Source of the DNA: Ilumatobacteraceae bacterium
GTDB lineage: Bacteria > Actinomycetota > Acidimicrobiia > Acidimicrobiales > Ilumatobacteraceae
Length of the DNA: 64,000 nt
Reading direction: 5' to 3'
NCBI GenBank assembly: GCA_033344875.1
Contig: JAWPMO010000001.1
Coordinates: 3,869,595-3,933,594 of the forward strand
The notes under the pieces are model-generated. The model worked only from the letters and a program-made list of their open reading frames with translations. It had not been told where the DNA came from and did not search any database. The position numbers and the translations under genes are program-made. The stretch's first letter is position 1. The number at the start of each line of letters is the position of its first letter. Below are positions 1 through 64,000 of this stretch, in pieces.

Positions 1-615
1 GATCTCGCCGAGTCGTTCGGCGAGCTGGTCGTCGATCGACAGGATGCCGGCGACCTGTCCGGCGAAGGCATGGGCGGGCCGCGACAGGGCGAGCGGGCCC
101 ATCCAACCGATCGCGGGGGCCAGCCGACGGAACGATCGTGGTCCGATCACCCAGCGGGCGGCGGCCGCGGTCATGGCGCCCATGCCCGAGGCCTGTGCCG
201 TGTCGGCCCACTCGGCGAGGAGTTCCTTTCGCCAGGGATGGTGCCGGCACGCGGTGCAGGCCAGCGTCAGCGAACGCACCCGGTCGGGGTGGCGGAGCGC
301 CATGATCTGGCTGATCACGCCGCCCATCGACGCGCCGACGACGTGGGCCGACTCGACGCGGGCGTGATCGAGCACCGCGGCCGCATCATCGGCCATCTGC
401 TCCATGGTGTACGCCCCGTACGGCTTGTCGCTGCGGCCCGCTCCACGGTTGTCGAACGCGATCGTGCGGAACCACGGCGCGAGCGCGATGCGTTGCAGAT
501 CCCAGAGGTGCTTGTCGGCGCCGAGACCCTGGATCATCAGGACGGGAGGCCCCGACCGGCGCCCGGACTCGCGGTAGTGGAGCCGCACCCCGTCGGACGC
601 TCGTACGTACGGCAT
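1..615 (-). CDS. Alpha/beta hydrolase, C-terminus cut by window edge
   Basis: Reading down the minus strand from ATG at 615 gives 205 codons with no stop before the window ends. The product starts MPYVRASDGVRLHYRESG, has the oxyanion-hole region around VLMIQGLG and a nucleophile elbow GASMGG near residue 100, typical of alpha/beta hydrolases. The substrate cannot be told. Its start overlaps the stop of the upstream acyltransferase-like gene by one base (TGATG), so it is the third gene of a translationally coupled operon. The catalytic His would lie beyond the edge. Confidence 0.85.
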   Translation of the reverse strand, partial: MPYVRASDGVRLHYRESGRRSGPPVLMIQGLGADKHLWDLQRIALAPWFRTIAFDNRGAGRSDKPYGAYTMEQMADDAAAVLDHARVESAHVVGASMGGVISQIMALRHPDRVRSLTLACTACRHHPWRKELLAEWADTAQASGMGAMTAAAARWVIGPRSFRRLAPAIGWMGPLALSRPAHAFAGQVAGILSIDDQLAERLGEI

Positions 616-1361
616 CACAGGCCCCCGATGCCGCCGGTCGGCAGCCAGTCGAGCGGCGTGCCCGTGAGCGTGCCGCCCATCTCGTCGAGCAGCGCATCGA
701 TCCTGGCCTGGAGCAGATCGGCGGTCTCGAGCTCTTCGAGCGGCCCGCGCCGACGTCGCCGGAGCCGGGCGGGGGCACCGATCTCGACCCGCGCATTGCG
801 ACGGACCGGCACGGACACCGTCGCAGCGGGGAGGACCCGGACGCCCGCGGCCACGGCCGCGCCCACCAGGCGGTGGTCGATCAACCCGGATCGTTGGTTG
901 GTGGCCTCGTGGTCGGCACCGAGCACGACGAGGCTGCCGGCGCGCAGCGCACTCTCGACCTCGGCCTCGACGGGGAGGAGGCCGCCGAGTCGTTGCATCA
1001 GCGGCCCGATCGGAGCGACGTCGGGGCGGCCGACGAAGCGGACCGGACGGTCGACCTCGGCCCCGATCGCCAATGCGGCGAGGATCGGTGCGAGCGCGAA
1101 CCGTCGGGCGTTGACGACGATCAGCGCTCCGGTGCGTTTGGGCAGGTGCTCGGCGCCACCGACCGAGGTGCTCCAGCGCAGTTGACTGGCCGACCAGATC
1201 CGGTTGACGAACGCGTTGTCGCGTCCCCAGTCGTCGACCTCGTTGGCGGTCCAGGCCCGGAAGGTCTGCACCGAGGACGAGGCGAGGTCGGTGGCCGGTT
1301 TGCCGACGGCGCGGACGGGCATCGAGATCACGTCGGCGAGTTGGCGGGCGGGATTGGCCAT
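615..1361 (-). CDS. PlsC-like (glycerolipid) acyltransferase, degenerate
   Basis: A 248-residue protein starting MANPARQLADVI. The central part (GGAEHLPKRTGALIVVNARR, then VRFVGRPDVAPIGPLMQRLGG) follows the layout of PlsC/LPLAT acyltransferases. The usual HX4D catalytic motif is not evident where expected: the segment reads NARRFA. It may therefore be a non-catalytic or divergent member. Start and stop both overlap neighbours by one base, in an epimerase / acyltransferase / hydrolase operon. Involvement in envelope lipid metabolism is inferred from family only. Confidence 0.65.
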   Translation of the reverse strand: MANPARQLADVISMPVRAVGKPATDLASSSVQTFRAWTANEVDDWGRDNAFVNRIWSASQLRWSTSVGGAEHLPKRTGALIVVNARRFALAPILAALAIGAEVDRPVRFVGRPDVAPIGPLMQRLGGLLPVEAEVESALRAGSLVVLGADHEATNQRSGLIDHRLVGAAVAAGVRVLPAATVSVPVRRNARVEIGAPARLRRRRRGPLEELETADLLQARIDALLDEMGGTLTGTPLDWLPTGGIGGL

Positions 1362-2335
1362 CACGCGACCGCCCGGGCTGCTGGAGTGTGCACCACGCTG
1401 GGCCACCGGTAGAGCTGGTCGATCACGTCGCTCGTCGTGGCGGTCGGGGCGAAGCCGAGTACCTCGGCGGCGCGAGCGTTGTCGCCCAACCTGCCGCGCA
1501 CCAACATCTCGTGCACGTGGTCGGGGAGCGGTGCGCCGGCGAGGTAGGCAGCGGCCTTGGCGGCGGCCCACTGCGGCCCGACGACGGGCACCGGAACACG
1601 ATGGCCTCGACGGGTCGCCTGATACGCGGTGATCGCTCCCGGAGCGACGATGTTGACCGGCTCGTCGAGCGCCAGCCGGGCTGCGGCGACGAACGCCTCG
1701 GCGGCATCGTGCTGGTGGACGACGGCGAACGGAGGGTCGGACAGCGCGCTGAACGGCACCGCGGGCATGCGGAGCAGGCGTCCGAGCGGGCTCGGTACGT
1801 GAGGTCCGAGGACGCTCGCGAGACGGAGTCGGCCGACCGCGACCCCGATGCGGGAACCGATCGCCGTGGCGGTGTCTTCGATGTCGAGCAGGGTCCGGCC
1901 GTACCCACTGGTGGGGAACGGCACGACGTGTTCGTTGGGGCGGGTCACCGAATTGCGGCGACGGCCGTAGACCTCGAGGCCGCTGCGGACGACGATCGCC
2001 TCGAGCGCTCGGCATTCGGCGGCGGCGCCGAGGATCGAAGTGGCGGCATCGTCGGTAAGTTGGCGTGCGTTGCCGGGTGTGGCCCGCGAGTACGGCTCCC
2101 ACACGGCGATGTGGACGACCACGTGCGGGTTGAACCGTGTGATCTCCTCGACGGTGCGGTCGTGCTGGCCGGCGACGATACGATGGAAAACCGCACGCCG
2201 AAGCCGTCGTCGAGGTGGATCGGTGCCGATGCCTTCGAGCGGTCCGACCCAGGGCTCGTTCTCGAGCAACATGGCGACGCGGCATCCGAGTTCACCGCCC
2301 ATACCGCTCACGAGCACACGCTTGCCTGCCATCAT
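1361..2335 (-). CDS. NAD-dependent epimerase/dehydratase (SDR)
   Basis: A 324-residue extended short-chain dehydrogenase. The N-terminus VLVSGMGGELGCRVAMLL is a Rossmann nucleotide-binding motif (GxxGxxG-like). The middle carries YGRRRNS and a TSGYGRTLL segment in the place of the YxxxK catalytic region, so the catalytic signature is divergent. First gene of a three-gene operon. ATG codons at 2335 and 2332 are both possible. The 5' end overlaps the start codon of the divergent M23 peptidase (ATG at 2334), so the two genes have no intergenic promoter space and each promoter must lie inside the other gene. Confidence 0.75.
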   Translation of the reverse strand: MMAGKRVLVSGMGGELGCRVAMLLENEPWVGPLEGIGTDPPRRRLRRAVFHRIVAGQHDRTVEEITRFNPHVVVHIAVWEPYSRATPGNARQLTDDAATSILGAAAECRALEAIVVRSGLEVYGRRRNSVTRPNEHVVPFPTSGYGRTLLDIEDTATAIGSRIGVAVGRLRLASVLGPHVPSPLGRLLRMPAVPFSALSDPPFAVVHQHDAAEAFVAAARLALDEPVNIVAPGAITAYQATRRGHRVPVPVVGPQWAAAKAAAYLAGAPLPDHVHEMLVRGRLGDNARAAEVLGFAPTATTSDVIDQLYRWPSVVHTPAARAVA

Positions 2336-2951
2336 GAATCACGCTAGCCCCGTCCCCAAGGTGTCGACCCGATCCGTCGGGTGGTTCGTGGTGACCCTGG
2401 CGCTCGTCGTCGGGGCCTCGGCCGTCGCCGCATCACCGGGCGCGATCGATCGTGCGGCACACGTGTCGTCGCCGGCCGAGCGGATCTTCGTTGCCGGCGA
2501 GGGTCTGACCTTCCCGATCGACCCGCTGCCGCGGTGTGAAGTGTTCGACAACTTCGGCGGCCACAGCAAGGCGTTCGGCAGCGGCGGCCACCAGGGTCTC
2601 GACATCGGCGCTGACCTCGGCCAGGAGGTGTACGCGGTCGAGGACGGCACGCTGTACCGCCAGTTCACCGACGTGTCGAGCAGCGCCGGCCTGGGCTGGG
2701 GTCTGTGGTCGACGACCGACGTGAAGTACCGCTACTACCACCTCGACGGCTTCGCCGAGGGGTTGGCGGTCGGCGACGAGGTCGTCGCGGGCCAGCTGAT
2801 CGGCTACGTGGGTGACACGGGCAACGCGAGTCCGGGTGGCTGGCACCTGCACTTCGAGGTCCGCCCCGGTCCGCACCCGCGCTACGGGTCGGCCGCGCCG
2901 GTCGACCCGGTGCCGCTGCTCGCGATCCCGAGCATCTGCAACGTGTACTGA
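2334..2951 (+). CDS. M23 family metallopeptidase, secreted
   Basis: A 205-residue protein with an N-terminal signal or anchor (GWFVVTLALVVGASAVAA, residues about 17-34) and one M23 (LytM) domain. Zinc ligands are visible: HQGLD (HxxxD) near residue 87 and the HLHFE motif near residue 185. All key M23 residues are present, so it is probably an active peptidoglycan endopeptidase. ATG 2334 was chosen because it gives a clean signal peptide; the reading frame is open further upstream over the epimerase. Its stop abuts the stop of the convergent gene at 2952. Confidence 0.85.
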   Translation: MNHASPVPKVSTRSVGWFVVTLALVVGASAVAASPGAIDRAAHVSSPAERIFVAGEGLTFPIDPLPRCEVFDNFGGHSKAFGSGGHQGLDIGADLGQEVYAVEDGTLYRQFTDVSSSAGLGWGLWSTTDVKYRYYHLDGFAEGLAVGDEVVAGQLIGYVGDTGNASPGGWHLHFEVRPGPHPRYGSAAPVDPVPLLAIPSICNVY

Positions 2952-3827
2952 TCAGCCGAAGCCGCGACTGTCCTGCTTGAGCGCCGTGTCGATCGACAGG
3001 GCGCTTGCGACCACGAGCGAGTTGAGCGGTTCGGGCGCTCGCTGGGTGATCTGGAGGACGTAGTTGTCGGCGGTGGTGAACATCGTCTTCGCGATGCCCT
3101 CGAAGGTCTTGGTGACCCGTGCGATCTCGTGGCCGTCGGCGTTCTCGATCCGGAAGTTCCAGGCCCGCCAGTTCTCCGCCTTGATCGCGCCGAGCTGCTG
3201 CCCGTCGGCCATCAGACCGAAGTTGATCTTGCCGATCATGTTCTGCTGCACGACCCGGCCGATCTCCCGGTCGTCGGCGTCGCTCACGATCACCGTCGAC
3301 TTCATCACCTTGGCCGGCCGTGTGATCTGGAGGACGACGCCGCCGGTCACGTCGGTGACCTGCAACTTGTGCGTCATGAACTGGTCGAGGCTCGAGACGA
3401 GGCGCATCACCTTCTTGGCCGTGGACTGACCGACCTGGTTGACGGCGGCGATCTGTGTGCCCTGCTGGTCGAACACGCTGTACTGGTTGTTCAGCTCGAT
3501 CAGCTTCGCCTTCTGGTTCACGACCAGGATCGGCTCGGTCAGGATGCCGCCGCCCCCGCCCGCCACCGGGCCGTCGAGGCCGATGCCGCGGTGACCGGTG
3601 CCGCGCAGCTGTTGATCGATGGTCTCGGCCTTGCCCTCGTTGCCGAGCGTGAGCCCGCTGTCGAGTCGGTCCATCCGGGTGGCCGGTGGCGGTGTCGGTG
3701 CGTCGACGGGGTCGGTTCCGGTGATGCCCTGGTCACTGACGTGGTCGGTCCATGCGGCGCCGTCCCAGTACCGGAGCTCGTGCCGCCCGGTCGGGTCGGG
3801 GTGCCAGTTCGCCGGAGTGTCGCTCAT
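2952..3827 (-). CDS. DUF2510 plus scramblase/LURP1-like protein
   Basis: A 291-residue protein. Residues 1-30 (NWHPDPTGRHELRYWDGAAW) are a classic DUF2510 tryptophan-rich motif of actinobacteria. After a linker with Gly and Pro tracts, residues about 95-285 resemble the phospholipid scramblase / LURP-one-related (Tubby-like) fold, with segments LVVNQKAKLIELNNQYSVFD and FRIENADGHEIARVTK. The function of such bacterial proteins is unsettled. The two-domain arrangement is common in actinobacteria. It is monocistronic and convergent with the M23 gene. Confidence 0.75.
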   Translation of the reverse strand: MSDTPANWHPDPTGRHELRYWDGAAWTDHVSDQGITGTDPVDAPTPPPATRMDRLDSGLTLGNEGKAETIDQQLRGTGHRGIGLDGPVAGGGGGILTEPILVVNQKAKLIELNNQYSVFDQQGTQIAAVNQVGQSTAKKVMRLVSSLDQFMTHKLQVTDVTGGVVLQITRPAKVMKSTVIVSDADDREIGRVVQQNMIGKINFGLMADGQQLGAIKAENWRAWNFRIENADGHEIARVTKTFEGIAKTMFTTADNYVLQITQRAPEPLNSLVVASALSIDTALKQDSRGFG

Positions 3828-3885
3828 GTTCCGAGCCTAAGGCGTCGCCGACGCCCGAACGAGTTGTTCGTGTGGCTGCGGGCGC

Positions 3886-4395
3886 TCAGTGGCGGAGGCC
3901 GGCGGCGGCCATGATGACGTCGCGTGCCCACGGGTCGAGCTGACGGCCGGTCAGCCGCTCGGTGACGGCGATCGCCTTCGTGTCGTCGTCGACGAGGCCG
4001 GACCAGCGGATGTAGCCACCCATGATGCCGACGAGACGGTCGCCGAGTTCTTCGCCGTGGACGAGCAGCTTGGCACCGTTCTTCAACAGATCGTCGAGCT
4101 CGCGGTAGAACGCGGTGAGCCAGGCGTCGCGCTCGTCGGCCTTGAACGGGCGATGGCGGTATGCCAGGTTGAGATCGTCGTAGTTGTGCAGGTTGTGCGG
4201 TGCCTGGATGATCGAGATCGCGTAGTTGAAGCCGTTCTCACGGATCCAGATGATCTCCTCCTGGCGTCGGACACGACGGTGGTTGTCGCCGTAGCCGCCG
4301 GGACGCTCGCAGATCGCGAGCTTGTCCTTGAGGATCCACGTGAAATGCCGGGGCTTGATGCCCAACGCCCACTTGCCGCGCAGCTTCGGCGGCAT
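3886..4395 (-). CDS. Dual-specificity-phosphatase-like protein lacking the catalytic Cys
   Basis: A 169-residue protein starting MPPKLRGKWALGIKPRHF. ATG 4395 is preferred over a longer frame because an AGGA stretch lies about 10 bases upstream and the residues before it look non-coding. The layout (ERPGGYGDNHRRVRRQEEII, then LVHGEELGDRLVGIMGGYI) resembles a tyrosine/dual-specificity phosphatase fold. The P-loop, normally HCxxGxxR, reads HGEELGDR, so the nucleophile Cys is absent. It may be a pseudophosphatase. The family assignment is by eye. Confidence 0.55.
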   Translation of the reverse strand: MPPKLRGKWALGIKPRHFTWILKDKLAICERPGGYGDNHRRVRRQEEIIWIRENGFNYAISIIQAPHNLHNYDDLNLAYRHRPFKADERDAWLTAFYRELDDLLKNGAKLLVHGEELGDRLVGIMGGYIRWSGLVDDDTKAIAVTERLTGRQLDPWARDVIMAAAGLRH

Positions 4396-4533
4396 CAGTT
4401 GGATTCCTGGATTCGATGGGATGAGAACTCGTGATGCGATGGCATTGCGGGGTCCGACTCTACCTTGCCCACGCGAACGAGCAATTCGGAGGTCCCATGT
4501 CACACGATCGGGGGCGGCCGCCGGCGGTCCGGA

Positions 4534-5379
4534 TCAGCCTCCGACGACGCGAAGACGCTGGTTCGACCGCTCGACACGGCGCCCACCGGGGAGTTCGCAG
4601 GCCACCACGGTGCCGCGAGCCACGGCGAGCACGCGCTCGACGGCCGCCGCGTCGGGCGGGTACCCGGCGTCGAGCAGCCAGCAGCGGATCGCCCGTCGAG
4701 CGAGGACCGTCGGCGCGTCGGCGACGGCGAGCGCGTCGGTCGGGTCGATGCCGGCGGCGAGTCGATCGAGGAACTCGCTGTCGTCGCGCAGCAACCCGGC
4801 CGTTCGTTCGAGGATCGGTACGAGGTCGCGTCCGGCGATGTCGGTCAGCAGCGGCAGCGCTTCGGCCCGGATCCGGTTGCGCCACACGTCGGGTCGGTCG
4901 TTCGAGGCGTCGTGGACGGGGGTGATCCCGAGCGACCGGCACACCGCAGCGGTGTCGGTGCGACGGAGGGAGAGGATCGGGTGGGTCGGTCCGGGTCGCA
5001 TCGCTCCGAGACCACCGCTGCCGCTGCCACGCACGAGCCGCAACAGCACGGTCTCGGCCTGATCGTCGGCGGTGTGACCGGTCGCCGCATCGGGCGGCAG
5101 GGTGCGCCGCCTGGCCTCCCGGGCCCGGGCCTCGAGATTGGGGCCGGGTTCGACGTCGACGGTGTGCAGTACGAATCGGACGTCGAGCCGGTCGGCGATC
5201 GCCCTGGCCCGTTCGGCGTCGTCGTGCGACTCGGCTCGGATGCCGTGATCGACGTGGTGCGCCGTGACGGCGAGGCCGGCGTCACGGGCGAGCGCGATCA
5301 GCGCCGTGGAGTCGCCACCGCCCGAGAACGCGCAGGCGATCGACGTGGCGGCCGGTGGGAACGTGCAGCGACCGAGCAA
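4534..5379 (-). CDS. tilS: tRNA(Ile)-lysidine synthase
   Basis: The enzyme ligates lysine to C34 of tRNA-Ile(CAU), using ATP. The P-loop SGGGDST, about residue 19 from the chosen start, is the N-type ATP-pyrophosphatase motif. HHVDHGIR and GHTADDQAETVLLRL are further TilS signatures. No ATG fits: the in-frame TTG at 5379 puts the P-loop at the usual distance from the N-terminus, but the frame is open further upstream into the small membrane-protein gene, so the start is uncertain. The length of about 281 residues matches short actinobacterial TilS proteins. Confidence 0.85.
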   Translation of the reverse strand: MLGRCTFPPAATSIACAFSGGGDSTALIALARDAGLAVTAHHVDHGIRAESHDDAERARAIADRLDVRFVLHTVDVEPGPNLEARAREARRRTLPPDAATGHTADDQAETVLLRLVRGSGSGGLGAMRPGPTHPILSLRRTDTAAVCRSLGITPVHDASNDRPDVWRNRIRAEALPLLTDIAGRDLVPILERTAGLLRDDSEFLDRLAAGIDPTDALAVADAPTVLARRAIRCWLLDAGYPPDAAAVERVLAVARGTVVACELPGGRRVERSNQRLRVVGG

Positions 5380-5420
5380 CTCAGCGAACGCCGGAGCGCA
5401 GCGAGGCCCGTCGCCCGATG

Positions 5421-5573
5421 TCAGAGCTCTTGCTCGCGTTCGCGCTTGCCGCCCGGGAAGCGCTGCGACGACACCGTCTTGAGGTATCCGCCGACCAGCC
5501 CGACAGTGGCGCCGATACCGGCGATCAACATCGCGACGCCGATCCACCAGTGCCAGATCTGTGCAGCAAGCAT
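5421..5573 (-). CDS. Small membrane protein (50 aa)
   Basis: ATG 5573 to TGA 5421 encodes 50 residues: MLAAQIWHWWIGVAMLIAGI, then GATVGLVGGYLKTV and a charged tail ending KREREQEL. There is one clear transmembrane segment (about residues 9-30) and a basic cytoplasmic tail. It lies just upstream of tilS on the same strand and may be co-transcribed. It is too short for most gene callers. Function unknown. Confidence 0.6.
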   Translation of the reverse strand: MLAAQIWHWWIGVAMLIAGIGATVGLVGGYLKTVSSQRFPGGKREREQEL

Positions 5574-5606
5574 GCCGTCAGCGTAGCGACCCGGGGTGGC
5601 CGCCGC

Positions 5607-6167
5607 TCAAGTCCGGTGGCGCCGGGACCGGCGAACGATCGCCGCAGCTGCCGACCAGGCGAGGTAGCAGAGTCCGGCCGCGGTCGCTCCGGCCCCGATC
5701 CCGACGACGTTCGCCAGGGCGTCGGTGGCCTGAACGTTGCGGGTGGTGGCGTAGCGACCCTGTGCCAGTTCGAGCCCGACGCTGATGACGGTGAGGACGG
5801 CGACGGCGATCAGCAGGCCACGCCAGGTCCAGATCGCGAAGCCGACCAGGACCGTGACGACGCTCCAGAGCGCCACGTGGACCATGAAGTCGGGTTGGGT
5901 GATGTCGGGACCCGAGGCGAGTTCGACCCGGTTCCCGGTGTCGATCCGTTCCCAGAGTCGGCGGGCCCGGTCGCCGAACAGCGATCGCAGGACGCCCGGT
6001 GCCCGATCCGAGAGCAGGAGTGCGGCGGTGGTGAGGATCGCGGCGACCCCGAGGAGTCCGACGAAGAGCCGGCCCGAGGCCGGCGGACGGTCGGCCGGTG
6101 ACCAGCGCCGCTTCGGGGGCGACGGCTGCCGCTCCGGTTCGACGACCGGGATCTCGAGTGTGTCCAT
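5607..6167 (-). CDS. VanZ-like membrane protein
   Basis: A 186-residue protein with a Pro-rich cytoplasmic start, one membrane span near residues 33-52, and a VanZ-like core: PDFMVHVALWSVVTVLVGFA and then ISVGLELAQGRYATTRNVQATDALANVVG. The ELAQ plus D-N(V) pattern is typical of VanZ. Family members are small integral membrane proteins of mostly unknown function. It follows the anti-sigma factor gene on the same strand with a 12-base gap. Confidence 0.75.
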   Translation of the reverse strand: MDTLEIPVVEPERQPSPPKRRWSPADRPPASGRLFVGLLGVAAILTTAALLLSDRAPGVLRSLFGDRARRLWERIDTGNRVELASGPDITQPDFMVHVALWSVVTVLVGFAIWTWRGLLIAVAVLTVISVGLELAQGRYATTRNVQATDALANVVGIGAGATAAGLCYLAWSAAAAIVRRSRRHRT

Positions 6168-6179
6168 CGGACGCGACGC

Positions 6180-6464
6180 TCAGGTCGGTTCGATGGTGAG
6201 GTCGTCGTCGGTCGCCCCGATGATCCCGTCGCCGTCGAAGTCTTCGTCGAAGCACTGTTCGATGCGTCCGAGCAGGCCGGCGGGCATCTCGTCGTTGCTG
6301 CACTTCCGCCGGATCGCCAGCTTCAGCTCCGCCTGGAAGTCGAACGCCTGGTGACAGTCGACGCAATCTCCGAGGTGCGCGTGGATGTGTCGGCGCACGT
6401 CGTCGGGCAGTTCGTCGTCGAGGAAAGCGTCGAGTTCTCGAATGGTTTCTCTGCAGTTCGCCAT
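6180..6464 (-). CDS. Zinc-dependent anti-sigma factor (RsrA/RshA-like) with EF-hand-like tail
   Basis: A 94-residue protein, encoded 7 bases after the ECF sigma gene. The ZAS zinc motif is present: C4, then H30-x3-C34-x2-C37 in HLGDCVDC. In actinobacteria this family holds SigR/SigH-type sigma factors and releases them on thiol oxidation; redox sensing is inferred from family. Unusually, the C-terminus has a DxDxDG loop, D75-F-D77-G-D79-G80-x-I82 with D86 at position 12, matching an EF-hand calcium loop. This is not part of canonical RsrA. Confidence 0.85.
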   Translation of the reverse strand: MANCRETIRELDAFLDDELPDDVRRHIHAHLGDCVDCHQAFDFQAELKLAIRRKCSNDEMPAGLLGRIEQCFDEDFDGDGIIGATDDDLTIEPT

Positions 6465-6471
6465 GTGTGAC

Positions 6472-7059
6472 TCAGTCGTCGGAGTGTCGGTCGTCGAACG
6501 TCGTGGTCAGCCCACGAGCCTTCGCGTAGTCGTACAACGCGCGCTGCATCGCTTTTCTTCCCCGATGGAGCCGTGACATCACGGTACCGATCGGGATGTC
6601 GAGCATCTCGGCGATCTCCTTGTAGGCGAAGCCCTCGACATCGGCGAGCAGCACCGGGAGACGGAAGTTGTCGGGGAGGTCCTCGAGCGCCTGTTTCACC
6701 TCGTCGTCGGTGAACACATCGAGGAACTGCTCCTCGGCCGACATGCTCGCGGCGGCGGTCTCCATCGAACCGAGGCGGCGGTACAGGTACAGATCCTCGA
6801 GTTCGCCGAGGTCGCTCTCCTGCGGACGACGCTGTTTGGCCCGATACCGGTTGATGTAGGCATTCGTGAGGATCCGGAACAGCCAGGCCCGCAGATTGGT
6901 GCCCTCCTGGAACGTGTGGAAGCTCCGGAAGCCGCGCAGGTAGGCCTCTTGGACGAGGTCCTCGGCGTCGGCTCGGTTGCGGGTCATCCGGAGTGCTGCG
7001 GAGTAGAGCTGCGGTGCGTACTCCATCGCCTGGTCGGCGAACTCCTGCTGATCGGCCAC
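6472..7059 (-). CDS. ECF RNA polymerase sigma factor, SigR/SigH type
   Basis: A 195-residue sigma-70 family protein from GTG 7059. Region 2 reads [20 protein letters not shown], followed by [20 protein letters not shown]. Region 4 reads [20 protein letters not shown] and then [20 protein letters not shown]. These closely follow actinobacterial SigR/SigH, the thiol-oxidative-stress sigma factors. Immediate linkage to a zinc anti-sigma factor supports this. Such operons are commonly autoregulated, but no promoter was confirmed here. Confidence 0.9.
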
Positions 7060-7149
7060 GAGTGGCGACCCTAGTGCTTGGCCCTCACTCGGCCCATGCG
7101 GCGTGCCGCAGGGCCGTCGCCGACCCGGCCGGTCGCGAACGACCGGGTC

Positions 7150-7650
7150 TCAGGGTGAGTCGGCCGCTCGGGTTCGTTCGGCCTCGAGTTCGGCGACGAG
7201 TGCGTCGATCGACGTGACGAAGCGCTCCAGGTACTCGGCGAACTGTTCGAGTTCGTCGTCGTCGAACGGGTCGAGCAGACGTTGCATCCCCAGGTTGCGC
7301 AGGCGACTCACCTGCCGAATCATCTTCCTGCCGGTGGCGGTGACACGCGCCGTGACGATCCGCTTGTCGGCCTCCGCCGCGACACGTTCGGCGAGGCCGT
7401 GCCGTTCGAGCCGCGTGATCGCCCGGGTGGCGGTGCTCGGATCGACCCGGAGTGCGTCGGCGAAGTCGCTCATGCGCCATCCGGCCGGCTCCGACGCGAG
7501 GATCTCGAGCGCGTCGAGTTGCGCCTGTTCGAGCGGCGGACCGTCGGGGCCGAGCAGATGTGCACGCAGGGCAGCGCCGGAGGCCCCGCGCCGCAGTTCG
7601 CGCCACGACAGGGCGATCCGGCGTGCCGTGGCGTGCTCCGGTGTGCTCAT
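7150..7650 (-). CDS. MarR family transcriptional regulator
   Basis: A 166-residue winged-helix protein. The DNA-binding part reads MSDFADALRVDPSTATRAIT followed by RLERHGLAERVAAEADKRIV, the MarR helix-turn-helix and wing with its conserved D-x-R. Terminal helices would form the dimer interface. It lies alone between the sigma factor and the fucose synthase gene, all on the same strand, so the regulated target cannot be read from context. Confidence 0.88.
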   Translation of the reverse strand: MSTPEHATARRIALSWRELRRGASGAALRAHLLGPDGPPLEQAQLDALEILASEPAGWRMSDFADALRVDPSTATRAITRLERHGLAERVAAEADKRIVTARVTATGRKMIRQVSRLRNLGMQRLLDPFDDDELEQFAEYLERFVTSIDALVAELEAERTRAADSP

Positions 7651-7671
7651 GTGCGGCCGATCATCCGCCGG

Positions 7672-8661
7672 TCACGGCGCGGTTCGGGTGGCTGCGTCGC
7701 CGACGCCGCGCAGCCTCTCGTCGCCGGCGAGCTGCTCGAGATACCAGTCGTAGGTACTGCGCAGGCCGGTCGCCAGATCGATCGTGGACTCCCATCCGAG
7801 CGCGTTGAGCTTCGACACGTCGAGCAACTTGCGGGGTGTCCCGTCGGGTTTGGTCGGGTCCCACCGGATGGTGGCGGAGGGGTTGACGAGGTCGCGGATC
7901 GTCTCGGCGAGCTCACGGATCGAGAGGTCGACGCCGGTGCCGACGTTGATGTGAGACTCGCCGTCGTAGTTCTCGAGGAGATGGAGGCAGGCCGCGGCGA
8001 GGTCGTCGACGTGGAGGAATTCGCGGTACGCCGATCCGGTACCCCACACGTCGACGGTGTTGTCGTCGGTCGCCGCGGCATCGTGGAACTTGCGGATCAG
8101 GGCCGGCAGCACGTGAGACGAGTCGAGGTCGAAGTTGTCGCCGGGGCCGTACAGGTTGGTGGGCATCGCCGAGATGAAGTCGCAGCCGTATTGGCGCCGG
8201 TACGCCTGACAGAGCTTGATGCCGGCGATCTTCGCGACGGCGTACCACTCGTTGGTCGACTCGAGCGGGCCGGTCAGGAGCGCGTCTTCGGTCATCGGCT
8301 GGTCGGCGTCGCGCGGATAGATGCACGACGAGCCGAGGTAGAGCAGCTTGCGGACACCGGTCTCGTAGGCGGAGTGCACCACGGTGCCGTGGATCATCAG
8401 GTTGTCGTAGATGAACTCGGCCGGTCGGGCGGCGTTGGCGCCGATGCCGCCGACCGTGCCGGCGACGAGGAACACGTAGTCGGGTCGGTTGGCCTCGAAC
8501 CATCGCGACACGTCGGACTGGTCGCGCAGGTCGAGTTCTTGGCGGGTGGCGGTGAGGATGTCGGTGAAGCCCTCGGCTTCGAGTCGTCGCACCAGCGCGG
8601 ACCCCACGAGCCCCCGGTGCCCGGCGACGTACACGCGGGCCGAACGATCGATCGTCGTCAT
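7672..8661 (-). CDS. fcl: GDP-L-fucose synthase
   Basis: A 329-residue SDR epimerase-reductase that converts GDP-4-keto-6-deoxymannose to GDP-L-fucose with NADPH. Visible signatures: N-terminal VYVAGHRGLVGSALVRRL (GxxGxxG), the LGSSCIYP serine motif, and the YxxxK catalytic pair in EWYAVAKIAG. ATG 8661 was chosen because upstream residues are low-complexity and lack homology features. No GDP-mannose dehydratase gene is in view, so the rest of the sugar pathway must lie elsewhere. Confidence 0.9.
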   Translation of the reverse strand: MTTIDRSARVYVAGHRGLVGSALVRRLEAEGFTDILTATRQELDLRDQSDVSRWFEANRPDYVFLVAGTVGGIGANAARPAEFIYDNLMIHGTVVHSAYETGVRKLLYLGSSCIYPRDADQPMTEDALLTGPLESTNEWYAVAKIAGIKLCQAYRRQYGCDFISAMPTNLYGPGDNFDLDSSHVLPALIRKFHDAAATDDNTVDVWGTGSAYREFLHVDDLAAACLHLLENYDGESHINVGTGVDLSIRELAETIRDLVNPSATIRWDPTKPDGTPRKLLDVSKLNALGWESTIDLATGLRSTYDWYLEQLAGDERLRGVGDAATRTAP

Positions 8662-8717
8662 GGGGCGACGATACCCAACCACCGGGCCGGTCGGGAGGTG
8701 CCGGACGGGAGAACCCG

Positions 8718-10211
8718 TCAGCGGGTACCGACGACGAGTTGGTCGACCGGAGCGAAGTCGTCGGTGAGCACGAGCGCGCCGTCGAGGTAGTCGTCGATGT
8801 CGGCGACGAGCGAACCGGGGTCGCCGCGTTCGATCCGGGCTCGGTTCCATGCGGCTGCGTCGACGGGCCGGTCGCTGGCGACGACCACGGCGTTGCCGCT
8901 GAGCCCGTCGGTCAGACCCTCGCCCGGCATCACGGCGACGAACGGCAGGGCGGACCGGATCGTGGCTGCCTCGGCCTGCAGGAACGACTGTGCCGACCCG
9001 TCGATGATGTTGGCGACGTAGAGCCCGCCCGGCCGGAGCACCCGGGCGATGTCGGTCATGAACTCCTCGGTCGCGAGGTGCCAGGGCACGGCGCGGCTCC
9101 CGAACGCGTCGCCGACGACCACGTCGGCCGAGTCGGTCGCTCGGTCACGCAGGCTCAGCCGTCCGTCGCCGACCACGATCTCGAATGGGTCGGTGTCGAC
9201 GCCGAGGTCGTCTCGCACGACGTCGACCAGCGTCGGGTCGATCTCGAGGACGGCCTGTGCGCTCCCCGGCCGCGTCTCGTCGAGGTACCGGGGCACCGTC
9301 ATCGCCCCACCGCCGAGCGCGACCACGTCGAGAGGACCGCTCGGCGCCAGGGTGTCGATCGCCCCGACGATCTGACGGATGTACCAGAAGTCGAGGTGGG
9401 TCGCGTCGTCGAGGTCGACGTAGCTGTGTCGGAGGTCGTCGAGGACCAGGATGCGACCCGACGGGTCGTCGGCGTCGACCTCGATCGAGATGCAGTAGTA
9501 GCTCGACTGCACGTCGCACGGCTGTGGCACCAGCGCGTGGCCGCCGGCCGCGACCGCGGCGATCGCGAGCGCGGAGGAGGTCGCGACGTGTCGGGTCGCA
9601 CGGTCGGTCAGCCAGAGCGCACCGCCGGCGACGACGAGGGCGACCCCGACCGACAGGATCAGCGTGCTGACCGCTGCGAACGCGACGAGGACGAACCCGG
9701 CGAGGAACGTGCCGACGATCGCCCCACCGGTGCTCCATGCCGAGAGACGGCCGACGACGTCGCCGGTGCGGTCGAGGTCGCGGAGTTGCAGTTTGATGAC
9801 GGCCGGCGGTACGGCGCTGAGCACCGCGGCCGACGGCAGGAACCCGACCGCCGCCAACAGCACGCTCGGCAGGCCCTGGGTGTTGGCGCCCGCGGTCCCG
9901 CCCAGCAGCCGGACCACCGGGACCGACGCGATCGCGAGCGCTCCGCCGAGCATCAACAGGAGCGGGATCAGGCCGCGCGGGTCGTGCCGGTCGGCGAGCG
10001 AGCCGCCGACGCGGGCACCGACCGCGATCCCGGCGAGGATCGTGCCGATGATCGCGGTGTAGGTCTCGAGGTTGACGCCGACGTACGGCGCCATCACCCG
10101 ACCGGCGAGGATCTCGAGCACGAGGACGGCCCCGGAGGTGCCGGTCACGAGTGCGATCGCGAGCCAGCCGGGCAGGGGGCGGGTGGCGTTCGGGGCGATG
10201 GTTCCGGACAT
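8718..10211 (-). CDS. Membrane-fused spermidine-synthase-like protein
   Basis: A 497-residue protein. The N-terminal half (about residues 15-230) has seven or eight membrane spans, with segments AGRVMAPYVGVNLETYTAII and GARVGGSLADRHDPRG. The C-terminal half is a polyamine-synthase-like Rossmann domain: VVALGGGAMTVPRYL, VLEIDPTLVDVVRDDLG, VVGDGRLSLRD and DVVVGDAFG. Such fused proteins are widespread and their aminopropyltransferase activity is not established. Its ATG overlaps the stop of the upstream diacylglycerol-kinase-like gene (TGATG), giving tight coupling. Confidence 0.85.
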   Translation of the reverse strand: MSGTIAPNATRPLPGWLAIALVTGTSGAVLVLEILAGRVMAPYVGVNLETYTAIIGTILAGIAVGARVGGSLADRHDPRGLIPLLLMLGGALAIASVPVVRLLGGTAGANTQGLPSVLLAAVGFLPSAAVLSAVPPAVIKLQLRDLDRTGDVVGRLSAWSTGGAIVGTFLAGFVLVAFAAVSTLILSVGVALVVAGGALWLTDRATRHVATSSALAIAAVAAGGHALVPQPCDVQSSYYCISIEVDADDPSGRILVLDDLRHSYVDLDDATHLDFWYIRQIVGAIDTLAPSGPLDVVALGGGAMTVPRYLDETRPGSAQAVLEIDPTLVDVVRDDLGVDTDPFEIVVGDGRLSLRDRATDSADVVVGDAFGSRAVPWHLATEEFMTDIARVLRPGGLYVANIIDGSAQSFLQAEAATIRSALPFVAVMPGEGLTDGLSGNAVVVASDRPVDAAAWNRARIERGDPGSLVADIDDYLDGALVLTDDFAPVDQLVVGTR

Positions 10212-11098
10212 CAGTCGTTCGGCACCATGATCCGGAGCGATCGCGGCGCTGCCGCATAGACGAGCGTCGAGGCGGTTTCGCGCCCGTCGCCGTCGCATTG
10301 CGCATCGACCGGCCGTGCCCACCTGACGGTGATCCGCTCCGCCTGGCCGACCGACGCCTCGTGCGCCGGCGGCGAGTCGCCGCGCAGGATCGCGACGGCG
10401 AACCGCAGGAATCCGGCGATCGAGTGGCGGCGCAGGATCACGACGTCGAGCCGCCCGTCGTCGAGCTCCGCGTCGGGTGCGACGTGGAGTGAGGCCGAGC
10501 CGCGCTCGCCGACGTTGAGCACGAGCACCGTGACGGCGCGACCGCGGAACCACGGGGCACCGTCGAGGTCGATCTCGACCGGTGTCGCCCGAGTCCGGAC
10601 CCAGGTGACGATGCCCGTTGCCACGAAGCCGAGCCGACCGAATCGTTTGGTGGTCTCGTCGACGTGGCTGATGATGGCCGCGTCCCACCCCGAACTGCTG
10701 TTGAGCAGGAACGTCTCGGCGTCGGAGTCGTCTGCGGCGATCCGGCCGAGGTCGATCGTGCGGTCGGTGGTGCCGGCAGCTGCGGATGCGGCGAGCTCGA
10801 GGTCGTCGACGCCGAGCACCCGCGCGAGCAGGTTGACGGTGCCGCCCGGGACGACGGCCAGGGCGACATCGCTCCCGGCGAGGCGCGCCGCCACGGTGCG
10901 CTGGGTGCCGTCGCCGCCGATCGCCGCGACCGCGTCGACGCCCTGCGCGACGAGTTCGTCGACGGCGTCGGCCAGCGCGGCGGGGTCGTCAGGGGTGGTC
11001 GTCGTGACCGTGCAGCCGAGGTCGCGCAGGGGCTCGACGAACCCGTCCGCCACATCGGTGCGCTCCGGGTTGACGACGACGCCGATGAGGCGCGTCAT
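10211..11098 (-). CDS. Diacylglycerol/lipid kinase family protein
   Basis: A 295-residue DAGK-catalytic-domain protein starting MTRLIGVVVNPERTDV. The hallmark GGDGT is present (AAIGGDGTQRTVAARL), followed by VVPGGTVNLLARVLG, the PxGTxN(D)xAR motif with V at the D position. The family phosphorylates diacylglycerol or related lipids such as sphingosine. Its start overlaps the ABM-domain gene by four bases (ATGA), and its stop overlaps the spermidine-synthase-like gene. Confidence 0.88.
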   Translation of the reverse strand: MTRLIGVVVNPERTDVADGFVEPLRDLGCTVTTTTPDDPAALADAVDELVAQGVDAVAAIGGDGTQRTVAARLAGSDVALAVVPGGTVNLLARVLGVDDLELAASAAAGTTDRTIDLGRIAADDSDAETFLLNSSSGWDAAIISHVDETTKRFGRLGFVATGIVTWVRTRATPVEIDLDGAPWFRGRAVTVLVLNVGERGSASLHVAPDAELDDGRLDVVILRRHSIAGFLRFAVAILRGDSPPAHEASVGQAERITVRWARPVDAQCDGDGRETASTLVYAAAPRSLRIMVPND

Positions 11099-11928
11099 CG
11101 GCGCAACCAACCGTCGAAGCGGCGGGTGAGCACCGGCATCAGCAGCCACGACAGGATCGCCACGCCGATCACATTGCCGACCAGGACCGCCAACGGGTTC
11201 GTGAGGTCGGGGTACAGCTGGTCGCGAAGGACGCCGAGCACCATCGATGTCGGGTACAGCGCCAGCAACACGAGCGCGGCCTGTTTCCATCGTTCGGGCG
11301 CCGTCGACGTTTCGCCGGAGAACCATCCGGCGAACCCGCCGACGATGTTGACCGTGCGCTCGCTCTCGAGGATCGGATCGATCTCGGCGAGGACACGGCG
11401 GCGTTCCGACGAATCGAGCCAACGATCGAGGGAGGCGCGATCGGTGAACGAGAAGATGATCGCGGTGTCGTCCTGCGTACCGGGCACCGGCTCGACCAGT
11501 TCCGACCGGATGAATCCGTCGAACCGGTCGAGCACGTCGTGGAGGCGGCGGTACCACCCGCGGAACTCGACGTTGGCGTTCGGGTCGATGCGGAACGAGG
11601 CGACCGCCGTGACCGTCAGTGCGGTGTCGGCCAGCGCGATGACCTGTTCGCGGACGGCGCCGTCGAGCAGCTGTTCGCCCTCGGCGACGAGTTCACGACG
11701 TCGAGCCGACATGAGCCAACCGTCGAGGTACTCGGGCGACGCGAACCGGTAGACGATCACCCACTCGTCGGGGTGCTGGACGTTGGGTGGTTGCATCGTC
11801 GACTCGACGTGGCCCGGCATGGCCGTGGCGGCGTCGCTCAACCGTCGCAACCAACGTTCGCCCTCACGTTCGCGGCCGGGCAGGAACCGTCGGGCCACGA
11901 TGACGGTCGGCGGATGTGTGTCGGTCAT
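11095..11928 (-). CDS. Tandem ABM-domain protein with C-terminal membrane anchor
   Basis: A 277-residue protein with two antibiotic-biosynthesis-monooxygenase-like ferredoxin-fold repeats: residues about 8-100 (VIVARRFLPGREREGERWLR) and 104-195 (VTAVASFRIDPNANVEFRGW). Two hydrophobic segments follow (AALVLLALYPTSMVLGVL and LVGNVIGVAILSWLLMPVL). Membrane-anchored ABM proteins of this type are common in bacteria without known substrates. First gene of the three-gene operon continuing with the lipid kinase and the spermidine-synthase-like protein. Confidence 0.75.
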   Translation of the reverse strand: MTDTHPPTVIVARRFLPGREREGERWLRRLSDAATAMPGHVESTMQPPNVQHPDEWVIVYRFASPEYLDGWLMSARRRELVAEGEQLLDGAVREQVIALADTALTVTAVASFRIDPNANVEFRGWYRRLHDVLDRFDGFIRSELVEPVPGTQDDTAIIFSFTDRASLDRWLDSSERRRVLAEIDPILESERTVNIVGGFAGWFSGETSTAPERWKQAALVLLALYPTSMVLGVLRDQLYPDLTNPLAVLVGNVIGVAILSWLLMPVLTRRFDGWLRR

Positions 11929-12002
11929 CGCGACACCGATCGGTTCATGCCGACCAGTGTGCCAGCAGGCGAGATCAGCGCCTGCTCGCGTAGGTTCGGA
12001 CG

Positions 12003-12815
12003 ATGCCGTTCGCGAGCGTCCGAGGAATCGACATCTGCTACGAGATCCACGGGTCCGGCCCGCGGGTGGTGGTGATCAGCGGCACCGGTGGCGACCTCCG
12101 CCAGAACCCCCAGCGGCACCGTCAGCCGTTGGTCGAGGGTCACGAGGTCCTCCTGTACGACCAGCGCGGCCTCGGTCGATCCGGCAAGCCCGACGTCGAG
12201 TACTCGATGGGCGACTACGCGGACGACTGCGCCGCGCTGATGGACGAGCTCGGCTGGGATCGGGCCCATGTGGTCGGTATCAGCTTCGGCGGGATGGTCG
12301 CGCAGCACCTGGCCCTCCGACACCCCGAGCGGATCGGTCGGCTGGTGCTGGCGTGCACGTCGTCGGGCGGTGCCGGCGGCGACTCGTTCGATCTGCTCGC
12401 GGTCGCCGACCTGCCGCCGGCCGAACGCGCCGCGATCGTGATGCCGATCATGGATCGCCGCAACGACATGACGACCGACCCGCCGACGCTGGCGCCGGTG
12501 TTCGACATGCTGATGGCGGCGATGGGCGACGGCCGACCGATCAACGCCGACGAACCCGGGTCCGCCCTCGGTGCACGTCGGCAACTCGAGGCCCGGGCCC
12601 GACATGATGTTTTCGACCGGCTGGGCGAGATCGTCGCTCCGACGTTCGTGATCGGCGGGCGGTACGACGGTCAGGCACCGCCCGAGAACGTCGAACGGCT
12701 CGCCGCGGCAATCGAGGGTTCGCGCATCGAGTTCTTCGGCGGCGGGCACATGTTCCTGCTGCAGGACCCGTCGGCCTGGCGGTCCGTCATCGAGTTCTTG
12801 GACCGGGTTGACTGA
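12003..12815 (+). CDS. Alpha/beta hydrolase
   Basis: A 270-residue alpha/beta hydrolase. The nucleophile elbow is GISFGG near residue 94; the acid lies in the VIGGRYDGQAPPE region; the His is in GGGHMFLLQDP near the C-terminus. The oxyanion loop is ISGTGGDL. The triad is intact, so it is probably active; substrate unknown. It is the last chromosomal gene before the integrated element and is followed by a hairpin at 12840. Confidence 0.88.
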   Translation: MPFASVRGIDICYEIHGSGPRVVVISGTGGDLRQNPQRHRQPLVEGHEVLLYDQRGLGRSGKPDVEYSMGDYADDCAALMDELGWDRAHVVGISFGGMVAQHLALRHPERIGRLVLACTSSGGAGGDSFDLLAVADLPPAERAAIVMPIMDRRNDMTTDPPTLAPVFDMLMAAMGDGRPINADEPGSALGARRQLEARARHDVFDRLGEIVAPTFVIGGRYDGQAPPENVERLAAAIEGSRIEFFGGGHMFLLQDPSAWRSVIEFLDRVD

Positions 12816-12839
12816 CCCGAGCATCCGGAACGAGGAGCA

Positions 12840-12860
12840 ACCGCCCGCTGTACGGGTGGT
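12840..12860 (+). terminator. Hairpin terminator after the hydrolase
   Basis: ACCGCCCG-ctgta-CGGGTGGT forms an 8-bp stem (one G-U pair) with a 5-base loop, 24 bases after the hydrolase stop. It ends 5 bases before the left attachment repeat. There is no strong U tract. Confidence 0.5.
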
Positions 12861-12865
12861 CGCCG

Positions 12866-12908
12866 GAGCCCAGAAGGGGAATTGAACCCCTGACCTACGC
12901 ATTACGAG
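12866..12908 (-). repeat. attL: 43-bp duplicate of the tRNA-Thr 3' half
   Basis: Identical over 43 bp to 43405-43447. It includes the tRNA 3' end (discriminator complement at 12867), T-arm, variable region and the anticodon stem up to the anticodon. Identity stops abruptly on both sides. It is a non-functional tRNA fragment left by site-specific integration. Confidence 0.92.
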
Positions 12909-12917
12909 GGAGATCTG

Positions 12918-13036
12918 GACGTTCCGGCGAGTCCCTCGGAGGCCCATCTACCTGGTGTTTCGCGAGGTCGACGTTCCGTCGAGTCCCGCCGTTTCCGCCT
13001 CAACCAAGCAGATTTCTTGGTTGGATTCTTGGTTGG
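12918..13036. repeat. Left-end arm-type repeats of the element
   Basis: Three repeat families lie just inside attL. GACGTTCCGGCGAGTCCC at 12918-12935 recurs with one mismatch at 12970-12987. GCCCATCTACCTGGTGTTT at 12942-12960 resembles 43382-43400 at the other end. TTCTTGGTTGG occurs at 13014-13024 and 13026-13036, with CAACCAAG inverted at 13001, and resembles 43327-43348. These are candidate integrase/excisionase arm-binding sites. Confidence 0.6.
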
Positions 13037-13082
13037 GGCCGGGCTACGAGGGGTCACCCTGGAGGTGACGGAATGCTGCACG

Positions 13083-13544
13083 TCAGTTCGCAGCCACGTC
13101 GATGCCACACGTCCGCTCCGCGTCTGTGCTGTTTGGGGCCAGGCTCGCCGCGAATCGATCGATCGACCTGACCCAGTCCTGAACCGTCGCCTCCGGCGCG
13201 GCGGCGGCGGCGTGGAGTGCCCGGTGCTCTGGTGCGGCGGCCGCGAGATCGAGGTCGTCGATCACGTGGACGACACCGTCGTGAAGTGCCGCAGGCGGCT
13301 CCTGCGGTTCGGTGAAGCGCAGGTCGCAGAGGTCGGCGAGAACGTCACTGAGGTTGGCGTCGCCGCCGAGCGTCGTGTCGAGGACTCCGGCGATCCCGAG
13401 ACCCATCGACACGCCACAGACACCACCGACCAGAATGACGATCGGGCCGAGTGAGGCGATCGCTCGTGCCCAGGCGTTCGGGTCCGCCGAGTCGGTGCGT
13501 TGGTCGACTTTCGCCTTGACATAGAGCAGGGCGAGGCTGAACAT
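13083..13544 (-). CDS. Hypothetical membrane protein
   Basis: A 153-residue protein from ATG 13544, with hydrophobic segments FSLALLYV at the extreme N-terminus and IVILVGGVCGVSMGLGIAGV near residues 33-55, then a soluble C-terminal half. The frame stays open upstream (LINRWGFAYVGGVIG directly before the ATG is also hydrophobic), so the real start may be a non-ATG codon further up and the first helix longer. First gene inside attL. No recognised family. Confidence 0.5.
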   Translation of the reverse strand: MFSLALLYVKAKVDQRTDSADPNAWARAIASLGPIVILVGGVCGVSMGLGIAGVLDTTLGGDANLSDVLADLCDLRFTEPQEPPAALHDGVVHVIDDLDLAAAAPEHRALHAAAAAPEATVQDWVRSIDRFAASLAPNSTDAERTCGIDVAAN

Positions 13545-13699
13545 CCCGATGACGCCACCAACGTAGGCGAATCCCCACCTGTTGATCAGGTCCGCTCCGG
13601 CGTGAGCGACGAGGCTTAACGGGTCTCCTTGCTGAACTGTTGTCCATGTCGTGTCACGCCCACGATTCTGTCGTCTGTTGCGTCGCTCACATCAGGCGG

Positions 13700-13723
13700 A
13701 TACCTTCGCATCTATGCAGGTAT
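13700..13723. promoter_or_regulatory. Dyad, probable ArsR-family operator
   Basis: ATACCT...AGGTAT are perfect 6-bp arms 12 bases apart, with an inner GCAT-CT-ATGC palindrome. It overlaps the first candidate ATG (13714) of the ArsR gene. This is the size and position expected of an autoregulatory ArsR/SmtB operator. Confidence 0.55.
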
Positions 13724-14100
13724 CGGAGGCGAGTGCGTTGGATGGATGTGTCGTGAAGCGCGTCGATGCCGGGCGCGTCGAATCGGTGTCGAGTTCGTTG
13801 ATCGAGACCGATGAGGCGGTGGATCTGGCGGAGATGTTCCGGCTCCTCGGTGATCCGACCCGGGTGCGGATCTTGTTCGCCCTGTTGGAGGCGGGTGAAC
13901 TGTGTGTCTGCGACATCGCAGCCGTGGTCGACACGACCGAGACAAAGGTGTCCCAAGCGATGCGGCTGCTCCGCAACGCCGGCGTCGTGCGGAACCGCCG
14001 CGACGGCCGCAACATCTTCTACCGACTCGACGACGCACACGTCCGCATGCTGCTCGATCTCTCCCGCGAGCACCTCGCCCACAGTCGGGATTCGCGCTGA
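13714..14100 (+). CDS. ArsR/SmtB family metalloregulator
   Basis: A 128-residue winged-helix repressor. ELCVCDIAAVV is the classic alpha-3 metal-binding box (ELCVCD) of ArsR/CadC proteins that sense As(III), Cd or related soft metals. The recognition region is TKVSQAMRLLRNAGVVRNRR. The start is uncertain: ATG 13714 lies inside the putative operator dyad, and in-frame TTG 13738 or GTG 13753 would leave the dyad outside the gene. It heads a four-gene operon: its stop overlaps the CDF transporter start (TGATG). It likely represses that operon until metal binds. Confidence 0.88.
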   Translation: MQVSEASALDGCVVKRVDAGRVESVSSSLIETDEAVDLAEMFRLLGDPTRVRILFALLEAGELCVCDIAAVVDTTETKVSQAMRLLRNAGVVRNRRDGRNIFYRLDDAHVRMLLDLSREHLAHSRDSR

Positions 14101-15029
14101 TGGGCGGCGATCACGACCACGGCCCCGGACTCGCCCGCGCCGGCGAGCGCCACCGCGGCCGCCTCTCGATTGCGTTCGTCATCATCTTCGTGTTTTTCGT
14201 CGTCGAAGCGATCGCGGGATTCGCCACGAACTCGTTGGCGTTGCTTTCCGATGCCGGCCACATGTTGACCGACGTGATCGGGATCGGCATGGCGCTCGCT
14301 GCGATCCAGCTCGCGTCACGGTTCGAGCAGCGCGCCGATGACGGCGTTCGGTCGTCGCACACGTTCGGGCTGTACCGGCTCGAGATCCTCGCCGCATTCG
14401 TCAACGCCCTGTTGTTGTTCGGGGTTGCGATCTGGGTGTTGATCGAAGCGGTCCGCCGCATCTTCGACGAACCCGAGGTGCTCGGCGTCCCCATGTTGGT
14501 CGTCGCCGTTTTGGGGTTGGTCGCGAACCTGGTGGCCTTCGCGTTGCTGCGGGAGGGCTCGAAGGAGTCCCTCAACGTCGAGGGTGCATACCTTGAGGTG
14601 CTCGCCGACACGATCGGCTCGGTCGGTGTCATCGTCGCCGCGATCCTGTTGCAGGTGTTCGGCTGGGCGTGGGTCGATCCGGTGATCGGTGCTGCGATCG
14701 GATTGTGGATCCTGCCGCGCACGTACCGATTGGGCCGTCGGGCGGTGCGCATCTTGCTGCAAGCCGCGCCCGACCACGTCGACCTCGACGCGCTGTCGGC
14801 CGACCTGGAAGCGATCGACGGGGTCGTCGACGTACACGATCTTCATGTGTGGACCCTCACCTCGGAGATGGACGCCGCCTCTGCGCATCTGATGACCGTC
14901 GATGGCACCGACGCACACGACGTCCTCGACCGCGCCCGTCACGTGCTTGCCGACTCTCACGGCATCACGCACGGCACCTTCCAAGTCGAACCTGACACCC
15001 ACGAAGGTTGCCACGAGGTCACCTGGTGA
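14100..15029 (+). CDS. Cation diffusion facilitator (CzcD-like)
   Basis: A 309-residue CDF family proton/metal antiporter. Six membrane spans are visible from IAFVIIFVFFVVEAIAGF to WAWVDPVIGAAIGLWI. The binding site A motif LLSDAGHMLTD (DxxHxxxD) and VLADTIGSVG (DxxxS-like) are intact, with a cytoplasmic ferredoxin-like domain after residue 215 (VVDVHDLHVWTLTSEMDAAS). It has a His/Asp N-terminus (GGDHDHG). Expected substrates are Zn, Cd or Co. It sits between its ArsR regulator and a DUF3703 fusion, overlapping both by a few bases. Confidence 0.92.
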   Translation: MGGDHDHGPGLARAGERHRGRLSIAFVIIFVFFVVEAIAGFATNSLALLSDAGHMLTDVIGIGMALAAIQLASRFEQRADDGVRSSHTFGLYRLEILAAFVNALLLFGVAIWVLIEAVRRIFDEPEVLGVPMLVVAVLGLVANLVAFALLREGSKESLNVEGAYLEVLADTIGSVGVIVAAILLQVFGWAWVDPVIGAAIGLWILPRTYRLGRRAVRILLQAAPDHVDLDALSADLEAIDGVVDVHDLHVWTLTSEMDAASAHLMTVDGTDAHDVLDRARHVLADSHGITHGTFQVEPDTHEGCHEVTW

Positions 15030-16087
15030 AACGCCAACGACGACCCATACCGACGGCCGTACGGGCGACCATCGACGAACTCGTCCGAAGCGCCCGATCC
15101 GCCCGCAACGACAACAACAGTGTCGAAGCGTGGCGATGCCTCGAGGACGCCCATGTCCTGTCACAACCGTGGGTGCGTCCGCACGTGCGCGTCCACCTCG
15201 CGATGCTCTCGCTCGGCTGGGCCCAGCGTGACCGACGCGAGATCCCCGGCCAGTTGCTCCGGTTGGTCCTCGCCGGGCCCGGCAGCGCACTCGGCCGATA
15301 CCCGACGGGCAACACCGGACGCTCCGACGTCACGGCGTTCGAGCCGATGCCTATGCGCGACGACCTCGCCGCACTCCTCGCCGAGAACGACAACGACACG
15401 GGCCAAGCCTCCGACGGTGAGGTGCTCGACGCAGGCGAAGTCCGCACGCTGTACGACCGGGTCGCGCCCTTCTACGACATCGCGGCCGCACCCTACGCAC
15501 CGTTCGGCGGTCGCCGACTTGCACACCGTGCGATCGACGAACTCCACCTCGCACCAGGCGACACGGTCGTCGACCTCGGAACCGGCACCGGCTGGAACCT
15601 TCCCCACCTGTCCAACGCCGTCGGCCCCACCGGACACGTGATCGGGGTCGACGTCTCACCCGGCATGCTCGACCGGGCCCGCCGACGCATCAACCGACAT
15701 CACATCGACAACGTCGAACTCGTCGAACACGACATCGCCACCTACGAGCCACCGACGCCACCCAACGGCGTCGTGGCAACGTTTGCCATCGAGATGCTCC
15801 CCAACTACGACGACGTCATCCGCCGCTACATCACATCACTCGCCCCGAAAGGCCGCATCGTCACCACCGGCCTGCGCCACCCCGAACGCTGGCCGGAATG
15901 GCTCATCACACTCGGCACCGCCCTGATGCGGGTCTTCGGTGTGTCAGACGCCTACCGGAATCACCGACCGTGGGAGACGATCCAGACCAACACCGACAAC
16001 GCCACCTACACCGAGCGCTTCGCCGGCGCGAACTACCTCGCCGCCGGGACCCGACTCGACGAGCTCGCAATCGAGCCAACTCCATGA
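15026..16087 (+). CDS. DUF3703-methyltransferase fusion protein
   Basis: A 353-residue protein from GTG 15026 (GTGA overlap with the CDF stop). Residues about 8-120 match DUF3703: AWRCLEDAHVLSQPWVRPHV, then GSALGRYPTGNTGRSDVTAF and PMPMRDDL. This small domain is usually found alone beside metal transporters. Residues about 135-350 form a class I SAM methyltransferase: VVDLGTGTGWNLPHL (motif I), VIGVDVSPGMLDRARRRI, with an UbiE-like start (YDRVAPFYDIAA). The fusion suggests a methylation or detoxification role in this operon, but no substrate can be assigned. Confidence 0.8.
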   Translation: MKRQRRPIPTAVRATIDELVRSARSARNDNNSVEAWRCLEDAHVLSQPWVRPHVRVHLAMLSLGWAQRDRREIPGQLLRLVLAGPGSALGRYPTGNTGRSDVTAFEPMPMRDDLAALLAENDNDTGQASDGEVLDAGEVRTLYDRVAPFYDIAAAPYAPFGGRRLAHRAIDELHLAPGDTVVDLGTGTGWNLPHLSNAVGPTGHVIGVDVSPGMLDRARRRINRHHIDNVELVEHDIATYEPPTPPNGVVATFAIEMLPNYDDVIRRYITSLAPKGRIVTTGLRHPERWPEWLITLGTALMRVFGVSDAYRNHRPWETIQTNTDNATYTERFAGANYLAAGTRLDELAIEPTP

Positions 16088-16875
16088 CTGTCAGCCGATT
16101 CTCCATCCCACGGATGGACTGCGCCGCCGAAGAACAACTCGTCGAGATGGCACTCGCCGGCATCGACACCATCAACCACATCGAGATCGACCTCGACCAG
16201 CGCGTCGTCGCCGTCGACCACGACGCCTCACCGCGCATCATCGACGACGCACTACGCCGACTCGACCTCGGCAGCACCCACCTCGACGACCACGACGGCA
16301 CCCTCGTGCCCAACACCGACCAGCGCTCCGAGCGACCCGCGCTCGTCTTCGCATTCATCGTCAACGCGGCGTTTTTTGTCGGCGAACTCACCGTCGGCCT
16401 GTGGAGCAGATCGATGGGGCTCATCGCCGACGCGCTGGACATGGGAGCCGACGCCAGCGTCTACGCACTCAGCCTCGCCGCCGTCGGCACCAGCGTCGCT
16501 CGCAAGAACCAACTCGCCCGCACCAGCGGCTACCTCCAACTCATACTCGCCTTCGTCGGGCTCGCCGAAGTCATCCGTCGATTCATCGCCATCGACCAAC
16601 CACCCGAGACCACATCGATGATCGCGATGTCCGTGCTCGCACTCGCCGGCAACGTCGCCGTCCTCGTCGCGCTGCAACGAGTCCGAACCGGCGAAGCTCA
16701 TCTCCAAGCGAGCTGGATCTTCACCGCCAACGACATCAAGGTGAACCTCCTCGTCATCATCGCCGCAATCGCCGTCGCGTTCACCGACTCGGCCGCCCCG
16801 GATCTCATCGCCGGCGCCATCATTTTCGTCGTCGTCGCCAACGGCGCCCGTCGCATCCTCAACATCACTCGTTGA
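16084..16875 (+). CDS. HMA-domain CDF-like cation transporter
   Basis: A 263-residue protein from ATG 16084 (ATGA overlap). Residues 1-70 are a heavy-metal-associated ferredoxin-like domain (FSIPRMDCAAEEQLVEMALA, with one Cys, CAAEE, instead of CxxC). Residues about 88-260 give six membrane spans of CDF type. The site-A motif reads IADALDMGADASVYAL: the usual His of DALHxxxD is Asp. It lacks the C-terminal cytoplasmic domain. It ends the ArsR-CDF-DUF3703 operon. The Asp swap may change metal choice; that is inference. Confidence 0.8.
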   Translation: MTVSRFSIPRMDCAAEEQLVEMALAGIDTINHIEIDLDQRVVAVDHDASPRIIDDALRRLDLGSTHLDDHDGTLVPNTDQRSERPALVFAFIVNAAFFVGELTVGLWSRSMGLIADALDMGADASVYALSLAAVGTSVARKNQLARTSGYLQLILAFVGLAEVIRRFIAIDQPPETTSMIAMSVLALAGNVAVLVALQRVRTGEAHLQASWIFTANDIKVNLLVIIAAIAVAFTDSAAPDLIAGAIIFVVVANGARRILNITR

Positions 16876-17164
16876 CTTCACGGCGATGCCGGGCGGCAGC
16901 GCACCTCCCCAGTGGCCGTTGCCAGGTCGGGAACGCACGACCGACCCGATCGGGCGCGGCACGGCTCGTGCTGTCGCGACCATCCATACTGGTGCCCGTG
17001 AGTCGGATTGGCCGCCTGCGTCGCCGCGCCCACGACGATCTAAATCCACCGTTCGTCCACGCCGCGGGCGCTACGGGCGGAGTGGCGCCCCGCTGCGATC
17101 CTGCTCAACGCCGTTGGCGCTCAGCTACGCCTGACCTTGATGCCGTTCAGACGACGGAGCGCGG

Positions 17165-17836
17165 TCATGACGCGACGCCGATTTCGATGGGTCGGCCGGT
17201 GCTGCGCCATTCGGGGAAACCGTCCTGTAGTCGTTGTGCGGTTCGGCCTCGGCGACGCAGCATCCGTACGGCGTCGTCGGCGAACACGCAATATGGGCCA
17301 CGGCAGTAGGCGACCACGTCGACCCTGGACGGGAGCGACTTGACGTGGTTGGCGAGGTCGTCGATCGGGATCGACACGGCCCCGGCGATGTGTCCGGCTG
17401 CGTACTCGGCCGACGGTCGCACGTCGACGACGACGACGTCGCCTCCGGCGATGCGTTCGGCGAGCTCGTCGCGCCCGATCTGGTCGAGCCTGGTGCGGTC
17501 ACCGAGATAGGCGGCGGCGAGTTCGTCGAGCTGTTGGTGGTGGGCGGCGGCAACGTCTCGAAGCGCTGCCCAGAGTTCAGCGACCCGGTCGGAGGCGAGC
17601 CGGTAGTAGATCCGCGTGCCATCGCGTCGGGTCGCTACGAGCCCGGCCGTGGCGAGCACGCGGAGGTGGAACGAGGTGTTCGCGACGCTCTGGCCGATCT
17701 CATCGGCGAGTTCGTCGACGTGGCGTTCGCCTTGGGCCAGCACGTCGATCAGCTCGGTTCTTCGTCCGTTGCCGAGTGCCTTGGCGACCTCGCCGAACCC
17801 GTCGAACAACGCTTCCTTGGCGCGTCGATTACCCAT
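17165..17836 (-). CDS. ArsR-rhodanese fusion regulator
   Basis: A 223-residue protein. Residues about 10-95 form an ArsR winged helix (AKALGNGRRTELIDVLAQGE, then ANTSFHLRVLATAGLVATRR). Residues about 125-215 are a rhodanese domain with active-site loop YCRGPYC and DVRPSAEYAAGHIAGAVSIP. ArsR-rhodanese fusions often regulate divergent transporters in response to thiol, sulfur-species or metal stress. Here it diverges from an MFS transporter, with dyads in the 88-base gap. ATG 17836 was chosen; upstream residues are not part of the fold. Confidence 0.9.
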   Translation of the reverse strand: MGNRRAKEALFDGFGEVAKALGNGRRTELIDVLAQGERHVDELADEIGQSVANTSFHLRVLATAGLVATRRDGTRIYYRLASDRVAELWAALRDVAAAHHQQLDELAAAYLGDRTRLDQIGRDELAERIAGGDVVVVDVRPSAEYAAGHIAGAVSIPIDDLANHVKSLPSRVDVVAYCRGPYCVFADDAVRMLRRRGRTAQRLQDGFPEWRSTGRPIEIGVAS

Positions 17837-17867
17837 CTCGATCCTCCTTCTCGTCTTCAAAGAACTA

Positions 17868-17914
17868 CTTGACAAGCTAATGACCGACGGGAGTATATTC
17901 AAGGGAATACTTGA
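17868..17914. promoter_or_regulatory. Divergent ArsR-rhodanese/MFS operator region
   Basis: TCAAG-GGAATA-CTTGA at 17899-17914 is a perfect 5-bp dyad, and CTTG-A-CAAG lies at 17868-17876. Both are between the divergent starts at 17836 and 17925 and share the CTTGA half-site, so they are candidate binding sites for the ArsR-rhodanese protein. Confidence 0.45.
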
Positions 17915-17924
17915 GGAGAGCGCG

Positions 17925-17990
17925 ATGGCTGGCATCCGGATGTTCGTCGACGATGATCGCCACCTTGATGTGCTCGAGGTGTCGCGATGA
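17925..17990 (+). CDS. 21-residue leader peptide or small protein
   Basis: ATG 17925 preceded by GAGGAG at 8-base spacing opens a 21-codon frame (MAGIRMFVDDDRHLDVLEVS, then R) whose stop overlaps the MFS start by four bases (ATGA at 17987). The strong ribosome site serves this short frame rather than the MFS gene, so translation of the transporter is probably coupled to it. It may also be the relic of a longer small protein. Function unknown. Confidence 0.45.
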   Translation: MAGIRMFVDDDRHLDVLEVSR

Positions 17991-19255
17991 GCGCCCCGAC
18001 CGACACCGACGCGTCGACCCTGCGGCTCGGGCTGCGCGAGAACATCGCCCAGTTCTCGCTCCTCGTCGGTGTCAACGCGCTCGTCGGCGGGATGATCGGC
18101 CAGGAACGTACCGTCCTCCCGCTGCTCGCCACCGACGAGTTCGGGTTGACCGCGTTCACCGCGACGCTCACCTTCATCGCTGCGTTCGGCATCGTCAAAG
18201 CGGCAACCAACTTCTTCGCCGGCACCCTGTCCGATCGTCACGGCCGCAAGCCGGTCCTGATCGCCGGCTGGCTGATCGGGCTCCCGGTTCCGTTGCTGTT
18301 GATGTGGGCGCCCACCTGGGGCTGGGTGGTGTTCGCCAACGTCCTGCTCGGCGTCAACCAGGGGCTCACCTGGTCGACGACGGTGATCATGAAGATCGAC
18401 CTCGTCGGACCGGCCAAGCGTGGGTTCGCGATGGGGCTCAACGAGGCCGCCGGCTACGGAGCCGTTGCGGTCACCGCCCTGGCCACCGGCTACATCGCCC
18501 AGCAATGGGGGCTGCGACCGGCGCCGTTCTTCCTCGGACTCGCCTATGCCGGACTCGGACTCGGCATCTCGGTGCTGTTCGTTTGCGAGACCCGCGCCCA
18601 CGCCCGTCACGAAGCGGCCAACCACGTCACCACCAACGACGGCCTCCACGACCAGCTCTCGACCCGTGAGATCTTCGTCCTCACCTCGTTCCGCGAGAAG
18701 GCACTGTCGGCGGCGTCACAGGCCGGGCTCGTCAACAACCTCAACGACGGCCTCGCATGGGGACTGTTCCCGATCTTCTTCGCCGACGCCGGGCTCTCGG
18801 TCGGAAGGATCGGCGTGCTCGCCGCCGTCTACCCCGCCGTGTGGGGCCTCGGCCAACTCGTCACCGGCGGCCTGTCGGACCGGATCGGCCGCAAGCCGCT
18901 GATCGCCGGTGGCATGCTCACTCAAGCCGTCGCGATCGCGCTCATCGCCGCCACCACGGGATTCTGGGCCTGGGTGGGCGGTGCCGCGCTACTCGGTGCC
19001 GGTACAGCGATGGTGTACCCGACGTTGCTTGCCGCGATCGGTGATGTTGCCCACCCGGCCTGGCGCGCCCGCTCAGTCGGCATCTACCGGCTCTGGCGCG
19101 ACGCCGGCTTCGCGGTCGGGGCCCTCCTCGCCGGCGTCCTCGCCGACCTCGTCTCGATCGAAGCCGCCATTTACGCCGTCGCCGCGCTGACGGCGCTGTC
19201 CGGGCTGGTCGTCATCGTCCGCATGTACGAGACTCATCCGCCCACACATCGCTGA
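17987..19255 (+). CDS. Major facilitator superfamily transporter
   Basis: A 422-residue protein with 12 predicted membrane spans. Motif A appears in both halves: GTLSDRHGRKPVLIAGW near residue 80 and GGLSDRIGRKPLIAGGM near residue 295. It diverges from the ArsR-rhodanese repressor and is probably controlled by it. The substrate is unknown. The start overlaps a 21-residue leader frame. Confidence 0.9.
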   Translation: MSAPTDTDASTLRLGLRENIAQFSLLVGVNALVGGMIGQERTVLPLLATDEFGLTAFTATLTFIAAFGIVKAATNFFAGTLSDRHGRKPVLIAGWLIGLPVPLLLMWAPTWGWVVFANVLLGVNQGLTWSTTVIMKIDLVGPAKRGFAMGLNEAAGYGAVAVTALATGYIAQQWGLRPAPFFLGLAYAGLGLGISVLFVCETRAHARHEAANHVTTNDGLHDQLSTREIFVLTSFREKALSAASQAGLVNNLNDGLAWGLFPIFFADAGLSVGRIGVLAAVYPAVWGLGQLVTGGLSDRIGRKPLIAGGMLTQAVAIALIAATTGFWAWVGGAALLGAGTAMVYPTLLAAIGDVAHPAWRARSVGIYRLWRDAGFAVGALLAGVLADLVSIEAAIYAVAALTALSGLVVIVRMYETHPPTHR

Positions 19256-19806
19256 TCAACGTGGGTCAGCGGATACGTGGCAGTGCTCTCGACGAACCAA
19301 CCCAACCGCCCGTGCATCCCGACGCTGCGACGACTTCTCGAAGCTCCGACGCCAGCTCGACGCGGTCCGACTCGACGTTGCGTCCCCCGACGTCGTCGTC
19401 AACGCGTCGGCACTCGGCCAACTTCGATCACGCTCGATCTCCGGTGGATCGTCGAAGCCGCCAGCCGTCGCTGTTGAATTTCCGCGCCTTTGCCGCAACA
19501 CCGACCGCAAGAGCTGCCAGCCACACGCAGCCATCGGCCTCGCCACCACCGTGCATGCCTGGAGGGGCGAACTCCTCGCCTCGCGGGCCACCGGCCTCGG
19601 ATCCGCTCATGGCCTCGGGTGTAGTCCTACAGCGTGTCGTTTAGGGAGTCGGTGTCACGGGTAGAGGTGCGGTCATGGACGAGAACAGACTGACAACCGA
19701 CCGCGAGGCGCCCGACGAGCTCGGGGTGGGGCCGGGGGGCGACGGACCGCACCGAGAGACCGGCGACGAGAACGCCGAGGACCATTCGGCTGCGGGAGGT
19801 GTTCAC
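19256..19806. other. Gene-poor stretch with coding-like debris
   Basis: No intact gene is supported in these 551 bases. Around 19320-19620 a plus-strand frame stays open without a start codon or recognised domain (DDFSKLRRQLDAVRLDVASP ...), which may be the remains of a gene. The end of the stretch holds a 7-3-7 dyad (19625-19641) and TGTAG-TC-CTACA at 19620-19631, probably the control region of the DUF305 gene. Confidence 0.4.
19625..19641. promoter_or_regulatory. BlaI-type box 1 (DUF305 gene)
   Basis: TCCTACA-GCG-TGTCGTT is a 7-3-7 dyad with ACA/TGT core and outer CT/CG partial symmetry. It matches four others in the element (25249, 26450, 29025, 32441). It lies upstream of the DUF305 gene. 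Confidence 0.45.
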
Positions 19807-20331
19807 ATGAGCTACCTCCGGTTCGGGGCGATGATTGCCACTTCCACGATCGTGATGTTCGGGCTGATGTACCTCAACACGTACGCGTGGGACCACGTCA
19901 GGTGGAGTGAGACGCGCGCCTACATGGCAGTAGTGATGGGCGCGACGATGGCCGTCATCATGCTCGGTTTCATGCTCAGCATGTACAAGAGCACCATGGT
20001 CAACGTCGGGATCGTGGCCGCTGCCGTCCTGCTGTTCGCAGGATCGCTCTGGTTGGTCCGCAGCCAGACGACGGTTCAGGATCGGTCCTACATGCGCGCG
20101 ATGATCCCGCACCACTCGATCGCCATCTTGACCAGCGAGCGCTCGGAGCTGGCCGACTACCGAGTGTGTGAACTCGCTGTCGAGATCATCGAGGCCCAGC
20201 GCCGCGAGATCGCAGAGATGGACTGGCTGATCGAGGACATCGAGGAGAACGGGGCCGTCGCGACCGCGGCCGAAGCCGAGGAGCGCCCCGTCCCCGACTT
20301 CACCGGTACCAGCATTCGAACGTGCGGTTGA
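19807..20331 (+). CDS. DUF305 membrane protein
   Basis: A 174-residue protein. ATG 19807 was chosen because GGGAGG lies 7 bases upstream and the product then begins MSYLRFGAMIATSTIVMFGL, like related proteins; the frame is open 44 codons further up. There are three membrane spans, then a periplasmic DUF305 part with MIPHHSIAI and IAEMDWLIEDI. The His- and Met-bearing motifs are conserved in this family, which is often found with copper resistance genes and thought to bind copper. No catalytic role is established. Confidence 0.85.
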   Translation: MSYLRFGAMIATSTIVMFGLMYLNTYAWDHVRWSETRAYMAVVMGATMAVIMLGFMLSMYKSTMVNVGIVAAAVLLFAGSLWLVRSQTTVQDRSYMRAMIPHHSIAILTSERSELADYRVCELAVEIIEAQRREIAEMDWLIEDIEENGAVATAAEAEERPVPDFTGTSIRTCG

Positions 20332-20415
20332 CCGGCCGATGGCCTGAGACGGCGGGCCGGCCGCGCGTTGCCATGCGCGGGGCTCCGTCCGGCCCGACGA
20401 CCGGAATGTTGGTCG

Positions 20416-20862
20416 TCAGCGGCTCGTCTGCAGCTGATTGCCGGCCGCCGTCCAGGCGTTCATGCCGCCCTCGAGGTCGACGATGTTCGTGTAGCCGAGT
20501 TCGACGAGGGTGTCGGTTGCTTGAGCCGACATGTTGCCCGATCGGCAGTAGAGCGCGATCGGTGCGTCGAGCTCGGCCGGCAAGTCGTCCCACCTGCCGA
20601 TCTCGTCGAACGCAACGAACGCGTCCGTACCGTCGATGTGCCCCTCGTACGGGACGTGCACGTTCACCAGCACAGCGGAGGGCTCGGCGCCCACGAAGTC
20701 GACGAATCCGTCCACGTCGAGGAGTTGGCTCGGAGAGGCAGGGACCGTCGTCGCGACCCCCGTGTCGACAGCCTGGTCCGCGTCGCCGCCGCATGCGACT
20801 GCACCCAGTGAGAGCGAGGCTGTCACGGCCGCGACCGGCCAGCGAGACGTCAGGTACGACAT
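20416..20862 (-). CDS. Rhodanese-domain lipoprotein
   Basis: A 148-residue protein from ATG 20862. The N-terminus MSYLTSRWPVAAVTASLSLG is a signal with lipobox GAVAC, followed by CGGDADQ. The rest is one rhodanese domain: FVDFVGAEPSAVLVNVHVPY, with active-site loop YCRSGNMS and LEGGMNAW. The catalytic Cys is intact. As an exported sulfurtransferase-like protein it could handle thiols or copper-damaged cysteines outside the membrane; that is inference. The frame is open upstream, but the signal peptide fixes the start. Confidence 0.8.
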   Translation of the reverse strand: MSYLTSRWPVAAVTASLSLGAVACGGDADQAVDTGVATTVPASPSQLLDVDGFVDFVGAEPSAVLVNVHVPYEGHIDGTDAFVAFDEIGRWDDLPAELDAPIALYCRSGNMSAQATDTLVELGYTNIVDLEGGMNAWTAAGNQLQTSR

Positions 20863-20924
20863 GGCGTCGTAGGCTACCGCGATCGATTCGTGCGGTCCGG
20901 TCGCGGGGACATGCGGCGCGCGGT

Positions 20925-21479
20925 TCAGCGCAGGAGCGGGCGGAACGCGACCGGAATGAGGCTGGGTCCGGCTGGCGCTCCGCATGCTGCGTCGACCAGT
21001 GGATACGCGTTCACTGCGGCGTCGCCCGGCCGCGCCTCGAAGTGGAGGTGGTCGCCGCGAGCGTTGCCCGTTTGGCCCACGTAGCCGATCACCTCGCCGG
21101 CTCGCACCTCCCGGCTCTCACCGGCCCAACCGTCGAGATGTGCGTAGTAGAACCGCTCACCGGTCGAAGCGGTCAGCCAGATGGCGTTGCCGCCGAGGTT
21201 GCTGCGCTTGAACTCGGCGGCACCGTCGCGTACTGCGACCACCGGGGTCGCGCGTTCGGCTTCCATGTCCACGCCTTCATGTCGGCGTCCCGACGAGCGG
21301 GCGTCGCCCCAGCTGTCGATGAAGCTGCTCGGGCCGGCGACGGGACAGGCATCGAGGGGTGCGACCGTGGCCGGATCCGATGTGGCCGGCCGCTCGTGGG
21401 CCGTCGCCACGTGGGGGCCGAGCAGCGAGATGCCCAGTCCGACGAGAGCTGCGGCGGAGTGCTTCCAGGGCGAAGACAT
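20925..21479 (-). CDS. M23 family metallopeptidase, secreted
   Basis: A 184-residue protein with a signal peptide (AAALVGLGISLLGPHVATA, cleavage near residue 28) and an M23 domain: CPVAGPSSFIDSWGDARSSG, RRHEGVDM (HxxxD), VIGYVGQTGNARG and DHLHFEARPG. All zinc ligands are present, so it is probably an active peptidoglycan endopeptidase. It closely resembles the C-terminal domain of the protein encoded at 27840-28985, so the element carries two related copies. Confidence 0.88.
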   Translation of the reverse strand: MSSPWKHSAAALVGLGISLLGPHVATAHERPATSDPATVAPLDACPVAGPSSFIDSWGDARSSGRRHEGVDMEAERATPVVAVRDGAAEFKRSNLGGNAIWLTASTGERFYYAHLDGWAGESREVRAGEVIGYVGQTGNARGDHLHFEARPGDAAVNAYPLVDAACGAPAGPSLIPVAFRPLLR

Positions 21480-21588
21480 TCCGGAATGTTACGAATAGAT
21501 GTCGATTGCGCAACGGGTACATGTCAATCTCGCGAGTGGCACATGTCACTGTGCCGAGGCACACGTCGACATCGCCCCCTTTCGTGAT

Positions 21589-21604
21589 CTACGACACGGC
21601 GTAG
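21589..21604. promoter_or_regulatory. Dyad upstream of copCD
   Basis: CTACG-ACACGG-CGTAG is a perfect 5-bp dyad 35 bases before the copC-copD ATG. The half-site resembles the BlaI-type boxes of the element, but the 6-base spacing differs from their 3-base spacing, so it may bind a different regulator. Confidence 0.4.
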
Positions 21605-21638
21605 CACGATACTTATGTTGCGATAGCGTGTCGGTTCC

Positions 21639-23195
21639 ATGACGGCAGCTTCGTCTCCCATCCGCCGTACCCGGCTCGCGATCGCCCTCCTGATCGCTGC
21701 GCTGGTGTCGATCGGTACCGGGCAACTCGCCTCCGCGCACACCGACTTCGACTCGTCCTCTCCGACCGACGGTGCGGTCGTCGACGGTCCACTGAGCGAG
21801 GTCGTGGTCAACTTCACGAACCCTGCTCGACCAGCCGGTGAGGGTTTCCAGCTGCTCGATCCGAGCGGAGTAGTGCTGGCGCCCTCGTCGATCGACGAGA
21901 CCGACGGTACGTCGTTCGTGCTGACGTTCGAACCGCCGCTCGAGGCCGGCACGTACGGCCTCCGCTGGAGTGTGCAAGCTGGCGATGCGCACCCGATCGA
22001 GGGGTCGTTCCGCTTTGACGTGGCAGGTGGTGCGTCAACAACGGAGCAGGCAGCGGAGACTCAAGCCGTTCCCCCGCCGCCGACGACAGCAGCGGCGCCA
22101 CCGACGACGTCGGCTGCGGCGCCGACGAGTTCTGGCGGCATGGACATGACAGATCCCGACCACGTGGCGATGTCCGACAGCACACTTGATGCATTCCTCA
22201 CTGTCGATTCGGGTGACGACGGGTCCGCCGCCGTGGGGAGCGCGGGCCGGACCGCGTCGATGCTCGGGATGATTTTCGGTGTCGGGGTGCTGGCCGCATT
22301 GGTCTGGACGGTGCGAGGCCACAGGGAGGAGCTCGTCTCGCAGCTCAACTGGGTTCGACTCGCAGGGCTCGTGGTCGTCACCGGAGGGTTGATCGAATAC
22401 GCCGCGCTGACCGAGAACGATCCCGCGGCATCGCTCGGCACATTGCTCAGCACCAAGCCTGGCCTGGCGACAGCCCTCAAGATGGTGGGCGGTCTCGCCG
22501 TCATGTTCGGGTTCCACGAGCGCGCTGGGCGGATCATTGCGCCCGCCCGTTCACTCTCGGCTGCTGTCGCCACCGACCTTGCGCCTCGCACCGATGTCGG
22601 ACCGATCGCGCCAGTGCGACACGGTGACCGCGTCGACGAGCACCGTTGGACACCGACATCGACTGCAGCGTTCGGTCTGTTCGGCTACGCATTGGTGCTG
22701 ATCTCGTTCTGGTTCGACGGTCACACGGTGAGCAAGGGCCCGTGGGCCGTCCACTCTCTCGTCAACCTCGTACACCTGGGCGCCGCCGCAGTATGGGGCG
22801 GCGGCGTGTTCGCCATCACGACGATTGCGTGGATGCGTCGTCGGCGATCAGAGCGGGTCGGTCTCGCTGCGATGGTGGTTCGGTTCTCCTCGATCGCGAC
22901 CGTGTCGCTCGCGTCGGTGATCGTCGCAGGTCTGGTGATGACCTGGATGGTGCTCGACTCGCCGGGCGATCTGTTCGGGACCCCGTGGGGTCGCATCCTG
23001 CTCGCGAAGACTGCCGTGGTCGCGGTTGCGGCCGGCCTCGGCGGGTACAACCACTTCCGGCTGCGCCCGGCACTCGAGGAACGACCTGACGACCCGAACC
23101 TCGCCAGGGAGCTGCGCGTCAGCCTCTCGATCGAGTCCGCTGTGTTCGTCGTCATCGTCGTCCTCACCGCGATCCTGGTCGCCTCGGCCACCTGA
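21639..23195 (+). CDS. CopC-CopD fusion copper protein
   Basis: A 518-residue protein. After a signal peptide (IALLIAALVSIGTGQLASA) comes a CopC domain, residues about 34-130: the mature N-terminus starts with the first copper-ligand His (HTDFDSSSPTDG), and SVQAGDAHPIEGSFRF carries the second. A Pro/Thr/Ala linker leads to a CopD membrane domain of about eight spans (residues 205-515) with VHSLVNLVHLGAAAVWGGG. This architecture mediates copper binding and transport across the membrane in actinobacteria and Bacillus (YcnJ). It is convergent with the cupredoxin gene. Confidence 0.9.
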   Translation: MTAASSPIRRTRLAIALLIAALVSIGTGQLASAHTDFDSSSPTDGAVVDGPLSEVVVNFTNPARPAGEGFQLLDPSGVVLAPSSIDETDGTSFVLTFEPPLEAGTYGLRWSVQAGDAHPIEGSFRFDVAGGASTTEQAAETQAVPPPPTTAAAPPTTSAAAPTSSGGMDMTDPDHVAMSDSTLDAFLTVDSGDDGSAAVGSAGRTASMLGMIFGVGVLAALVWTVRGHREELVSQLNWVRLAGLVVVTGGLIEYAALTENDPAASLGTLLSTKPGLATALKMVGGLAVMFGFHERAGRIIAPARSLSAAVATDLAPRTDVGPIAPVRHGDRVDEHRWTPTSTAAFGLFGYALVLISFWFDGHTVSKGPWAVHSLVNLVHLGAAAVWGGGVFAITTIAWMRRRRSERVGLAAMVVRFSSIATVSLASVIVAGLVMTWMVLDSPGDLFGTPWGRILLAKTAVVAVAAGLGGYNHFRLRPALEERPDDPNLARELRVSLSIESAVFVVIVVLTAILVASAT

Positions 23196-23245
23196 AGTCC
23201 CGGCCACCGCACCGGATCGAGCCGGCACCGCGCACACTCGAGCGA

Positions 23246-23281
23246 CCGGTGAGGTCGCGCCGGATGACGCGACCCCACCGG
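23246..23281. terminator. Bidirectional terminator between copCD and cupredoxin gene
   Basis: CCGGTG-a-GGTCGCG and CGCGACC-c-CACCGG form a 13-bp stem with one mismatch around an 8-base loop, between two convergent stop codons (23195 and 23287). Confidence 0.7.
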
Positions 23282-23286
23282 CCTGG

Positions 23287-23754
23287 TCACACGTTGATGG
23301 TCATCTTCATGCCCGCCTCCCAGTGCCCGGGCTCGTGACACCCGATCATCGTCGCTCCAGGCGACTCGAAGGTGTGCATCATCTCGACGGTCTTGCCAGG
23401 CTCGACGACGACCGAGTGGAGCTCGGTCATTTCGCCGTCGTGGGGCATCGAGCCCGTGCCCATGCCGTCGTGAGTTCCGCCCATCTCCGCCATCTCGGCG
23501 TGGTGGGCTTCCTGTTCAGCCTGGTTGCCGAAGACCGCTTCGTGACGGACGGCACCGTCGTTGCGGAACACGAATCTGACCGTTTCGCCGACGGTCGCGT
23601 CGACATCGGCAGGCGTGTAGGCCATGTCGGTCATCGAGACCTCGATCGTGCGAGGTTCGCCGGAAGAATCTCCGGCAGGGTCGCTGTTGGCGTCGCTCCC
23701 GCAGGCTGCGAGGGCGACGGTGGACGCGACGATGAGCGCGAGTGCTCGTTTCAT
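23287..23754 (-). CDS. Cupredoxin (blue-copper-like) lipoprotein
   Basis: A 155-residue exported protein. ATG 23754 has AAGGAGA 8 bases upstream. The signal MKRALALIVASTVALAAC ends in a lipobox (ALAAC). The copper-site residues are RHE near residue 92 and the C-terminal C-H-M set GCHEPGHWEAGM. A His/Met-rich insert (HHAEMAEMGGTHDGMGTGSM) follows the first His ligand and could bind extra copper. Probably an outer-leaflet copper binder or electron carrier. A decayed relative lies at 27795-27990. Confidence 0.85.
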   Translation of the reverse strand: MKRALALIVASTVALAACGSDANSDPAGDSSGEPRTIEVSMTDMAYTPADVDATVGETVRFVFRNDGAVRHEAVFGNQAEQEAHHAEMAEMGGTHDGMGTGSMPHDGEMTELHSVVVEPGKTVEMMHTFESPGATMIGCHEPGHWEAGMKMTINV

Positions 23755-23800
23755 GGTGCTGTTCTCCTTGGTTCGAAAAGTGGATGTTGGGTACGAACGC

Positions 23801-24250
23801 TCAGGAGAGTCGCGGGACCGGCGGATCCACATCGGCCGGGCAACCGGTGCTCATCGCCGCTGGCTGGGTCTCGTGGGAGTCCGAGACAGCGATCGACGAC
23901 GGCTCGGGGAAGTGCAGATCGACCGAAACGACGCACGCCATGCCTGGGTGGCTGCCCGCCATCGACGTGCTCCCAGAATGGTCACTGTGGTCCCCGAGTG
24001 GTGTTGAGTGCGGCCCTGACTCCGCTCTTGGGTCGACGTGCCCGGGGTGGGCGGTCGGCGGCTCGTCGAACCCGACGATCGACGGCTGGGCCGCGCTGTG
24101 CGCACCACCGCCTGCGATGCCGGCAACGCAGGCAATTGCTCCGAACAGCAGCCCCACCGCCACGGCCACCAACACGACCCACTGCGAGAATGGTGTCGAC
24201 GACCGCGACAGCGCCAGCCGAGGGGTTCGATCGACAACGATGCCGGCCAT
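23801..24250 (-). CDS. His-rich exported membrane protein
   Basis: A 149-residue protein from ATG 24250. One membrane segment (WVVLVAVAVGLLFGAIACVA, residues 24-43) is followed by an extracytoplasmic region rich in His, Ser and Asp (HSTPLGDHSDHSGSTSMAGS, then HPGMACVV). Such proteins are common in actinobacterial copper loci, but no function is established. It lies between the cupredoxin and the methyltransferase genes on the same strand. The start is uncertain because the frame is open upstream and no strong ribosome site is visible. Confidence 0.55.
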   Translation of the reverse strand: MAGIVVDRTPRLALSRSSTPFSQWVVLVAVAVGLLFGAIACVAGIAGGGAHSAAQPSIVGFDEPPTAHPGHVDPRAESGPHSTPLGDHSDHSGSTSMAGSHPGMACVVSVDLHFPEPSSIAVSDSHETQPAAMSTGCPADVDPPVPRLS

Positions 24251-24312
24251 CGGCGCGAACGCTAGTGCCGCGCTCGATCGGTTCCACCGCGTCCTGGAAG
24301 CGCAGCTCCAGC

Positions 24313-24945
24313 TCATCGGGGCCGAGCCACTACCTCCCTCCAGATGCCCCAACGCCGGAGTTCGACGACATCGAGGTTGGCCTGTGCGATGTTGTCCTCG
24401 GTGCGGCGGTTGATGTTCGGGCCGATGAGGCGGCGCACGATCGGGTTGATCCGGTCGAACAGCCACCCGAGCAACAGAGTGCGTGGTCGGACGTGCTCGA
24501 GCAGCAGCACCTGACCATCGGCCCGGACCACTCGAGCGGCCTCGCGAAGGCCGGCAACCGGGTCGGCGACCGAGCAGAACATGCACGTCGCCACGACGGT
24601 GTCGAAGGTCGCGCCATTGAACGGCAGCCGTTGTGCATCGGCCACCTCGAAGCGGACCGGCACGCCCAAGTGTTCGGCGCGGTTCCGCACTCGGGCGAGC
24701 ATCCGCACCGAGGTGTCGATGCCCGTCAGGTCCACGCCGGACGGGTAGACACCCAGGTTCCGACCGGTTCCGACGCCCACTTCGAGGGTGGCGCCGTGCG
24801 CTCGTGCGAGCAGGCGGTGTCGGCGACGATCGACGCCTCCCAGGCGATCCATTGGCCGATCGATGAGATCGTAGAAGCGAGCGACCCGGTCGTACCGGGC
24901 CGTGACGTCGGCCTGGCCGCCGGTCCGTGTCGTCGCTTCGCTCAT
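24313..24945 (-). CDS. Class I SAM-dependent methyltransferase
   Basis: A 210-residue protein. Motif I is TLEVGVGTGRNLGVY, followed by LTGIDTSVRMLARVRNRAEH, the acidic VADAQRLPF and post-motif FDTVVATCMFCSVADP. The N-terminal YDRVARFYDLID is UbiE-like. Its ATG overlaps the upstream SHOCT gene by four bases (ATGA), so they are coupled. Methyltransferases of this type are recurrent in metal-resistance islands, and another forms the DUF3703 fusion at 15026. Substrate unknown. Confidence 0.85.
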   Translation of the reverse strand: MSEATTRTGGQADVTARYDRVARFYDLIDRPMDRLGGVDRRRHRLLARAHGATLEVGVGTGRNLGVYPSGVDLTGIDTSVRMLARVRNRAEHLGVPVRFEVADAQRLPFNGATFDTVVATCMFCSVADPVAGLREAARVVRADGQVLLLEHVRPRTLLLGWLFDRINPIVRRLIGPNINRRTEDNIAQANLDVVELRRWGIWREVVARPR

Positions 24946-25220
24946 CTGAGTTGCTCGACCCGTTCCCGGTACTCCTCGGTCGTGAGCTCACCTCGCGCGT
25001 AGCGTTCGGCGAGGATCTCACGGGCACGATCGGCCGGGTCCTTGGGCGGCGAGGATGTCGCGCCGTTCCCGGTGGTGGCTCGCACGAGCCACACGATCAG
25101 GACGACGAAGAGCGCCATCATCGCGATGCCCCACAACCACATCCATCCGCCACCCCAGCCGTCCATGTGGTCCCAGCGGTCATCGTTGATCGTCGCCAGC
25201 AGTCCAACGAACAGAGCCAT
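24942..25220 (-). CDS. SHOCT-domain membrane protein
   Basis: A 92-residue protein: a His/Trp/Gly-rich start (DDRWDHMDGWGGGWMWLWGI), one membrane span (AMMALFVVLIVWLV), a short linker, and a C-terminal SHOCT motif (ILAERYARGELTTEEYRERV). Small SHOCT proteins of this form are common beside copper ATPases and MerR regulators. First gene of an operon with the methyltransferase; its promoter region contains the 25235-25265 dyads. Confidence 0.85.
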   Translation of the reverse strand: MALFVGLLATINDDRWDHMDGWGGGWMWLWGIAMMALFVVLIVWLVRATTGNGATSSPPKDPADRAREILAERYARGELTTEEYRERVEQLR

Positions 25221-25234
25221 GTCGTTCTCCTTCC

Positions 25235-25265
25235 GTCGTAGAGTTATCTACGACATGTTGTCGTG
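25235..25265. promoter_or_regulatory. Overlapping dyads with BlaI-type box 2
   Basis: GTCGTAGA-GTTA-TCTACGAC (25235-25254) is a perfect 8-bp dyad. It overlaps TACGACA-TGT-TGTCGTG (25249-25265), a 7-3-7 box of the BlaI type with perfect ACGACA/TGTCGT arms. Both lie between the divergent SHOCT operon (start 25220) and the hydrolase gene. Confidence 0.6.
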
Positions 25266-25313
25266 GTTCAACGATCGCGCACTCCCCGCCCTCGGGGTAG
25301 GGACCAATGCCCT

Positions 25314-25328
25314 TACCCCTATGGGGTA
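25314..25328. promoter_or_regulatory. G/C-tract dyad TACCCC-TAT-GGGGTA
   Basis: Perfect 6-bp arms with a 3-base spacer, 6 bases before the preferred start of the hydrolase gene. The G4/C4 tracts resemble copper-sensing CsoR or MerR-type operators. No csoR gene was found in the element; the MerR protein at 34642 is a candidate ligand. Confidence 0.45.
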
Positions 25329-25334
25329 TGCGTG

Positions 25335-26282
25335 ATGGGCCGTCAGGCTGGTGCCTCGGTCCGTGCGAGCGCTTGGTCCGCTGCGCTGGTGGGCGGTCCG
25401 CTCGCGCTGTGGTCCGCCATGCACGGGTCGGCGATGGCTGGCTCGGGATGGACAGCGCCGCGCTCCAACCGGCGACCGTTCGGTCGGCTGTGGGCGCGAT
25501 CGCTGGGACCGGACGGCGATGCAGTGGTGTTGCTGCACGGTCTGATCTCGACGGGCGATGTGTTCGGGGCCGCGTATGAGCAACTCGCGTCCACACATCG
25601 GCTGCTCGTGCCCGACCTGCTCGGGTTCGGGCGCTCGATGGACGAGCAGCGCTCGTCGTTCGGCGTCGACGCCCACCTCGACGCTCTTGATGAGCTCGCA
25701 GAGCGCTCGGGCTTGTTCAACTCCTCGCGGTGGACGTTGGGAGCGCATTCGATGGGCGTCTCGCTGGCACTTCGTTGGGCGATCCGACACCCCGATCGCG
25801 TGGTTCGTGTGGTCGGCTGGGGAGCCCCGACCTGCCCGACGCCTGAGCGGGCGCGACGGCACGTGGCCGGGAGCGCAATGGCGAGGCTGTTCGCGCTCGA
25901 TACGCCCATGGCCGCGCGGGCCTGTGCCTTGAGCTGTCGGCACCGAACGGTCGCGGGATGGCTGAGCGCTGTCGCGGAGCCCCAGCTCCCCGTCGCGGTC
26001 GCGCGGCAGGCGCCGCTCCACAGGTGGCCCGCCTACCGCGACGCGATTCGATATCTGGTGATCGACGTCGACTGGGAGGAACTCGTGACGACCTGTGCAC
26101 GCCTTCGGGTCGATATCCGATTCGTGTGGGGGGAGCGCGACGCGGTCGGTGACCGGGTCTACGCCGAGCAACTCACATCAGGCAGGGCTGGGCGCGTCGA
26201 TGTGCTGGACCACGGCGACCATCGACTGCCGCTGACGAACCCGGCGATGTGCATCTCCCACCTCACCGACGGGCTCGGGTGA
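25335..26282 (+). CDS. Alpha/beta hydrolase
   Basis: A 315-residue protein from ATG 25335; an in-frame start at 25263 is possible but would place the TACCCC dyad inside the gene. The fold is clear: VVLLHGLISTGDVFG (oxyanion loop), GAHSMGVSLAL (nucleophile elbow), VWGERDAVGDR (acid) and DHGDHRLPL (His). The triad is intact. Nothing in the sequence ties it to metals, but it is flanked by cargo operators. Substrate unknown. Confidence 0.8.
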   Translation: MGRQAGASVRASAWSAALVGGPLALWSAMHGSAMAGSGWTAPRSNRRPFGRLWARSLGPDGDAVVLLHGLISTGDVFGAAYEQLASTHRLLVPDLLGFGRSMDEQRSSFGVDAHLDALDELAERSGLFNSSRWTLGAHSMGVSLALRWAIRHPDRVVRVVGWGAPTCPTPERARRHVAGSAMARLFALDTPMAARACALSCRHRTVAGWLSAVAEPQLPVAVARQAPLHRWPAYRDAIRYLVIDVDWEELVTTCARLRVDIRFVWGERDAVGDRVYAEQLTSGRAGRVDVLDHGDHRLPLTNPAMCISHLTDGLG

Positions 26283-26449
26283 GGTCGGTCAACGAGTCAT
26301 AACCCACTGCCCTGTGTCCGCGACGAGAGCGACGAAGCCGACGAAGTCAAGTATCGACGAAGCCACGGCCGCGATCGGCCGACTGCTCCGATCCTGACCG
26401 CGACCGGTCGACGAGCGACGTAGACCGCGTCGCAATCACCGAGCTCGGC

Positions 26450-26466
26450 TACTACAATCTGTAGCT
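26450..26466. promoter_or_regulatory. BlaI-type box 3 (L,D-transpeptidase 1)
   Basis: TACTACA-ATC-TGTAGCT. The inner CTACA-N3-TGTAG dyad is perfect. It lies 24 bases upstream of the first start of the L,D-transpeptidase gene and matches the TACA/TGTA core known for BlaI/MecI/CopY operators. Confidence 0.65.
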
Positions 26467-26489
26467 GGCCGCCACCTGGCCACCTGCGT

Positions 26490-27764
26490 TTGCCACTTCC
26501 CATGCCCGTAGATCCCGCTCGTTCTCCGTCACGGCTCGCCGACGCCCCCCGAACGCCGTTCTGGCGTCTGCACGTCGCCGTGGGAATGATCGCCGTCGTC
26601 GCGACCGCTTGTGCCACCACGGTGGCGAGCGGCGAAGCGGTCGAACCTGACCGTCCGGCCACGCAGGAACAGGCTCCGGCCCTCGACGAGTCTGCCGCGA
26701 CGAGTTCTCCGAGCGAGCCGCCGCCGGGGTCGGGGACGGCTCCGGCGACCACGATGCCGGCCGAATCGACATCGACGGTCGAGACGACGGCAGCCAGCAC
26801 GACCACCGCACCGACGACCACAACCACGACCACGACCACGACCACGACCACCGATCCGCTCCGCGGCGTTCACGCCCCAGCATGCGTTCGCATCGCCGAG
26901 GAGGGCGGCTTTGAGGTCGTGGACGCCGAGGCCGGCCCGACGAGTCTCTGGATCGAGAACGGGTTCCGCGACGCTCCCGCGATCGGCGACTTCGTCGACG
27001 TGTGCGTCGACAACGGCATCAACGACATCACCGGCGACCCGGCTCTGCGCCACGACGATCCGGCGGTCATCACGGCTGTCGCCGATGACGTTCGACGGCA
27101 ACAACAGAAGCTCAACGAGCTCTTCGCACCGTACGCTTCGACGCCGCTCACCGTCGATGGCATCTCGGGACCGCTGACCGGCCAGCGCCTCTGTGCGGCC
27201 AGAGTCGCACTCGGGCTGGATCCGTCCGTGACGGACCTGCAGCCGGGCTCCGATGAGCACTCCACGCTGTTGGCCGCCGCCGAGTTGCCGACACCGGCGT
27301 CGACAGCGACGGCGTCCGACCGGTGGGTGCTCATCGATCGTACGTGCCAGTGGATGTTCATCGGCTCTGGCTCCGAGCTTGTCTTCGCGTTCCCGACATC
27401 GACCGGCACGGAGGGGTTCGAGACGCGCACACAGGACCGAGCCGATGTGTTCCGGTACAACCCCGCCGTCGACAACGGAGGATGGCACGACAGCAGCGAG
27501 TACCCGGTGGGCGTCGACAACCCACTCAATGGCAACCTCTACAAGCCGCTGTATTTCGACCTCGGCCAAGCCATCCACGGAGCGAACAACGTGCCGCCGG
27601 AGCCGGCCAGCAAGGGCTGCGCCCGGCTCAGTGTGGTCAACCAGGAACGGCTTCTCGACTGGCTCGGCCTGCTCGACGCGACCGAGGAAACCTGGCGGAA
27701 GCCCGAGATGAACCTCACGGTGAACGTTCAGGGTGAGTTCGTTCCGCGAGCGCTTCGATCCTGA
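26490..27764 (+). CDS. L,D-transpeptidase (YkuD) lipoprotein 1
   Basis: About 424 residues. The N-terminal signal LHVAVGMIAVVATAC has a lipobox-like ATAC. A Ser/Thr/Pro linker with a run of Thr (codons ACC/ACG, a small microsatellite near 26800-26850) leads to a peptidoglycan-binding-like region and a C-terminal YkuD domain: AIHGANNV, then PASKGCARLSV with the catalytic Cys (SKGC instead of the common SHGC). It should form 3-3 peptidoglycan cross-links or attach proteins. The upstream BlaI-type box suggests induction under envelope stress. Confidence 0.85.
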   Translation: MPLPMPVDPARSPSRLADAPRTPFWRLHVAVGMIAVVATACATTVASGEAVEPDRPATQEQAPALDESAATSSPSEPPPGSGTAPATTMPAESTSTVETTAASTTTAPTTTTTTTTTTTTTDPLRGVHAPACVRIAEEGGFEVVDAEAGPTSLWIENGFRDAPAIGDFVDVCVDNGINDITGDPALRHDDPAVITAVADDVRRQQQKLNELFAPYASTPLTVDGISGPLTGQRLCAARVALGLDPSVTDLQPGSDEHSTLLAAAELPTPASTATASDRWVLIDRTCQWMFIGSGSELVFAFPTSTGTEGFETRTQDRADVFRYNPAVDNGGWHDSSEYPVGVDNPLNGNLYKPLYFDLGQAIHGANNVPPEPASKGCARLSVVNQERLLDWLGLLDATEETWRKPEMNLTVNVQGEFVPRALRS

Positions 27765-27794
27765 CGGCGCTCACCAGGGCACTGAACGCCGCCG

Positions 27795-27990
27795 TCAGAC
27801 CGCCGCCACGGCCACGTCCACTCGCATGCCTGCCTCCCAGTGTCCTGGCACATGGCATCCGATGATCGTGCTCGACATGTCTTTTTCATCGAAGGTCATG
27901 GGTCACCTCGCCCATTTCCCCCGGTTCGAGGACGAGTGGTGCAGCCGCGTCTCCGTGGCCGTCATCGCCGTCCCCGTCAGCATGGTCGCC
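27795..27990 (-). pseudogene. Decayed cupredoxin gene fragment
   Basis: Minus-strand reading ends STIIGCHVPGHWEAGMRVDV, the same C-H-M copper motif as the intact cupredoxin (23287-23754), and a second frame upstream reads APLVLEPGEMGEVTH, matching VVVEPGKTVEMMH of that protein. One extra base between the two blocks breaks the frame, and the 5' half is gone. It lies antisense within the start of the M23 gene at 27840, so a deletion or rearrangement joined the two. Confidence 0.75.
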
Positions 27991-28985
27991 GCTGGGTTCG
28001 ACTCACCGACAGCGCGGTTCGACAGTTCGTCGGCGCCGGCCGGGACTCACTGTTGCTCTTCCAGGACATCGGGCGAGGCAACGAGACGGCCGCAGCTCGC
28101 GTGTACGCCAGCACCGCCAGTGGCTCGCAGCTCGTGCAGGTCGACGACTACGACCAGGCGATCGACGAACTCGACGACGCCCGACACGCGCTCGAGCAGA
28201 AGCGATCCGAAACTGCCGACGCAGAGGAATCGTGGGCCGCGCTCAAGGCGGATGCGGAGCAACAAGTCCTCGATCTGCAACGCATCGAGCAGGAGCGACT
28301 TGCCGACGCTGAAGTGCAGCACGAGTTGGAGCGGCAGCGTCAGGCGCGCGCCGAACAGGAGCGGCGCGAGCGCGAGCAGGAGGCAGAGCGCGAAGCGGCC
28401 GCGAAGGCGGCCGCACAAGCCGCGGCTGCATCGGCTGGAGGAACATCGAACGGGAGCGGCGGCTCCAGTGGTGGCGGGGGCCAGGGCGGCGGTTCGGCGT
28501 CGGACGGATCGCCGACACCGGTGGCACCGCCGACGCCGACACCGGTGGCACCGCCGACGCCGACACCGGTCGCACCGCCGACACCGCCTGCGAACGCCGG
28601 CAACGGCATGGTGTGCCCCGTCGCCGGACCCCGGTCGTTCGCAGACACGTGGGGCGCACCACGATCGGGCGGACGCAGCCATGAAGGCGTGGACATGATG
28701 GCTCCGGGTGGGACGCCGCTGGTGGCCGTGGAATCCGGATCGGCGACGTTCAAGACGAACCGCCTCGGAGGCAACGCAGTGTGGATCACCGGGTCGTCGG
28801 GGACCAAGTACTACTACGCCCACTTGAGCGCGTGGGAAGGCTCCAGCAGGAGCGTGTCTCGAGGAGAAGTGATCGGCTACGTGGGCGCCACGGGCAACAC
28901 GAGCGTGAACCACCTGCACTTCGAGGTCCACCCCAACGGTGGACGCGCCGTCAACCCGTACCCCTACGTGCGGGCCACGTGCTGA
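27840..28985 (+). CDS. M23 metallopeptidase with coiled coil, probably 5'-truncated
   Basis: From GTG 27840, 381 residues. The first 65 or so are antisense to the cupredoxin fragment and carry no signal peptide, so the natural 5' end seems lost. From about residue 70: a coiled coil (DDYDQAIDELDDARHALEQK ... EQERREREQEAEREAAAKA), a Gly/Ser linker, three Pro-Thr repeats (TPVAPPTP), and an M23 domain with HEGVDM, VIGYVGATGNTS and HLHFEVHPNG intact. Zinc ligands are complete, but without a signal the enzyme may not be exported. The start is uncertain. Confidence 0.6.
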   Translation: MSWHMASDDRARHVFFIEGHGSPRPFPPVRGRVVQPRLRGRHRRPRQHGRRWVRLTDSAVRQFVGAGRDSLLLFQDIGRGNETAAARVYASTASGSQLVQVDDYDQAIDELDDARHALEQKRSETADAEESWAALKADAEQQVLDLQRIEQERLADAEVQHELERQRQARAEQERREREQEAEREAAAKAAAQAAAASAGGTSNGSGGSSGGGGQGGGSASDGSPTPVAPPTPTPVAPPTPTPVAPPTPPANAGNGMVCPVAGPRSFADTWGAPRSGGRSHEGVDMMAPGGTPLVAVESGSATFKTNRLGGNAVWITGSSGTKYYYAHLSAWEGSSRSVSRGEVIGYVGATGNTSVNHLHFEVHPNGGRAVNPYPYVRATC

Positions 28986-29019
28986 CGATCAGTCGGGAAT
29001 CCGTCGTGGCGACGCCGGG

Positions 29020-29041
29020 TTGACAACTACGACTTGTAGTT
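29020..29041. promoter_or_regulatory. BlaI-type box 4 overlapping a -35 (L,D-transpeptidase 2)
   Basis: TTGACA at 29020-29025 is a consensus -35 element. It touches AACTACG-ACT-TGTAGTT (29025-29041), a 7-3-7 dyad with one mismatch pair. A repressor here would block the promoter of the second L,D-transpeptidase gene. No clear -10 was seen. Confidence 0.65.
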
Positions 29042-29069
29042 TGGAAGCGAGGCGACGCACCGCCGACCC

Positions 29070-30236
29070 GTGATGATGAAGAGAACCCGACGACACCACA
29101 GACACGAACCCGACATGGAGGCGGTCTATACCCGGCGACGCTTCCTCCTGGCCAGCGCTGTCGCCGCAGTTCCGATGGGGGCCTGGTGGGGTTTCGGACG
29201 ATCAGGCGGATCGAGCGGCAGCGAGCGTCCGATCTCGTCGGTTCCGGCGACGACGCCAGGACGCAGTTCGCCCTCCACCATGCCGGTAACGGACCCGGCG
29301 ACCACCCCGACGTCGACGTCGACGTCGACGCCGACCTCGACCGTTCCGCCACTGGGCCATGAACTCGTCGAAGGCATGGTCGATCCCAAGATCGGACTCA
29401 TGCAGCAACGCCTGACCGATCTCGCGTTCGATCCGGGCCCGGTCGATGACTATTACGGATCGGCGACCGTCCGGTCGGTCTGGGCGTTCAAGAAGCTCAT
29501 CATGGGAATCCCGCGCGAATCGGCCGACGGAACCGTGACCCCGGAGGTCTGGGAGCGCATGTTCGCTCCGGTCGTCGTCGCACCCCGCCGCACGCCGGGC
29601 GGTCGCCACCTCGAGGTGTACCTTCCCGAGCAGGTCGCCGTCCTGTTCGACGGTGGCGCGGTACGCGTCGTGTCGCACGTCTCGAGCGGCGAGGGTGTGG
29701 AGTGGTGCGACGAGGTCACCGTCGATCTCGATGACGGAACCACCGAGACCAAGGGCATCTGCGGCTTGTCGATCACTCCGGGCGGGGTCTATCACTTCGA
29801 GCGCAAGGTCGAAGGGTGGCGGAACGCGAAGCTCGGCCGGCTCTACAAACCCACCTACTTCAACTACGGCATCGCCATCCACGGTGCCTCGAACGTGCCG
29901 AGCTATCCAGCCTCTCGCGGATGCGTCCGCTTCCCGATGCACATCGCCGAGTACCTCCAGGACCTCGTCGAGATCGGTGACATGGTCTACGTGTTCGACG
30001 GCGTCGAGGAACCCGAACACTACGGAGCGGCACCGATGATCTTCGACTGGCCCGACCCCGACTACACGACGACCACCAGCACCACGTCAACCACCACCAC
30101 GACGTCAACCACCACCACCACGACGACCGTCCCCGAGTCCGCGACCACGACGCCGCAACCACCGCCGACCACGACGTCGACGAGCGTGCCGAACAGCTCG
30201 CCGACGACGACCACCACCGTTTCCCCGGATCCCTAG
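29070..30236 (+). CDS. L,D-transpeptidase (YkuD) 2 with Tat signal
   Basis: A 388-residue protein (GTG 29070; ATG codons follow directly). A twin-arginine signal YTRRRFLLASAVAAVP is visible. A Thr/Ser linker leads to a peptidoglycan-binding domain (MQQRLTDLAFDPGPVDDYYG) and a YkuD domain with AIHGASNV and PASRGCVRFP, catalytic Cys intact. An unusual Thr/Pro/Ser-rich tail of about 55 residues follows the catalytic domain. The gene is controlled by a -35 overlapping a BlaI-type dyad. It should catalyse 3-3 peptidoglycan cross-linking outside the membrane. Confidence 0.87.
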   Translation: MMMKRTRRHHRHEPDMEAVYTRRRFLLASAVAAVPMGAWWGFGRSGGSSGSERPISSVPATTPGRSSPSTMPVTDPATTPTSTSTSTPTSTVPPLGHELVEGMVDPKIGLMQQRLTDLAFDPGPVDDYYGSATVRSVWAFKKLIMGIPRESADGTVTPEVWERMFAPVVVAPRRTPGGRHLEVYLPEQVAVLFDGGAVRVVSHVSSGEGVEWCDEVTVDLDDGTTETKGICGLSITPGGVYHFERKVEGWRNAKLGRLYKPTYFNYGIAIHGASNVPSYPASRGCVRFPMHIAEYLQDLVEIGDMVYVFDGVEEPEHYGAAPMIFDWPDPDYTTTTSTTSTTTTTSTTTTTTTVPESATTTPQPPPTTTSTSVPNSSPTTTTTVSPDP

Positions 30237-30258
30237 TTCGGGCGAACCTCCACCCCGC

Positions 30259-30274
30259 TACGAGCGGGCGCTCG
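30259..30274. terminator. Short hairpin between convergent genes
   Basis: ACGAGCG-GG-CGCTCGT: a perfect 7-bp dyad with a 2-base spacer, between the stops of L,D-transpeptidase 2 and the M56 gene. No U tract. Confidence 0.35.
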
Positions 30275-30296
30275 TGTCCGCGACCAGCGCTCGGCG

Positions 30297-31178
30297 CTAT
30301 CCAGGGCAGAGGGTGACCAGCAGGGCCACGACGTGATGGGCTTGGACGGCGGCCGACAGCGTCACCGCAACGACACCGAGTCCGATCGCCGAGACCCAGA
30401 AGCCCTCGTGTCGGAGCGGCTGCGGGCGCAGCAGCGCTTCCATCCGTGCGACGACCCCGAGCCCGTTGAAGGCCGCAACAGGTCGAGGTGCCTCGGACCG
30501 CCCGAGCGCGACCTTGGCCAGCGTCAAGGCAACGCGTTCGCGGTCACCGCCCGCGGCGTCGACCGCCTCTTCGTCCGCCCAACGCTCCAGTGCGAACCGG
30601 AGCCGCCGCCGCAACCACTCGAGCGGCGGCACCAGCGACGCTGCCAGCTCGGCCGCCAACAAGTGGCGATCATGACGGTGGCGGGCATGACCCCGCTCGT
30701 GTGCCAAGACGACCGCGAGTTCGTCACCATCGAGGGCTTCGACGAGCCCGGAGGACACGGCGATCCGCCGCCCTGGCCCCGGCAACGAGTACGCGAACCA
30801 ATCATCGCTGTTCACCAGAGCGAAGGCGCCTGCCTCGGCGCAGCGATGACGTCGCCACGCGCGCACCGACCGGGCGAACCGAACCGCTCCGAGAGTGAGT
30901 AGGCCTGTCGCGGCGGCACCCAGCCACGGGTCGACTGACGCATGGAAACCGAGCACCGAGCGGCACCACTCGATGCCACCGCCGAGCAACGGCAGGTGCA
31001 CCAGGAACCCGACCGCGAGCACGACCAGCGTCGGGACCACGGCGACGGTCACCGCCAGGATGCCACCCGTCAGCAACGCGGCGGCTAATTGGGGGCGGAC
31101 GCGACGGTGCAGCGCAGTGACGACCACCGCGATTCCAAACGCGGTGAGTAGCGGCGACACCGTTGCCAGAGTTGTCAT
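30297..31178 (-). CDS. M56 (BlaR1-like) membrane metalloprotease
   Basis: A 293-residue protein with about five membrane spans and the zinc-protease motif HERGH (VVLAHERGHARHRHDRHLLA) near residue 165, then ERWADEEAVDAAGG. In BlaR1/MecR1 systems this protease cleaves the BlaI repressor; this copy lacks the extracellular penicillin-sensor domain, like the mycobacterial version. Its start overlaps blaI by four bases. The trigger is unknown; envelope or copper stress is inferred from cargo. Confidence 0.88.
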   Translation of the reverse strand: MTTLATVSPLLTAFGIAVVVTALHRRVRPQLAAALLTGGILAVTVAVVPTLVVLAVGFLVHLPLLGGGIEWCRSVLGFHASVDPWLGAAATGLLTLGAVRFARSVRAWRRHRCAEAGAFALVNSDDWFAYSLPGPGRRIAVSSGLVEALDGDELAVVLAHERGHARHRHDRHLLAAELAASLVPPLEWLRRRLRFALERWADEEAVDAAGGDRERVALTLAKVALGRSEAPRPVAAFNGLGVVARMEALLRPQPLRHEGFWVSAIGLGVVAVTLSAAVQAHHVVALLVTLCPG

Positions 31179-31528
31179 TCGCCCCCTCCGAGCAGACGAC
31201 GAATCGCGGCGCGATCGCGGTGCGACAAGGCCCCGACGAAGCCACCGAGTGCGCCCTCCCGATCAGTGGTCGACGACAGGACGGCGTTCATCTGTGCGAC
31301 GGCGAGTTCCGACTCAGACACCGCAGCCGAGTAGGCGAATGCCCGTCCGCGCTGTTCGCGCACCGCTCGGCCCTTGTCGTGAAGTCGCCCCAGCACGGTC
31401 ATCACGGTGGTGTACGCGAGGTCGACGTCGAGGCGCTCGCTCACTTCGGCTGGGGTCATAGGGCTGTTGGCGTCCCACAGCACCTCCATGATGTCCCGCT
31501 CCAGCGCACCATCGGGTCGACGGCTCAT
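31175..31528 (-). CDS. BlaI/MecI/CopY family repressor
   Basis: A 117-residue winged-helix repressor: DGALERDIMEVLWDANSPMT, then AYTTVMTVLGRLHDKGRAVR (recognition helix), then the dimerisation part. It contains no Cys, so it lacks the CxCx4CxC metal site of CopY and should be of the BlaI type, inactivated by proteolysis through the adjoining M56 protein. It lies 29 bases downstream of lgt and is probably expressed from the lgt promoter, which has a BlaI-type box, giving autoregulation. Confidence 0.9.
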   Translation of the reverse strand: MSRRPDGALERDIMEVLWDANSPMTPAEVSERLDVDLAYTTVMTVLGRLHDKGRAVREQRGRAFAYSAAVSESELAVAQMNAVLSSTTDREGALGGFVGALSHRDRAAIRRLLGGGE

Positions 31529-31557
31529 CAGAACTCCTCCTCGCTCACCGTGTCATC

Positions 31558-32424
31558 CTAGGAGACCTCGCTCGGCTCCACCTCGACAACGGGATCGTCA
31601 TGCTCCCGCGCTCGTTCAGCACCGCGAGGGTTCACCCGAGTCCGGTCGACGATGAAGAACGCGGTTACCCCGACGAGCACGATCATCGACATCCACTGGT
31701 TCCAGCGCAAGCCCGCAATCTCCGGTGCGGGGTCGATCCGCAGCCCTTCGACCCACAGCCGACCGAGGAAGTAGCCACCCAAGTAGAACGCGAACAGCCT
31801 GCCCGGCCGCAACCACGCACGACGATCCGTCATTAGCAGCACGCCACAGAGGGCAAGGCTCCACATCGATTCGTAGAGGAACGTCGGATGGAACGTAGTC
31901 CCGGATGCGTACCCGGCGGGCAGGTGAGCGTCGTCGATCTGCAGCGCCCACGGCAAGGACGTCGGGCGGCCGAACAGTTCCTGATTCCACCAGTTGCCCC
32001 AGCGGCCGATCGCCTGTGCGAGCGCAACCGCTGGTGCTGCGATGTCGAGCATGACTCGGATGTCGATGCCACGCCGGTGCGCGGCAACCAGGCCGATGGC
32101 AACTCCGCCGGCGAGGCCACCCGGGATCCCGAGGCCGCCTCGCCACAGCGCAGGTATCGCCCAGAGATCGGACGCGAACCGATCCCAGTCGGTGACCACG
32201 TGGTAGAGACGCGCGCCGACCAAGCCTCCCGCGACGGCCCACATCCCGACGGCGGCGATGTCGTCCTTGGACGCGGCCTGCCGTTCTTCGGCCCTTCGAC
32301 CGGCCAGCCAGACAGCGGCGGCCACGCTCAGGCCGATCATGAGCCCGTATGCGGTGACGCGCAGCGGGCCGATGTGCAGCGAGGACGACGGTGGACTGGG
32401 AATCGAGGCAACGAACGCATGCAT
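31558..32424 (-). CDS. lgt: Prolipoprotein diacylglyceryl transferase
   Basis: A 288-residue integral membrane enzyme that transfers diacylglycerol to the lipobox Cys of prolipoproteins. The Lgt signature AQAIGRWGNWWNQELFG and GARLYHVVTDW (catalytic His region) are intact, with seven predicted spans. It is the first gene of an lgt-blaI-M56 operon diverging from the multicopper oxidase. Since the chromosome should have its own lgt, this is probably an accessory copy. At least four exported cargo proteins have lipoboxes, giving it substrates. Confidence 0.92.
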   Translation of the reverse strand: MHAFVASIPSPPSSSLHIGPLRVTAYGLMIGLSVAAAVWLAGRRAEERQAASKDDIAAVGMWAVAGGLVGARLYHVVTDWDRFASDLWAIPALWRGGLGIPGGLAGGVAIGLVAAHRRGIDIRVMLDIAAPAVALAQAIGRWGNWWNQELFGRPTSLPWALQIDDAHLPAGYASGTTFHPTFLYESMWSLALCGVLLMTDRRAWLRPGRLFAFYLGGYFLGRLWVEGLRIDPAPEIAGLRWNQWMSMIVLVGVTAFFIVDRTRVNPRGAERAREHDDPVVEVEPSEVS

Positions 32425-32440
32425 GAAGCTCGAAGTGTAC

Positions 32441-32457
32441 TACTACACTTTGTCGTC
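32441..32457. promoter_or_regulatory. BlaI-type box 5 (lgt-blaI-M56 / oxidase divergent promoter)
   Basis: TACTACA-CTT-TGTCGTC, a 7-3-7 dyad 16 bases from the lgt start. It overlaps AGTGTA-CTAC-TACACT (32434-32449), a perfect 6-bp dyad. It would let BlaI control its own operon and the divergent multicopper oxidase. Confidence 0.6.
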
Positions 32458-32505
32458 GTGACATCAGTGAATCCGAACCCGGCGACACTGCCGCCGACCC
32501 GGCGC

Positions 32506-34007
32506 ATGGTCCCCCAGAGTTTCACGCGTCGCAGGTTCCTGAGCGGCGTCGCCGCTGGGGGACTGTCGGCATGGCTCGCGTCGTGTTCGTCGGACGGCAG
32601 GAGTTCGTCGCCGTCGACCCTGCCATCGACGTTGTCGGGCTCAAGCACAACTGGTCGTGCCGCCCTCGGCGCGGCGTTCGCTCAGCCGGAGGTGTTCGCC
32701 AGCAGTCGCGGCCTCCTCGAGGTCGTGCTCCGCGCCGAAGAGGCTCAGGTTCCGTGGGTGATTCGACGCGCTACTGCCTCACGTACAACGGGACGACGCC
32801 GGGCCCGACGCTGCGTGTGCGGCCAGGTGATCGGCTCCAGATCCGACTGGAGAATCGACTCGAGGAATCGACCAACCTGCACACCCACGGCCTCCACGTC
32901 TCGCCGGAAGGCGACGGCGACAACGTCTTCGTCGCCGTCGGTCCGGGTGAGGACCGCACGTACGTCTACGACATCCCCGCCGACCACCGCAGCGGCCTGT
33001 TCTGGTACCACCCGCATGCACACGGCACGGTCGCCCGGCAGGTCGCAGGTGGTCTGGCCGGTGCAATCATCGTGATCGACGATGTGGACAACGCGCCCGA
33101 TCTGGTGGGTTCGAACGAACGCATCTGGATCCTTGCCGACCCGCCGATCGGTACGAGCCGCGGGATCCTCGACACGAACGCGATCGACCAGATGACGGGC
33201 CGCGAGGGTGACGTGGTGCTCGTGAACGGTGTTCTCGCACCCGAAGTGCCGGCACGCGTCGGCGAGCTCGAGCGCTGGCGGGTGGTCAACGCCAGCGCCT
33301 CACGGTATTACCGGCTGGTGGTCGACGACCACGACCTGAACGTCATCGCCACGGACGGCGGGCGTCTCCCAGCTCCCGTCGCGGTGGGCGAAGCCTTGCT
33401 CGCGCCGGGAGAACGAACGGAGTTCCTGATCGCGCCGAGCGCCGAGGGCACCTTCGCAATCCGGTCCCTCCCCTACGACCGGGGTGGCGTGGGGATGGGT
33501 GGCATGGGCATGGGCGCGTCCGGCGGTACGTCGACCGAGACGATAATTGCCACCATGATCGCCGCCGGCACCGGCGACCCCGCAGCGCTCCCCAAGACGT
33601 TGCCGATCACCGACCATCCCCTGCCCGACGCCACTGCGTCACGTGCCCTCGACCTGGGGATGGGTCACATGATGGGACGGGGCGACATGGTGTGGACGAT
33701 CGACGGGCGGCCGTTCGACCCAGCGCGAACCGACATCGAGGTCGAACTCGGGGTCGTCGAGGAGTGGGAGATCCGGAACCCGACCGGTATGGACCACCCG
33801 TTCCACCTCCACGTGTGGCCCTTCCGGGTGGTCGACGGAGCGAAGGCCTCGGGCTGGAAAGACACGGTCAACGTGCCAGCAGGAACATCGGTACGGGTGA
33901 TCGTGCCGTTCACCGGCATCGCCGGGCGAACCGTGTATCACTGCCACATCCTCGACCACGAAGACCTCGGCATGATGGGCGTCATCGGCACAGGATCGGG
34001 GCGCTGA
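32506..34007 (+). pseudogene. Multicopper oxidase, Tat/lipoprotein, frameshifted
   Basis: The N-terminus MVPQSFTRRRFLSGVAAGGL (twin-arginine signal, then WLASC lipobox) reads in one frame to QVPW at about 32757. The rest (GDSTRYCLTYNGTTPGPTLR to the stop at 34007) is in another frame. Adding one G to GGG 32756-32758 restores a single protein of about 500 residues. All copper motifs are intact: LHTHGLH, FWYHPHAHG, HPFHLHVWP and HCHILDHEDLGMM, with a Met-rich GMGGMGMG loop. It would oxidise Cu(I). Either a true recent frameshift, a sequencing error in the G run, or programmed slippage. A GTG at 32458 is an alternative start. Confidence 0.8.
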
Positions 34008-34090
34008 TCGCAATGCCGGGATTCGCCGACCGGCAGCGAGCAGTTGCCGGACTTGATCAGGCGCGGAGCACCGGTAGCGTCGGGGCCAAG

Positions 34091-34612
34091 ATGAACGTCG
34101 AACCTCGGAACGCGAGACGTGTCCTCGCAGCGATCACGATTGCGCTCGCCGTCGCCGGATGCGGGGGTGGGGGTGATGACGGTTCAGCCGTTGCGCCATC
34201 TCCAGCGACGTCCACCGACGTGGAGAGCAGCGAGTTGGCGGGCGTGTACTTCGACGTCCGGCGCGACCCCGGTTGAGGTTGCTGCTCCGGGTGGGTCGTG
34301 TACCTGCAGAACCACAGCGCTGAGGTCGAAATGACGGACGACCCCGATCGAGCTGCGTACCGGGCCGAGGTCGGCGTGCCCGACGAAGCTGCCTCGTGTC
34401 ATACCGCGATCGTCAACGGCTACGCACTCGAAGGCCACATCCCGGTCGGCGCGATCGAACGGCTCCTCCAAGACCGTCCCGACGCAGTCGGTCTGGCCCT
34501 TCCGGGAATGCCTACCGACTCCCCTGGGATGGGCGGCGACGTGACCACCTGGGAAAGCCAACCCGTCATGCTCATCGGTCACGACGGCTCCCTTCAGCCA
34601 TTCGACTACTGA
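34091..34612 (+). CDS. DUF411 lipoprotein with in-frame UGA, candidate selenoprotein
   Basis: One frame from ATG 34091: signal with lipobox (AAITIALAVAGC), Gly/Ser linker, then VYFDVRRDPG, TGA at 34274-34276, GCCSGWVVYLQNHSAEVEMT, SCHTAIVNGYALEGHIP and LALPGMPTDSPGM, all DUF411 hallmarks. In DUF411 the motif is CGCC-x-x-W; here the TGA stands exactly for its first Cys, and homology continues in frame on both sides. A hairpin with GGUC in its loop follows the TGA, and a tRNA-Sec gene is at 63164. With read-through it has 173 residues. If TGA is a plain stop, it is a one-base (TGC to TGA) pseudogene. The family is linked to copper and other metal resistance. Confidence 0.7.
34277..34313 (+). 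promoter_or_regulatory. SECIS-like hairpin directly after the UGA
   Basis: Pairs: GGTT 34277-34280 with AACC 34310-34313; bulged G 34281; CTGC 34282-34285 with GCAG 34306-34309; upper stem GGGT 34289-34292 with ACCT 34302-34305 (one G-U). The apical loop holds GGTC (34294-34297), starting 18 bases after the UGA. Bacterial SECIS elements sit in the coding region just after UGA and expose a G-U-containing loop to SelB; the best known has GGUC at nearly the same distance. Confidence 0.55.
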
Positions 34613-34641
34613 GCCCGAGACGCAGACCGCTCACCGGGAGA

Positions 34642-35058
34642 TCACTCACTGAGCCGAGCCTCGATGACCTGGCAGCGGTGCGCGTCGACACAGTCGGCCG
34701 GGTCGGATCGGTCGGCACGCTCCATCAGTTCATGGAGTTCGCGTCGTGCAGACTCCAATCGGTGGATCTGGACGTCGACCTCGGTCAGCTGCCGCTGAAT
34801 GAGGGAGCGGGTGTGTTCGCAGCTGCGCTCACCCTGGCCCTTCAGCTCGAGGATGGACTTGATCTCGGTGAGCGTCAGCCCAGTCGCCTGGGCATCGCGA
34901 ATGAAGCGGAGCCGTTCCAGCGTCGTCGAGTCATATGCCCGATACCCGGACGGCGTCCGATCCGGTGTCGGTAGGATGCCGATCGATTCGTAGTAGCGAA
35001 TCGTCTTGGTCGTCACCGCAGCCTGTTCAGCAACTTCGCCGATACGCATGGCGCTCAC
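34642..35058 (-). CDS. MerR family heavy-metal regulator (CueR-like)
   Basis: A 138-residue MerR protein: MRIGEVAEQAAVTTKTIRYY (HTH), ESIGILPTPDRTPSGYRAYD (wing), then a dimerisation helix and C-terminal loop DPADCVDAHRC whose two Cys (C-x5-C) are in the position of the CueR metal loop. Its start overlaps the copper ATPase stop by four bases, so they form one operon. It probably activates the promoter at 37239-37270, which has the long spacer typical of MerR targets. Confidence 0.88.
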   Translation of the reverse strand: MSAMRIGEVAEQAAVTTKTIRYYESIGILPTPDRTPSGYRAYDSTTLERLRFIRDAQATGLTLTEIKSILELKGQGERSCEHTRSLIQRQLTEVDVQIHRLESARRELHELMERADRSDPADCVDAHRCQVIEARLSE

Positions 35059-37181
35059 CGTCCCGAATCCGTGGCGAGATCGTCACGCGGCCGGAGATCC
35101 AACCGCCGGAGCAACTGTGCGTTGGCGGCGACGATGATGGTGGAGAGGCTCATCGCGACCGCCGCCGCTGCAGGCGGCAGGGTGAGCCCGGCAAACGCGA
35201 ACGCCCCGGCTGCGACGGGGATCGCGATCACGTTGTACGCAGTCGCCCAAACGAGGTTCTGGATCATCTTGCGATAGCTCGCCCGTGAGAGGTCGATCAC
35301 CCCGGTGACCGCCCGTGGATCGCTCGATGCGAGCACGACACCGGCCGACTCGATCGCGACGTCGGTACCTGCTCCGATCGCGATGCCGACCTCGGCGCGG
35401 GCGAGCGCTGGTGCGTCGTTGACGCCGTCGCCGACCATCGCGACGCGTAGACCGCGCTGCTGGAGCTCGGCGACCTTGGCGTCCTTGTCCTGTGGGAGCA
35501 CTTCGGCCATGACCTCGTCGATACCGAGTTCGGCGGCGACGGCGTCGGCGACCTGCCTGGCGTCGCCGGTGATCATGATCACCTGTTTCCCACGGGCGTG
35601 CAGGGCGTCCACGGCGGCTCGTGATTCGGGCCGAATCTCGTCCGCGACCGTGACCGCGCCCACCACCTCGCCGTCGTGGACGACGTACAGGACGGCGCCG
35701 CCACGGTCACGCCACGTCGTGATCCGATTGGCGAGCTCGCCGGGTTCATCGAGCGCCAGATGGTCGAGCAGTGCGGGCCCGCCCACGGCGATCTCGTGTC
35801 CATCCACGATGGCGGCGATGCCGCGTCCCGTGATGGCATCGAACTCCGACGCAGCCGGCACGTCACCGAGTTCGTCTCCGACGGCGACGATCGCTCGTGC
35901 GATCGGATGCTCGCTGTCGGCCTCGGCTGCCGCAGCGAACCGCATCATCTCGTCGGCGTCCCATCCCTCGATCGCTTCGCGATCGATGACGGCGTGGTTG
36001 CCCTTGGTGAGGGTGCCGGTCTTGTCGAACATCACGGCGTCGACGGTGCGCATCCGCTCGAGCGCCAGCCGGTCTTTGACCAGGATCCCCGCTCGTGCGG
36101 AGGTCGCGGTGGTGATCGAGATGACGAGCGGGATCGCCAGTCCGAGCGCGTGTGGGCACGCGATCACGAGCACGGTGACCGTGCGGATGACGCCGTTTGC
36201 GCCGTCGCCGAGCGCCGCCCACACGACCAAGGTCATGACGGCGGCTCCGGTGGCGACGTAGAACAGTGCAGCTGCAGCCCGATCCGCGAGCGCCTGGGTG
36301 CGCGAGTTCGAGCTCTGGGCATCGGCCACCAGGCGTTGAATCCCGGCCAGCGCCGTGTCGTCGCCCAGAGCGTCGACGCGGACGCGGATCGCCCGATCCG
36401 ATGACACCGTGCCCGCCACCACGCGATCGCCCTCACCACGGTCGACCGGACGGGACTCGCCCGTGATCATCGACTCGTCCATTGCCGCCGATCCGTCGAT
36501 GATTACACCGTCGGCGGGAACTCGACCGCCCGGGCGGACCAGCACGACATCGCCCCGTTCCAAGTCGGCGATCGCGACCTCGATCGGTTCGCCGTCCTCG
36601 ATTCGCTCAGCCCGATCGGGCAGCAACTCAGCCAGCGCCGAAAGCGCCCCTTGTGCCTGGCCAATTGCCTTCATCTCCTGCCAGTGACCCAACAGCATGA
36701 TGACGATCAGCGCCGCCAACTCCCACCAGAAGTCCAGTTCACCCCAGCCGAGCGAGCTGGCGAGTGACGACCCGTAGGCGACGGTGATGGCGAGGGCGAT
36801 CAGGAGCATCATCCCCGGCTGGCGAGCTTGGACCTCGTGCACCGCGCCCTTCAGGAAGGGCTGTCCACCCCACAGGAAGATGACGGTGCCGATCACCGGT
36901 GACACCCACGCCGCCCATGAGGCGTCGATGGAGTACCCGAACCACTCCTGGACCATGTGTGAGAAGACGATCACCGGAATCGCCAGCAGTAGGTTCCACC
37001 AGAACAGTCGCCGGAACATTGCCGGATCGTGCCCGGCGTGCTTGTCATGGCCGGCATGCGAGTGCTCGTCGTGGCGGGGCGGGTGTCCGCGATCGTGAGT
37101 TCCATGCTCGACGTCGGCGTCGGGCGTTGCGCCGTGGCCCTCGTGTCGGCTTTCGGCCGTCGCCTGATCGTGTGTTGCCAT
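35055..37181 (-). CDS. copB: Copper-exporting P-type ATPase, CPH type
   Basis: About 708 residues. The cytoplasmic N-terminus is His-rich (HDEHSHAGHDKHAGHD). The membrane motif is VIACPHALGLAIPL (CPH, P1B-3/CopB class). The phosphorylation site is DKTGTLTKG, with TGES, GDGVND and the SEHPIA motif also intact. ATG 37181 was chosen because GGGAG lies 8 bases upstream; an ATG at 37220 is only about a dozen bases from the expected transcript start. Exports Cu (I or II) from the cytoplasm. Followed by a CueR-like gene in the same operon. Confidence 0.92.
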   Translation of the reverse strand: MATHDQATAESRHEGHGATPDADVEHGTHDRGHPPRHDEHSHAGHDKHAGHDPAMFRRLFWWNLLLAIPVIVFSHMVQEWFGYSIDASWAAWVSPVIGTVIFLWGGQPFLKGAVHEVQARQPGMMLLIALAITVAYGSSLASSLGWGELDFWWELAALIVIMLLGHWQEMKAIGQAQGALSALAELLPDRAERIEDGEPIEVAIADLERGDVVLVRPGGRVPADGVIIDGSAAMDESMITGESRPVDRGEGDRVVAGTVSSDRAIRVRVDALGDDTALAGIQRLVADAQSSNSRTQALADRAAAALFYVATGAAVMTLVVWAALGDGANGVIRTVTVLVIACPHALGLAIPLVISITTATSARAGILVKDRLALERMRTVDAVMFDKTGTLTKGNHAVIDREAIEGWDADEMMRFAAAAEADSEHPIARAIVAVGDELGDVPAASEFDAITGRGIAAIVDGHEIAVGGPALLDHLALDEPGELANRITTWRDRGGAVLYVVHDGEVVGAVTVADEIRPESRAAVDALHARGKQVIMITGDARQVADAVAAELGIDEVMAEVLPQDKDAKVAELQQRGLRVAMVGDGVNDAPALARAEVGIAIGAGTDVAIESAGVVLASSDPRAVTGVIDLSRASYRKMIQNLVWATAYNVIAIPVAAGAFAFAGLTLPPAAAAVAMSLSTIIVAANAQLLRRLDLRPRDDLATDSGR

Positions 37182-37238
37182 GGATCGCTCCCACTTCTCG
37201 CTGCTCAGATCGGGGTTCATGAGATTCTTGATGTCCTA

Positions 37239-37270
37239 CCTATACACCTTCCCCCTGGGGGCAAGGTCAA
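37239..37270 (-). promoter_or_regulatory. MerR/CueR-type promoter of the copper ATPase operon
   Basis: On the minus strand: TTGACC (37270-37265), a 20-bp spacer, then TATAGG (37244-37239). The spacer holds the near-perfect dyad ACCTT(G/C)CCCC...GGGGG(C)AAGGT at 37246-37267. A 19-20 bp spacer with an ACCTT-CCCC dyad is the hallmark of CueR/MerR-activated promoters. Confidence 0.85.
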
Positions 37271-37319
37271 CACCTGGTTCGCAGATTCGCCGCCGTCTCT
37301 GCGAGCCCCGGCTGCGGGA

Positions 37320-40300
37320 TCACCGTTCGAGGCCGATCTCGGTGGACGACCCGCGTTCAGGGGCATGGAACACCGGTTCGAATCCGTGGTCGGCCGCCCA
37401 GTCTTCGAGCGGCGTGGTGAGAGCTTGGACTTCGCTGCGGCCGAGAAGACCCGTACTGCCGAAGGTCGCCAGCGCGTCAGCACTCGCTTCGATGGTGACC
37501 GGGAAGCCGTCGGCCCATCGACGCCAGGTGTCGAGCGCTTCGGAGAGCGCGTGGAGTTGGTCGGTGTCGACGTTTCCGAGCAGGAAGTTGCGTCGGAGGG
37601 GGAGGTTTCTGATCGAACGCTCGGCGCGTTGGATCTCGTCGTGAGCTGTTGAGATCGCATTGGTGGCCGGGCGGGCGGTTGCTTCGACGGCAGCGAGAAG
37701 ACCTCTCGCCTGTGCGAGTTCATCATCGGCTCGGCCCGCTCTTCGGCGCGCGGCGGGACGCTTGATCGCCTTGGCTCGGCGGAGGGCTGCGTTGGTCGTC
37801 CACACTTGTTGTTGGGCGGATTCGACGTCGGCGCGTGCGTTGTCGAGCGCTGGTCGGTGGGGGTCGAGGAGGCGTTCGGCTTCGAGCAGTTGTTGTTGGG
37901 CGTTGTCGAGTTCGGCGTGGTGCCGGTCTGCCATTGCGTCGAGTTGCGCGCGCTTCTCTTCGACGCGCTGGAGACGGCTGGTGATGTTGTTTGTGAGGTC
38001 GTCGAACCAGTGCGGGAGGATGCAGCGAGGTTGTGGTGTGGAACGTTGCCGCCCGAGGTGTCGGGTCGTCTCGGCGAGTGCTCGGCGTTGCGCGATCGCG
38101 GGTAGGTCGACTCGGTCGTTGGCGATGACGCGTTCGAGGATGTCGCGGGCTTCGTCGAGGTCGTGTGTTTCGGTGACGACGAGCATGAGGTTCTCGGTGC
38201 GGCCTCTGGTGGCGCCGACGTAGAGGCCGCGCCTCGAGGTGGCGTCGGTGACGACTTCGATTGCGGCGGCGGTGGTGTCGCCTTGGTTGCCGTGCTCGGT
38301 GGCGGCGTAGCCGAGGTGGACGTGTTCGGCGGCGTAGTCGGCGGGCAGTTCGACGACGCCTGTGCCTTCGTTCGACGACGCGGTGACGGTGCCGTCGGCG
38401 CCGATGCCGGTGACGGTCCATGTTTCGCGGTTGCGGACGACGTCGCCGGTTGTCGTGGTGAGGCGGCGGTTGTTGCGTCGGGTGACGACGACGTCGCCGA
38501 CGCACGCGAACTCGGTGCCGCCGATCGGCGCGAGCGTGGTCGGGTCGATGTCGCCGGCGGCCGCTCGTGCTGATTGGATCGCCGTGTTGATCCGGTCGAC
38601 GTGGTCGTTGCTGGACGCGGTGATCGCGAGGGTCTCGCCCGCGGCGTGGGTCTGGCTCCACCGGTCGACGACGAGCGCGACTTGTTCGTCGAACGTGCCG
38701 GGGATGATTCGGTCGTGGGCGATGTAGTCGTCGAGTGCTCGTGGGTCGCCGCGTCGCAGTTTGAGGGACGCGGCTGGCTCCCAGGGTTCGGTGAAGCGGT
38801 GGATCCGGTCGAGTTCGTGAACCCGTCCGGTGACGGTGAGTTCGTGGAACATGCCACCTCGGCCAACCGCTTGGAGTTGGTAGGGGTCGCCGACGAGCGC
38901 CACCCGCCATCGTCGAGCCGCGGCGAGTTGTGCGAGTTCAGAGAGGGAGTGGGTGCCGACCATGCCGGCTTCGTCGACGATCACCGTCGTGCCGGCCGGG
39001 AGTCGATAGTGGTCGAGGGGTGGCCGGTCGGTCCGGTTCCATTCGTGGAGGAGTTTGTCGAGCGTGTCGGATTCGATGCCGGTCTCTCGTTTGAGGACAC
39101 GGGCGCCCTTCGCCGACGGCGCAACTCCGAACACCGGGCGGCCAACACCGTGGAGGTCGTCGATCGCGGCGCGCAGTGTGGTGGTCTTGCCGGCCCCGGC
39201 GGGTCCGACGACGAGGACGAGTTGGTCGTGGCCAGCGACTGCGGCGGCGACGTCGGCCTGCATGACGTCGAGGTGCGCGCCGTCGACGGTCGTTGACGGT
39301 CGGGGGTCGTCGGCTTGGGCGGCGAGCGCCCACGATGCGATCAGTTCTTCTTCGGCGAGGATGGCGTCGGTGGTGATGTGCGGACTGATCGGTTCGTGAA
39401 ACAGCGATCGCCCGTCCGACACACGCCGCGGCGTCGCCGTGTGGTCCGGGTCGAGTTCGATGCAGTGGCCGACGACGGCGTCGGCCCACTGCTCGATGCG
39501 CTCCGCCCACTGCTTGCCGGTGAGTGTGGGGTCGGGTCGGGCGACGTCGGCCACGGCGGCGACGATCTGGGCCCGGTTCCACGACGATCCCGATGACGAC
39601 AACGCGTCGATGAGTTCGGCGACCGTGATCGTCGGCGGCCGCTCGTCGCGATCGACCTGCTGGGTTTGGAGTTCCTCGATCAGCCCGAAAGCGTCCCAGC
39701 CGGCTGCCGCGGCCTCGGTGTCCCACCGTGTCGTGAGTTCGGAGACGCCGGTGCCGGATTTGCGCGCCCGCGTGTCGACCGCGGCCTCCCGCTTGAGCGC
39801 GCCGATTTCCCACTGGTTGGGGTCGCGTCCCTTCCGCGCGGCGAAGTCGTCGACCTTGACGGCGACAGCTTCGTTGATCTCGTCCGCCCGCTTCGAAAAC
39901 ACGGCGAGCAGATCGTCGGGCATGGCGGCCATCTCGGCCTGGCCGTTGTCGATCGTTGCCCAGTCGATACCGAAACGGTGGGTGAGTTCGTTGCGGAGCA
40001 CCGACTGGTAGAGGCCGCCCAGCATCCTCTGGTGTCGCTTGAGATAGCGGGCGTCGAGGGCGAGCCAGCGGCCAGCCGCGGTCTGCACCTTCGCCGAGAT
40101 GACACAGTGGGTGTGGATCTGTGGGTCATCCGCGCGAGATGTCGTCTGGCGGAACGCAGCGATCGTGAGACCTTGCGAGTCGGGGTGGAGTCGGCCGCCG
40201 GCGGATCGGATGCGGGTCGTCGAACCGAACCGTTCGAGGTGGCCGAGGGCAGCGTTGACGGCGACGTCGTGCGCGGCGAGGAGTCGCTCGTCTCGGGTGA

Positions 40301-40613
40301 GCGCCCACAACACACTGAGTGACTTCGGTGCGGAGAAGGTCGCGTCGAACCCGGCGACCGCCTTCACAACCGTGCCGTTCGCGAGTTCTCGGTCCCGGAG
40401 AGCTCGCCCGAGCGGTGTCCCAGTTGTGGGGTCACGGCCTTCGAGGACCGACTGCAGATCGTCGGCGATGACGTCACCGACGAGGTCGAGACCCGGTGCT
40501 TGGCGGCCGAGCCACTTCCCGGGAACCTCACCGGGCGCCTCGGTGAGATAGCGGGTGTAGTAGTCGACAGCGGCGGCCGCCGAACCGGCGTAGATCGTGC
40601 GAACCCGCAACAT
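37320..40613 (-). CDS. MobF relaxase (TrwC/TraA type) with helicase domain
   Basis: A 1097-residue protein from ATG 40613, start MLRVRTIYAG. The relaxase domain has the catalytic Tyr pair in VDYYTRYLTE (residues 18-19) and the metal His set in DPQIHTHCVIS (about 165-170). The helicase part has Walker A GPAGAGKTT (about residue 460), VDEAGMV and later AATEHGNQGDT. A long coiled-coil region (EKRAQLDAMADRHHAELDNA ...) and a C-terminal tail follow. It nicks DNA at an oriT and unwinds it for transfer. The frame is open upstream, but that part is Ser/Arg junk. Confidence 0.92.
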   Translation of the reverse strand: MLRVRTIYAGSAAAAVDYYTRYLTEAPGEVPGKWLGRQAPGLDLVGDVIADDLQSVLEGRDPTTGTPLGRALRDRELANGTVVKAVAGFDATFSAPKSLSVLWALTRDERLLAAHDVAVNAALGHLERFGSTTRIRSAGGRLHPDSQGLTIAAFRQTTSRADDPQIHTHCVISAKVQTAAGRWLALDARYLKRHQRMLGGLYQSVLRNELTHRFGIDWATIDNGQAEMAAMPDDLLAVFSKRADEINEAVAVKVDDFAARKGRDPNQWEIGALKREAAVDTRARKSGTGVSELTTRWDTEAAAAGWDAFGLIEELQTQQVDRDERPPTITVAELIDALSSSGSSWNRAQIVAAVADVARPDPTLTGKQWAERIEQWADAVVGHCIELDPDHTATPRRVSDGRSLFHEPISPHITTDAILAEEELIASWALAAQADDPRPSTTVDGAHLDVMQADVAAAVAGHDQLVLVVGPAGAGKTTTLRAAIDDLHGVGRPVFGVAPSAKGARVLKRETGIESDTLDKLLHEWNRTDRPPLDHYRLPAGTTVIVDEAGMVGTHSLSELAQLAAARRWRVALVGDPYQLQAVGRGGMFHELTVTGRVHELDRIHRFTEPWEPAASLKLRRGDPRALDDYIAHDRIIPGTFDEQVALVVDRWSQTHAAGETLAITASSNDHVDRINTAIQSARAAAGDIDPTTLAPIGGTEFACVGDVVVTRRNNRRLTTTTGDVVRNRETWTVTGIGADGTVTASSNEGTGVVELPADYAAEHVHLGYAATEHGNQGDTTAAAIEVVTDATSRRGLYVGATRGRTENLMLVVTETHDLDEARDILERVIANDRVDLPAIAQRRALAETTRHLGRQRSTPQPRCILPHWFDDLTNNITSRLQRVEEKRAQLDAMADRHHAELDNAQQQLLEAERLLDPHRPALDNARADVESAQQQVWTTNAALRRAKAIKRPAARRRAGRADDELAQARGLLAAVEATARPATNAISTAHDEIQRAERSIRNLPLRRNFLLGNVDTDQLHALSEALDTWRRWADGFPVTIEASADALATFGSTGLLGRSEVQALTTPLEDWAADHGFEPVFHAPERGSSTEIGLER

Positions 40614-40698
40614 CACGACCCGCCCAGACGTTTGGGCACTTGTCTGTTGAAGAAAGTGGGAAGTGATCGTGAACTGGTCATGGTGATCCGCGGGGGAG

Positions 40699-41079
40699 TC
40701 AGTCCTCGAAGAGTCGAGGAGTCGTGGGACGGCGAGTGGTGCGACGCGGGTGGCGAGTCGTCGTGTGCGGTGACGGACTCCGCGTGTCGTCGTCGCAATC
40801 GGTGTGACCGACCTGGTGGTCGACGGTCGGGTGTTCGGCGATCGGCCAGGTGATCGGCGCGCCGATGTAGTGCTCGAGCCGGACGCGCGGGACACGGAGG
40901 CCTCGGCCGACCTTCAGCCCCGGGATCTCGTCGGCGTCACCGGTGGCCCGGTAGCGGTGGATCGACTCGTACACGAAGGTCAGCCCGCAGCGCAGCACGG
41001 CGGCGGTCTCGGCCACCGTCAGCAGATCCGGCGGCGCGCTGTTCGACGGTGGAGTGTCGAGTTGTCGTCGTGTCGGCAT
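40699..41079 (-). CDS. Helix-turn-helix/excisionase-family protein
   Basis: A 126-residue protein. Residues about 17-75 (LLTVAETAAVLRCGLTFVYE ... GLKVGRGLRVPRVRLEHYIG) match the MerR-like HTH-17/excisionase fold. The remaining tail is His/Thr/Arg-rich and looks disordered. It lies between relaxase and toxin genes, near the integrase end, and probably serves in element excision or control of transfer. Confidence 0.75.
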   Translation of the reverse strand: MPTRRQLDTPPSNSAPPDLLTVAETAAVLRCGLTFVYESIHRYRATGDADEIPGLKVGRGLRVPRVRLEHYIGAPITWPIAEHPTVDHQVGHTDCDDDTRSPSPHTTTRHPRRTTRRPTTPRLFED

Positions 41080-41388
41080 CGCATCGGTCCTTCATGGGAT
41101 CACCCCACCCGTGAACCGGACGCTCGACGTCGAGCCGAGTGGGACCCAGCCCGACGACAAAGGCGTCCGATCACCTAATGAAATGCCGACGAAGGCGCTT
41201 CTCGTTACAGAATTTCTTGGTCAACCAACTCCGAGCAATCGATCGAACATGGGCAGAACGACCGCCGCCGCCGACCTCGAGACTTCGGCGGTCGTTGGCA
41301 AACGATCGTCGGTCAGATGCCGCCGACTGCGGTGAAGCTGGCGCATCGATGTGGAGGCCGACGATCGCGACCGGTCGTAATGCGTGCG
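41080..41388. other. Non-coding stretch upstream of the HTH gene
   Basis: No gene is supported in these 309 bases. TTGGT-CA-ACCAA at 41217-41228, within TTTCTTGGTCAACCAA, is a dyad that repeats the TTCTTGGTT sequence of the element ends. It could hold an excisionase/integrase site or part of oriT. Confidence 0.4.
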
Positions 41389-41709
41389 TCAGTCGGTGAC
41401 GCGGTCAGCCCAGTAGAACGGGCGACGGCGTTCGTGATGTACGGCGAGGATCTCGAGGTCCTCGCTGGCGACTCGGTAAACGACAACATACGGGAAGCCG
41501 GCGAGAGCGATCTTCCTCTCGAGCTGTTCACTGCTGTCGTCCTGGCGCGTCAGGGTCCCGGCGTTCGGCCAACGCGCCGCGCGCTCAGTCGTTGCTCGGA
41601 CGGCGCCGAGGAAGCGGCCGCCAAGTCCGTCGACGCGGTTCTCGTACCAGAGTTGTGCTTCCACCACTTCGGCGGTCGCAAGAGGGTGAAACCGGACGGC
41701 GCGCGTCAC
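41389..41709 (-). CDS. RelE/ParE family toxin
   Basis: A 106-residue protein: VRFHPLATAEVVEAQLWYEN, then FLGAVRATTERAARWPNAGT and KIALAGFPYVVVYRVASEDL, ending ILAVHHERRRPFYWADR. This is the RelE/ParE fold with the C-terminal AVxHxxRxPxYW signature. The target (ribosome or gyrase) cannot be told. Its start overlaps the antitoxin by four bases. Probably stabilises the integrated element. Confidence 0.87.
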   Translation of the reverse strand: MTRAVRFHPLATAEVVEAQLWYENRVDGLGGRFLGAVRATTERAARWPNAGTLTRQDDSSEQLERKIALAGFPYVVVYRVASEDLEILAVHHERRRPFYWADRVTD

Positions 41710-41954
41710 CGGGGACGTCGGGCTTGATCCACCTTCGCAAGGACATCGTCCCAGGAGTCGGTGGTGACCTCGCCGGAGTCGATCTGGCGGGCTCGTCGAG
41801 CCGCTTCGTCGGCCCAGAGTCGATCGAGCTCTGCCTGGTCGGTCTCGACCGATCGATCATCGAGGCTGTCGAGGAGTTCGACAGCCAGTTGTGCCCGGGC
41901 TGCCTCTGGCAGCGCGAGCGCTTCAGATCGCAGCGCGTCCGTCTGGGCGGTCAT
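41706..41954 (-). CDS. Addiction-module antitoxin
   Basis: An 82-residue protein from ATG 41954 (MTAQTDALRSEALALPEAAR). The pattern RAQLAVELLDSLDD, then ELDRLWADEAARRARQIDSG and VLAKV, is that of the RHH-like addiction-module antitoxin family paired with RelE/ParE toxins. It precedes and overlaps the toxin gene by four bases. An ATG five codons upstream is possible. Confidence 0.85.
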   Translation of the reverse strand: MTAQTDALRSEALALPEAARAQLAVELLDSLDDRSVETDQAELDRLWADEAARRARQIDSGEVTTDSWDDVLAKVDQARRPR

Positions 41955-42180
41955 GCTGCCACGATACATCGTCGCCGGCCCGCCGACTGGAGCAAGGCGG
42001 CCGCTCGCCGAGCGGGGTTCGTTCGGCCTTGAAAGACGTGATTATGGAGCGGCCTCCGTCGGTTCGAAGGCGTGCGATTTCGCCGGCGGTGCGGCGCGGG
42101 TTGCCGCGATCCGGCAGGTGATTATCGCTCGGGTGCGACGGCGCCTCTGAAGGGGTCCCGGTTGGAACTGGGCCAGGTGG

Positions 42181-43305
42181 TCAATCCAGCAGGCCGCCAA
42201 TTACGTCGGCGGCTTGGCGGTCGCTGGCTTCGAGGAAGTGGGCGTAGACGTTCAGGGTCGTCGCTGCGTTGGCGTGGCCGAGCCGCCCGCTGACGGTGCG
42301 GACGGGGACGCCGGCGGCGAGGAGTTGGGTGGCGTGGAGATGCCTCAGATCGTGGAGGCGGACGCTATCGAGACCGGCCTGCTTGCGCACTCGGGTGAAG
42401 CGACCGGTGATCGTGTCGGGGTGTAGGGGGTCGGCGCCGTCGGCCGATTCGGTGAACACGTAGCCGTCGGGATCGAGCTCGAGGTCGCACGCGTCAGCTC
42501 GTTCCTCGAGACGTCGACGCTGGGCGTCGAGCACGGCGACTGTCGCATCGTCGAGTGCGATCCGGCGTGAGGCGTGGGTCTTGGTGTCCTTGACGACGGT
42601 GCCACCCGCGACGGATGCGATTGAGCGCTTGATCGACAGCGTGCGAGTGCTGCGGTCGAGGTCGGACCAGCGCAGTCCGCACACCTCGCCGCGTCGTGCC
42701 CCGGTGGCCGTCAGTACTCGGAGCAGTGCGCCGTACTCGGGGTCGTCCTCGTCGGCGAGCTCGAGCATGCGCTTCACGTCGACGATCGAGGGCGGGTTGA
42801 TCTCGCGCTGACGGAGCTTCGGCGGCGACGCCGCAGCCGCCGGGTTCATCGGAACGATGCTCCACTTCACCGCTTGGCCGAACGCTCCCCGGAACACGGC
42901 GTGCACGTGCCGGATGGTGGCAGGGGAGAGGCCGCGCTCCTTCGAGAGCATCGCGTAGTAGTCGTCGAGACGCTTCGTCGTCACTCGACCGAGTCGCAGC
43001 GATCCGACGTCGGGTTTGATCAACCGCTCCGTCAAGCGGCGGTACTCGCGCACGGTGGTCGGCGACAGCGAGCCCTCGACGTGGTCGATCCACGAGTCGA
43101 GCAGTTGGCCGAGCGTCTTGGCCGTCGAGGTGATCTTGCCCTCCGACACCTGGGCCACGAGTGCGGCGAGCGCCCGTTGCGCCTCGCGTTTGGTGCCGTA
43201 GTGGGTGCGACTGAGCTGCTTGCGGAGGCCGGTCTCCGGGTCGCGCGGGAGCTGAACGATCAACTCCCAGTTGCCGGCTTGGCGCTCACGCAATGAGCCC
43301 TTCAT
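42181..43305 (-). CDS. int: Tyrosine recombinase / phage-type integrase
   Basis: A 374-residue site-specific integrase. An N-terminal AP2-like arm-binding region (YGTKREAQRALAALVAQVSE) is followed by a SAM-like core-binding domain (LGQLLDSWIDHVEG) and the catalytic domain: R in ATGARRGEVCGLRW, HDLRHLHATQLLAAG (H-x-x-R), LGHANAATTLNVYAHF with the nucleophile Tyr. All catalytic residues are intact. It lies 100 bases from the attR core and tRNA-Thr, as usual for tRNA-targeting elements. Confidence 0.95.
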   Translation of the reverse strand: MKGSLRERQAGNWELIVQLPRDPETGLRKQLSRTHYGTKREAQRALAALVAQVSEGKITSTAKTLGQLLDSWIDHVEGSLSPTTVREYRRLTERLIKPDVGSLRLGRVTTKRLDDYYAMLSKERGLSPATIRHVHAVFRGAFGQAVKWSIVPMNPAAAASPPKLRQREINPPSIVDVKRMLELADEDDPEYGALLRVLTATGARRGEVCGLRWSDLDRSTRTLSIKRSIASVAGGTVVKDTKTHASRRIALDDATVAVLDAQRRRLEERADACDLELDPDGYVFTESADGADPLHPDTITGRFTRVRKQAGLDSVRLHDLRHLHATQLLAAGVPVRTVSGRLGHANAATTLNVYAHFLEASDRQAADVIGGLLD

Positions 43306-43325
43306 GCCGACGATCCTAAACCGAA

Positions 43326-43400
43326 TTCTTGGTTAGCTGCTTGGTTGGAGGTTGTTGACTTCGCAACGACTCTCGAAAAACGCCCATCTACCAGGCATTT
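43326..43400. repeat. Right-end arm-type repeats of the element
   Basis: ATTCTTGGTT (43326-43335) and CTTGGTTGG (43340-43348) repeat the TTCTTGGTTGG of the left end, and GCCCATCTACCAGGCATTT (43382-43400) resembles GCCCATCTACCTGGTGTTT at 12942. They lie between int and the attachment core, as expected for integrase arm sites. Confidence 0.6.
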
Positions 43401-43404
43401 CTCA

Positions 43405-43447
43405 GAGCCCAGAAGGGGAATTGAACCCCTGACCTACGCATTACGAG
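43405..43447 (-). repeat. attR: 43-bp core within tRNA-Thr
   Basis: Identical to 12866-12908. It covers the 3' end of the functional tRNA-Thr gene up to the anticodon stem-loop, and one base (43405) beyond the tRNA. Confidence 0.92.
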
Positions 43448-43478
43448 TGCGTTGCTCTACCGACTGAGCTATCTGGGC
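43406..43478 (-). tRNA. tRNA-Thr (anticodon CGU)
   Basis: A 73-nt cloverleaf on the minus strand: acceptor GCCCAGA pairs with TCTGGGC, discriminator U (43406), D-arm GCTC...GAGC, anticodon stem-loop ACGCA-CTCGTAA-TGCGT with CGT at the anticodon, T-arm AGGGG-TTCAATT-CCCCT. CCA is not encoded. Integration of the element at its 3' end restored the gene. Confidence 0.95.
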
Positions 43479-43614
43479 CGGACCGAACGGCGAGAGCGGG
43501 GCTACCCGTGGTCTCGTCATGCGGACTGCGGGACGGGATCGTATCGCCTGAGAACGGCCGCGCCGACCTCGAATCGGCGGAGGGACGGCGAGTCTCGTGA
43601 CCGGGGCGTGCCCG

Positions 43615-43998
43615 TCAGATCGTCGACGCCCACTCACCTGCCGTCGCCACGGCGGCGGTCAGGGCCGTGCCCCAGGCCAGGTCGATCGCCGTGATCTTCC
43701 ACGTGAAGCCCTCGATGGTGGCCATGCTCGTCAGGTCGTACGTCGCGTAAGCCAGGAACCCGACGGCGGCGCCGGCGAGCGCCGCCGTGCCGATGCCGTC
43801 GTACCGGTCGACGACGAGGGCCACGACGCCGACCACGTACACGACGTAGAAGACCGCCGCGGCGGCGACGTTCGGCTTCGGGCGCATCAGCTCGCCGATC
43901 TCGTTCTCGTAGAGCTTGCGGGCGACGACGCCGAGCCAGAGCTCGTCGAGCACCCCCATGGTCAGCCCGCCGGCGATCAGAGCAGCAATCCAGTTCAC
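43615..43998 (-). CDS. DUF2177 membrane protein
   Basis: A 127-residue protein, GTG 43998 giving a start MNWIAALIAGGLTMGVLDEL. There are four predicted membrane spans, with WLGVVARKLYENEIGELM and GFLAYATYDLTSMATI, matching the DUF2177 family pattern. The function of the family is unknown. First chromosomal protein gene beyond the tRNA. Confidence 0.8.
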   Translation of the reverse strand: MNWIAALIAGGLTMGVLDELWLGVVARKLYENEIGELMRPKPNVAAAAVFYVVYVVGVVALVVDRYDGIGTAALAGAAVGFLAYATYDLTSMATIEGFTWKITAIDLAWGTALTAAVATAGEWASTI

Positions 43999-44079
43999 GT
44001 GGATGCAGTACCCCGTTTCGCCGGGCTGATGCATCGGGCTGACGCATCAGCGCGCGTGATCAGCGCCGAACGCCTCTGA

Positions 44080-45138
44080 TCAGCTGGTCAACACCGGGAG
44101 CGACCACAGCAGCGATTGGAGCAGCAACGTCTCGTTGGGGTTGCGCTCGAGCACTTCCATCGCGTCGTGGATGTGCCGGACGGCGTCGGCCGCCGCGTCG
44201 GGACGGCTCATCTCGCCGGCGAGCAGTGCGTCCCGATACGCGCCGGCGATGACCGTCAGGCCCGCCAGCAGTTCGTCGGTGCGGTGTCGGCGCAGCTCGC
44301 GCTTGTGTCGGTCTTCGAGCGCCTTCTTGCCGCTCCCTCGCTCGCCGTACTGTTTGATGCGGGCGTCGAGCACCTCGACCTCGGAAGCGTGACGGTCGGT
44401 CAACGGCGCTGCTGCTGCTTCGATCCTGGCCATGAGGTCGTCGACGAGCTTCAGTGCGGTGGCGCCGGTGCCGTCGAGCTGCCGGGGCACCTCGGCGAAG
44501 GCACGTCGGCGGGCCGCCAGCTCGGGGTCGGCGCCGAGGACTCGCGCCCGATCGACGTTGCCGCCGGCGGCAGCCGCCGCCTCGGCCGCAGAATCGGGAT
44601 CGACCCCTTCGCTGACGAGTTGATCGGCGATGTGCTGCTCGTCGACCGAGCGAAAATCGATCCGGGCGCAGCGCGACGAGATGGTGATCAGATCCTGCGG
44701 CACGAAGTCGGCGAGGATCAGGAACGTCGTCGACGCCGGAGGCTCCTCGATCGTCTTGAGCAGCAGCGCCGCGCCCTCGGGGCGCAGCAGATGGAACTCG
44801 TCGAGGATCATCACCTTGCGGTCACCCTCGGACGGCGCCAGCGATGCGGTGCGCACGATCTCGCGCGCCTGGTCGAACGAGATCGACGGGCCGACCCGAC
44901 TGACCTCCTTGACGTCGGGGTGTTCGCCGCGCAGGACGAGCTCGGCGTCGCGGCGGGTCGCGTCGTCGACCCCGCCGATCAGGAGCGCCGCGAACGCGCG
45001 GGCGGCCTCCTTCTTGGTCGAACCTGCCGGTCCGACGAACAGGTAGGCGTGGACGGGATCGGCGGCAGCACGCTCGAGTCGCTCGACGGCGTCGTGCTGA
45101 CCGACGACGGACGACCAGACGGATTCGGCGACGGTCAT
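44080..45138 (-). CDS. holB: DNA polymerase III subunit delta'
   Basis: A 352-residue clamp-loader AAA+ subunit. The Walker A region reads VGPAGSTKKEAARAFA, degenerate as is typical for delta'. ILDEFHLLRPEGAALLLKTI and EEPPASTTFLIL are the conserved sensor and Walker-B-like segments, and the SRC motif (ISSRCARIDF) is intact. Its start overlaps the tmk stop by four bases, the usual tmk-holB arrangement. Confidence 0.92.
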   Translation of the reverse strand: MTVAESVWSSVVGQHDAVERLERAAADPVHAYLFVGPAGSTKKEAARAFAALLIGGVDDATRRDAELVLRGEHPDVKEVSRVGPSISFDQAREIVRTASLAPSEGDRKVMILDEFHLLRPEGAALLLKTIEEPPASTTFLILADFVPQDLITISSRCARIDFRSVDEQHIADQLVSEGVDPDSAAEAAAAAGGNVDRARVLGADPELAARRRAFAEVPRQLDGTGATALKLVDDLMARIEAAAAPLTDRHASEVEVLDARIKQYGERGSGKKALEDRHKRELRRHRTDELLAGLTVIAGAYRDALLAGEMSRPDAAADAVRHIHDAMEVLERNPNETLLLQSLLWSLPVLTS

Positions 45139-45740
45139 CCGACACCCAGCCGATCCCGGACGGCGTCGCGGATCGCCGCCGTGACGTCGTCGGGGTCACC
45201 CGATGCGTCGATCACGACCCAGTGATCCGGATCGTCGGATGCCATGGTCGCGAACCCGCGGTCGACCCGGCCGTGGAAGTCGTCGCCGGCGAGTTCGAAC
45301 CGATCGCGGTCGCGCTTGGCCATGCGCCGTGCGGTCACGTCGTCCGGCACGGTGAGCAGGATCACCAGGTCGGGCCAGGTTTCGCCGATCGCCCATTCGT
45401 TGATCAGCCGCACCTGCTCGAGCGGCAGGCCTCGGCCGTAGCCCTGATAGGCGAGGGTGGAGTACACCGATCGATCGCTGACCACGTGGCGGCCCGCGGC
45501 GAGGGCGGGACGGACGACTTCGGCCAGGTGTTGCGCCCGGTCGGCGGCGACGATCAGCGTCTCGGCGTGGTCGTCGAGGTCGGTGACCGACGTGTCGTGG
45601 AGGATCTCGCGGAGCCGTCGACCGATCGCCGTGCCGCCGGTCTCGCGTGTGATCACGGCGTCGAGGTGCTCGGCGAGTCGCGCCGCGTGCGTGCTCTTGC
45701 CGCAGGCCTCGGCACCCTCGAACGCGATGTAGAACGGCAT
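45135..45740 (-). CDS. tmk: Thymidylate kinase
   Basis: A 201-residue kinase that makes dTDP from dTMP with ATP. The P-loop is FEGAEACGKSTHAARLAEHL, close to EGxxGxGKST. RETGGTAIGRRLREIL, VVSDRSVYSTLAYQGYGRGL (DR-Y/S substrate motif) and the LID region MAKRDRDRF are present. Coupled to holB. Confidence 0.95.
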   Translation of the reverse strand: MPFYIAFEGAEACGKSTHAARLAEHLDAVITRETGGTAIGRRLREILHDTSVTDLDDHAETLIVAADRAQHLAEVVRPALAAGRHVVSDRSVYSTLAYQGYGRGLPLEQVRLINEWAIGETWPDLVILLTVPDDVTARRMAKRDRDRFELAGDDFHGRVDRGFATMASDDPDHWVVIDASGDPDDVTAAIRDAVRDRLGVG

Positions 45741-45780
45741 CGGGCGGCCACCCTACTGGCGGCGACCCGATCCTTCGATC

Positions 45781-46188
45781 TCAGTCGTCGTCGCTCCCGG
45801 CAGCGTCGCCGCCGTGTCGATCGGCGGTGTCGTGTTCGCCGTCGGCCACTGGGTGGGTCGCGGCGTCGGCGGCGTCATCGCCGGGTCGCGGCGCCGGCTC
45901 GTCGAAGTCGTCGAAACGGCTGGTCTCGGGTGCCAGCACCGTGCGAGCGGCCGGTGCCGGCCCCTTGGGAGGCCTGGCCGGTGCGTAGAGCCCCCACAGC
46001 ACGCCGAGGGCGATGCCGGCCACCACGAGCACGATCGTGGTGACGAGGCTCAGCGAGACGACCTTGGTGACGACGGCGACGACGGCGAGGCCGAGCCCCA
46101 TCAGGAGGCCCCAGATCGATCCGCGGATCGGATGCCGTTTCGTCTCGGTCTGTCCGGGGGTCATCGTGGTTCGTGTCGATGCGGTCAT
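45781..46188 (-). CDS. Two-span membrane protein with acidic tail
   Basis: A 135-residue protein from ATG 46188. It has two membrane spans (SIWGLLMGLGLAVVAVVTKV and LVTTIVLVVAGIALGVLWGL) and then a Pro- and Asp-rich cytoplasmic tail (PRPGDDAADAATHPVADGEH). It follows the exported protein gene with a 1-base gap, so the two are an operon. No known family recognised. Confidence 0.6.
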   Translation of the reverse strand: MTASTRTTMTPGQTETKRHPIRGSIWGLLMGLGLAVVAVVTKVVSLSLVTTIVLVVAGIALGVLWGLYAPARPPKGPAPAARTVLAPETSRFDDFDEPAPRPGDDAADAATHPVADGEHDTADRHGGDAAGSDDD

Positions 46189-46189
46189 G

Positions 46190-46963
46190 TCACACCTTCC
46201 AGGTCCGTGCCGGTCGGGCGTTGAACAGGATGCCGAACAGGCCACCGCCCAGCAGGGCGAGTCCGGCCAGCCCGACGGGGTCGGTCAGCCCGTTGCCGAG
46301 GAACTCGACGTGGCCCTTCCCCATGCACGGGCCGAGGTTCGCGGAGGTCAGCTCGCCTTCGACCCGCACCTTGGCGCTGAACTTCACCGGCAGGTCGTCG
46401 GCGAGGTCGACCAGGCCGGCGTTGCGGTTGTTCCCCGACGAGTTCGGATCGCCACCGGAATCGAGGCTGATCCCGCTCGTCTTCAGTGACCAGCGGTGCT
46501 CCATCGGTCCGTCGCCGGAGCGGGGCATGAAGCCGAAGTAGACGACGACGCCACGGGTGTCGACGCGGAACGGGTTGGCCGAGGTGAACGCCTGGTCGCC
46601 GTCGAGGAGGTCGATCGGCGGTCCGTCGTCGCCGGTGTCGAACGCGGCGTCGATCCGCCGTCCGTCCTGGTCGAACGAGAAGGCGAAGCCTCCGCACGGG
46701 CCGGTCACCTCGCTGCCGGTACCGAAGTCGTCGACGTCGGTCGACAGTTCGGTGAGCTCGACCAGTTGGCCGAAGAGCATGTCGGCCTCGTCGAGGTCGT
46801 ACTCGCCCGGGTCGCCCTCGGGGATCAGCGCTCGAATCGCCTCGAGCGCCTCGTCGTCGATCGTCGGCGGAGGCGGACTGCCGGCGTCGACGGTGCCGCC
46901 ACCGATCACGCACATCACCCCGATCACCAGCGCTCCCCAGCGCCATCGTGTTCGTCCCGTCAT
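46190..46963 (-). CDS. Exported protein with C-terminal membrane anchor
   Basis: A 257-residue protein: signal peptide (WGALVIGVMCVIGGGTVDAG), an extracellular domain of about 200 residues with two Cys (TGPCGGFAFSFD and ANLGPCMGKG, possibly disulfide-bonded), and a C-terminal span (VGLAGLALLGGGLFGILF) with a short basic tail. The layout is of a surface-anchored protein. No family recognised. It is co-oriented and nearly contiguous with the next membrane-protein gene. Confidence 0.6.
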   Translation of the reverse strand: MTGRTRWRWGALVIGVMCVIGGGTVDAGSPPPPTIDDEALEAIRALIPEGDPGEYDLDEADMLFGQLVELTELSTDVDDFGTGSEVTGPCGGFAFSFDQDGRRIDAAFDTGDDGPPIDLLDGDQAFTSANPFRVDTRGVVVYFGFMPRSGDGPMEHRWSLKTSGISLDSGGDPNSSGNNRNAGLVDLADDLPVKFSAKVRVEGELTSANLGPCMGKGHVEFLGNGLTDPVGLAGLALLGGGLFGILFNARPARTWKV

Positions 46964-47000
46964 GACCGCCCCCTTCCAGGTCGTCTCGACATGTGAGACG

Positions 47001-47025
47001 GTACCTCACCCGATCGGGTGAAGGT
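47001..47025 (-). terminator. Hairpin downstream of topA
   Basis: TACCTCACCC-GATC-GGGTGAAGGTA: CACCC/GGGTG with outer TACCT/AGGTA arms, between the topA stop (47074) and the next gene. No long U run. Confidence 0.5.
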
Positions 47026-47073
47026 ACGGAATTGGCCGGGCGCGGCCCACCGGGCGTTCCGGTGGGGGAGGGG

Positions 47074-49773
47074 TCAGGCGTCGTCGTCGGGAGCGACGGT
47101 CGACTTCGCGGCGGCTTGTCGGGCTGCCGTCTTCTTCGCTGCCGTCTTCTTCGCAGCGGTCTTCTTCGCGGCCGCCTTCTTCGCCGGCTTCTTCTTGGCG
47201 GCGGCCTTCTTCTTGGTGGCTTTCTTGGCCGTGCCACCCTTGGCCGCGACGACGTCGCGACGGATCGCGAGCAACTCGAACGCACGCTCGGGCGAGATCT
47301 CTTCGATCCGGTCGCCCTTGCCGATCGATGCGTTGGTCTCGCCGTCGGTGACGTACACACCGAACCGACCGTCCTTGGCCACCACGGGCCGTTCGCTCAC
47401 CGGATCGGTGCCGAACTCGCGCAGCGGGCCCTTGGCCGCCATGTTGCGACCACCGCGTTTGAACACCTTCGGCTCGGAGAAGATTTTGGCCGCTTGGTCG
47501 AGTGTGATCGTGAGGAGCTGCTCCTCCGAGTCGATCGACCGGAAATCCTTCTCCTTGACCACGTACGGCCCGTAGCGACCGTTGTTGGCGACGATCTCCT
47601 TGCCGTCGGCCGGATCTTCACCGAGCGAGCGCGGGAGCTGCAACAGCTTCTTCGCGTCGTCGATCGTGATCGAGTCGAGCGCCATGTTGGAGAACAGGCT
47701 CGACATGCGCGGCTTCTCGAGGCCCGGTGGCAGATCGTCGGGTGCGCCCCACTGCACGTACGGCCCGAACCTGCCGCTCTTGGCGAACACCGGGTAGCCG
47801 TCCATCTCGCCGATCGGCTCGTCGCTCTTCGGGAGCGCCAGGAGTTCGAGCGCCTTGGCGACGTCGAGTTCGTCGGGCGGCATGTCGTCGGGCACGCTGG
47901 CGGTGTCGTCGCCGCGCTTGACGTAGGGCCCGTACTTGCCGGGCTTCGCCACGACCAGTTCGCCGTTCTCGTCGTGCCCGAGCGGGAACGTGTTGATCGC
48001 AGCGGCATCGATCTTGTCGAGGTTCTCCTCGACGATCTTCTTCAGCCCCGGCAGCGTCTCGTCGTCGCCGAAGTAGAACCGCTTCAGCCAGTCGTCCTTC
48101 TGCATCTTGCCGTTGGCGATGGCGTCGAGGTCGTCGTCCATCTTGGCGGTGAGCGCATAGTCGACGAGGCCACTGAAGTGTTGTTCGAGGAGCCCGACCA
48201 CGGCGAACGCGGTCCAGGTCGGCACGAGCGCCTGCCCCTTCTTCCACACGTAGCCGCGGTCCTGGATGGTCTGGATGATCGACGCCCAGGTCGACGGGCG
48301 ACCGATCTCGAGTTCTTCGAGCCGCTTGACGAGCGACGCCTCGGTGTAGCGGGACGGCGGGCTGGTGGTGTGCCCGTTGGGCGTCAACGAATCGACCGGG
48401 ACGACCTCGCCCTGGGCGAGCGGCGGGAGCAGCGCTTCCTTGGTGCCGTCGCCGTCGTCGTCGGCGGCGACGTACACGGCCCGGTAGCCCGGGAACGTGA
48501 TCGTGGTGCCCGACGCGGCGAACTCGCAGTCGGTCTGCTCGTGCTCGGAGATCGCGCCGAGCCGGACGCTGACGGTGACACCGGCCGCGTCGGCCATCTG
48601 CGACGCGAGCGTGCGCTGCCAGATCAGCCGGTACAGCGAGAGCTCCTGGCTGTTCAGCTCGCCCTCGACCTGCTTCGGCGACCGGTACGGCGTGACCGGG
48701 CGGACGGCCTCGTGCGCCTCCTGGGCGTTCTTCGACTTGGAGGTGTACTGCTTGGGTTGCGGCGACAGGAACTTCTGGCCGTACTCGCTCGTGATCGCGT
48801 CGCGGGTGGCGGTGAGCGCCTCGGCCGACAGCGTCACGCTGTCGGTACGCATGTAGGTGATGAAGCCTCGTTCGTACAGCCCCTGGGCGACGCGCATCAC
48901 CTGCGACGACGACAGGCGCAGCTTGCGGCCGCCCTCCTGCTGGAGCGTCGACGTCATGAACGGCGGCTTCGGGGTGGAGCGGTACGGCTTCTCCTCGACC
49001 GAGCGGATCGAGAACGTGGCCTGCTCCAGCCCGGCGGTGAGGGCCCGGGCGCGGGCCTCGTCGATCGCGACCGCTCTGCCGCTCGGCGACGCCTTGATCT
49101 CACCGCGATCGTCGAAGTCCTTGCCGCTCGCGACCTTGGCGCCGTCGACCGCGACCAGCTTGGCGTCGAACGCGGGGCTCGTCGCGGTCAGCAGGTCGAT
49201 GTCCCAGTACGACGCCTCGACGAACGCGATCCGTTCGCGTTCGCGCTCGACGATCAGTCGGATCGACGGGCTCTGGACCCGACCGGCGGACAGGCCGCGG
49301 TTGACGCGGCGCCACAGCACCGGCGAGACCTCGTAGCCGTACAGACGGTCGAGGATGCGGCGGGTCTCGGCGGCGTCGACGAGGCCGTAGTCGATCCCGC
49401 GCGGGTTGTCGATCGCGTGGTCGATCGCGGCCTTGGTGATCTCGTGGAACACCATCCGCTTGACCGGCACCTTCGGCTTGAGGTGCTCGATGAGGTGCCA
49501 CGAGATCGCCTCGCCCTCGCGGTCTTCATCGGTCGCGAGATAGAGCTCGGAGGCGTCCTTGAGCGCAGCTCTGAGCTCTTTGACCACCGTCTTGCCGCGG
49601 TCGGTGAGTTCGTAGGTGGGCTTGAATCCGTTGTCGACGTCGATGTTCAAGCCCTTGCTGGGCAGGTCGGCGACATGGCCGACCGAGGCGCGCACGTCGA
49701 AGTCGCTGCCGAGGAATTTCGAGATCGTCTTGGCCTTCGCGGGTGACTCCACGACGACGAGTGGCTTCGCCAT
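47074..49773 (-). CDS. topA: DNA topoisomerase I
   Basis: An 899-residue type IA topoisomerase that relaxes negative supercoils. The TOPRIM domain starts VVESPAKAKTISKFLG, with the acidic set in ATDEDREGEAISWHL. The active-site Tyr is in GFITYMRTDSVTLS. The C-terminal part has repeated GPYV-type topo-C domains without Cys zinc fingers, as in actinobacteria, ending in a Lys/Ala histone-like tail (AAKKTAAKKTAAKKTAAR), also an actinobacterial feature. Confidence 0.96.
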   Translation of the reverse strand: MAKPLVVVESPAKAKTISKFLGSDFDVRASVGHVADLPSKGLNIDVDNGFKPTYELTDRGKTVVKELRAALKDASELYLATDEDREGEAISWHLIEHLKPKVPVKRMVFHEITKAAIDHAIDNPRGIDYGLVDAAETRRILDRLYGYEVSPVLWRRVNRGLSAGRVQSPSIRLIVERERERIAFVEASYWDIDLLTATSPAFDAKLVAVDGAKVASGKDFDDRGEIKASPSGRAVAIDEARARALTAGLEQATFSIRSVEEKPYRSTPKPPFMTSTLQQEGGRKLRLSSSQVMRVAQGLYERGFITYMRTDSVTLSAEALTATRDAITSEYGQKFLSPQPKQYTSKSKNAQEAHEAVRPVTPYRSPKQVEGELNSQELSLYRLIWQRTLASQMADAAGVTVSVRLGAISEHEQTDCEFAASGTTITFPGYRAVYVAADDDGDGTKEALLPPLAQGEVVPVDSLTPNGHTTSPPSRYTEASLVKRLEELEIGRPSTWASIIQTIQDRGYVWKKGQALVPTWTAFAVVGLLEQHFSGLVDYALTAKMDDDLDAIANGKMQKDDWLKRFYFGDDETLPGLKKIVEENLDKIDAAAINTFPLGHDENGELVVAKPGKYGPYVKRGDDTASVPDDMPPDELDVAKALELLALPKSDEPIGEMDGYPVFAKSGRFGPYVQWGAPDDLPPGLEKPRMSSLFSNMALDSITIDDAKKLLQLPRSLGEDPADGKEIVANNGRYGPYVVKEKDFRSIDSEEQLLTITLDQAAKIFSEPKVFKRGGRNMAAKGPLREFGTDPVSERPVVAKDGRFGVYVTDGETNASIGKGDRIEEISPERAFELLAIRRDVVAAKGGTAKKATKKKAAAKKKPAKKAAAKKTAAKKTAAKKTAARQAAAKSTVAPDDDA

Positions 49774-49891
49774 TGCTGCCTTTGGCTAGGGGATGGGTGG
49801 TCGGGTTGTCAAGAGGTGATCATGGCTGAGTCTGCCGCGAATTCGGTCCATGCCCACCTCGCGCGCGTTCGGCGCGCCGTCGGGAGCCGGG

Positions 49892-50638
49892 TCATCGACG
49901 GCGCCGACCGGACCGCTTGAGTCGACGGGCGAGGTCGTCGTTGTCGACGAGTTCGACCATCACCGACAGCGGTGTGACCGGCGGAGCGGCCTCCGGCTCG
50001 GCTCGACGTTCGGCGACATCGACGTCGCGCAGCCCGAGCGCCGATCGCATCCACCCGATCGGCCGTCGCCACCACACGACGGCCCGAAGATGCGGTTCGC
50101 CGCGGTCCAGCAACGTGGCCCGGATGTGCTCGACGGCGATGGGGCCGTGGAGGCGCTCGACGATCTCGAACGCCGCCTCGACGGCACTGATGCTGCCTTC
50201 GCAGGTGATGACGTTGCCGGACATCACCATCCGGCGGGCGTCGGCATCGGAGCCGTACCGCCGCAGCAGGTCGCCGGCCAGCCAGTGGGTCGCGGCGGGT
50301 TCGCCGTGGAGGAGACCGGCCGACGCCAGCACGACGGTGCCCGTCGAACTCGCCGCCACGTAGCGTGCCGACCGCTCCATCCTCACCAGGAAGCGGCGGA
50401 GAGCGGCGTCGTCGGCCGCGCGCTCACATCCGATCCCGCCCGGCACGACCGCCACATCGACGTGATCGAGGTCGTCGAAGCCGACGTCGGCGATCTGTCG
50501 TCCTCCCGGTCCGGCAAAGGTGCCACGGCGCGTCCCGACGACGACGACCTCGGCGTCGTCCATCGCGCCGAGCACGGACGAGAACGCCTCGCACTCGGCG
50601 GCGAGAACGCCGTCGTAGACCACGATGGCGATGCGCAC
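49892..50638 (-). CDS. DJ-1/PfpI family protein, nucleophile Cys replaced
   Basis: A 248-residue protein with a class I glutamine-amidotransferase-like domain: RIAIVVYDGVLAAECEAFSS, VVVPGGIGC-like VAVVPGG, and ATHWLAGDLLRRYG. At the nucleophile elbow, where relatives read xxCTGA, it has AASSTGTVVLASAG, with Ser in place of the catalytic Cys. A C-terminal extension of about 60 residues follows. It is probably catalytically altered or a binding protein. Divergent from rsgA. Confidence 0.75.
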   Translation of the reverse strand: MRIAIVVYDGVLAAECEAFSSVLGAMDDAEVVVVGTRRGTFAGPGGRQIADVGFDDLDHVDVAVVPGGIGCERAADDAALRRFLVRMERSARYVAASSTGTVVLASAGLLHGEPAATHWLAGDLLRRYGSDADARRMVMSGNVITCEGSISAVEAAFEIVERLHGPIAVEHIRATLLDRGEPHLRAVVWWRRPIGWMRSALGLRDVDVAERRAEPEAAPPVTPLSVMVELVDNDDLARRLKRSGRRRR

Positions 50639-50709
50639 GCATCCATCCTCACACGGCGGGTGACGATGTCAAGCGGCTCCGATGCTGCGCCGACGGGTAC
50701 CGTCGCGCC

Positions 50710-51717
50710 GTGGCACCCGATCCCGATCTCGGCTGGAACGATGCGCTCGAAGCGTCGTGGCAGCAGATCGGCGCGCCCGGCCGCCCCGGACGCGTCTCGC
50801 GCATCGATCGTGGATGGAGCACGGTGATGCGACATGCCCGTGACACCGAGCCGCTCCGGACGCGCAACTTGTACGTCGACGTCGCGATCGGCGACTGGGT
50901 CGTGCCCACCGCCGACGAGGAGCAGATCGAACACATCATCGAACGTACGTCGGCCTTCGTGCGGCGAGCCTCGTTCGACGGCGACCGGTTCGAGGCCGAC
51001 GCCTTGGCGGCGAACATCGACGTCGTGTTCCTCGTCCACGCACTCGGCTCGACGCCGAACCAACGGCGCCTCGAACGCGAACTGGTGCTCGCGTTCGATT
51101 CGGGCGCCGAGCCGGTCGTGCTGCTCACCAAGGCCGACATCGTCGACGACCCGGAGCCCGCCCGGCTCGAACTCGCCGAGGTCGCGCTCGGGGTCCCGGT
51201 GCTGGTCGCCAGCGGCCTGGCATCGCAGGGGATCGAACCGATCCGCGAGTACGCCGCCGGCAACCGCACCCTGGCGTTCCTGGGGGCCTCGGGCGTCGGC
51301 AAGTCGACGCTGGTCAATGCGCTGCTCGACGACGAGGTGATGGACACAGGTGCCGTTCGGGTCGGTGACCAGCGCGGTCGCCACACCACGGTCGCGGCCC
51401 AGCTGCTGCGCATGCGTGGTGAAGGGTGGCTGGTCGACACGCCGGGTGTTCGGGCGGTCAGCCTCTGGCTGAGCGGCGACGGCATCGAGCGGGCGTTCAG
51501 CGACGTGTTCACGCTGATGGACGACTGCCGGTTCCGCGACTGCAAGCACGATCGCGAGCCCGGCTGCGCTGTTCAGGCGGCGGTCGCGGACGGCCGACTG
51601 GACGCGGCACGACTCGACAGCCTCGAGCGACTCGTCGCCGAAGAGGCGGCGCTCGAGGCCGAACAGGAGCGTTTCCTCAGGCGCGGCGACCGACGCGGCG
51701 CACGCAAGCCCCGTTGA
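50710..51717 (+). CDS. rsgA: Ribosome small subunit-dependent GTPase A
   Basis: A 335-residue circularly permuted GTPase involved in 30S maturation. An N-terminal OB fold precedes G4 (VLLTKADIV), then G1 (FLGASGVGKSTLVNAL), a switch region RGRHTTVAAQLL, and G3 (LVDTPGVRAV). The C-terminal zinc motif is CRFRDCKHDREPGC. GTG 50710 gives a start MAPDPDLGWNDALEAS; the frame is open upstream over the divergent gene. Confidence 0.93.
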   Translation: MAPDPDLGWNDALEASWQQIGAPGRPGRVSRIDRGWSTVMRHARDTEPLRTRNLYVDVAIGDWVVPTADEEQIEHIIERTSAFVRRASFDGDRFEADALAANIDVVFLVHALGSTPNQRRLERELVLAFDSGAEPVVLLTKADIVDDPEPARLELAEVALGVPVLVASGLASQGIEPIREYAAGNRTLAFLGASGVGKSTLVNALLDDEVMDTGAVRVGDQRGRHTTVAAQLLRMRGEGWLVDTPGVRAVSLWLSGDGIERAFSDVFTLMDDCRFRDCKHDREPGCAVQAAVADGRLDAARLDSLERLVAEEAALEAEQERFLRRGDRRGARKPR

Positions 51718-51808
51718 TCCGAGGGCTGCGCCCGAGCAGGCCGGATACGACATCGAGCGACGTCGCTCACTAAGTTCGACAACGCCCCCAAACACGAAGG
51801 AGCGTCAC

Positions 51809-53140
51809 ATGGCAGGACTCGAGAGCACCGTCGACATGTTCGATCTCAGGATGTCGGACGACGCTCGTCCGCTCTACGAGAAGGTCAAGAAGTTCATCGC
51901 CGAGGAGATCGAGCCGAACACGGCCGAGTTCTTCCGGCTCGGCGAAGGCCGGGCGGAGCGATGGGGCTACGGCGACGGGCAGCTCGAGCTGCTCGAGTCG
52001 ATGAAGTCGAAGGCCAAGGAGCAGGGCCTGTGGAACTTCTTCCTCCCCGACGCCGAGACCGGCGAAGGTCTGTCGAACCTCGACTACGCGTACATCGCGA
52101 TGGAACTCGGCAAGAATCCGATCGCGTCAGAATGTCTCAACTGTGCGGCACCCGACACCGGCAACATGGAAGTGCTCGAACGGGTCGGCACGCCGGAGCA
52201 GAAAGAGCAGTGGCTGAAGCCGCTGCTCAACGGTGAGATCCGGTCGGCCTACGTGATGACCGAGCCCGACGTCGCCTCCTCCGACGCCAAGCAGATCCGC
52301 TGCAGCGCCGTGCAGGACGGCAACGAGTGGGTCATCACCGGCGACAAGTACTACGCGTCCGGTGCCGGCGACCCGCGCTGCAAGATCATGATCGTGATGC
52401 TGCAGACCAACCCCGACGGTCCGCCGCACAAGCGTCAGTCGCAGATCCTCGTGCCGATGGACACCCCGGGCGTCGAGATCATGGGCCCGATGCACGTGTT
52501 CGGCGAGGACGATGCGCCGCACGGGCACATGCACATCCGGTTCAACGACGTGCGCGTCCCGGCCGAGAACATGCTGCTCGGCGAGGGCCGTGGGTTCGAG
52601 ATCAGTCAGCTCCGGCTCGGACCGGGCCGCATCCACCACTGCATGCGTTCCGTCGGCGCGGCCGAGCGGGCGCTCGGCCTGATGGTCAAGCGGGGTCTCA
52701 CCCGCGAGGCGTTCGGCAAGCGGATCTCCAACCTCGGCAAGAACGTCGAGGTGATCGCCAAGGCCCGGATCGAGATCGAGGCGATGCGCCGGATGGTCCT
52801 GACCGGCGCCAAGGCGATGGACGAACTCGGCAATGCCGAAGCTCGGGTCTGGGTCAGCGCCGTCAAGGCGATGGTGCCGATCCGGACCTGCGCGATCATC
52901 GACGAGGCGATCCAGATGCACGGCGCCACCGGCGTGTCGCAGTGGACGCCGCTCGCTCGGATGTACGCCAGTCAGCGCACGCTGCGGATCGCCGACGGGC
53001 CCGACGAGGTGCACTGGTTCGTCGTCGGCCGTGCGGAGATCGCACTCTGGGAGCAGGAGGCCGCGTCGTACGACCCGAAGACGGAGTACTACGACAACCT
53101 CGGCTCCCACGAGGCCGGGGTCTTCTCCGGCCCGGGCTGA
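51809..53140 (+). CDS. Acyl-CoA dehydrogenase family protein
   Basis: A 443-residue flavoenzyme. An AAGGAG site lies 7 bases before ATG 51809. YVMTEPDVASSDAKQIRCSA is the FAD/substrate segment, GDKYYASGAGDPRC the middle domain, and LGPGRIHHCMRSVGAAERAL plus QMHGATGVSQWTPLARMYAS the C-terminal helices. The ACAD10/11-like pattern (FIAEEIEPNTAEFFRLGEG) suggests medium- or long-chain or hydroxyacyl substrates. Substrate not fixed by sequence. Confidence 0.92.
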   Translation: MAGLESTVDMFDLRMSDDARPLYEKVKKFIAEEIEPNTAEFFRLGEGRAERWGYGDGQLELLESMKSKAKEQGLWNFFLPDAETGEGLSNLDYAYIAMELGKNPIASECLNCAAPDTGNMEVLERVGTPEQKEQWLKPLLNGEIRSAYVMTEPDVASSDAKQIRCSAVQDGNEWVITGDKYYASGAGDPRCKIMIVMLQTNPDGPPHKRQSQILVPMDTPGVEIMGPMHVFGEDDAPHGHMHIRFNDVRVPAENMLLGEGRGFEISQLRLGPGRIHHCMRSVGAAERALGLMVKRGLTREAFGKRISNLGKNVEVIAKARIEIEAMRRMVLTGAKAMDELGNAEARVWVSAVKAMVPIRTCAIIDEAIQMHGATGVSQWTPLARMYASQRTLRIADGPDEVHWFVVGRAEIALWEQEAASYDPKTEYYDNLGSHEAGVFSGPG

Positions 53141-53160
53141 CCGTTCGGCGGCTCAGCAGG

Positions 53161-53526
53161 TCACATCGTGCTGGGCTTGCGCCACAGACCGTCCTCGTCC
53201 CGATCCCACCACGTCGCCGCGACCACGGCCGTGGTCGGGATCGGGCCGTAGACGTGCGGGAACAGCTCGTCGCCACCCTCGACTCCGGGCTCGACGCGTA
53301 CCTCGGCGTCGATCAGGTCGGGGTCGAGGTGGAGCAGGACGAGCTCGGCCGTGTTCGCGTAGAAGCGGTTCGCGACCCCTTCGACCTGGCGCGGATACGA
53401 GCAATGGATGAACCCCTCGTCGTCGAGGGTCTTGCCCCGGGTGCTGATTCGGTACTCGCCCGCGGCCCGGGCAGCTGCCCAGTCGTCCGGGAGAGCGATG
53501 TGGAGGAGTTCGTCGCGTTCGTTCAT
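53161..53526 (-). CDS. DUF952 family protein
   Basis: A 121-residue protein from ATG 53526 (MNERDELLHIALPDDWAAAR). The pattern YRISTRGKTLDDEGFIHCSY, then LVLLHLDPDLIDAEVRVEPG and FPHVYGPI is that of DUF952, a family related in fold to ADP-ribosyl-handling proteins but of unproven function. The upstream extension of the frame is Arg-rich and was discarded. Confidence 0.85.
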   Translation of the reverse strand: MNERDELLHIALPDDWAAARAAGEYRISTRGKTLDDEGFIHCSYPRQVEGVANRFYANTAELVLLHLDPDLIDAEVRVEPGVEGGDELFPHVYGPIPTTAVVAATWWDRDEDGLWRKPSTM

Positions 53527-53555
53527 GAGGCGTGCCCTTGTTGCACGCCTGAATC

Positions 53556-53915
53556 CTAGGAGACCTCGGGGGACCTGTCGGCGACCGTGTCGCCGAGCGA
53601 GCCGACGACGTCGACCGCACGATCGAAACGGGTGTCGGCCAGGCGACGACGCAGACGTTCTCCGGTGCACACCACGCGCAGCACAGCGCCACCCGAGCGA
53701 GCGGTCGCCGCTGCACCGAGCAGCAGTCCGAGTGCAGCGTCGTCGAGCACGGTGACACCGTCGACGTCGATCGCCAAGGCCGCTCCTGCACGGACACCGG
53801 TGAGCAGACGCTGGCAGGCCGCATGGAGTTGTGGCAGCGCTGCCAGGTCGGCGGTGCCCTCGAGTGCGAGCACGCTGTGGCCGGCCACCTCGTGGTGTGT
53901 GGTTCGTAGTTGCAT
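53556..53915 (-). CDS. STAS-domain protein without the phosphoacceptor Ser
   Basis: A 119-residue STAS (anti-anti-sigma-like) protein: LEGTADLAALPQLHAACQRL, AIDVDGVTVLDDAALGLLLG, LRVVCTGERLRRRL. Anti-sigma antagonists have DSSG at the phosphorylation site; here it is LDDAAL, with Asp where Ser would be, so it may act as a constitutively phospho-mimicking or phosphorylation-independent partner. It lies beside the Tad locus on the same strand, but with no clear functional link. Confidence 0.7.
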   Translation of the reverse strand: MQLRTTHHEVAGHSVLALEGTADLAALPQLHAACQRLLTGVRAGAALAIDVDGVTVLDDAALGLLLGAAATARSGGAVLRVVCTGERLRRRLADTRFDRAVDVVGSLGDTVADRSPEVS

Positions 53916-53961
53916 CAGCGCGCAGGGTAGCGAGGAGGTCGGAACGCAGCGAACGTCGGCG

Positions 53962-54330
53962 CTACGGCGGCTCGCGCCGCATCGTCACCGTGGCGTCGAG
54001 ATCGATGTCGCCGATCACGACGCCGAGCAGTGGGACCCGGCTGCGGGTCGTGTGCCTGACGGTGACCGTCACGTTCGAGGCCCCGACCGCGGTCGTGGTC
54101 GCGATCGGGTCGAGGTCGGTCGCGGCAGCGGCGGCGGCAGCGGCTGCCGATGCGGGCGATGCCGAGACCGCAGCCGCCCGCGCGCCGTCGCGCGCCGCCA
54201 GTTCGAGCGCGAGCTGGTCGCGCACGATCACCGCGACCTGGACCACGCCGAGGACGAGGACGACCACGAGCGGTAGCGCGATCGCGAACTCGACGGCGGC
54301 CTGGCCCCGGTCGCGGTGGGCGCGGGTCAT
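53962..54330 (-). CDS. TadE-like pseudopilin
   Basis: A 122-residue protein from ATG 54330 (MTRAHRDRGQAAVEFAIALP). GQAAVEFAIALPLVVVLVLGV is the TadE prepilin-type signal and helix. The rest is an Ala-rich stretch followed by a beta-rich C-terminus (VTVTVRHTTRSRVPLLGVVI). A minor pilin of the Tad machine. Overlaps the DUF4244 gene by four bases. Confidence 0.8.
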   Translation of the reverse strand: MTRAHRDRGQAAVEFAIALPLVVVLVLGVVQVAVIVRDQLALELAARDGARAAAVSASPASAAAAAAAAATDLDPIATTTAVGASNVTVTVRHTTRSRVPLLGVVIGDIDLDATVTMRREPP

Positions 54331-54530
54331 ACCCGGTCGGTGACCGACTGGATCACGCGGTCGAACAGGCCGCTGACGGCCGCGGCGCCGCCGCCGGCGG
54401 TCGCCCACGCGATCACCAGCAAACCGACGAGTGCTGCCGCCAGCAGGACCAGTGCGTACTCGGTCGTGGCCTGCCCGCGTTCGCTGCGCCATTCGACTCG
54501 GCGGGCGAGGGCGATGAGGAGGTCGTACAT
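54327..54530 (-). CDS. DUF4244/Flp-type pilin
   Basis: A 67-residue protein: a basic leader (LIALARRVEWRSERGQATTE) and a hydrophobic helix (YALVLLAAALVGLLVIAWAT). GQATTEYALVLL matches the actinobacterial Flp/DUF4244 prepilin cleavage and helix pattern; the processed pilin would be about 48 residues. It is the likely major pilin. Located between tadC and tadE, overlapping tadE by four bases. Confidence 0.85.
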   Translation of the reverse strand: MYDLLIALARRVEWRSERGQATTEYALVLLAAALVGLLVIAWATAGGGAAAVSGLFDRVIQSVTDRV

Positions 54531-54564
54531 GATGGAGCTCGTTTCGTTCGGTGATGTCGGACGT

Positions 54565-55050
54565 TCAGGGCGAGGTGCCCGTGATCGTCGAGATGGCCCC
54601 CAACACGGCGGGAGCGATGGCGAGTAGGACGAACGACGGCAGCGTGCAGGCCACCAGCGGGAACGACAGCCGCACCGGCAACGTGCGCGCCTGCTGCTGC
54701 GCCTGTCGGCTGCGATCGGTTCGGACGTCGGCCGCCAGCTGGTCGAGGATCGGGCCCAGCGGCAGCCCGTAGCGGTCGGCGGTGATCAACGCGTCGGTGA
54801 AGTAGGCCGCGTGGTGGCCGAGCCACGACGGCAGCGCGTCGAGGGCATCCGCGAGCCGGCGACCGCGATGCATGTGGTGGGTGACCTCGTCGAGCAGCGC
54901 GGTCAGCTCGGGGCCCGCGTGGGCGGCCGCCATCTCGACCGCAGCGGCCGGGGTCAGGCCGGCACGAACACCGATGATCACGAGCTCGATGAAGTCGGGG
55001 AGCTCGGCCCGCGCCGCGGCGCGCGAGCGGCGTTCGGAACGTCGGAGCAT
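54565..55050 (-). CDS. Tad secretion membrane protein TadC-like
   Basis: A 161-residue T2SF (GspF)-type protein from ATG 55050. LPDFIELVIIGVRAGLTPAA, then ALDALPSWLGHHAAYFTDAL and LQARTLPVRLSFPLVACTLPS-like C-terminal spans (LPVRLSFPLVACTLPSFVLL). It starts 2 bases after the tadB stop. It forms the inner-membrane platform with TadB. Confidence 0.8.
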   Translation of the reverse strand: MLRRSERRSRAAARAELPDFIELVIIGVRAGLTPAAAVEMAAAHAGPELTALLDEVTHHMHRGRRLADALDALPSWLGHHAAYFTDALITADRYGLPLGPILDQLAADVRTDRSRQAQQQARTLPVRLSFPLVACTLPSFVLLAIAPAVLGAISTITGTSP

Positions 55051-55052
55051 CC

Positions 55053-55724
55053 TCACGCCGAGACCCCGGCGATGATCCGGCGCATCCATCGCCATCCGCC
55101 CAGGTTGAGCACCCCGCCGGCCACGATCGCGCTCGCCCCGATCGGCGACGTCGCTGCGGCCCGAGTGGATGTCGACGTGGCCAGCAGGAGCGCGAGCATC
55201 GCCACCGGCAGGATCGTCATGACCAGCGCCGACAGGCGGGCTTGGGCGCTCTGGGTCTGCCGCTCGGCCGCGTCGGCAGCGCGGCTGCGCAGTGTCATCG
55301 CCGCTCGATCGAGCGGCTCGGCCGGCGGACCTCCGTTGACCGCGCATGCCCTGAGCACGGTCATGGCGAGGTCGAGATGGACCGACGGCGTCGGGCCGGC
55401 CAACGCGTCGGCGAGACGACTGCCGCGGTCGAGCGCCAACACGACCGCATCGACGTGCGGGGCGCAGCTCGGCGGTGGTGCGGTCGCTCGGAGTGCGGCG
55501 CCGAGCGTGGAGCCGCTGCGAACGATCCGGGCGAGGCCCTCGCACCAGGCCGCGACCTCGGCCGCCGTGATCGGCTGCGAGCGATGGCGGCGAGGACGGA
55601 GGACGCCGAGCGATCTCGCCGCTTGCGGGCGCTCCGCTCGCGGGAACCGGCGTGGACCGGGACGGGGCCGCACGGCGGCGCCGAGCGCGACCACCGCGAG
55701 CACCGTGCACCAGGCGGCGATCAC
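55053..55724 (-). CDS. Tad secretion membrane protein TadB-like
   Basis: About 223 residues from GTG 55724, which overlaps the tadA stop (GTGA). An N-terminal span (VIAAWCTVLAVVALGAAV), an Arg/Pro-rich loop, then the T2SF core: WCEGLARIVRSGSTLGAALR, LDRGSRLADALAG and C-terminal spans ALVMTILPVAMLALLLATS. Upstream frame residues are Arg-rich and non-coding. Confidence 0.78.
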   Translation of the reverse strand: MIAAWCTVLAVVALGAAVRPRPGPRRFPRAERPQAARSLGVLRPRRHRSQPITAAEVAAWCEGLARIVRSGSTLGAALRATAPPPSCAPHVDAVVLALDRGSRLADALAGPTPSVHLDLAMTVLRACAVNGGPPAEPLDRAAMTLRSRAADAAERQTQSAQARLSALVMTILPVAMLALLLATSTSTRAAATSPIGASAIVAGGVLNLGGWRWMRRIIAGVSA

Positions 55725-56824
55725 CGTCGACTCCGGGTGGGGTCGGCGACCTTTCGGCCGGATTCGACGAGGTGTCTCCCGACCGGTTCGCCGTCGCCCT
55801 CGACCACTTCGATGATCTCGCGCACGCTGCGGCGTCCGGCGGGGTCGCGAACCACGTGGACGACTGCGTCGAGCGAACGGCTCACCTGGCGACGGATCGC
55901 GGTCAGCGGCCAACCGGGAGCGGCCTGGAGCACGAGGGTCTCGACGCGGCGGAGACCGTCGACGGCGGCGTTGGCGTGGCAGGTCGACAACGACCCGTCG
56001 TGTCCGGTGTTGAGCGCCTCGACCACGGCGACGACCTCGGGCCCTCGGAACTCGCCGACCACGAGGCGATCGGGTCGGAGACGCAGTGCCGTGCGGACGA
56101 GCTGCGCGAGTCCGACGGGTTCGACGCCATCCACACCGGGCGGCCGGGCCTCGAGTCGGACCACGTGCCGGCGATCGTCGAGCACGAGTTCGCTCGTGTC
56201 TTCGATGATCACCAACCGTTCGCCGTCGGGGAGGGTGTCGGCCAGCGCGGCGAGCAGTGTCGTCTTGCCGGACGAGGTGGCTCCGGTGACGAGAACGTTG
56301 CTCCGTCGGTGGACGAGGTCGCGCAGCACGCCGACCACCTCCGGCGACGCGAACTCGTCGATCGCGACGCGGCGCCGCCGGTGACGTCGGATGGTCATCG
56401 TGGTGCCGTCGACCGCGACGGGGTCGACGACGGCGCAGAGCCGTGCGCCGTCGAGGAGCCGAGCGTCGACGATCGGGTTCGTCCGGTCGAGCCGCTTGCC
56501 CAGCGGTGCCAACACCCGTTCGAGCACGACGTCGACCGCCCCGGGATGCAGGTCGTCGAGTCGGGTGAGCGTGCCCTGCCGATCGACCCAGACCTCCCGG
56601 CCGCGGTTGACCATCACCTCGTCGACATCGGTGTCGTTCACCAGCCCGGCGAGGGCATCGAGACCGTCGAGCCGAGCGACGGCCTGGTCGATCACGACCG
56701 AGCGTTCGTCGGCCGGCGACAGCGGCGCGAGGCGATCGACGACATCGGTCACCACGGTGATCACGTCGCCGGGTACGCCCCGTGCGCGGGCGCAGACGTC
56801 GTCGACGAGACGGTCGTGGAGCAT
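55721..56824 (-). CDS. tadA: Tad secretion ATPase TadA/CpaF
   Basis: A 367-residue type II/IV secretion ATPase from ATG 56824 (TGATG overlap with tadZ). Walker A is VTGATSSGKTTLLAALA; the Asp box is VIIEDTSELVL; Walker B is RPDRLVVGEFRGPEVVAVVE; the His box is TGHDGSLSTCHAN. All motifs are intact. It powers pilus assembly at the membrane. Confidence 0.93.
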   Translation of the reverse strand: MLHDRLVDDVCARARGVPGDVITVVTDVVDRLAPLSPADERSVVIDQAVARLDGLDALAGLVNDTDVDEVMVNRGREVWVDRQGTLTRLDDLHPGAVDVVLERVLAPLGKRLDRTNPIVDARLLDGARLCAVVDPVAVDGTTMTIRRHRRRRVAIDEFASPEVVGVLRDLVHRRSNVLVTGATSSGKTTLLAALADTLPDGERLVIIEDTSELVLDDRRHVVRLEARPPGVDGVEPVGLAQLVRTALRLRPDRLVVGEFRGPEVVAVVEALNTGHDGSLSTCHANAAVDGLRRVETLVLQAAPGWPLTAIRRQVSRSLDAVVHVVRDPAGRRSVREIIEVVEGDGEPVGRHLVESGRKVADPTRSRR

Positions 56825-57465
56825 CACGCAGCCCGACGGAGCTGACGTCGCCATGCGCCGGGGAGCCGGCTCAGCAGCAGACCGGAGTCGACGGCCCGGG
56901 CGATGGCAGGATCGAGCAGCACCGTTGCGACGATCGGCGAACCGACCGACGCCTCGACGTCGGCCGGCCGCAACTTGCGCCCTGGTTCCTCGACCAGCAC
57001 GACCCCGGACGGGTTCGCCCCGAGCGTGGTCGCCCGGGTCAGGGCGAGGTAGCAGGCTCGGGTCACGAGCAGCGTCTGGTCGGCCGCGGCGATCAGCGCG
57101 GCGGGTGGTTGGCCGGTTCCGGCGTCGACGATGACGCCGCGGGGCTCGGCCCGGAGGTGCGCCCCCAGCTCGAACCATCGCCGCGGGTCGCGGTCGGGCC
57201 CACGGCGCCCGGCCGGGAGCACGGAGAGCAGGTCGGTCGCCGGCTGCTCCAGTCGGGTGAGGCGATCGGGCCCGGCATCGGAGCGAAGCCAGTCGTCGAC
57301 GCCGGGGCCGTCGGGTTCGGGCAGTCCGAGCACCGTCATCGCCTCGCCGGCGAGATCGACGAGCAACGTCGGGGTGTCGACGGCGAGTGCTCTCGCAACG
57401 GCGTACACGGTGGTTCCGCTCCCGCCCTTGGCGGCCCAGCAGATCGTCAGCATGTCGTCCTCCAC
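56824..57465 (-). CDS. TadZ/CpaE-like P-loop protein
   Basis: A 213-residue MinD/ParA-like protein with a deviant Walker A: WAAKGGSGTTVYAVA (KGGSGTT). VDLAGEAMTVLGLP and VIVDAGTGQPPAALIAAADQ follow. It positions the Tad machine at the pole in other bacteria. First gene of the Tad operon, with GTGGAGGAC as ribosome site. Divergent from the subtilase across 180 bases. Confidence 0.8.
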   Translation of the reverse strand: MEDDMLTICWAAKGGSGTTVYAVARALAVDTPTLLVDLAGEAMTVLGLPEPDGPGVDDWLRSDAGPDRLTRLEQPATDLLSVLPAGRRGPDRDPRRWFELGAHLRAEPRGVIVDAGTGQPPAALIAAADQTLLVTRACYLALTRATTLGANPSGVVLVEEPGRKLRPADVEASVGSPIVATVLLDPAIARAVDSGLLLSRLPGAWRRQLRRAA

Positions 57466-57645
57466 ATCTTGCAGGTGGAGGGGAAGCCGGACATCTCACA
57501 CTACCGGCCCATTTCGGAACCGACCGTCTCAAGGCTCGTCAAAGTCAGTTCAGGTTTTCCACAAGCCGGTTCAGCTCGGTTGTCGGCGTGTCGATGTCAT
57601 GTGCACATCCGCAACTTTGCGCCAACTCCCGGAGGCCGCACCATC

Positions 57646-59457
57646 ATGACGCTCACGCTCGACCCGACCTCGTTCGACAACGAGGCCGAAGCCCAGCTCG
57701 CGTCCGAGCCTGCCACGCAGGCCCGGACGAGGAAGTTCGTGAGATCCGAGCCTCCGAGCGACGATGGTGTGCGACCGGTCACCCGCTCGTTGATCGCGCT
57801 CGCGACTGCGTCGGCGCTGGCCCTCGGCGGTGCGGCCGTCGCCGGATTCGACGACGCTCCGAAGGTCGTCGAACGCCCGGTCGTGGGCATGTCCGACGTC
57901 GTCGACCAGGTCGGTGCGCGCGCTGCGTGGTCACAGGGGATCACCGGTTCCGGCGTCGTCGTCGCCGTCATCGACACGGGCGTCGCCCCGGTCGCCGAAC
58001 TCTCCGATCAGATCATCGCCACCGTCGATACCAGCGGGGAACGGTTCGACCCGACGTTGTCGAGCGGCGACGGGTTCGGGCACGGCACCCACATGGCCGG
58101 GATCATCGCCGGCCGCGCTCCGTCAGCCGACGTCGAGTCGGGCTCCGGCTTCGTCGGTGTCGCACCGGACGCCAAGATCGTGTCGGTCAAGGTCGCCGAC
58201 CGCACCGGTGCGGTTTCGGCCGCCGGCCTCCTCGACGGCATCGATTGGGCGATCGCACATCGCGACGAGTTGGGCATCGGCGTGCTGTCGATCGCGATCG
58301 ACTCCGACACCGGGGTGCCGTACGAGGCCGACCCCGTCGCAGCAGCGCTCGAACGTGCGTGGGCTGCGGGCATCGTCGTCGTCACGGCCGCCGGTAACGA
58401 CGGCCCCACGTCGAACGGGCTGAACTCCCCATCGCACGACCCGTACGTGATCAGCGTCGCCGGCCTCGAGTCAGCGTTCGGCGATTTCGAGGTCCCCTCG
58501 TGGGCGAGCCGCGGTGATGCAGATCGTCGCCCCGATCTCGCGGCCCCCGGCGCCCACATCGCGAGCCTGCGCGCCCCGGGCAGCGATGCCGACGTCAACC
58601 ACCCCGAGGGATACGTCGACGACCAGACGTTCCTGGGAAGTGGGTCGTCGCAGGCGGCCGCGGTGGTCGCCGGCGTGGCCGCGCTGTTGCGTTCGGCCGA
58701 TCCGACGCTGTCGCCAGATGAGGTCAAGGCGGCGCTGATCCGTTCGGCGCAACCGCTCGACGCCTCGCCGGACTTCGTCGGCGCCGGCGTGGTCGACGTG
58801 ATGGCGGCGCTGTCGGCCGATGTGAGCAACGCGACCCAGACCTGGATGCCGTCGACCGCAGCGTCGATCGTCGCCCCGGCACGGCACGAGTTCACCGCCA
58901 ACGACCTCTGGACCGGTAACACGTGGACGGGCAATACGTGGACCGGCAACACGTGGACGGGCAACACCTGGACGGGCAACACCTGGACGGGCAACACCTG
59001 GACGGGGAACACGTGGACCGGTAACACCTGGACGGGCAACACCTGGACGGGGAACACCTGGACGGGGAACACCTGGACGGGCAACACCTGGACGGGCAAC
59101 ACGTGGACGGGCAACACCTGGACGGGGAACACCTGGACGGGCAACACCTGGACGGGGAACACGTGGACCGGTAACACGTGGACCGGTAACACCTGGACCG
59201 GGAACACGTGGACGGGTAACACCTGGACGGGGAACACCTGGACCGGCAACACGTGGACGGGCAACACCTGGACGGGCAACACCTGGACGGGCAACACCTG
59301 GACCGGGAACACCTGGACGGGGAACACCTGGACGGGCAACACCTGGACCGGTAACACCTGGACGGGCAACACCTGGACCGGTAACACGTGGACGGGGAAC
59401 ACCTGGACGGGCAACACCTGGACGGGCAACACCTGGACGGGCAACACCTGGACCTGA
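57646..59457 (+). CDS. S8 subtilase with C-terminal WTGN repeats
   Basis: A 603-residue protein from ATG 57646 (GGAGG about 10 bases upstream). A membrane-type segment (SLIALATASALALGGAAVAG, about residues 46-66) precedes a subtilisin domain with all triad residues: Asp in VVAVIDTGVAP (about 108), His in GHGTHMAGIIAGR (about 147), Ser in LGSGSSQAAAVVAGVAALL (about 332). Residues about 422-603 are some 36 tandem pentapeptides T-W-T-G-N ending TWT. The tail may bind the cell surface or carbohydrate; that is inference. Divergent from the Tad locus. Confidence 0.92.
   Translation: MTLTLDPTSFDNEAEAQLASEPATQARTRKFVRSEPPSDDGVRPVTRSLIALATASALALGGAAVAGFDDAPKVVERPVVGMSDVVDQVGARAAWSQGITGSGVVVAVIDTGVAPVAELSDQIIATVDTSGERFDPTLSSGDGFGHGTHMAGIIAGRAPSADVESGSGFVGVAPDAKIVSVKVADRTGAVSAAGLLDGIDWAIAHRDELGIGVLSIAIDSDTGVPYEADPVAAALERAWAAGIVVVTAAGNDGPTSNGLNSPSHDPYVISVAGLESAFGDFEVPSWASRGDADRRPDLAAPGAHIASLRAPGSDADVNHPEGYVDDQTFLGSGSSQAAAVVAGVAALLRSADPTLSPDEVKAALIRSAQPLDASPDFVGAGVVDVMAALSADVSNATQTWMPSTAASIVAPARHEFTANDLWTGNTWTGNTWTGNTWTGNTWTGNTWTGNTWTGNTWTGNTWTGNTWTGNTWTGNTWTGNTWTGNTWTGNTWTGNTWTGNTWTGNTWTGNTWTGNTWTGNTWTGNTWTGNTWTGNTWTGNTWTGNTWTGNTWTGNTWTGNTWTGNTWTGNTWTGNTWTGNTWTGNTWTGNTWTGNTWTGNTWT
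58906..59454 (+). repeat. 15-bp tandem repeat encoding TWTGN
   Basis: Beginning CTC TGG ACC GGT AAC, units of ACS-TGG-ACS-GGN-AAC repeat in perfect register: 35 full TWTGN units after an initial LWTGN, then a final TWT and the stop. The Trp codon never varies; synonymous changes (ACC/ACG, GGC/GGG/GGT, one AAT) are scattered, so the protein repeat is conserved while the DNA drifts. Confidence 0.97.
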
Positions 59458-59492
59458 CCCTCGCAGACCGTCAGATGACGGACCGACGGTGA

Positions 59493-59525
59493 CCGGAGGG
59501 AGCGGGGACCACCCGCTCCCTCCGG
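59493..59525 (+). terminator. Strong hairpin after the subtilase
   Basis: CCGGAGGGAGCGGG-gacca-CCCGCTCCCTCCGG: a perfect 14-bp stem with a 5-base loop, 36 bases after the subtilase stop. No U tract, as common in actinobacteria. Confidence 0.85.
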
Positions 59526-59569
59526 CGCGTTGGGAGTAGGTTGCTCAGCAATGGGTCAGGAGCCCCCGA

Positions 59570-62080
59570 TTGACGCACGACGAGGTTGAACACACCCGGC
59601 CCAACGCCGGCGCGGTCGTGCGTGTCCGCCCTGACGTCCAGGTCGCGGCGATCACCCTCGGGATGCTCGCCGTCGCCGTCGGACTGTATGCCCTGCTGAG
59701 CGATCCGCGCGACGCCACCGTCGACACCGGGTGGTGGGCGATCGTCTCGGTCGCCGTCGCGTTCGGAGCGTTCGAGTACTCGGTCTTCAACGTCGTATTC
59801 CGGCGCCACGGCATCGCGTTCTCGATGTCGGAGATCCCGATGGCGATCGCGCTCGTGTTCGTCTCACCCGCGGCCGCGCTGATCGCCCGCCTCTCGGTCT
59901 CGGTGATCGTGCTGTTGACCAAGCGGCGCAATCGTGGCGTGAAACTCGCGTTCAACACCGTGTTGCTCGTCCTCGACCTGATGCTCACGTACACGCTCTT
60001 CCGTGCGCTCGTCTCGTGGTGGGGCGACGGTCCGGTCGGATTGATCTGCGGTGCAGTCCTGGCCCCCGTCGTCACCGCGCTGGCCACCTCGGTGCTCATC
60101 TCGACGGCGATCTCGCGCTACGAGGGTGACCTGCGCGAGCGGGTCGTCGCCGAGATCAGCGGCACGTGGTGGTTGTACCCGGTCACGTCGGTGCTCGGCG
60201 CGATGACGCTCGCCCTCGCGCTGATCGAACCGGTCCTCGTCGTCTTCGCCGTCCTGCCGACGGTGGGGATCTGGTACGTGCTCAACAACTTCGGCGTGCT
60301 CAACCAGTCGCTGCGCGACCTGCGCACGCTGCACGGGTTCGCCGGTCGGGTCGGCCGCACCCTCGACCCGCACCAGATCGGCGAGGTGGCGGTCGCCGAA
60401 CTGTTCCAAGATCTCCGCGCGACCGGGGTCGCGATCGTCCGGTTCACCGACGACGGCGCCGTCGTGCACCAGCGCGGGCAGGTCCCCGTCGACCTCCCCA
60501 CGTCGGGCGATGACGATCGTTGGGTCGAGCTGATCTCCGAGCCGGCCGCCCAGGTCGTCTCGCCGAGCGCTGCGCGTCGTCTCGGTGCCTCCGGTGCCGA
60601 GACACCGCTGCTGGTGGCCGGCATGTCCGACGCCGGTGCCGTGTTCGGCGCGATCGTCGTGTTCGTCCAGTGGAACACCGGGGAGGAGTTCGGCGACGCT
60701 GCGATCGTCCGGTTGACCAGCATGTCGGAGCAGCTGTCCTCGAGCCTCCGTAAGGGCGTGCTGCACGAGCGTCTGGAGTGGGAGGCTCGGCACGATGCGT
60801 TGACCGGGCTCCCGGGGCGGACCCTGTTCGAGCGATATGTCTCCGATGCCGCTCAGTCGCCGAAGACCGGCGTCTGGGCGGTGATGATGCTCGACCTCGA
60901 CCGGTTCAAGGAGGTCAACGACACGCTCGGCCACCACGCCGGCGACGCGTTGCTCGTCGAGTTCAGTCGTCGGATGACCGCGGTCCTCGGCCCGCGAGAC
61001 GTGTTGGCGCGCCTGGCAGGCGACGAGTTCGCCGTGCTGTGTCGGCGGGCGACGAGTGACGAGATCTTCGACCTCGCCCAGACGTGTGTGACCGAAGGCG
61101 GCCGGCCCGTCACGCTCGACGGTCTCGAGATCGTCGTGACCGTCAGCGTCGGAGTGGCCGAGATCATCGAGCGCGACGGCGAGGCGACCAAGCCGATGCG
61201 GCGCGCGGACATCGCGATGTACAACGCCAAGTGGCAGCGGACCGGCGTCGAGATGTACCGCGACGAGATCGACCGGAGGACACCGGCTCGACTCTCGATG
61301 CTCGGCGATCTGCGCACGGCGATCGAGACCGATCAGCTGACGGTCGTGTACCAGCCGAAGCTGAATCTGGCGACCGGACGGGTCGTCGGTGCCGAGGCGC
61401 TCGTGCGTTGGGATCATCCCATCCGCGGCACGGTGCCACCCGCCGAGTTCGTTCGCGTCGCCGAGGACACCGGCCTGATCAAGCAGCTGACCGACATCGT
61501 GCTCGCCAGCGGCATCAGGATGCTGGCCGAGATCCAACGAGCGGGTCTCGACGTCGACGTCTCCGTCAACGTGTCGACCCACGATCTCTTCGACGCCCGC
61601 CTCCCCGACCGTGTCCGCGGCTACCTCGGCTCCCACCACGTCGACCCGTCGAGGCTCACGCTGGAGATCACGGAGTCGTCGCTGTTCGTCGACGCGCCCC
61701 GCACTCGGGCGACGATCGACGGGCTCTACGAGGTGGGCCTGCGGATGGCGGTCGACGATTTCGGTACCGGGTACTCGTCGCTGAGCTACCTCCGACGGCT
61801 GCCGGTGCACGAGCTGAAGATCGACCAGAGCTTCGTGGCCCGCATGCTCGTCGACCCGCAGGACGAGGTGATCGTCCGGTCGACGATCGATCTCGGCCAC
61901 AACCTCGGCCTGGCGGTCGTCGCCGAGGGTGTCGAGTCGTTCGACGTGCTCGACCGGCTCCGCGAGTTCGGGTGCGACGTCGCGCAGGGGTATGCGATCT
62001 CCGAGCCGATGCACGCCGACGACCTGGTCGACTGGTTGCAGGGAGTGTCCACCCGCGCGTGGCAGAGCGCCGCCGACTGA
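59570..62080 (+). CDS. Membrane GGDEF-EAL cyclic-di-GMP protein
   Basis: An 836-residue protein. TTG 59570 is preceded by AGGAG at 7-base spacing, supporting it over internal ATGs. About seven membrane spans (residues 25-245), a GAF-like domain (about 255-395), a GGDEF domain with LDRFKEVNDTLGHHAGDALL and RLAGDEFAVL (AGDEF for GGDEF, near 480), and an EAL domain with GAEALVRWDHP (about 605), VSVNVSTHDL, LEITESSLF, VDDFGTGYSSLSYL, LKIDQSFV and AEGVES. All EAL catalytic residues appear intact, so phosphodiesterase activity is likely; cyclase activity is possible. No RxxD inhibitory site is evident. Confidence 0.92.
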   Translation: MTHDEVEHTRPNAGAVVRVRPDVQVAAITLGMLAVAVGLYALLSDPRDATVDTGWWAIVSVAVAFGAFEYSVFNVVFRRHGIAFSMSEIPMAIALVFVSPAAALIARLSVSVIVLLTKRRNRGVKLAFNTVLLVLDLMLTYTLFRALVSWWGDGPVGLICGAVLAPVVTALATSVLISTAISRYEGDLRERVVAEISGTWWLYPVTSVLGAMTLALALIEPVLVVFAVLPTVGIWYVLNNFGVLNQSLRDLRTLHGFAGRVGRTLDPHQIGEVAVAELFQDLRATGVAIVRFTDDGAVVHQRGQVPVDLPTSGDDDRWVELISEPAAQVVSPSAARRLGASGAETPLLVAGMSDAGAVFGAIVVFVQWNTGEEFGDAAIVRLTSMSEQLSSSLRKGVLHERLEWEARHDALTGLPGRTLFERYVSDAAQSPKTGVWAVMMLDLDRFKEVNDTLGHHAGDALLVEFSRRMTAVLGPRDVLARLAGDEFAVLCRRATSDEIFDLAQTCVTEGGRPVTLDGLEIVVTVSVGVAEIIERDGEATKPMRRADIAMYNAKWQRTGVEMYRDEIDRRTPARLSMLGDLRTAIETDQLTVVYQPKLNLATGRVVGAEALVRWDHPIRGTVPPAEFVRVAEDTGLIKQLTDIVLASGIRMLAEIQRAGLDVDVSVNVSTHDLFDARLPDRVRGYLGSHHVDPSRLTLEITESSLFVDAPRTRATIDGLYEVGLRMAVDDFGTGYSSLSYLRRLPVHELKIDQSFVARMLVDPQDEVIVRSTIDLGHNLGLAVVAEGVESFDVLDRLREFGCDVAQGYAISEPMHADDLVDWLQGVSTRAWQSAAD

Positions 62081-62083
62081 GCC

Positions 62084-63043
62084 TCAGTCGGCGGCACCGG
62101 TCACGTTGTGCAGCGGCTCGCCGTCGGTGTGACGTCGGAAGTTCTCGATGAACTGCCGGATCGATCGTTGGCGCGACCGATCGGTGTTGCCCGACGAGTG
62201 CGGGGTGATGATGACGTTGGGCAGGTCCCACAGCGGGCTCGTCGACGGGAGCGGTTCGGTCGCGAACACGTCGAGACCCGCGCCGCCCAGATGACCGGAT
62301 GACAGCGCATCGGCCAGCGCGACCTCGTCGACGATCTCGCCGCGACCCACGTTGACGAACCACGCGCCGCGGCGCATCGTGGCGAACGCGTCGGCGTCGA
62401 ACATGCCGGCGGTCTGCGCGTTCAGCGGCGCGGCGACGACGATCGCGTCGGCCCAACCCAGCAGTTCCGCGAGCTGCTCGTTCGGCCAGGTCTCGCAGGG
62501 TTCGTCGCCCCGGACGGTGCGGCGGAGACCGACGACATCCATCTCGAACGCCCGGGCCAGCCGTTCGACCTCGGTGCCGATCCCGCCGAGTCCGACGATC
62601 CCGAGACGGAGCCCGTGCAGGTCGCGGGACGGTCCGGGCGACCAGCGCCGCTCGCTCTGGGCCCGGTTGAGCCGAGGGAGATCGCGGCTCAACGCGAGCA
62701 GGTAGAGCATGACCGTCTGAGCGATCGACGGCGCCGACGATCCGGCGCTACAGGTCACCGTGACGCCCCGGTCACGGATCGCGCCGAAGACCGGGTGGTC
62801 GGTGCCGGCCGAGAACGACTGGAGCCATTCGAGGTGCGGCGCCCGCGTGCAGGCGCCGAGGAACGACCCGGATCGTTCCGGCCACGTGTCGCCGGAGAAG
62901 AATGCGATCGTGATGCGTTCGAGATCGGCCGGTGCCACGTGCTCGCTGCCGACCAGTCGGACGACGTCGATCGTCGGGTCGATCGCGACGATGTCGTCGC
63001 CGTGGTCGTCCCAGAACGTGTCGGAGCAGAAGAGCGTCGCCAT
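62084..63043 (-). CDS. D-2-hydroxyacid dehydrogenase
   Basis: A 319-residue NAD(P)-dependent 2-hydroxyacid dehydrogenase. The Rossmann motif is LRLGIVGLGGIGTEVERLAR (GxGxxG), with conserved VVAAPLNAQTAGM, FVNVGRGEIVDEVALADAL (catalytic Arg), AGLDVFATEPLP (Glu) and NVIITPHSSGNT (His). Substrate unknown. Convergent with the GGDEF-EAL gene, 3 bases apart. Confidence 0.92.
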   Translation of the reverse strand: MATLFCSDTFWDDHGDDIVAIDPTIDVVRLVGSEHVAPADLERITIAFFSGDTWPERSGSFLGACTRAPHLEWLQSFSAGTDHPVFGAIRDRGVTVTCSAGSSAPSIAQTVMLYLLALSRDLPRLNRAQSERRWSPGPSRDLHGLRLGIVGLGGIGTEVERLARAFEMDVVGLRRTVRGDEPCETWPNEQLAELLGWADAIVVAAPLNAQTAGMFDADAFATMRRGAWFVNVGRGEIVDEVALADALSSGHLGGAGLDVFATEPLPSTSPLWDLPNVIITPHSSGNTDRSRQRSIRQFIENFRRHTDGEPLHNVTGAAD

Positions 63044-63163
63044 GTCGGTCGACGGTAATCAACCGACCGTCGAAGTTCGGGCTCGTGGTGTGCGAACGGA
63101 TGGGGCGATCGGGTGGAGTCGGCGTTCGGTCGGCACCCGCCGGTAACGTGCGGGGCACTACCG

Positions 63164-63256
63164 GGAGGTGTCTGGGTACCTGGTGGGCTCCGCCGCCTTC
63201 AAAGCGGTTGGGACGGGCGATCCCCGTCCGGCGGGTTCGATTCCCGTCCACCTCCG
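63164..63256 (+). tRNA. selC: tRNA-Sec (anticodon UCA)
   Basis: A 93-nt gene: acceptor GGAGGTG pairs with CACCTCC, discriminator G (63256); anticodon stem CCGC/GCGG around loop CTTCAAA, with TCA at 63199-63201; a long variable arm GGGACGGG-CGAT-CCCCGTCC; T-arm GCGGG-TTCGATT-CCCGT. The long acceptor plus T-stem, large extra arm and UCA anticodon are diagnostic of selenocysteine tRNA. It implies that the host decodes some UGA codons as selenocysteine; selA, selB and selD are not in the window. Confidence 0.95.
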
Positions 63257-63267
63257 ATTGCAGTCGA

Positions 63268-63314
63268 ACCCTGGACCGCATGCACCGCCACGTGGGGTGA
63301 TGCGGCTCCAGGGT
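63268..63314 (+). terminator. Long hairpin downstream of tRNA-Sec
   Basis: ACCCTGGA-CCGCAT-g-CACC pairs with GGTG-ATGCGG-c-TCCAGGGT: 18 base pairs with two single-base bulges around the loop, starting 12 bases after the tRNA. Probably the terminator of the tRNA transcript. Confidence 0.65.
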
Positions 63315-63357
63315 CCGATGTCCGGTTCCGGAGCACAGGGTGAGCGCACCGCGTCGG

Positions 63358-63771
63358 TCAGATCTCCTCGATCGCCAGTGCCAGTTTCATCGCTCTGGCG
63401 GTCGGCCACCGCCGATCGGTCGTGATGATTCGGTCGGCGCGGGAGGTCTCCGCGGTCGCAATGACGAGCGCGTCGGGGAGCTTCAACGTGCGATGCCGGG
63501 CGCGAAGCCCAGCTGCTCGTGTGGCGATGTCCTCGTCGAGGGGGACGACGGACACGGGCAGCCGACCGATGGCAGTGCGCACGAGTTCGACTGCTGTCGT
63601 GCTGCGTCGGGCGGGACCGACGAGACACTCGGCCAGCGCCGATGCCGCTATCGAGAGCCTGTCGGCCTGTCCGAGGGCATTCGCCAGGGCTGAGGTGGCA
63701 GCGTCGTGGTGGGTGTCGTCGGCATCGAGGAACGCGATGATGACCCCTGCGTCGAGGTGGGTCAGTCCCAT
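63358..63771 (-). CDS. vapC: PIN-domain toxin (VapC family)
   Basis: A 137-residue PIN-domain ribonuclease. Acidic residues expected for the metal site are visible: LDAGVIIAFLDADD at the N-terminus, ALAECLVG in the middle, LKLPDALVIATAE and IITTDRRW near the C-terminus. Its start overlaps the antitoxin gene's stop by about 10 bases. A type II toxin that cleaves RNA in related systems. Confidence 0.88.
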   Translation of the reverse strand: MGLTHLDAGVIIAFLDADDTHHDAATSALANALGQADRLSIAASALAECLVGPARRSTTAVELVRTAIGRLPVSVVPLDEDIATRAAGLRARHRTLKLPDALVIATAETSRADRIITTDRRWPTARAMKLALAIEEI

Positions 63772-64000
63772 TCGGAACGAAGGTCGTCCAACTCGGTGGG
63801 GTGGTAGGTGCCGGTGAGCGCTCCAGCGAACTCGGCGACGACGTCGTGTTCGCGCTGCAGGATGACTCGTCCAGCTCCGTCGGCGTGAGCGACCACGCGG
63901 TCACCGACCTCGAGACCGGCATTGCGGAGTGCGTCGGCTGGAATGGTGATCTGATTCTTGGAACTGATCGTGGATGTCCCTCGTCGCCGTTCCTTTACAT
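63762..64000 (-). CDS. vapB: AbrB/SpoVT-like antitoxin (VapB), 5' end cut by window edge
   Basis: Minus-strand frame ending at TGA 63762-63764. It reads TSTISSKNQITIPADALRNA, GLEVGDRVVAHADGAGRVIL, then FAGALTGTYHPTELDDLRSE and WD. ISSKNQITIP-ALRNAGL-GDRV is the swapped-hairpin AbrB DNA-binding motif. The frame is open to the window edge, so the start codon lies beyond. Antitoxin to the overlapping VapC. Confidence 0.85.
   Translation of the reverse strand, partial: VKERRRGTSTISSKNQITIPADALRNAGLEVGDRVVAHADGAGRVILQREHDVVAEFAGALTGTYHPTELDDLRSEWD

Follow-up and report, generated by a model that had tools for sequence, protein, structure and literature searches.

A tRNA-Sec gene and a candidate selenocysteine-containing CopG copper protein in an Ilumatobacteraceae genome

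A CopG/DUF411-type copper-resistance gene of an Ilumatobacteraceae bacterium carries an in-frame UGA that appears to encode selenocysteine (Sec), and sequence comparison makes its product, here called Sec-CopG, a strong candidate for a new selenoprotein family. The gene lies in the window, by which we mean the whole stretch of 64,000 nucleotides analysed (C1:3869595-3933594 of a genome consisting of a single contig of 4,968,626 bp). The same window contains, at 63164-63256, a tRNA-Sec that is a genuine and ordinary chromosomal gene; the finding of this tRNA is itself correct and of a known kind. Taken jointly, the tRNA-Sec, a complete Sec pathway and the reading of UGA 34274 as Sec are considered highly probable. 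Comparison among genes and genomes provides the tRNA, the sel genes, the conserved in-frame UGA and the coding constraint on both sides of it, as well as the fold family, the linkage to copper genes and the ends of an integrative element. A sequence-only reading of the window had singled out the tRNA and recommended re-inspecting genes that end at UGA; the UGA-containing gene at 34091-34612, our main finding, came from following that recommendation.

A CopG/DUF411 gene with a conserved in-frame UGA

34091-34612, + strand: Sec-CopG, predicted copper-resistance lipoprotein of the CopG/DUF411 family (173 residues with UGA 34274 taken as Sec)
34274-34276, + strand: in-frame UGA at residue 62, proposed to encode Sec and opening the U-x-C-C motif, conserved column
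34278-34320, + strand: SECIS-like stem-loop behind the UGA (RNAalifold and pair counts, 13 sequences)
34291-34307, + strand: apical stem-loop, part of the SECIS-like hairpin, loop CGUGU (CGGGU in some relatives)

In-frame UGA codons were sought through codon usage in the window and six other stretches of the same genome. The scan recovered fdhA and missed selD; a relaxed version examined 3510 TGA triplets and kept 15 (selD being forced in), flagging 34274 on the plus strand of the window. Since selD failed the scan's own criteria, other Sec genes may have been missed. Seven of the 15 kept candidates were looked at (those of the window, of the formate dehydrogenase locus L059 and of selD); the three on the minus strand of the window (6182, 27905 and 41094) were rejected as neighbouring gene starts by appearance, with a start codon at most five codons after the UGA.

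The frame of Sec-CopG runs from ATG 34091 to a stop UGA at 34610-34612. It reads VYFDVRRDPG-U-GCCSGWVVYL around UGA 34274, both sides encoding one protein, and includes a lipobox-like VAGC at residues 21-24, recognized by eye. Behind the UGA, PF04214 (DUF411) matches with an E-value of 1.2e-24 and 83.9 bits (cut-off 27), and the whole protein matches CopG of PDB 6WIS (E 7e-23) with U aligned to the first Cys of CGCC; NCBIfam release 20.0 returned no family at E 0.01. Besides the U-G-C-C motif, M140 and M147 are invariant in 42 aligned homologues. An AlphaFold model, made with Cys in place of Sec from a 42-row alignment, has a mean pLDDT of 87.1, exceeding 90 from about residue 51 on and being low over the signal and linker. 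The modelled protein is predicted to adopt the CopG fold (TM 0.82 by target length and rmsd 1.6 against 6wje_A), and of 924 structure matches up to E 10, just five fall below E 0.001, every one of them a CopG chain (TM 0.82-0.84, again by target). PMC7558416 describes CopG as a thioredoxin-like protein of the periplasm whose CxCC and two Met hold a tetranuclear Cu cluster; there it was proposed to oxidise Cu(I) and hand Cu to multicopper oxidases. By analogy, Sec would stand at a presumed ligand position of the Cu cluster.

The UGA is shared with other genomes. A CopG search of 199 genomes (own and relatives) gave 14 matches in 12 genomes, 13 of them with exactly one inner stop, a UGA at the same place; the exception, G048, has Cys. 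A sample of the phylum (396 genomes) gave nine matches in eight genomes, with UGA only in the two copies of our genome (G000), and a sample of the order (397 genomes) five matches in four genomes, with UGA in these two copies and in G664, and two without. These samples overlap and their denominators are not additive. At 84 further loci (L074-L157; 80 from the best 80 of 580 relatives and four from the phylum sample) the motif codon is TGC in 66, TGT in 16 and TGA in two (L074 and L076), that is, 82 Cys versus 2 UGA; L074 is taken as the copy of G115 and counted once, and L158-L160 were dropped, their motif being unreadable. The UGA loci total 15, from 13 genomes; 12 of these genomes belong to the same order and account for 14 loci, and the remaining locus, L076, comes from a record named Acidimicrobiia. 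L076 and L175 are the two beyond the 13 of the 199-genome search. Their proteins share about 52-79% identity with the one encoded in the window. One of these loci is a second UGA-containing CopG gene of our own genome (L072/L171; G000:C1:3617051-3617554), which is about 53% identical and lies near genes for a P-type ATPase and cytochrome oxidase subunit I.

Coding constraint is found on both sides of the UGA. Among 14 UGA loci (without L175), pN is lower than pS behind the UGA in 91/91 pairs (means 0.233 and 0.557) and in 90/91 pairs over the 12 codons before it. Right after the UGA come G (12) or S (2) and then two Cys at all 14 loci; these Cys codons show synonymous variation only, a sign that translation crosses the UGA. 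A midpoint-rooted tree was built from 14 UGA and 28 Cys sequences, 42 in all; the Cys set comprises L071 and 27 picked from the 78 Cys loci among the best 80, and L154-L160, L175 and L176 were left out. In it, the 14 UGA sequences form one clade with the Cys sequence L075 (100/98). The fewest UGA/Cys changes on the tree are two, against a shuffled mean of 11.9, and with this root one gain of UGA and one return to Cys in L075 would be the simplest history. L075 is the nearest Cys homologue to the UGA sequences in this tree; since so close a homologue has Cys, Sec is not indispensable. A plasmid tblastn with the UGA-spanning domain (window 34226-34609) returned 3445 records, all below 60% identity and matched regardless of the codon in the U column.

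The hairpin behind the UGA has an apical stem of 6 bp starting 14 nt behind it, a CG(U/G)GU loop starting 20 nt behind it, and a lower stem of six pairs. A figure legend of PMC1794560 names a conserved G in the SECIS apical loop. The apical stem is complete in all 13 sequences of the alignment and in L076 and L175, hence at 15/15 UGA loci. Hairpin cells pair in 95.5% of cases versus 91.1% in shuffles (0/500 as high), and covariation is 0.269 versus 0.196 (0/500), with a maximum of 0.114 in six slid controls. Double changes occur in just three pairs, a number that 59/500 shuffles reach; four of the six apical pairs are invariant, and in the lower stem four of six each fail to form in one to three of the 13 sequences. 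The peptide W-V-x-Y-L encoded beneath the hairpin is conserved and partly fixes it, the Val codon GTC being the commonest among Cys homologues too (24/39). Of 82 Cys homologues, whose loci come partly from the best 80 of 580 relatives, 11 likewise have every apical pair, so the hairpin taken by itself does not prove Sec insertion. L075 retains five of the six apical pairs, comparable to the SECIS-like remnant structures named in a figure legend of PMC1794560.

The tRNA-Sec gene and the selenocysteine pathway

63164-63256, + strand: tRNA-Sec (selC), anticodon UCA, discriminator G, CCA not encoded

ARAGORN places a tRNA-SeC(tca) at exactly 63164-63256 on the plus strand. The UCA anticodon and long extra arm named in the sequence-only reading are borne out, together with G73, and the covariance-model check that it proposed comes out as tRNA-Sec: 63164-63255 aligns to the full 91 positions of RF01852 with 66.6 bits (gathering score 47; E 2.2e-11). 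This is the sole match above the cut-off among the 26 listed for the genome (150 of 966 candidates scored), the next best of those listed having 41.2 bits.

The extended acceptor/T structure also claimed there differs in detail from the textbook form, as seen in an alignment of 30 tRNA-Sec genes of this order (the window gene and 29 relatives, L026-L054). An eighth acceptor pair is formed in none: position 8 is unpaired in 30/30 (U8 x C at 29 loci, C x U at the other), so the arrangement of an 8-bp acceptor and a 5-bp T-stem is not present. The T-stem may be lengthened instead: a sixth pair (G67-C/U85) is possible in 30/30 and would keep the 13 bp as 7 + 6. We still file the gene under bacterial tRNA-Sec, because published exceptions, including 12-bp AT-stems (PMC5330540), make the 8/5 arrangement not strictly defining. 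The D-stem consists of 4 bp, a 1-nt bulge and 2 bp, and thus has six pairs, a 4-nt UGGU loop and a single bulged base; in this form 178/180 cells pair in the 30 genes, and only 101/180 in the bulge-free 6-bp stem of the Rfam alignment. A bulged D-stem base (13a) has been published for tRNA-Sec of Clostridiales (PMC5330540).

CCA is encoded in 23/29 of the relatives' tRNA-Sec genes and, according to PMC5143459, templated in 89.2% of bacterial ones. Our genome and G007 both lack it and have a common sequence just 3' of the tRNA-Sec (63256-63320 and L046), which includes an imperfect inverted repeat; in the genus-mates G001 and G005 the tRNA-Sec body is identical, yet CCA is encoded. Insertion of an element at the tRNA-Sec was considered as the cause of the loss and rejected: no second copy of the 3' 40 bases was found within 12 mismatches in the window, L021, L022 and L024 (there is one at 13), and without a repeat of the tRNA-Sec 3' end the loss is not explained by an element. 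The stretch 63358-63922 behind the tRNA-Sec has a PIN-domain gene and, ahead of that gene, a short reading frame that resembles an AbrB-type antitoxin by eye only.

RF01852 exceeds its cut-off in 48 of 61 genomes (own and relatives), with at least 58 bits over 92-93 nt in 45; in G011, G055 and G058 it reaches only 47-48 bits over 71-85 nt and may have matched other tRNAs. ARAGORN reports tRNA-Sec with UCA at all 29 relatives' loci scanned. G054 shows three matches above the cut-off (58.7, 50.9 and 47.5 bits), possibly reflecting more than one tRNA-Sec-like gene.

The partner genes that the sequence-only reading suggested looking for are all present above their cut-offs: selA (440 aa, 396 bits, cut-off 267.9), selB (573 aa, 276 bits, cut-off 242.25) and selD (367 bits, cut-off 125). 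Neither of the outcomes that would have overturned the tRNA-Sec reading, a better score as another tRNA or the lack of all other sel genes, was therefore obtained. The selA and selB frames, both on the minus strand, overlap each other some 27 kb ahead of the window. Its further suggestion, Sec-type formate dehydrogenase and SelD, was also fruitful: selD has one in-frame UGA (HGAG-U-GCK), as does one of the four PF00384 molybdopterin-oxidoreductase matches, FdhA (DSCNRT-U-HAPSV). Behind the UGA of fdhA, a 45-nt fold gives a hairpin whose loop is GGUCU; longer folds differ. The Sec-decoding trait (selA, selB, selC and selD) is thus complete-looking as judged from the genes, and at least two proteins of established types, FdhA and SelD (both listed in Table 1 of PMC13188914), make use of it. 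At L059 the Sec-type formate dehydrogenase gene adjoins a divergent gene resembling formate-tetrahydrofolate ligase by eye.

SelB was above its cut-off in 19 of 21 genomes tested, including 12/12 UGA genomes tested (G664 not among these), and also in G048 and G573, where DUF411 has Cys; its co-occurrence with the UGA adds little, because nearly all tested genomes have it, two of Cys type included. In G048 (L173, G048:C49) the Cys-type DUF411 gene adjoins selB, their reading frames lying about 60 bp apart. The statement that UGA is ambiguous in this genome is too strong as a general one: of the 48 long high-GC3 frames counted across the window and five further stretches of the genome, 43 end at UGA, and so does Sec-CopG itself.

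Copper genes and an integrative element in tRNA-Thr

12866-12908, - strand: second 43-bp copy of the tRNA-Thr end, the element's other edge
13902-15029, + strand: cation efflux protein
21639-23195, + strand: CopC-CopD copper resistance protein
31558-32424, - strand: prolipoprotein diacylglyceryl transferase (LGT)
32571-34007, + strand: multicopper oxidase (three Pfam Cu-oxidase domains above cut-off; best NCBIfam CueO, below cut-off)
34642-35058, - strand: MerR-family regulator (CueR, CadR, ZntR and MerR models all below cut-offs)
35055-37220, - strand: copper-translocating P-type ATPase (TIGR01511 above cut-off)
37320-40895, - strand: TrwC-type relaxase/helicase of the element
42181-43305, - strand: integrase (Phage_integrase) of the element, adjoining tRNA-Thr
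43405-43478, - strand: tRNA-Thr(CGU), integration site; its bases 43405-43447 form a copy of the 43-bp repeat

The surroundings of Sec-CopG fit the class of integrative mobilisable or conjugative elements that sit in tRNA genes. An exact 43-bp repeat of the tRNA-Thr end bounds a 30.6-kb element (12866-43447) that has an integrase beside the tRNA-Thr and a relaxase. Sec-CopG sits inside it, between the multicopper oxidase on one side and the MerR-family regulator and Cu ATPase on the other; the regulator is not named CueR because its matches are below every cut-off. L,D-transpeptidase and M23 peptidase genes are also carried, as is that of LGT. An integrase 94% identical adjoins the tRNA-Thr of G007; that of G001 has no such integrase in 8 kb, with about 3 kb between the tRNA-Thr and the flank gene, and no tRNA-Thr was found in the examined pieces of four other genomes.

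Copper-type neighbours, defined as a metal-type P-type ATPase, CopCD or multicopper oxidase, occur at 9 of the 14 UGA loci examined (L175 left out): the window, G006 (judged by similarity to window genes only), the first copy of G005, G007, G009, G004, G084, G115 and the second copy of G000, the latter also with COX1. ATPases at the other loci were assigned by Pfam domains only, and their metal specificity is putative. The second copy of G005 has cation efflux, ArsR and DUF305 genes nearby, and no copper-type gene was found among the two or three neighbours scanned at each of G017, G069, G096 and G574.

Readings of the UGA and comparison with known systems

Several other readings of these genes were weighed. 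If UGA 34274 were a true stop, the locus would encode a 61-residue lipoprotein and a separate DUF411 piece, with GTG 34298 as one possible restart site. Most long frames here do stop at UGA (the 43/48), and the list of open reading frames does end the frame at the UGA and begin the next at that GTG, the eighth codon behind; yet the codons in between encode (G/S)CCxxWV, whose C64, C65 and W68 are invariant in 42 homologues, the two Cys codons vary only synonymously at 14 UGA loci, each inner stop of the UGA loci is TGA, and the restarted protein would have neither signal peptide nor CxCC. We hold this reading to be very unlikely. Readthrough by a near-cognate tRNA, or decoding as Cys or Trp rather than Sec, is judged highly improbable: the Cys found at this column in homologues would suit UGA as Cys, but the genome has a UCA tRNA-Sec, all the sel genes and two known kinds of Sec gene, and behind the UGA lies a SECIS-like hairpin. 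That the gene is decaying and the UGA a disabling mutation, as a lone UGA in an otherwise open frame could suggest when viewed in one genome, is scarcely credible: the same UGA recurs at 15 loci whose proteins have diverged to the identities given above, with pN below pS in all 91 pairs behind it.

Doubt might also fall on the tRNA, as a remnant or as specialised for another use, given its mismatches in the Rfam alignment (U8 x C and the bulged D-stem) and the unencoded CCA. The mismatch at position 8 is nevertheless common to all 30 genes, the bulged D-stem pairs in 178/180 cells with both its strands varying, PMC5330540 records 12-bp AT-stems as well as D-stems with a bulge (13a), and sel genes and UGA genes are in place; this alternative is regarded as extremely unlikely.

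In the reading preferred here, 63164-63256 is the selC of an actinobacterium with a complete bacterial Sec pathway, and UGA 34274, followed by its SECIS-like hairpin, would be decoded as Sec by SelB and Sec-tRNA. Sec-CopG would then be an exported CopG-type copper lipoprotein with Sec for the first Cys of CxCC, whose selenolate ligand may let it bind or oxidise Cu(I) outside the membrane, in concert with the multicopper oxidase and Cu ATPase encoded next to it. Its likeliest role is that of a secreted Cu-cluster or redox protein dependent on the host's Sec machinery. It would be cargo of a copper-resistance integrative element in tRNA-Thr and, riding a mobile element, would therefore work only in Sec-decoding hosts. 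Sec insertion in the cell, copper binding, the chemical role and the mobility of the element today are what we infer. For the fullest version, a natural Cu-cluster protein with Sec as Cu ligand on a mobile copper-resistance element, whose resistance depends on the selenium code of the recipient, we see the balance as even.

As far as our searches show, no selenoprotein family of this kind has been described: a Sec form, comparable with Cys homologues, of a copper-resistance protein whose structure is solved. DUF411, PF04214 and CopG are absent from Table 1 of PMC9312934 (87 selenoprotein families) and from Table 1 of PMC13188914 (119 families), and a term search of the deep-Sep paper (PMC12013277) found no mention of DUF411, CopG or copper. 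Among the papers listed in searches of the open-licence literature, none was seen to concern a Sec form of CopG/DUF411, and a description elsewhere is possible. With Sec at a presumed ligand and Cys homologues available, what Sec adds to the copper site is directly testable. If the reading is true, the cargo of a mobile element needs the expanded genetic code of its host; wherever UGA is taken as a stop, the Sec-CopG gene is split in two.

With respect to known systems, the tRNA resembles bacterial tRNA-Sec (RF01852) in its anticodon, long variable arm, G73, score above gathering and the presence of all partner genes, and differs by its 7-bp acceptor with U8 x C, possible sixth T-stem pair, one bulged D-stem base and unencoded CCA. 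The element is like other integrative mobilisable or conjugative elements in its integrase by a tRNA, far-edge repeat, relaxase and metal-resistance cargo, and unlike them in that this cargo includes a UGA-containing, putatively Sec-encoding gene. Predicted metal-resistance selenoproteins, which in PMC13188914 include a MerT-type protein, a cation-transporting ATPase, a CopZ-like 2Fe-2S protein and an SO_0444 Cu/Zn transporter, have in common with Sec-CopG a Sec in metal-handling proteins, whereas those there belong to other families, DUF411 not included. Finally, Sec-CopG shares with CopG/DUF411 (PF04214; 6WIS and 6WJE) the predicted fold, the CxCC region, the Met of GMP..SPGM, the CHT and EGH motifs and the copper-gene neighbours, and differs in being actinobacterial, in its lipoprotein-type signal and in having the first Cys of CxCC replaced by a UGA-encoded residue, probably Sec.
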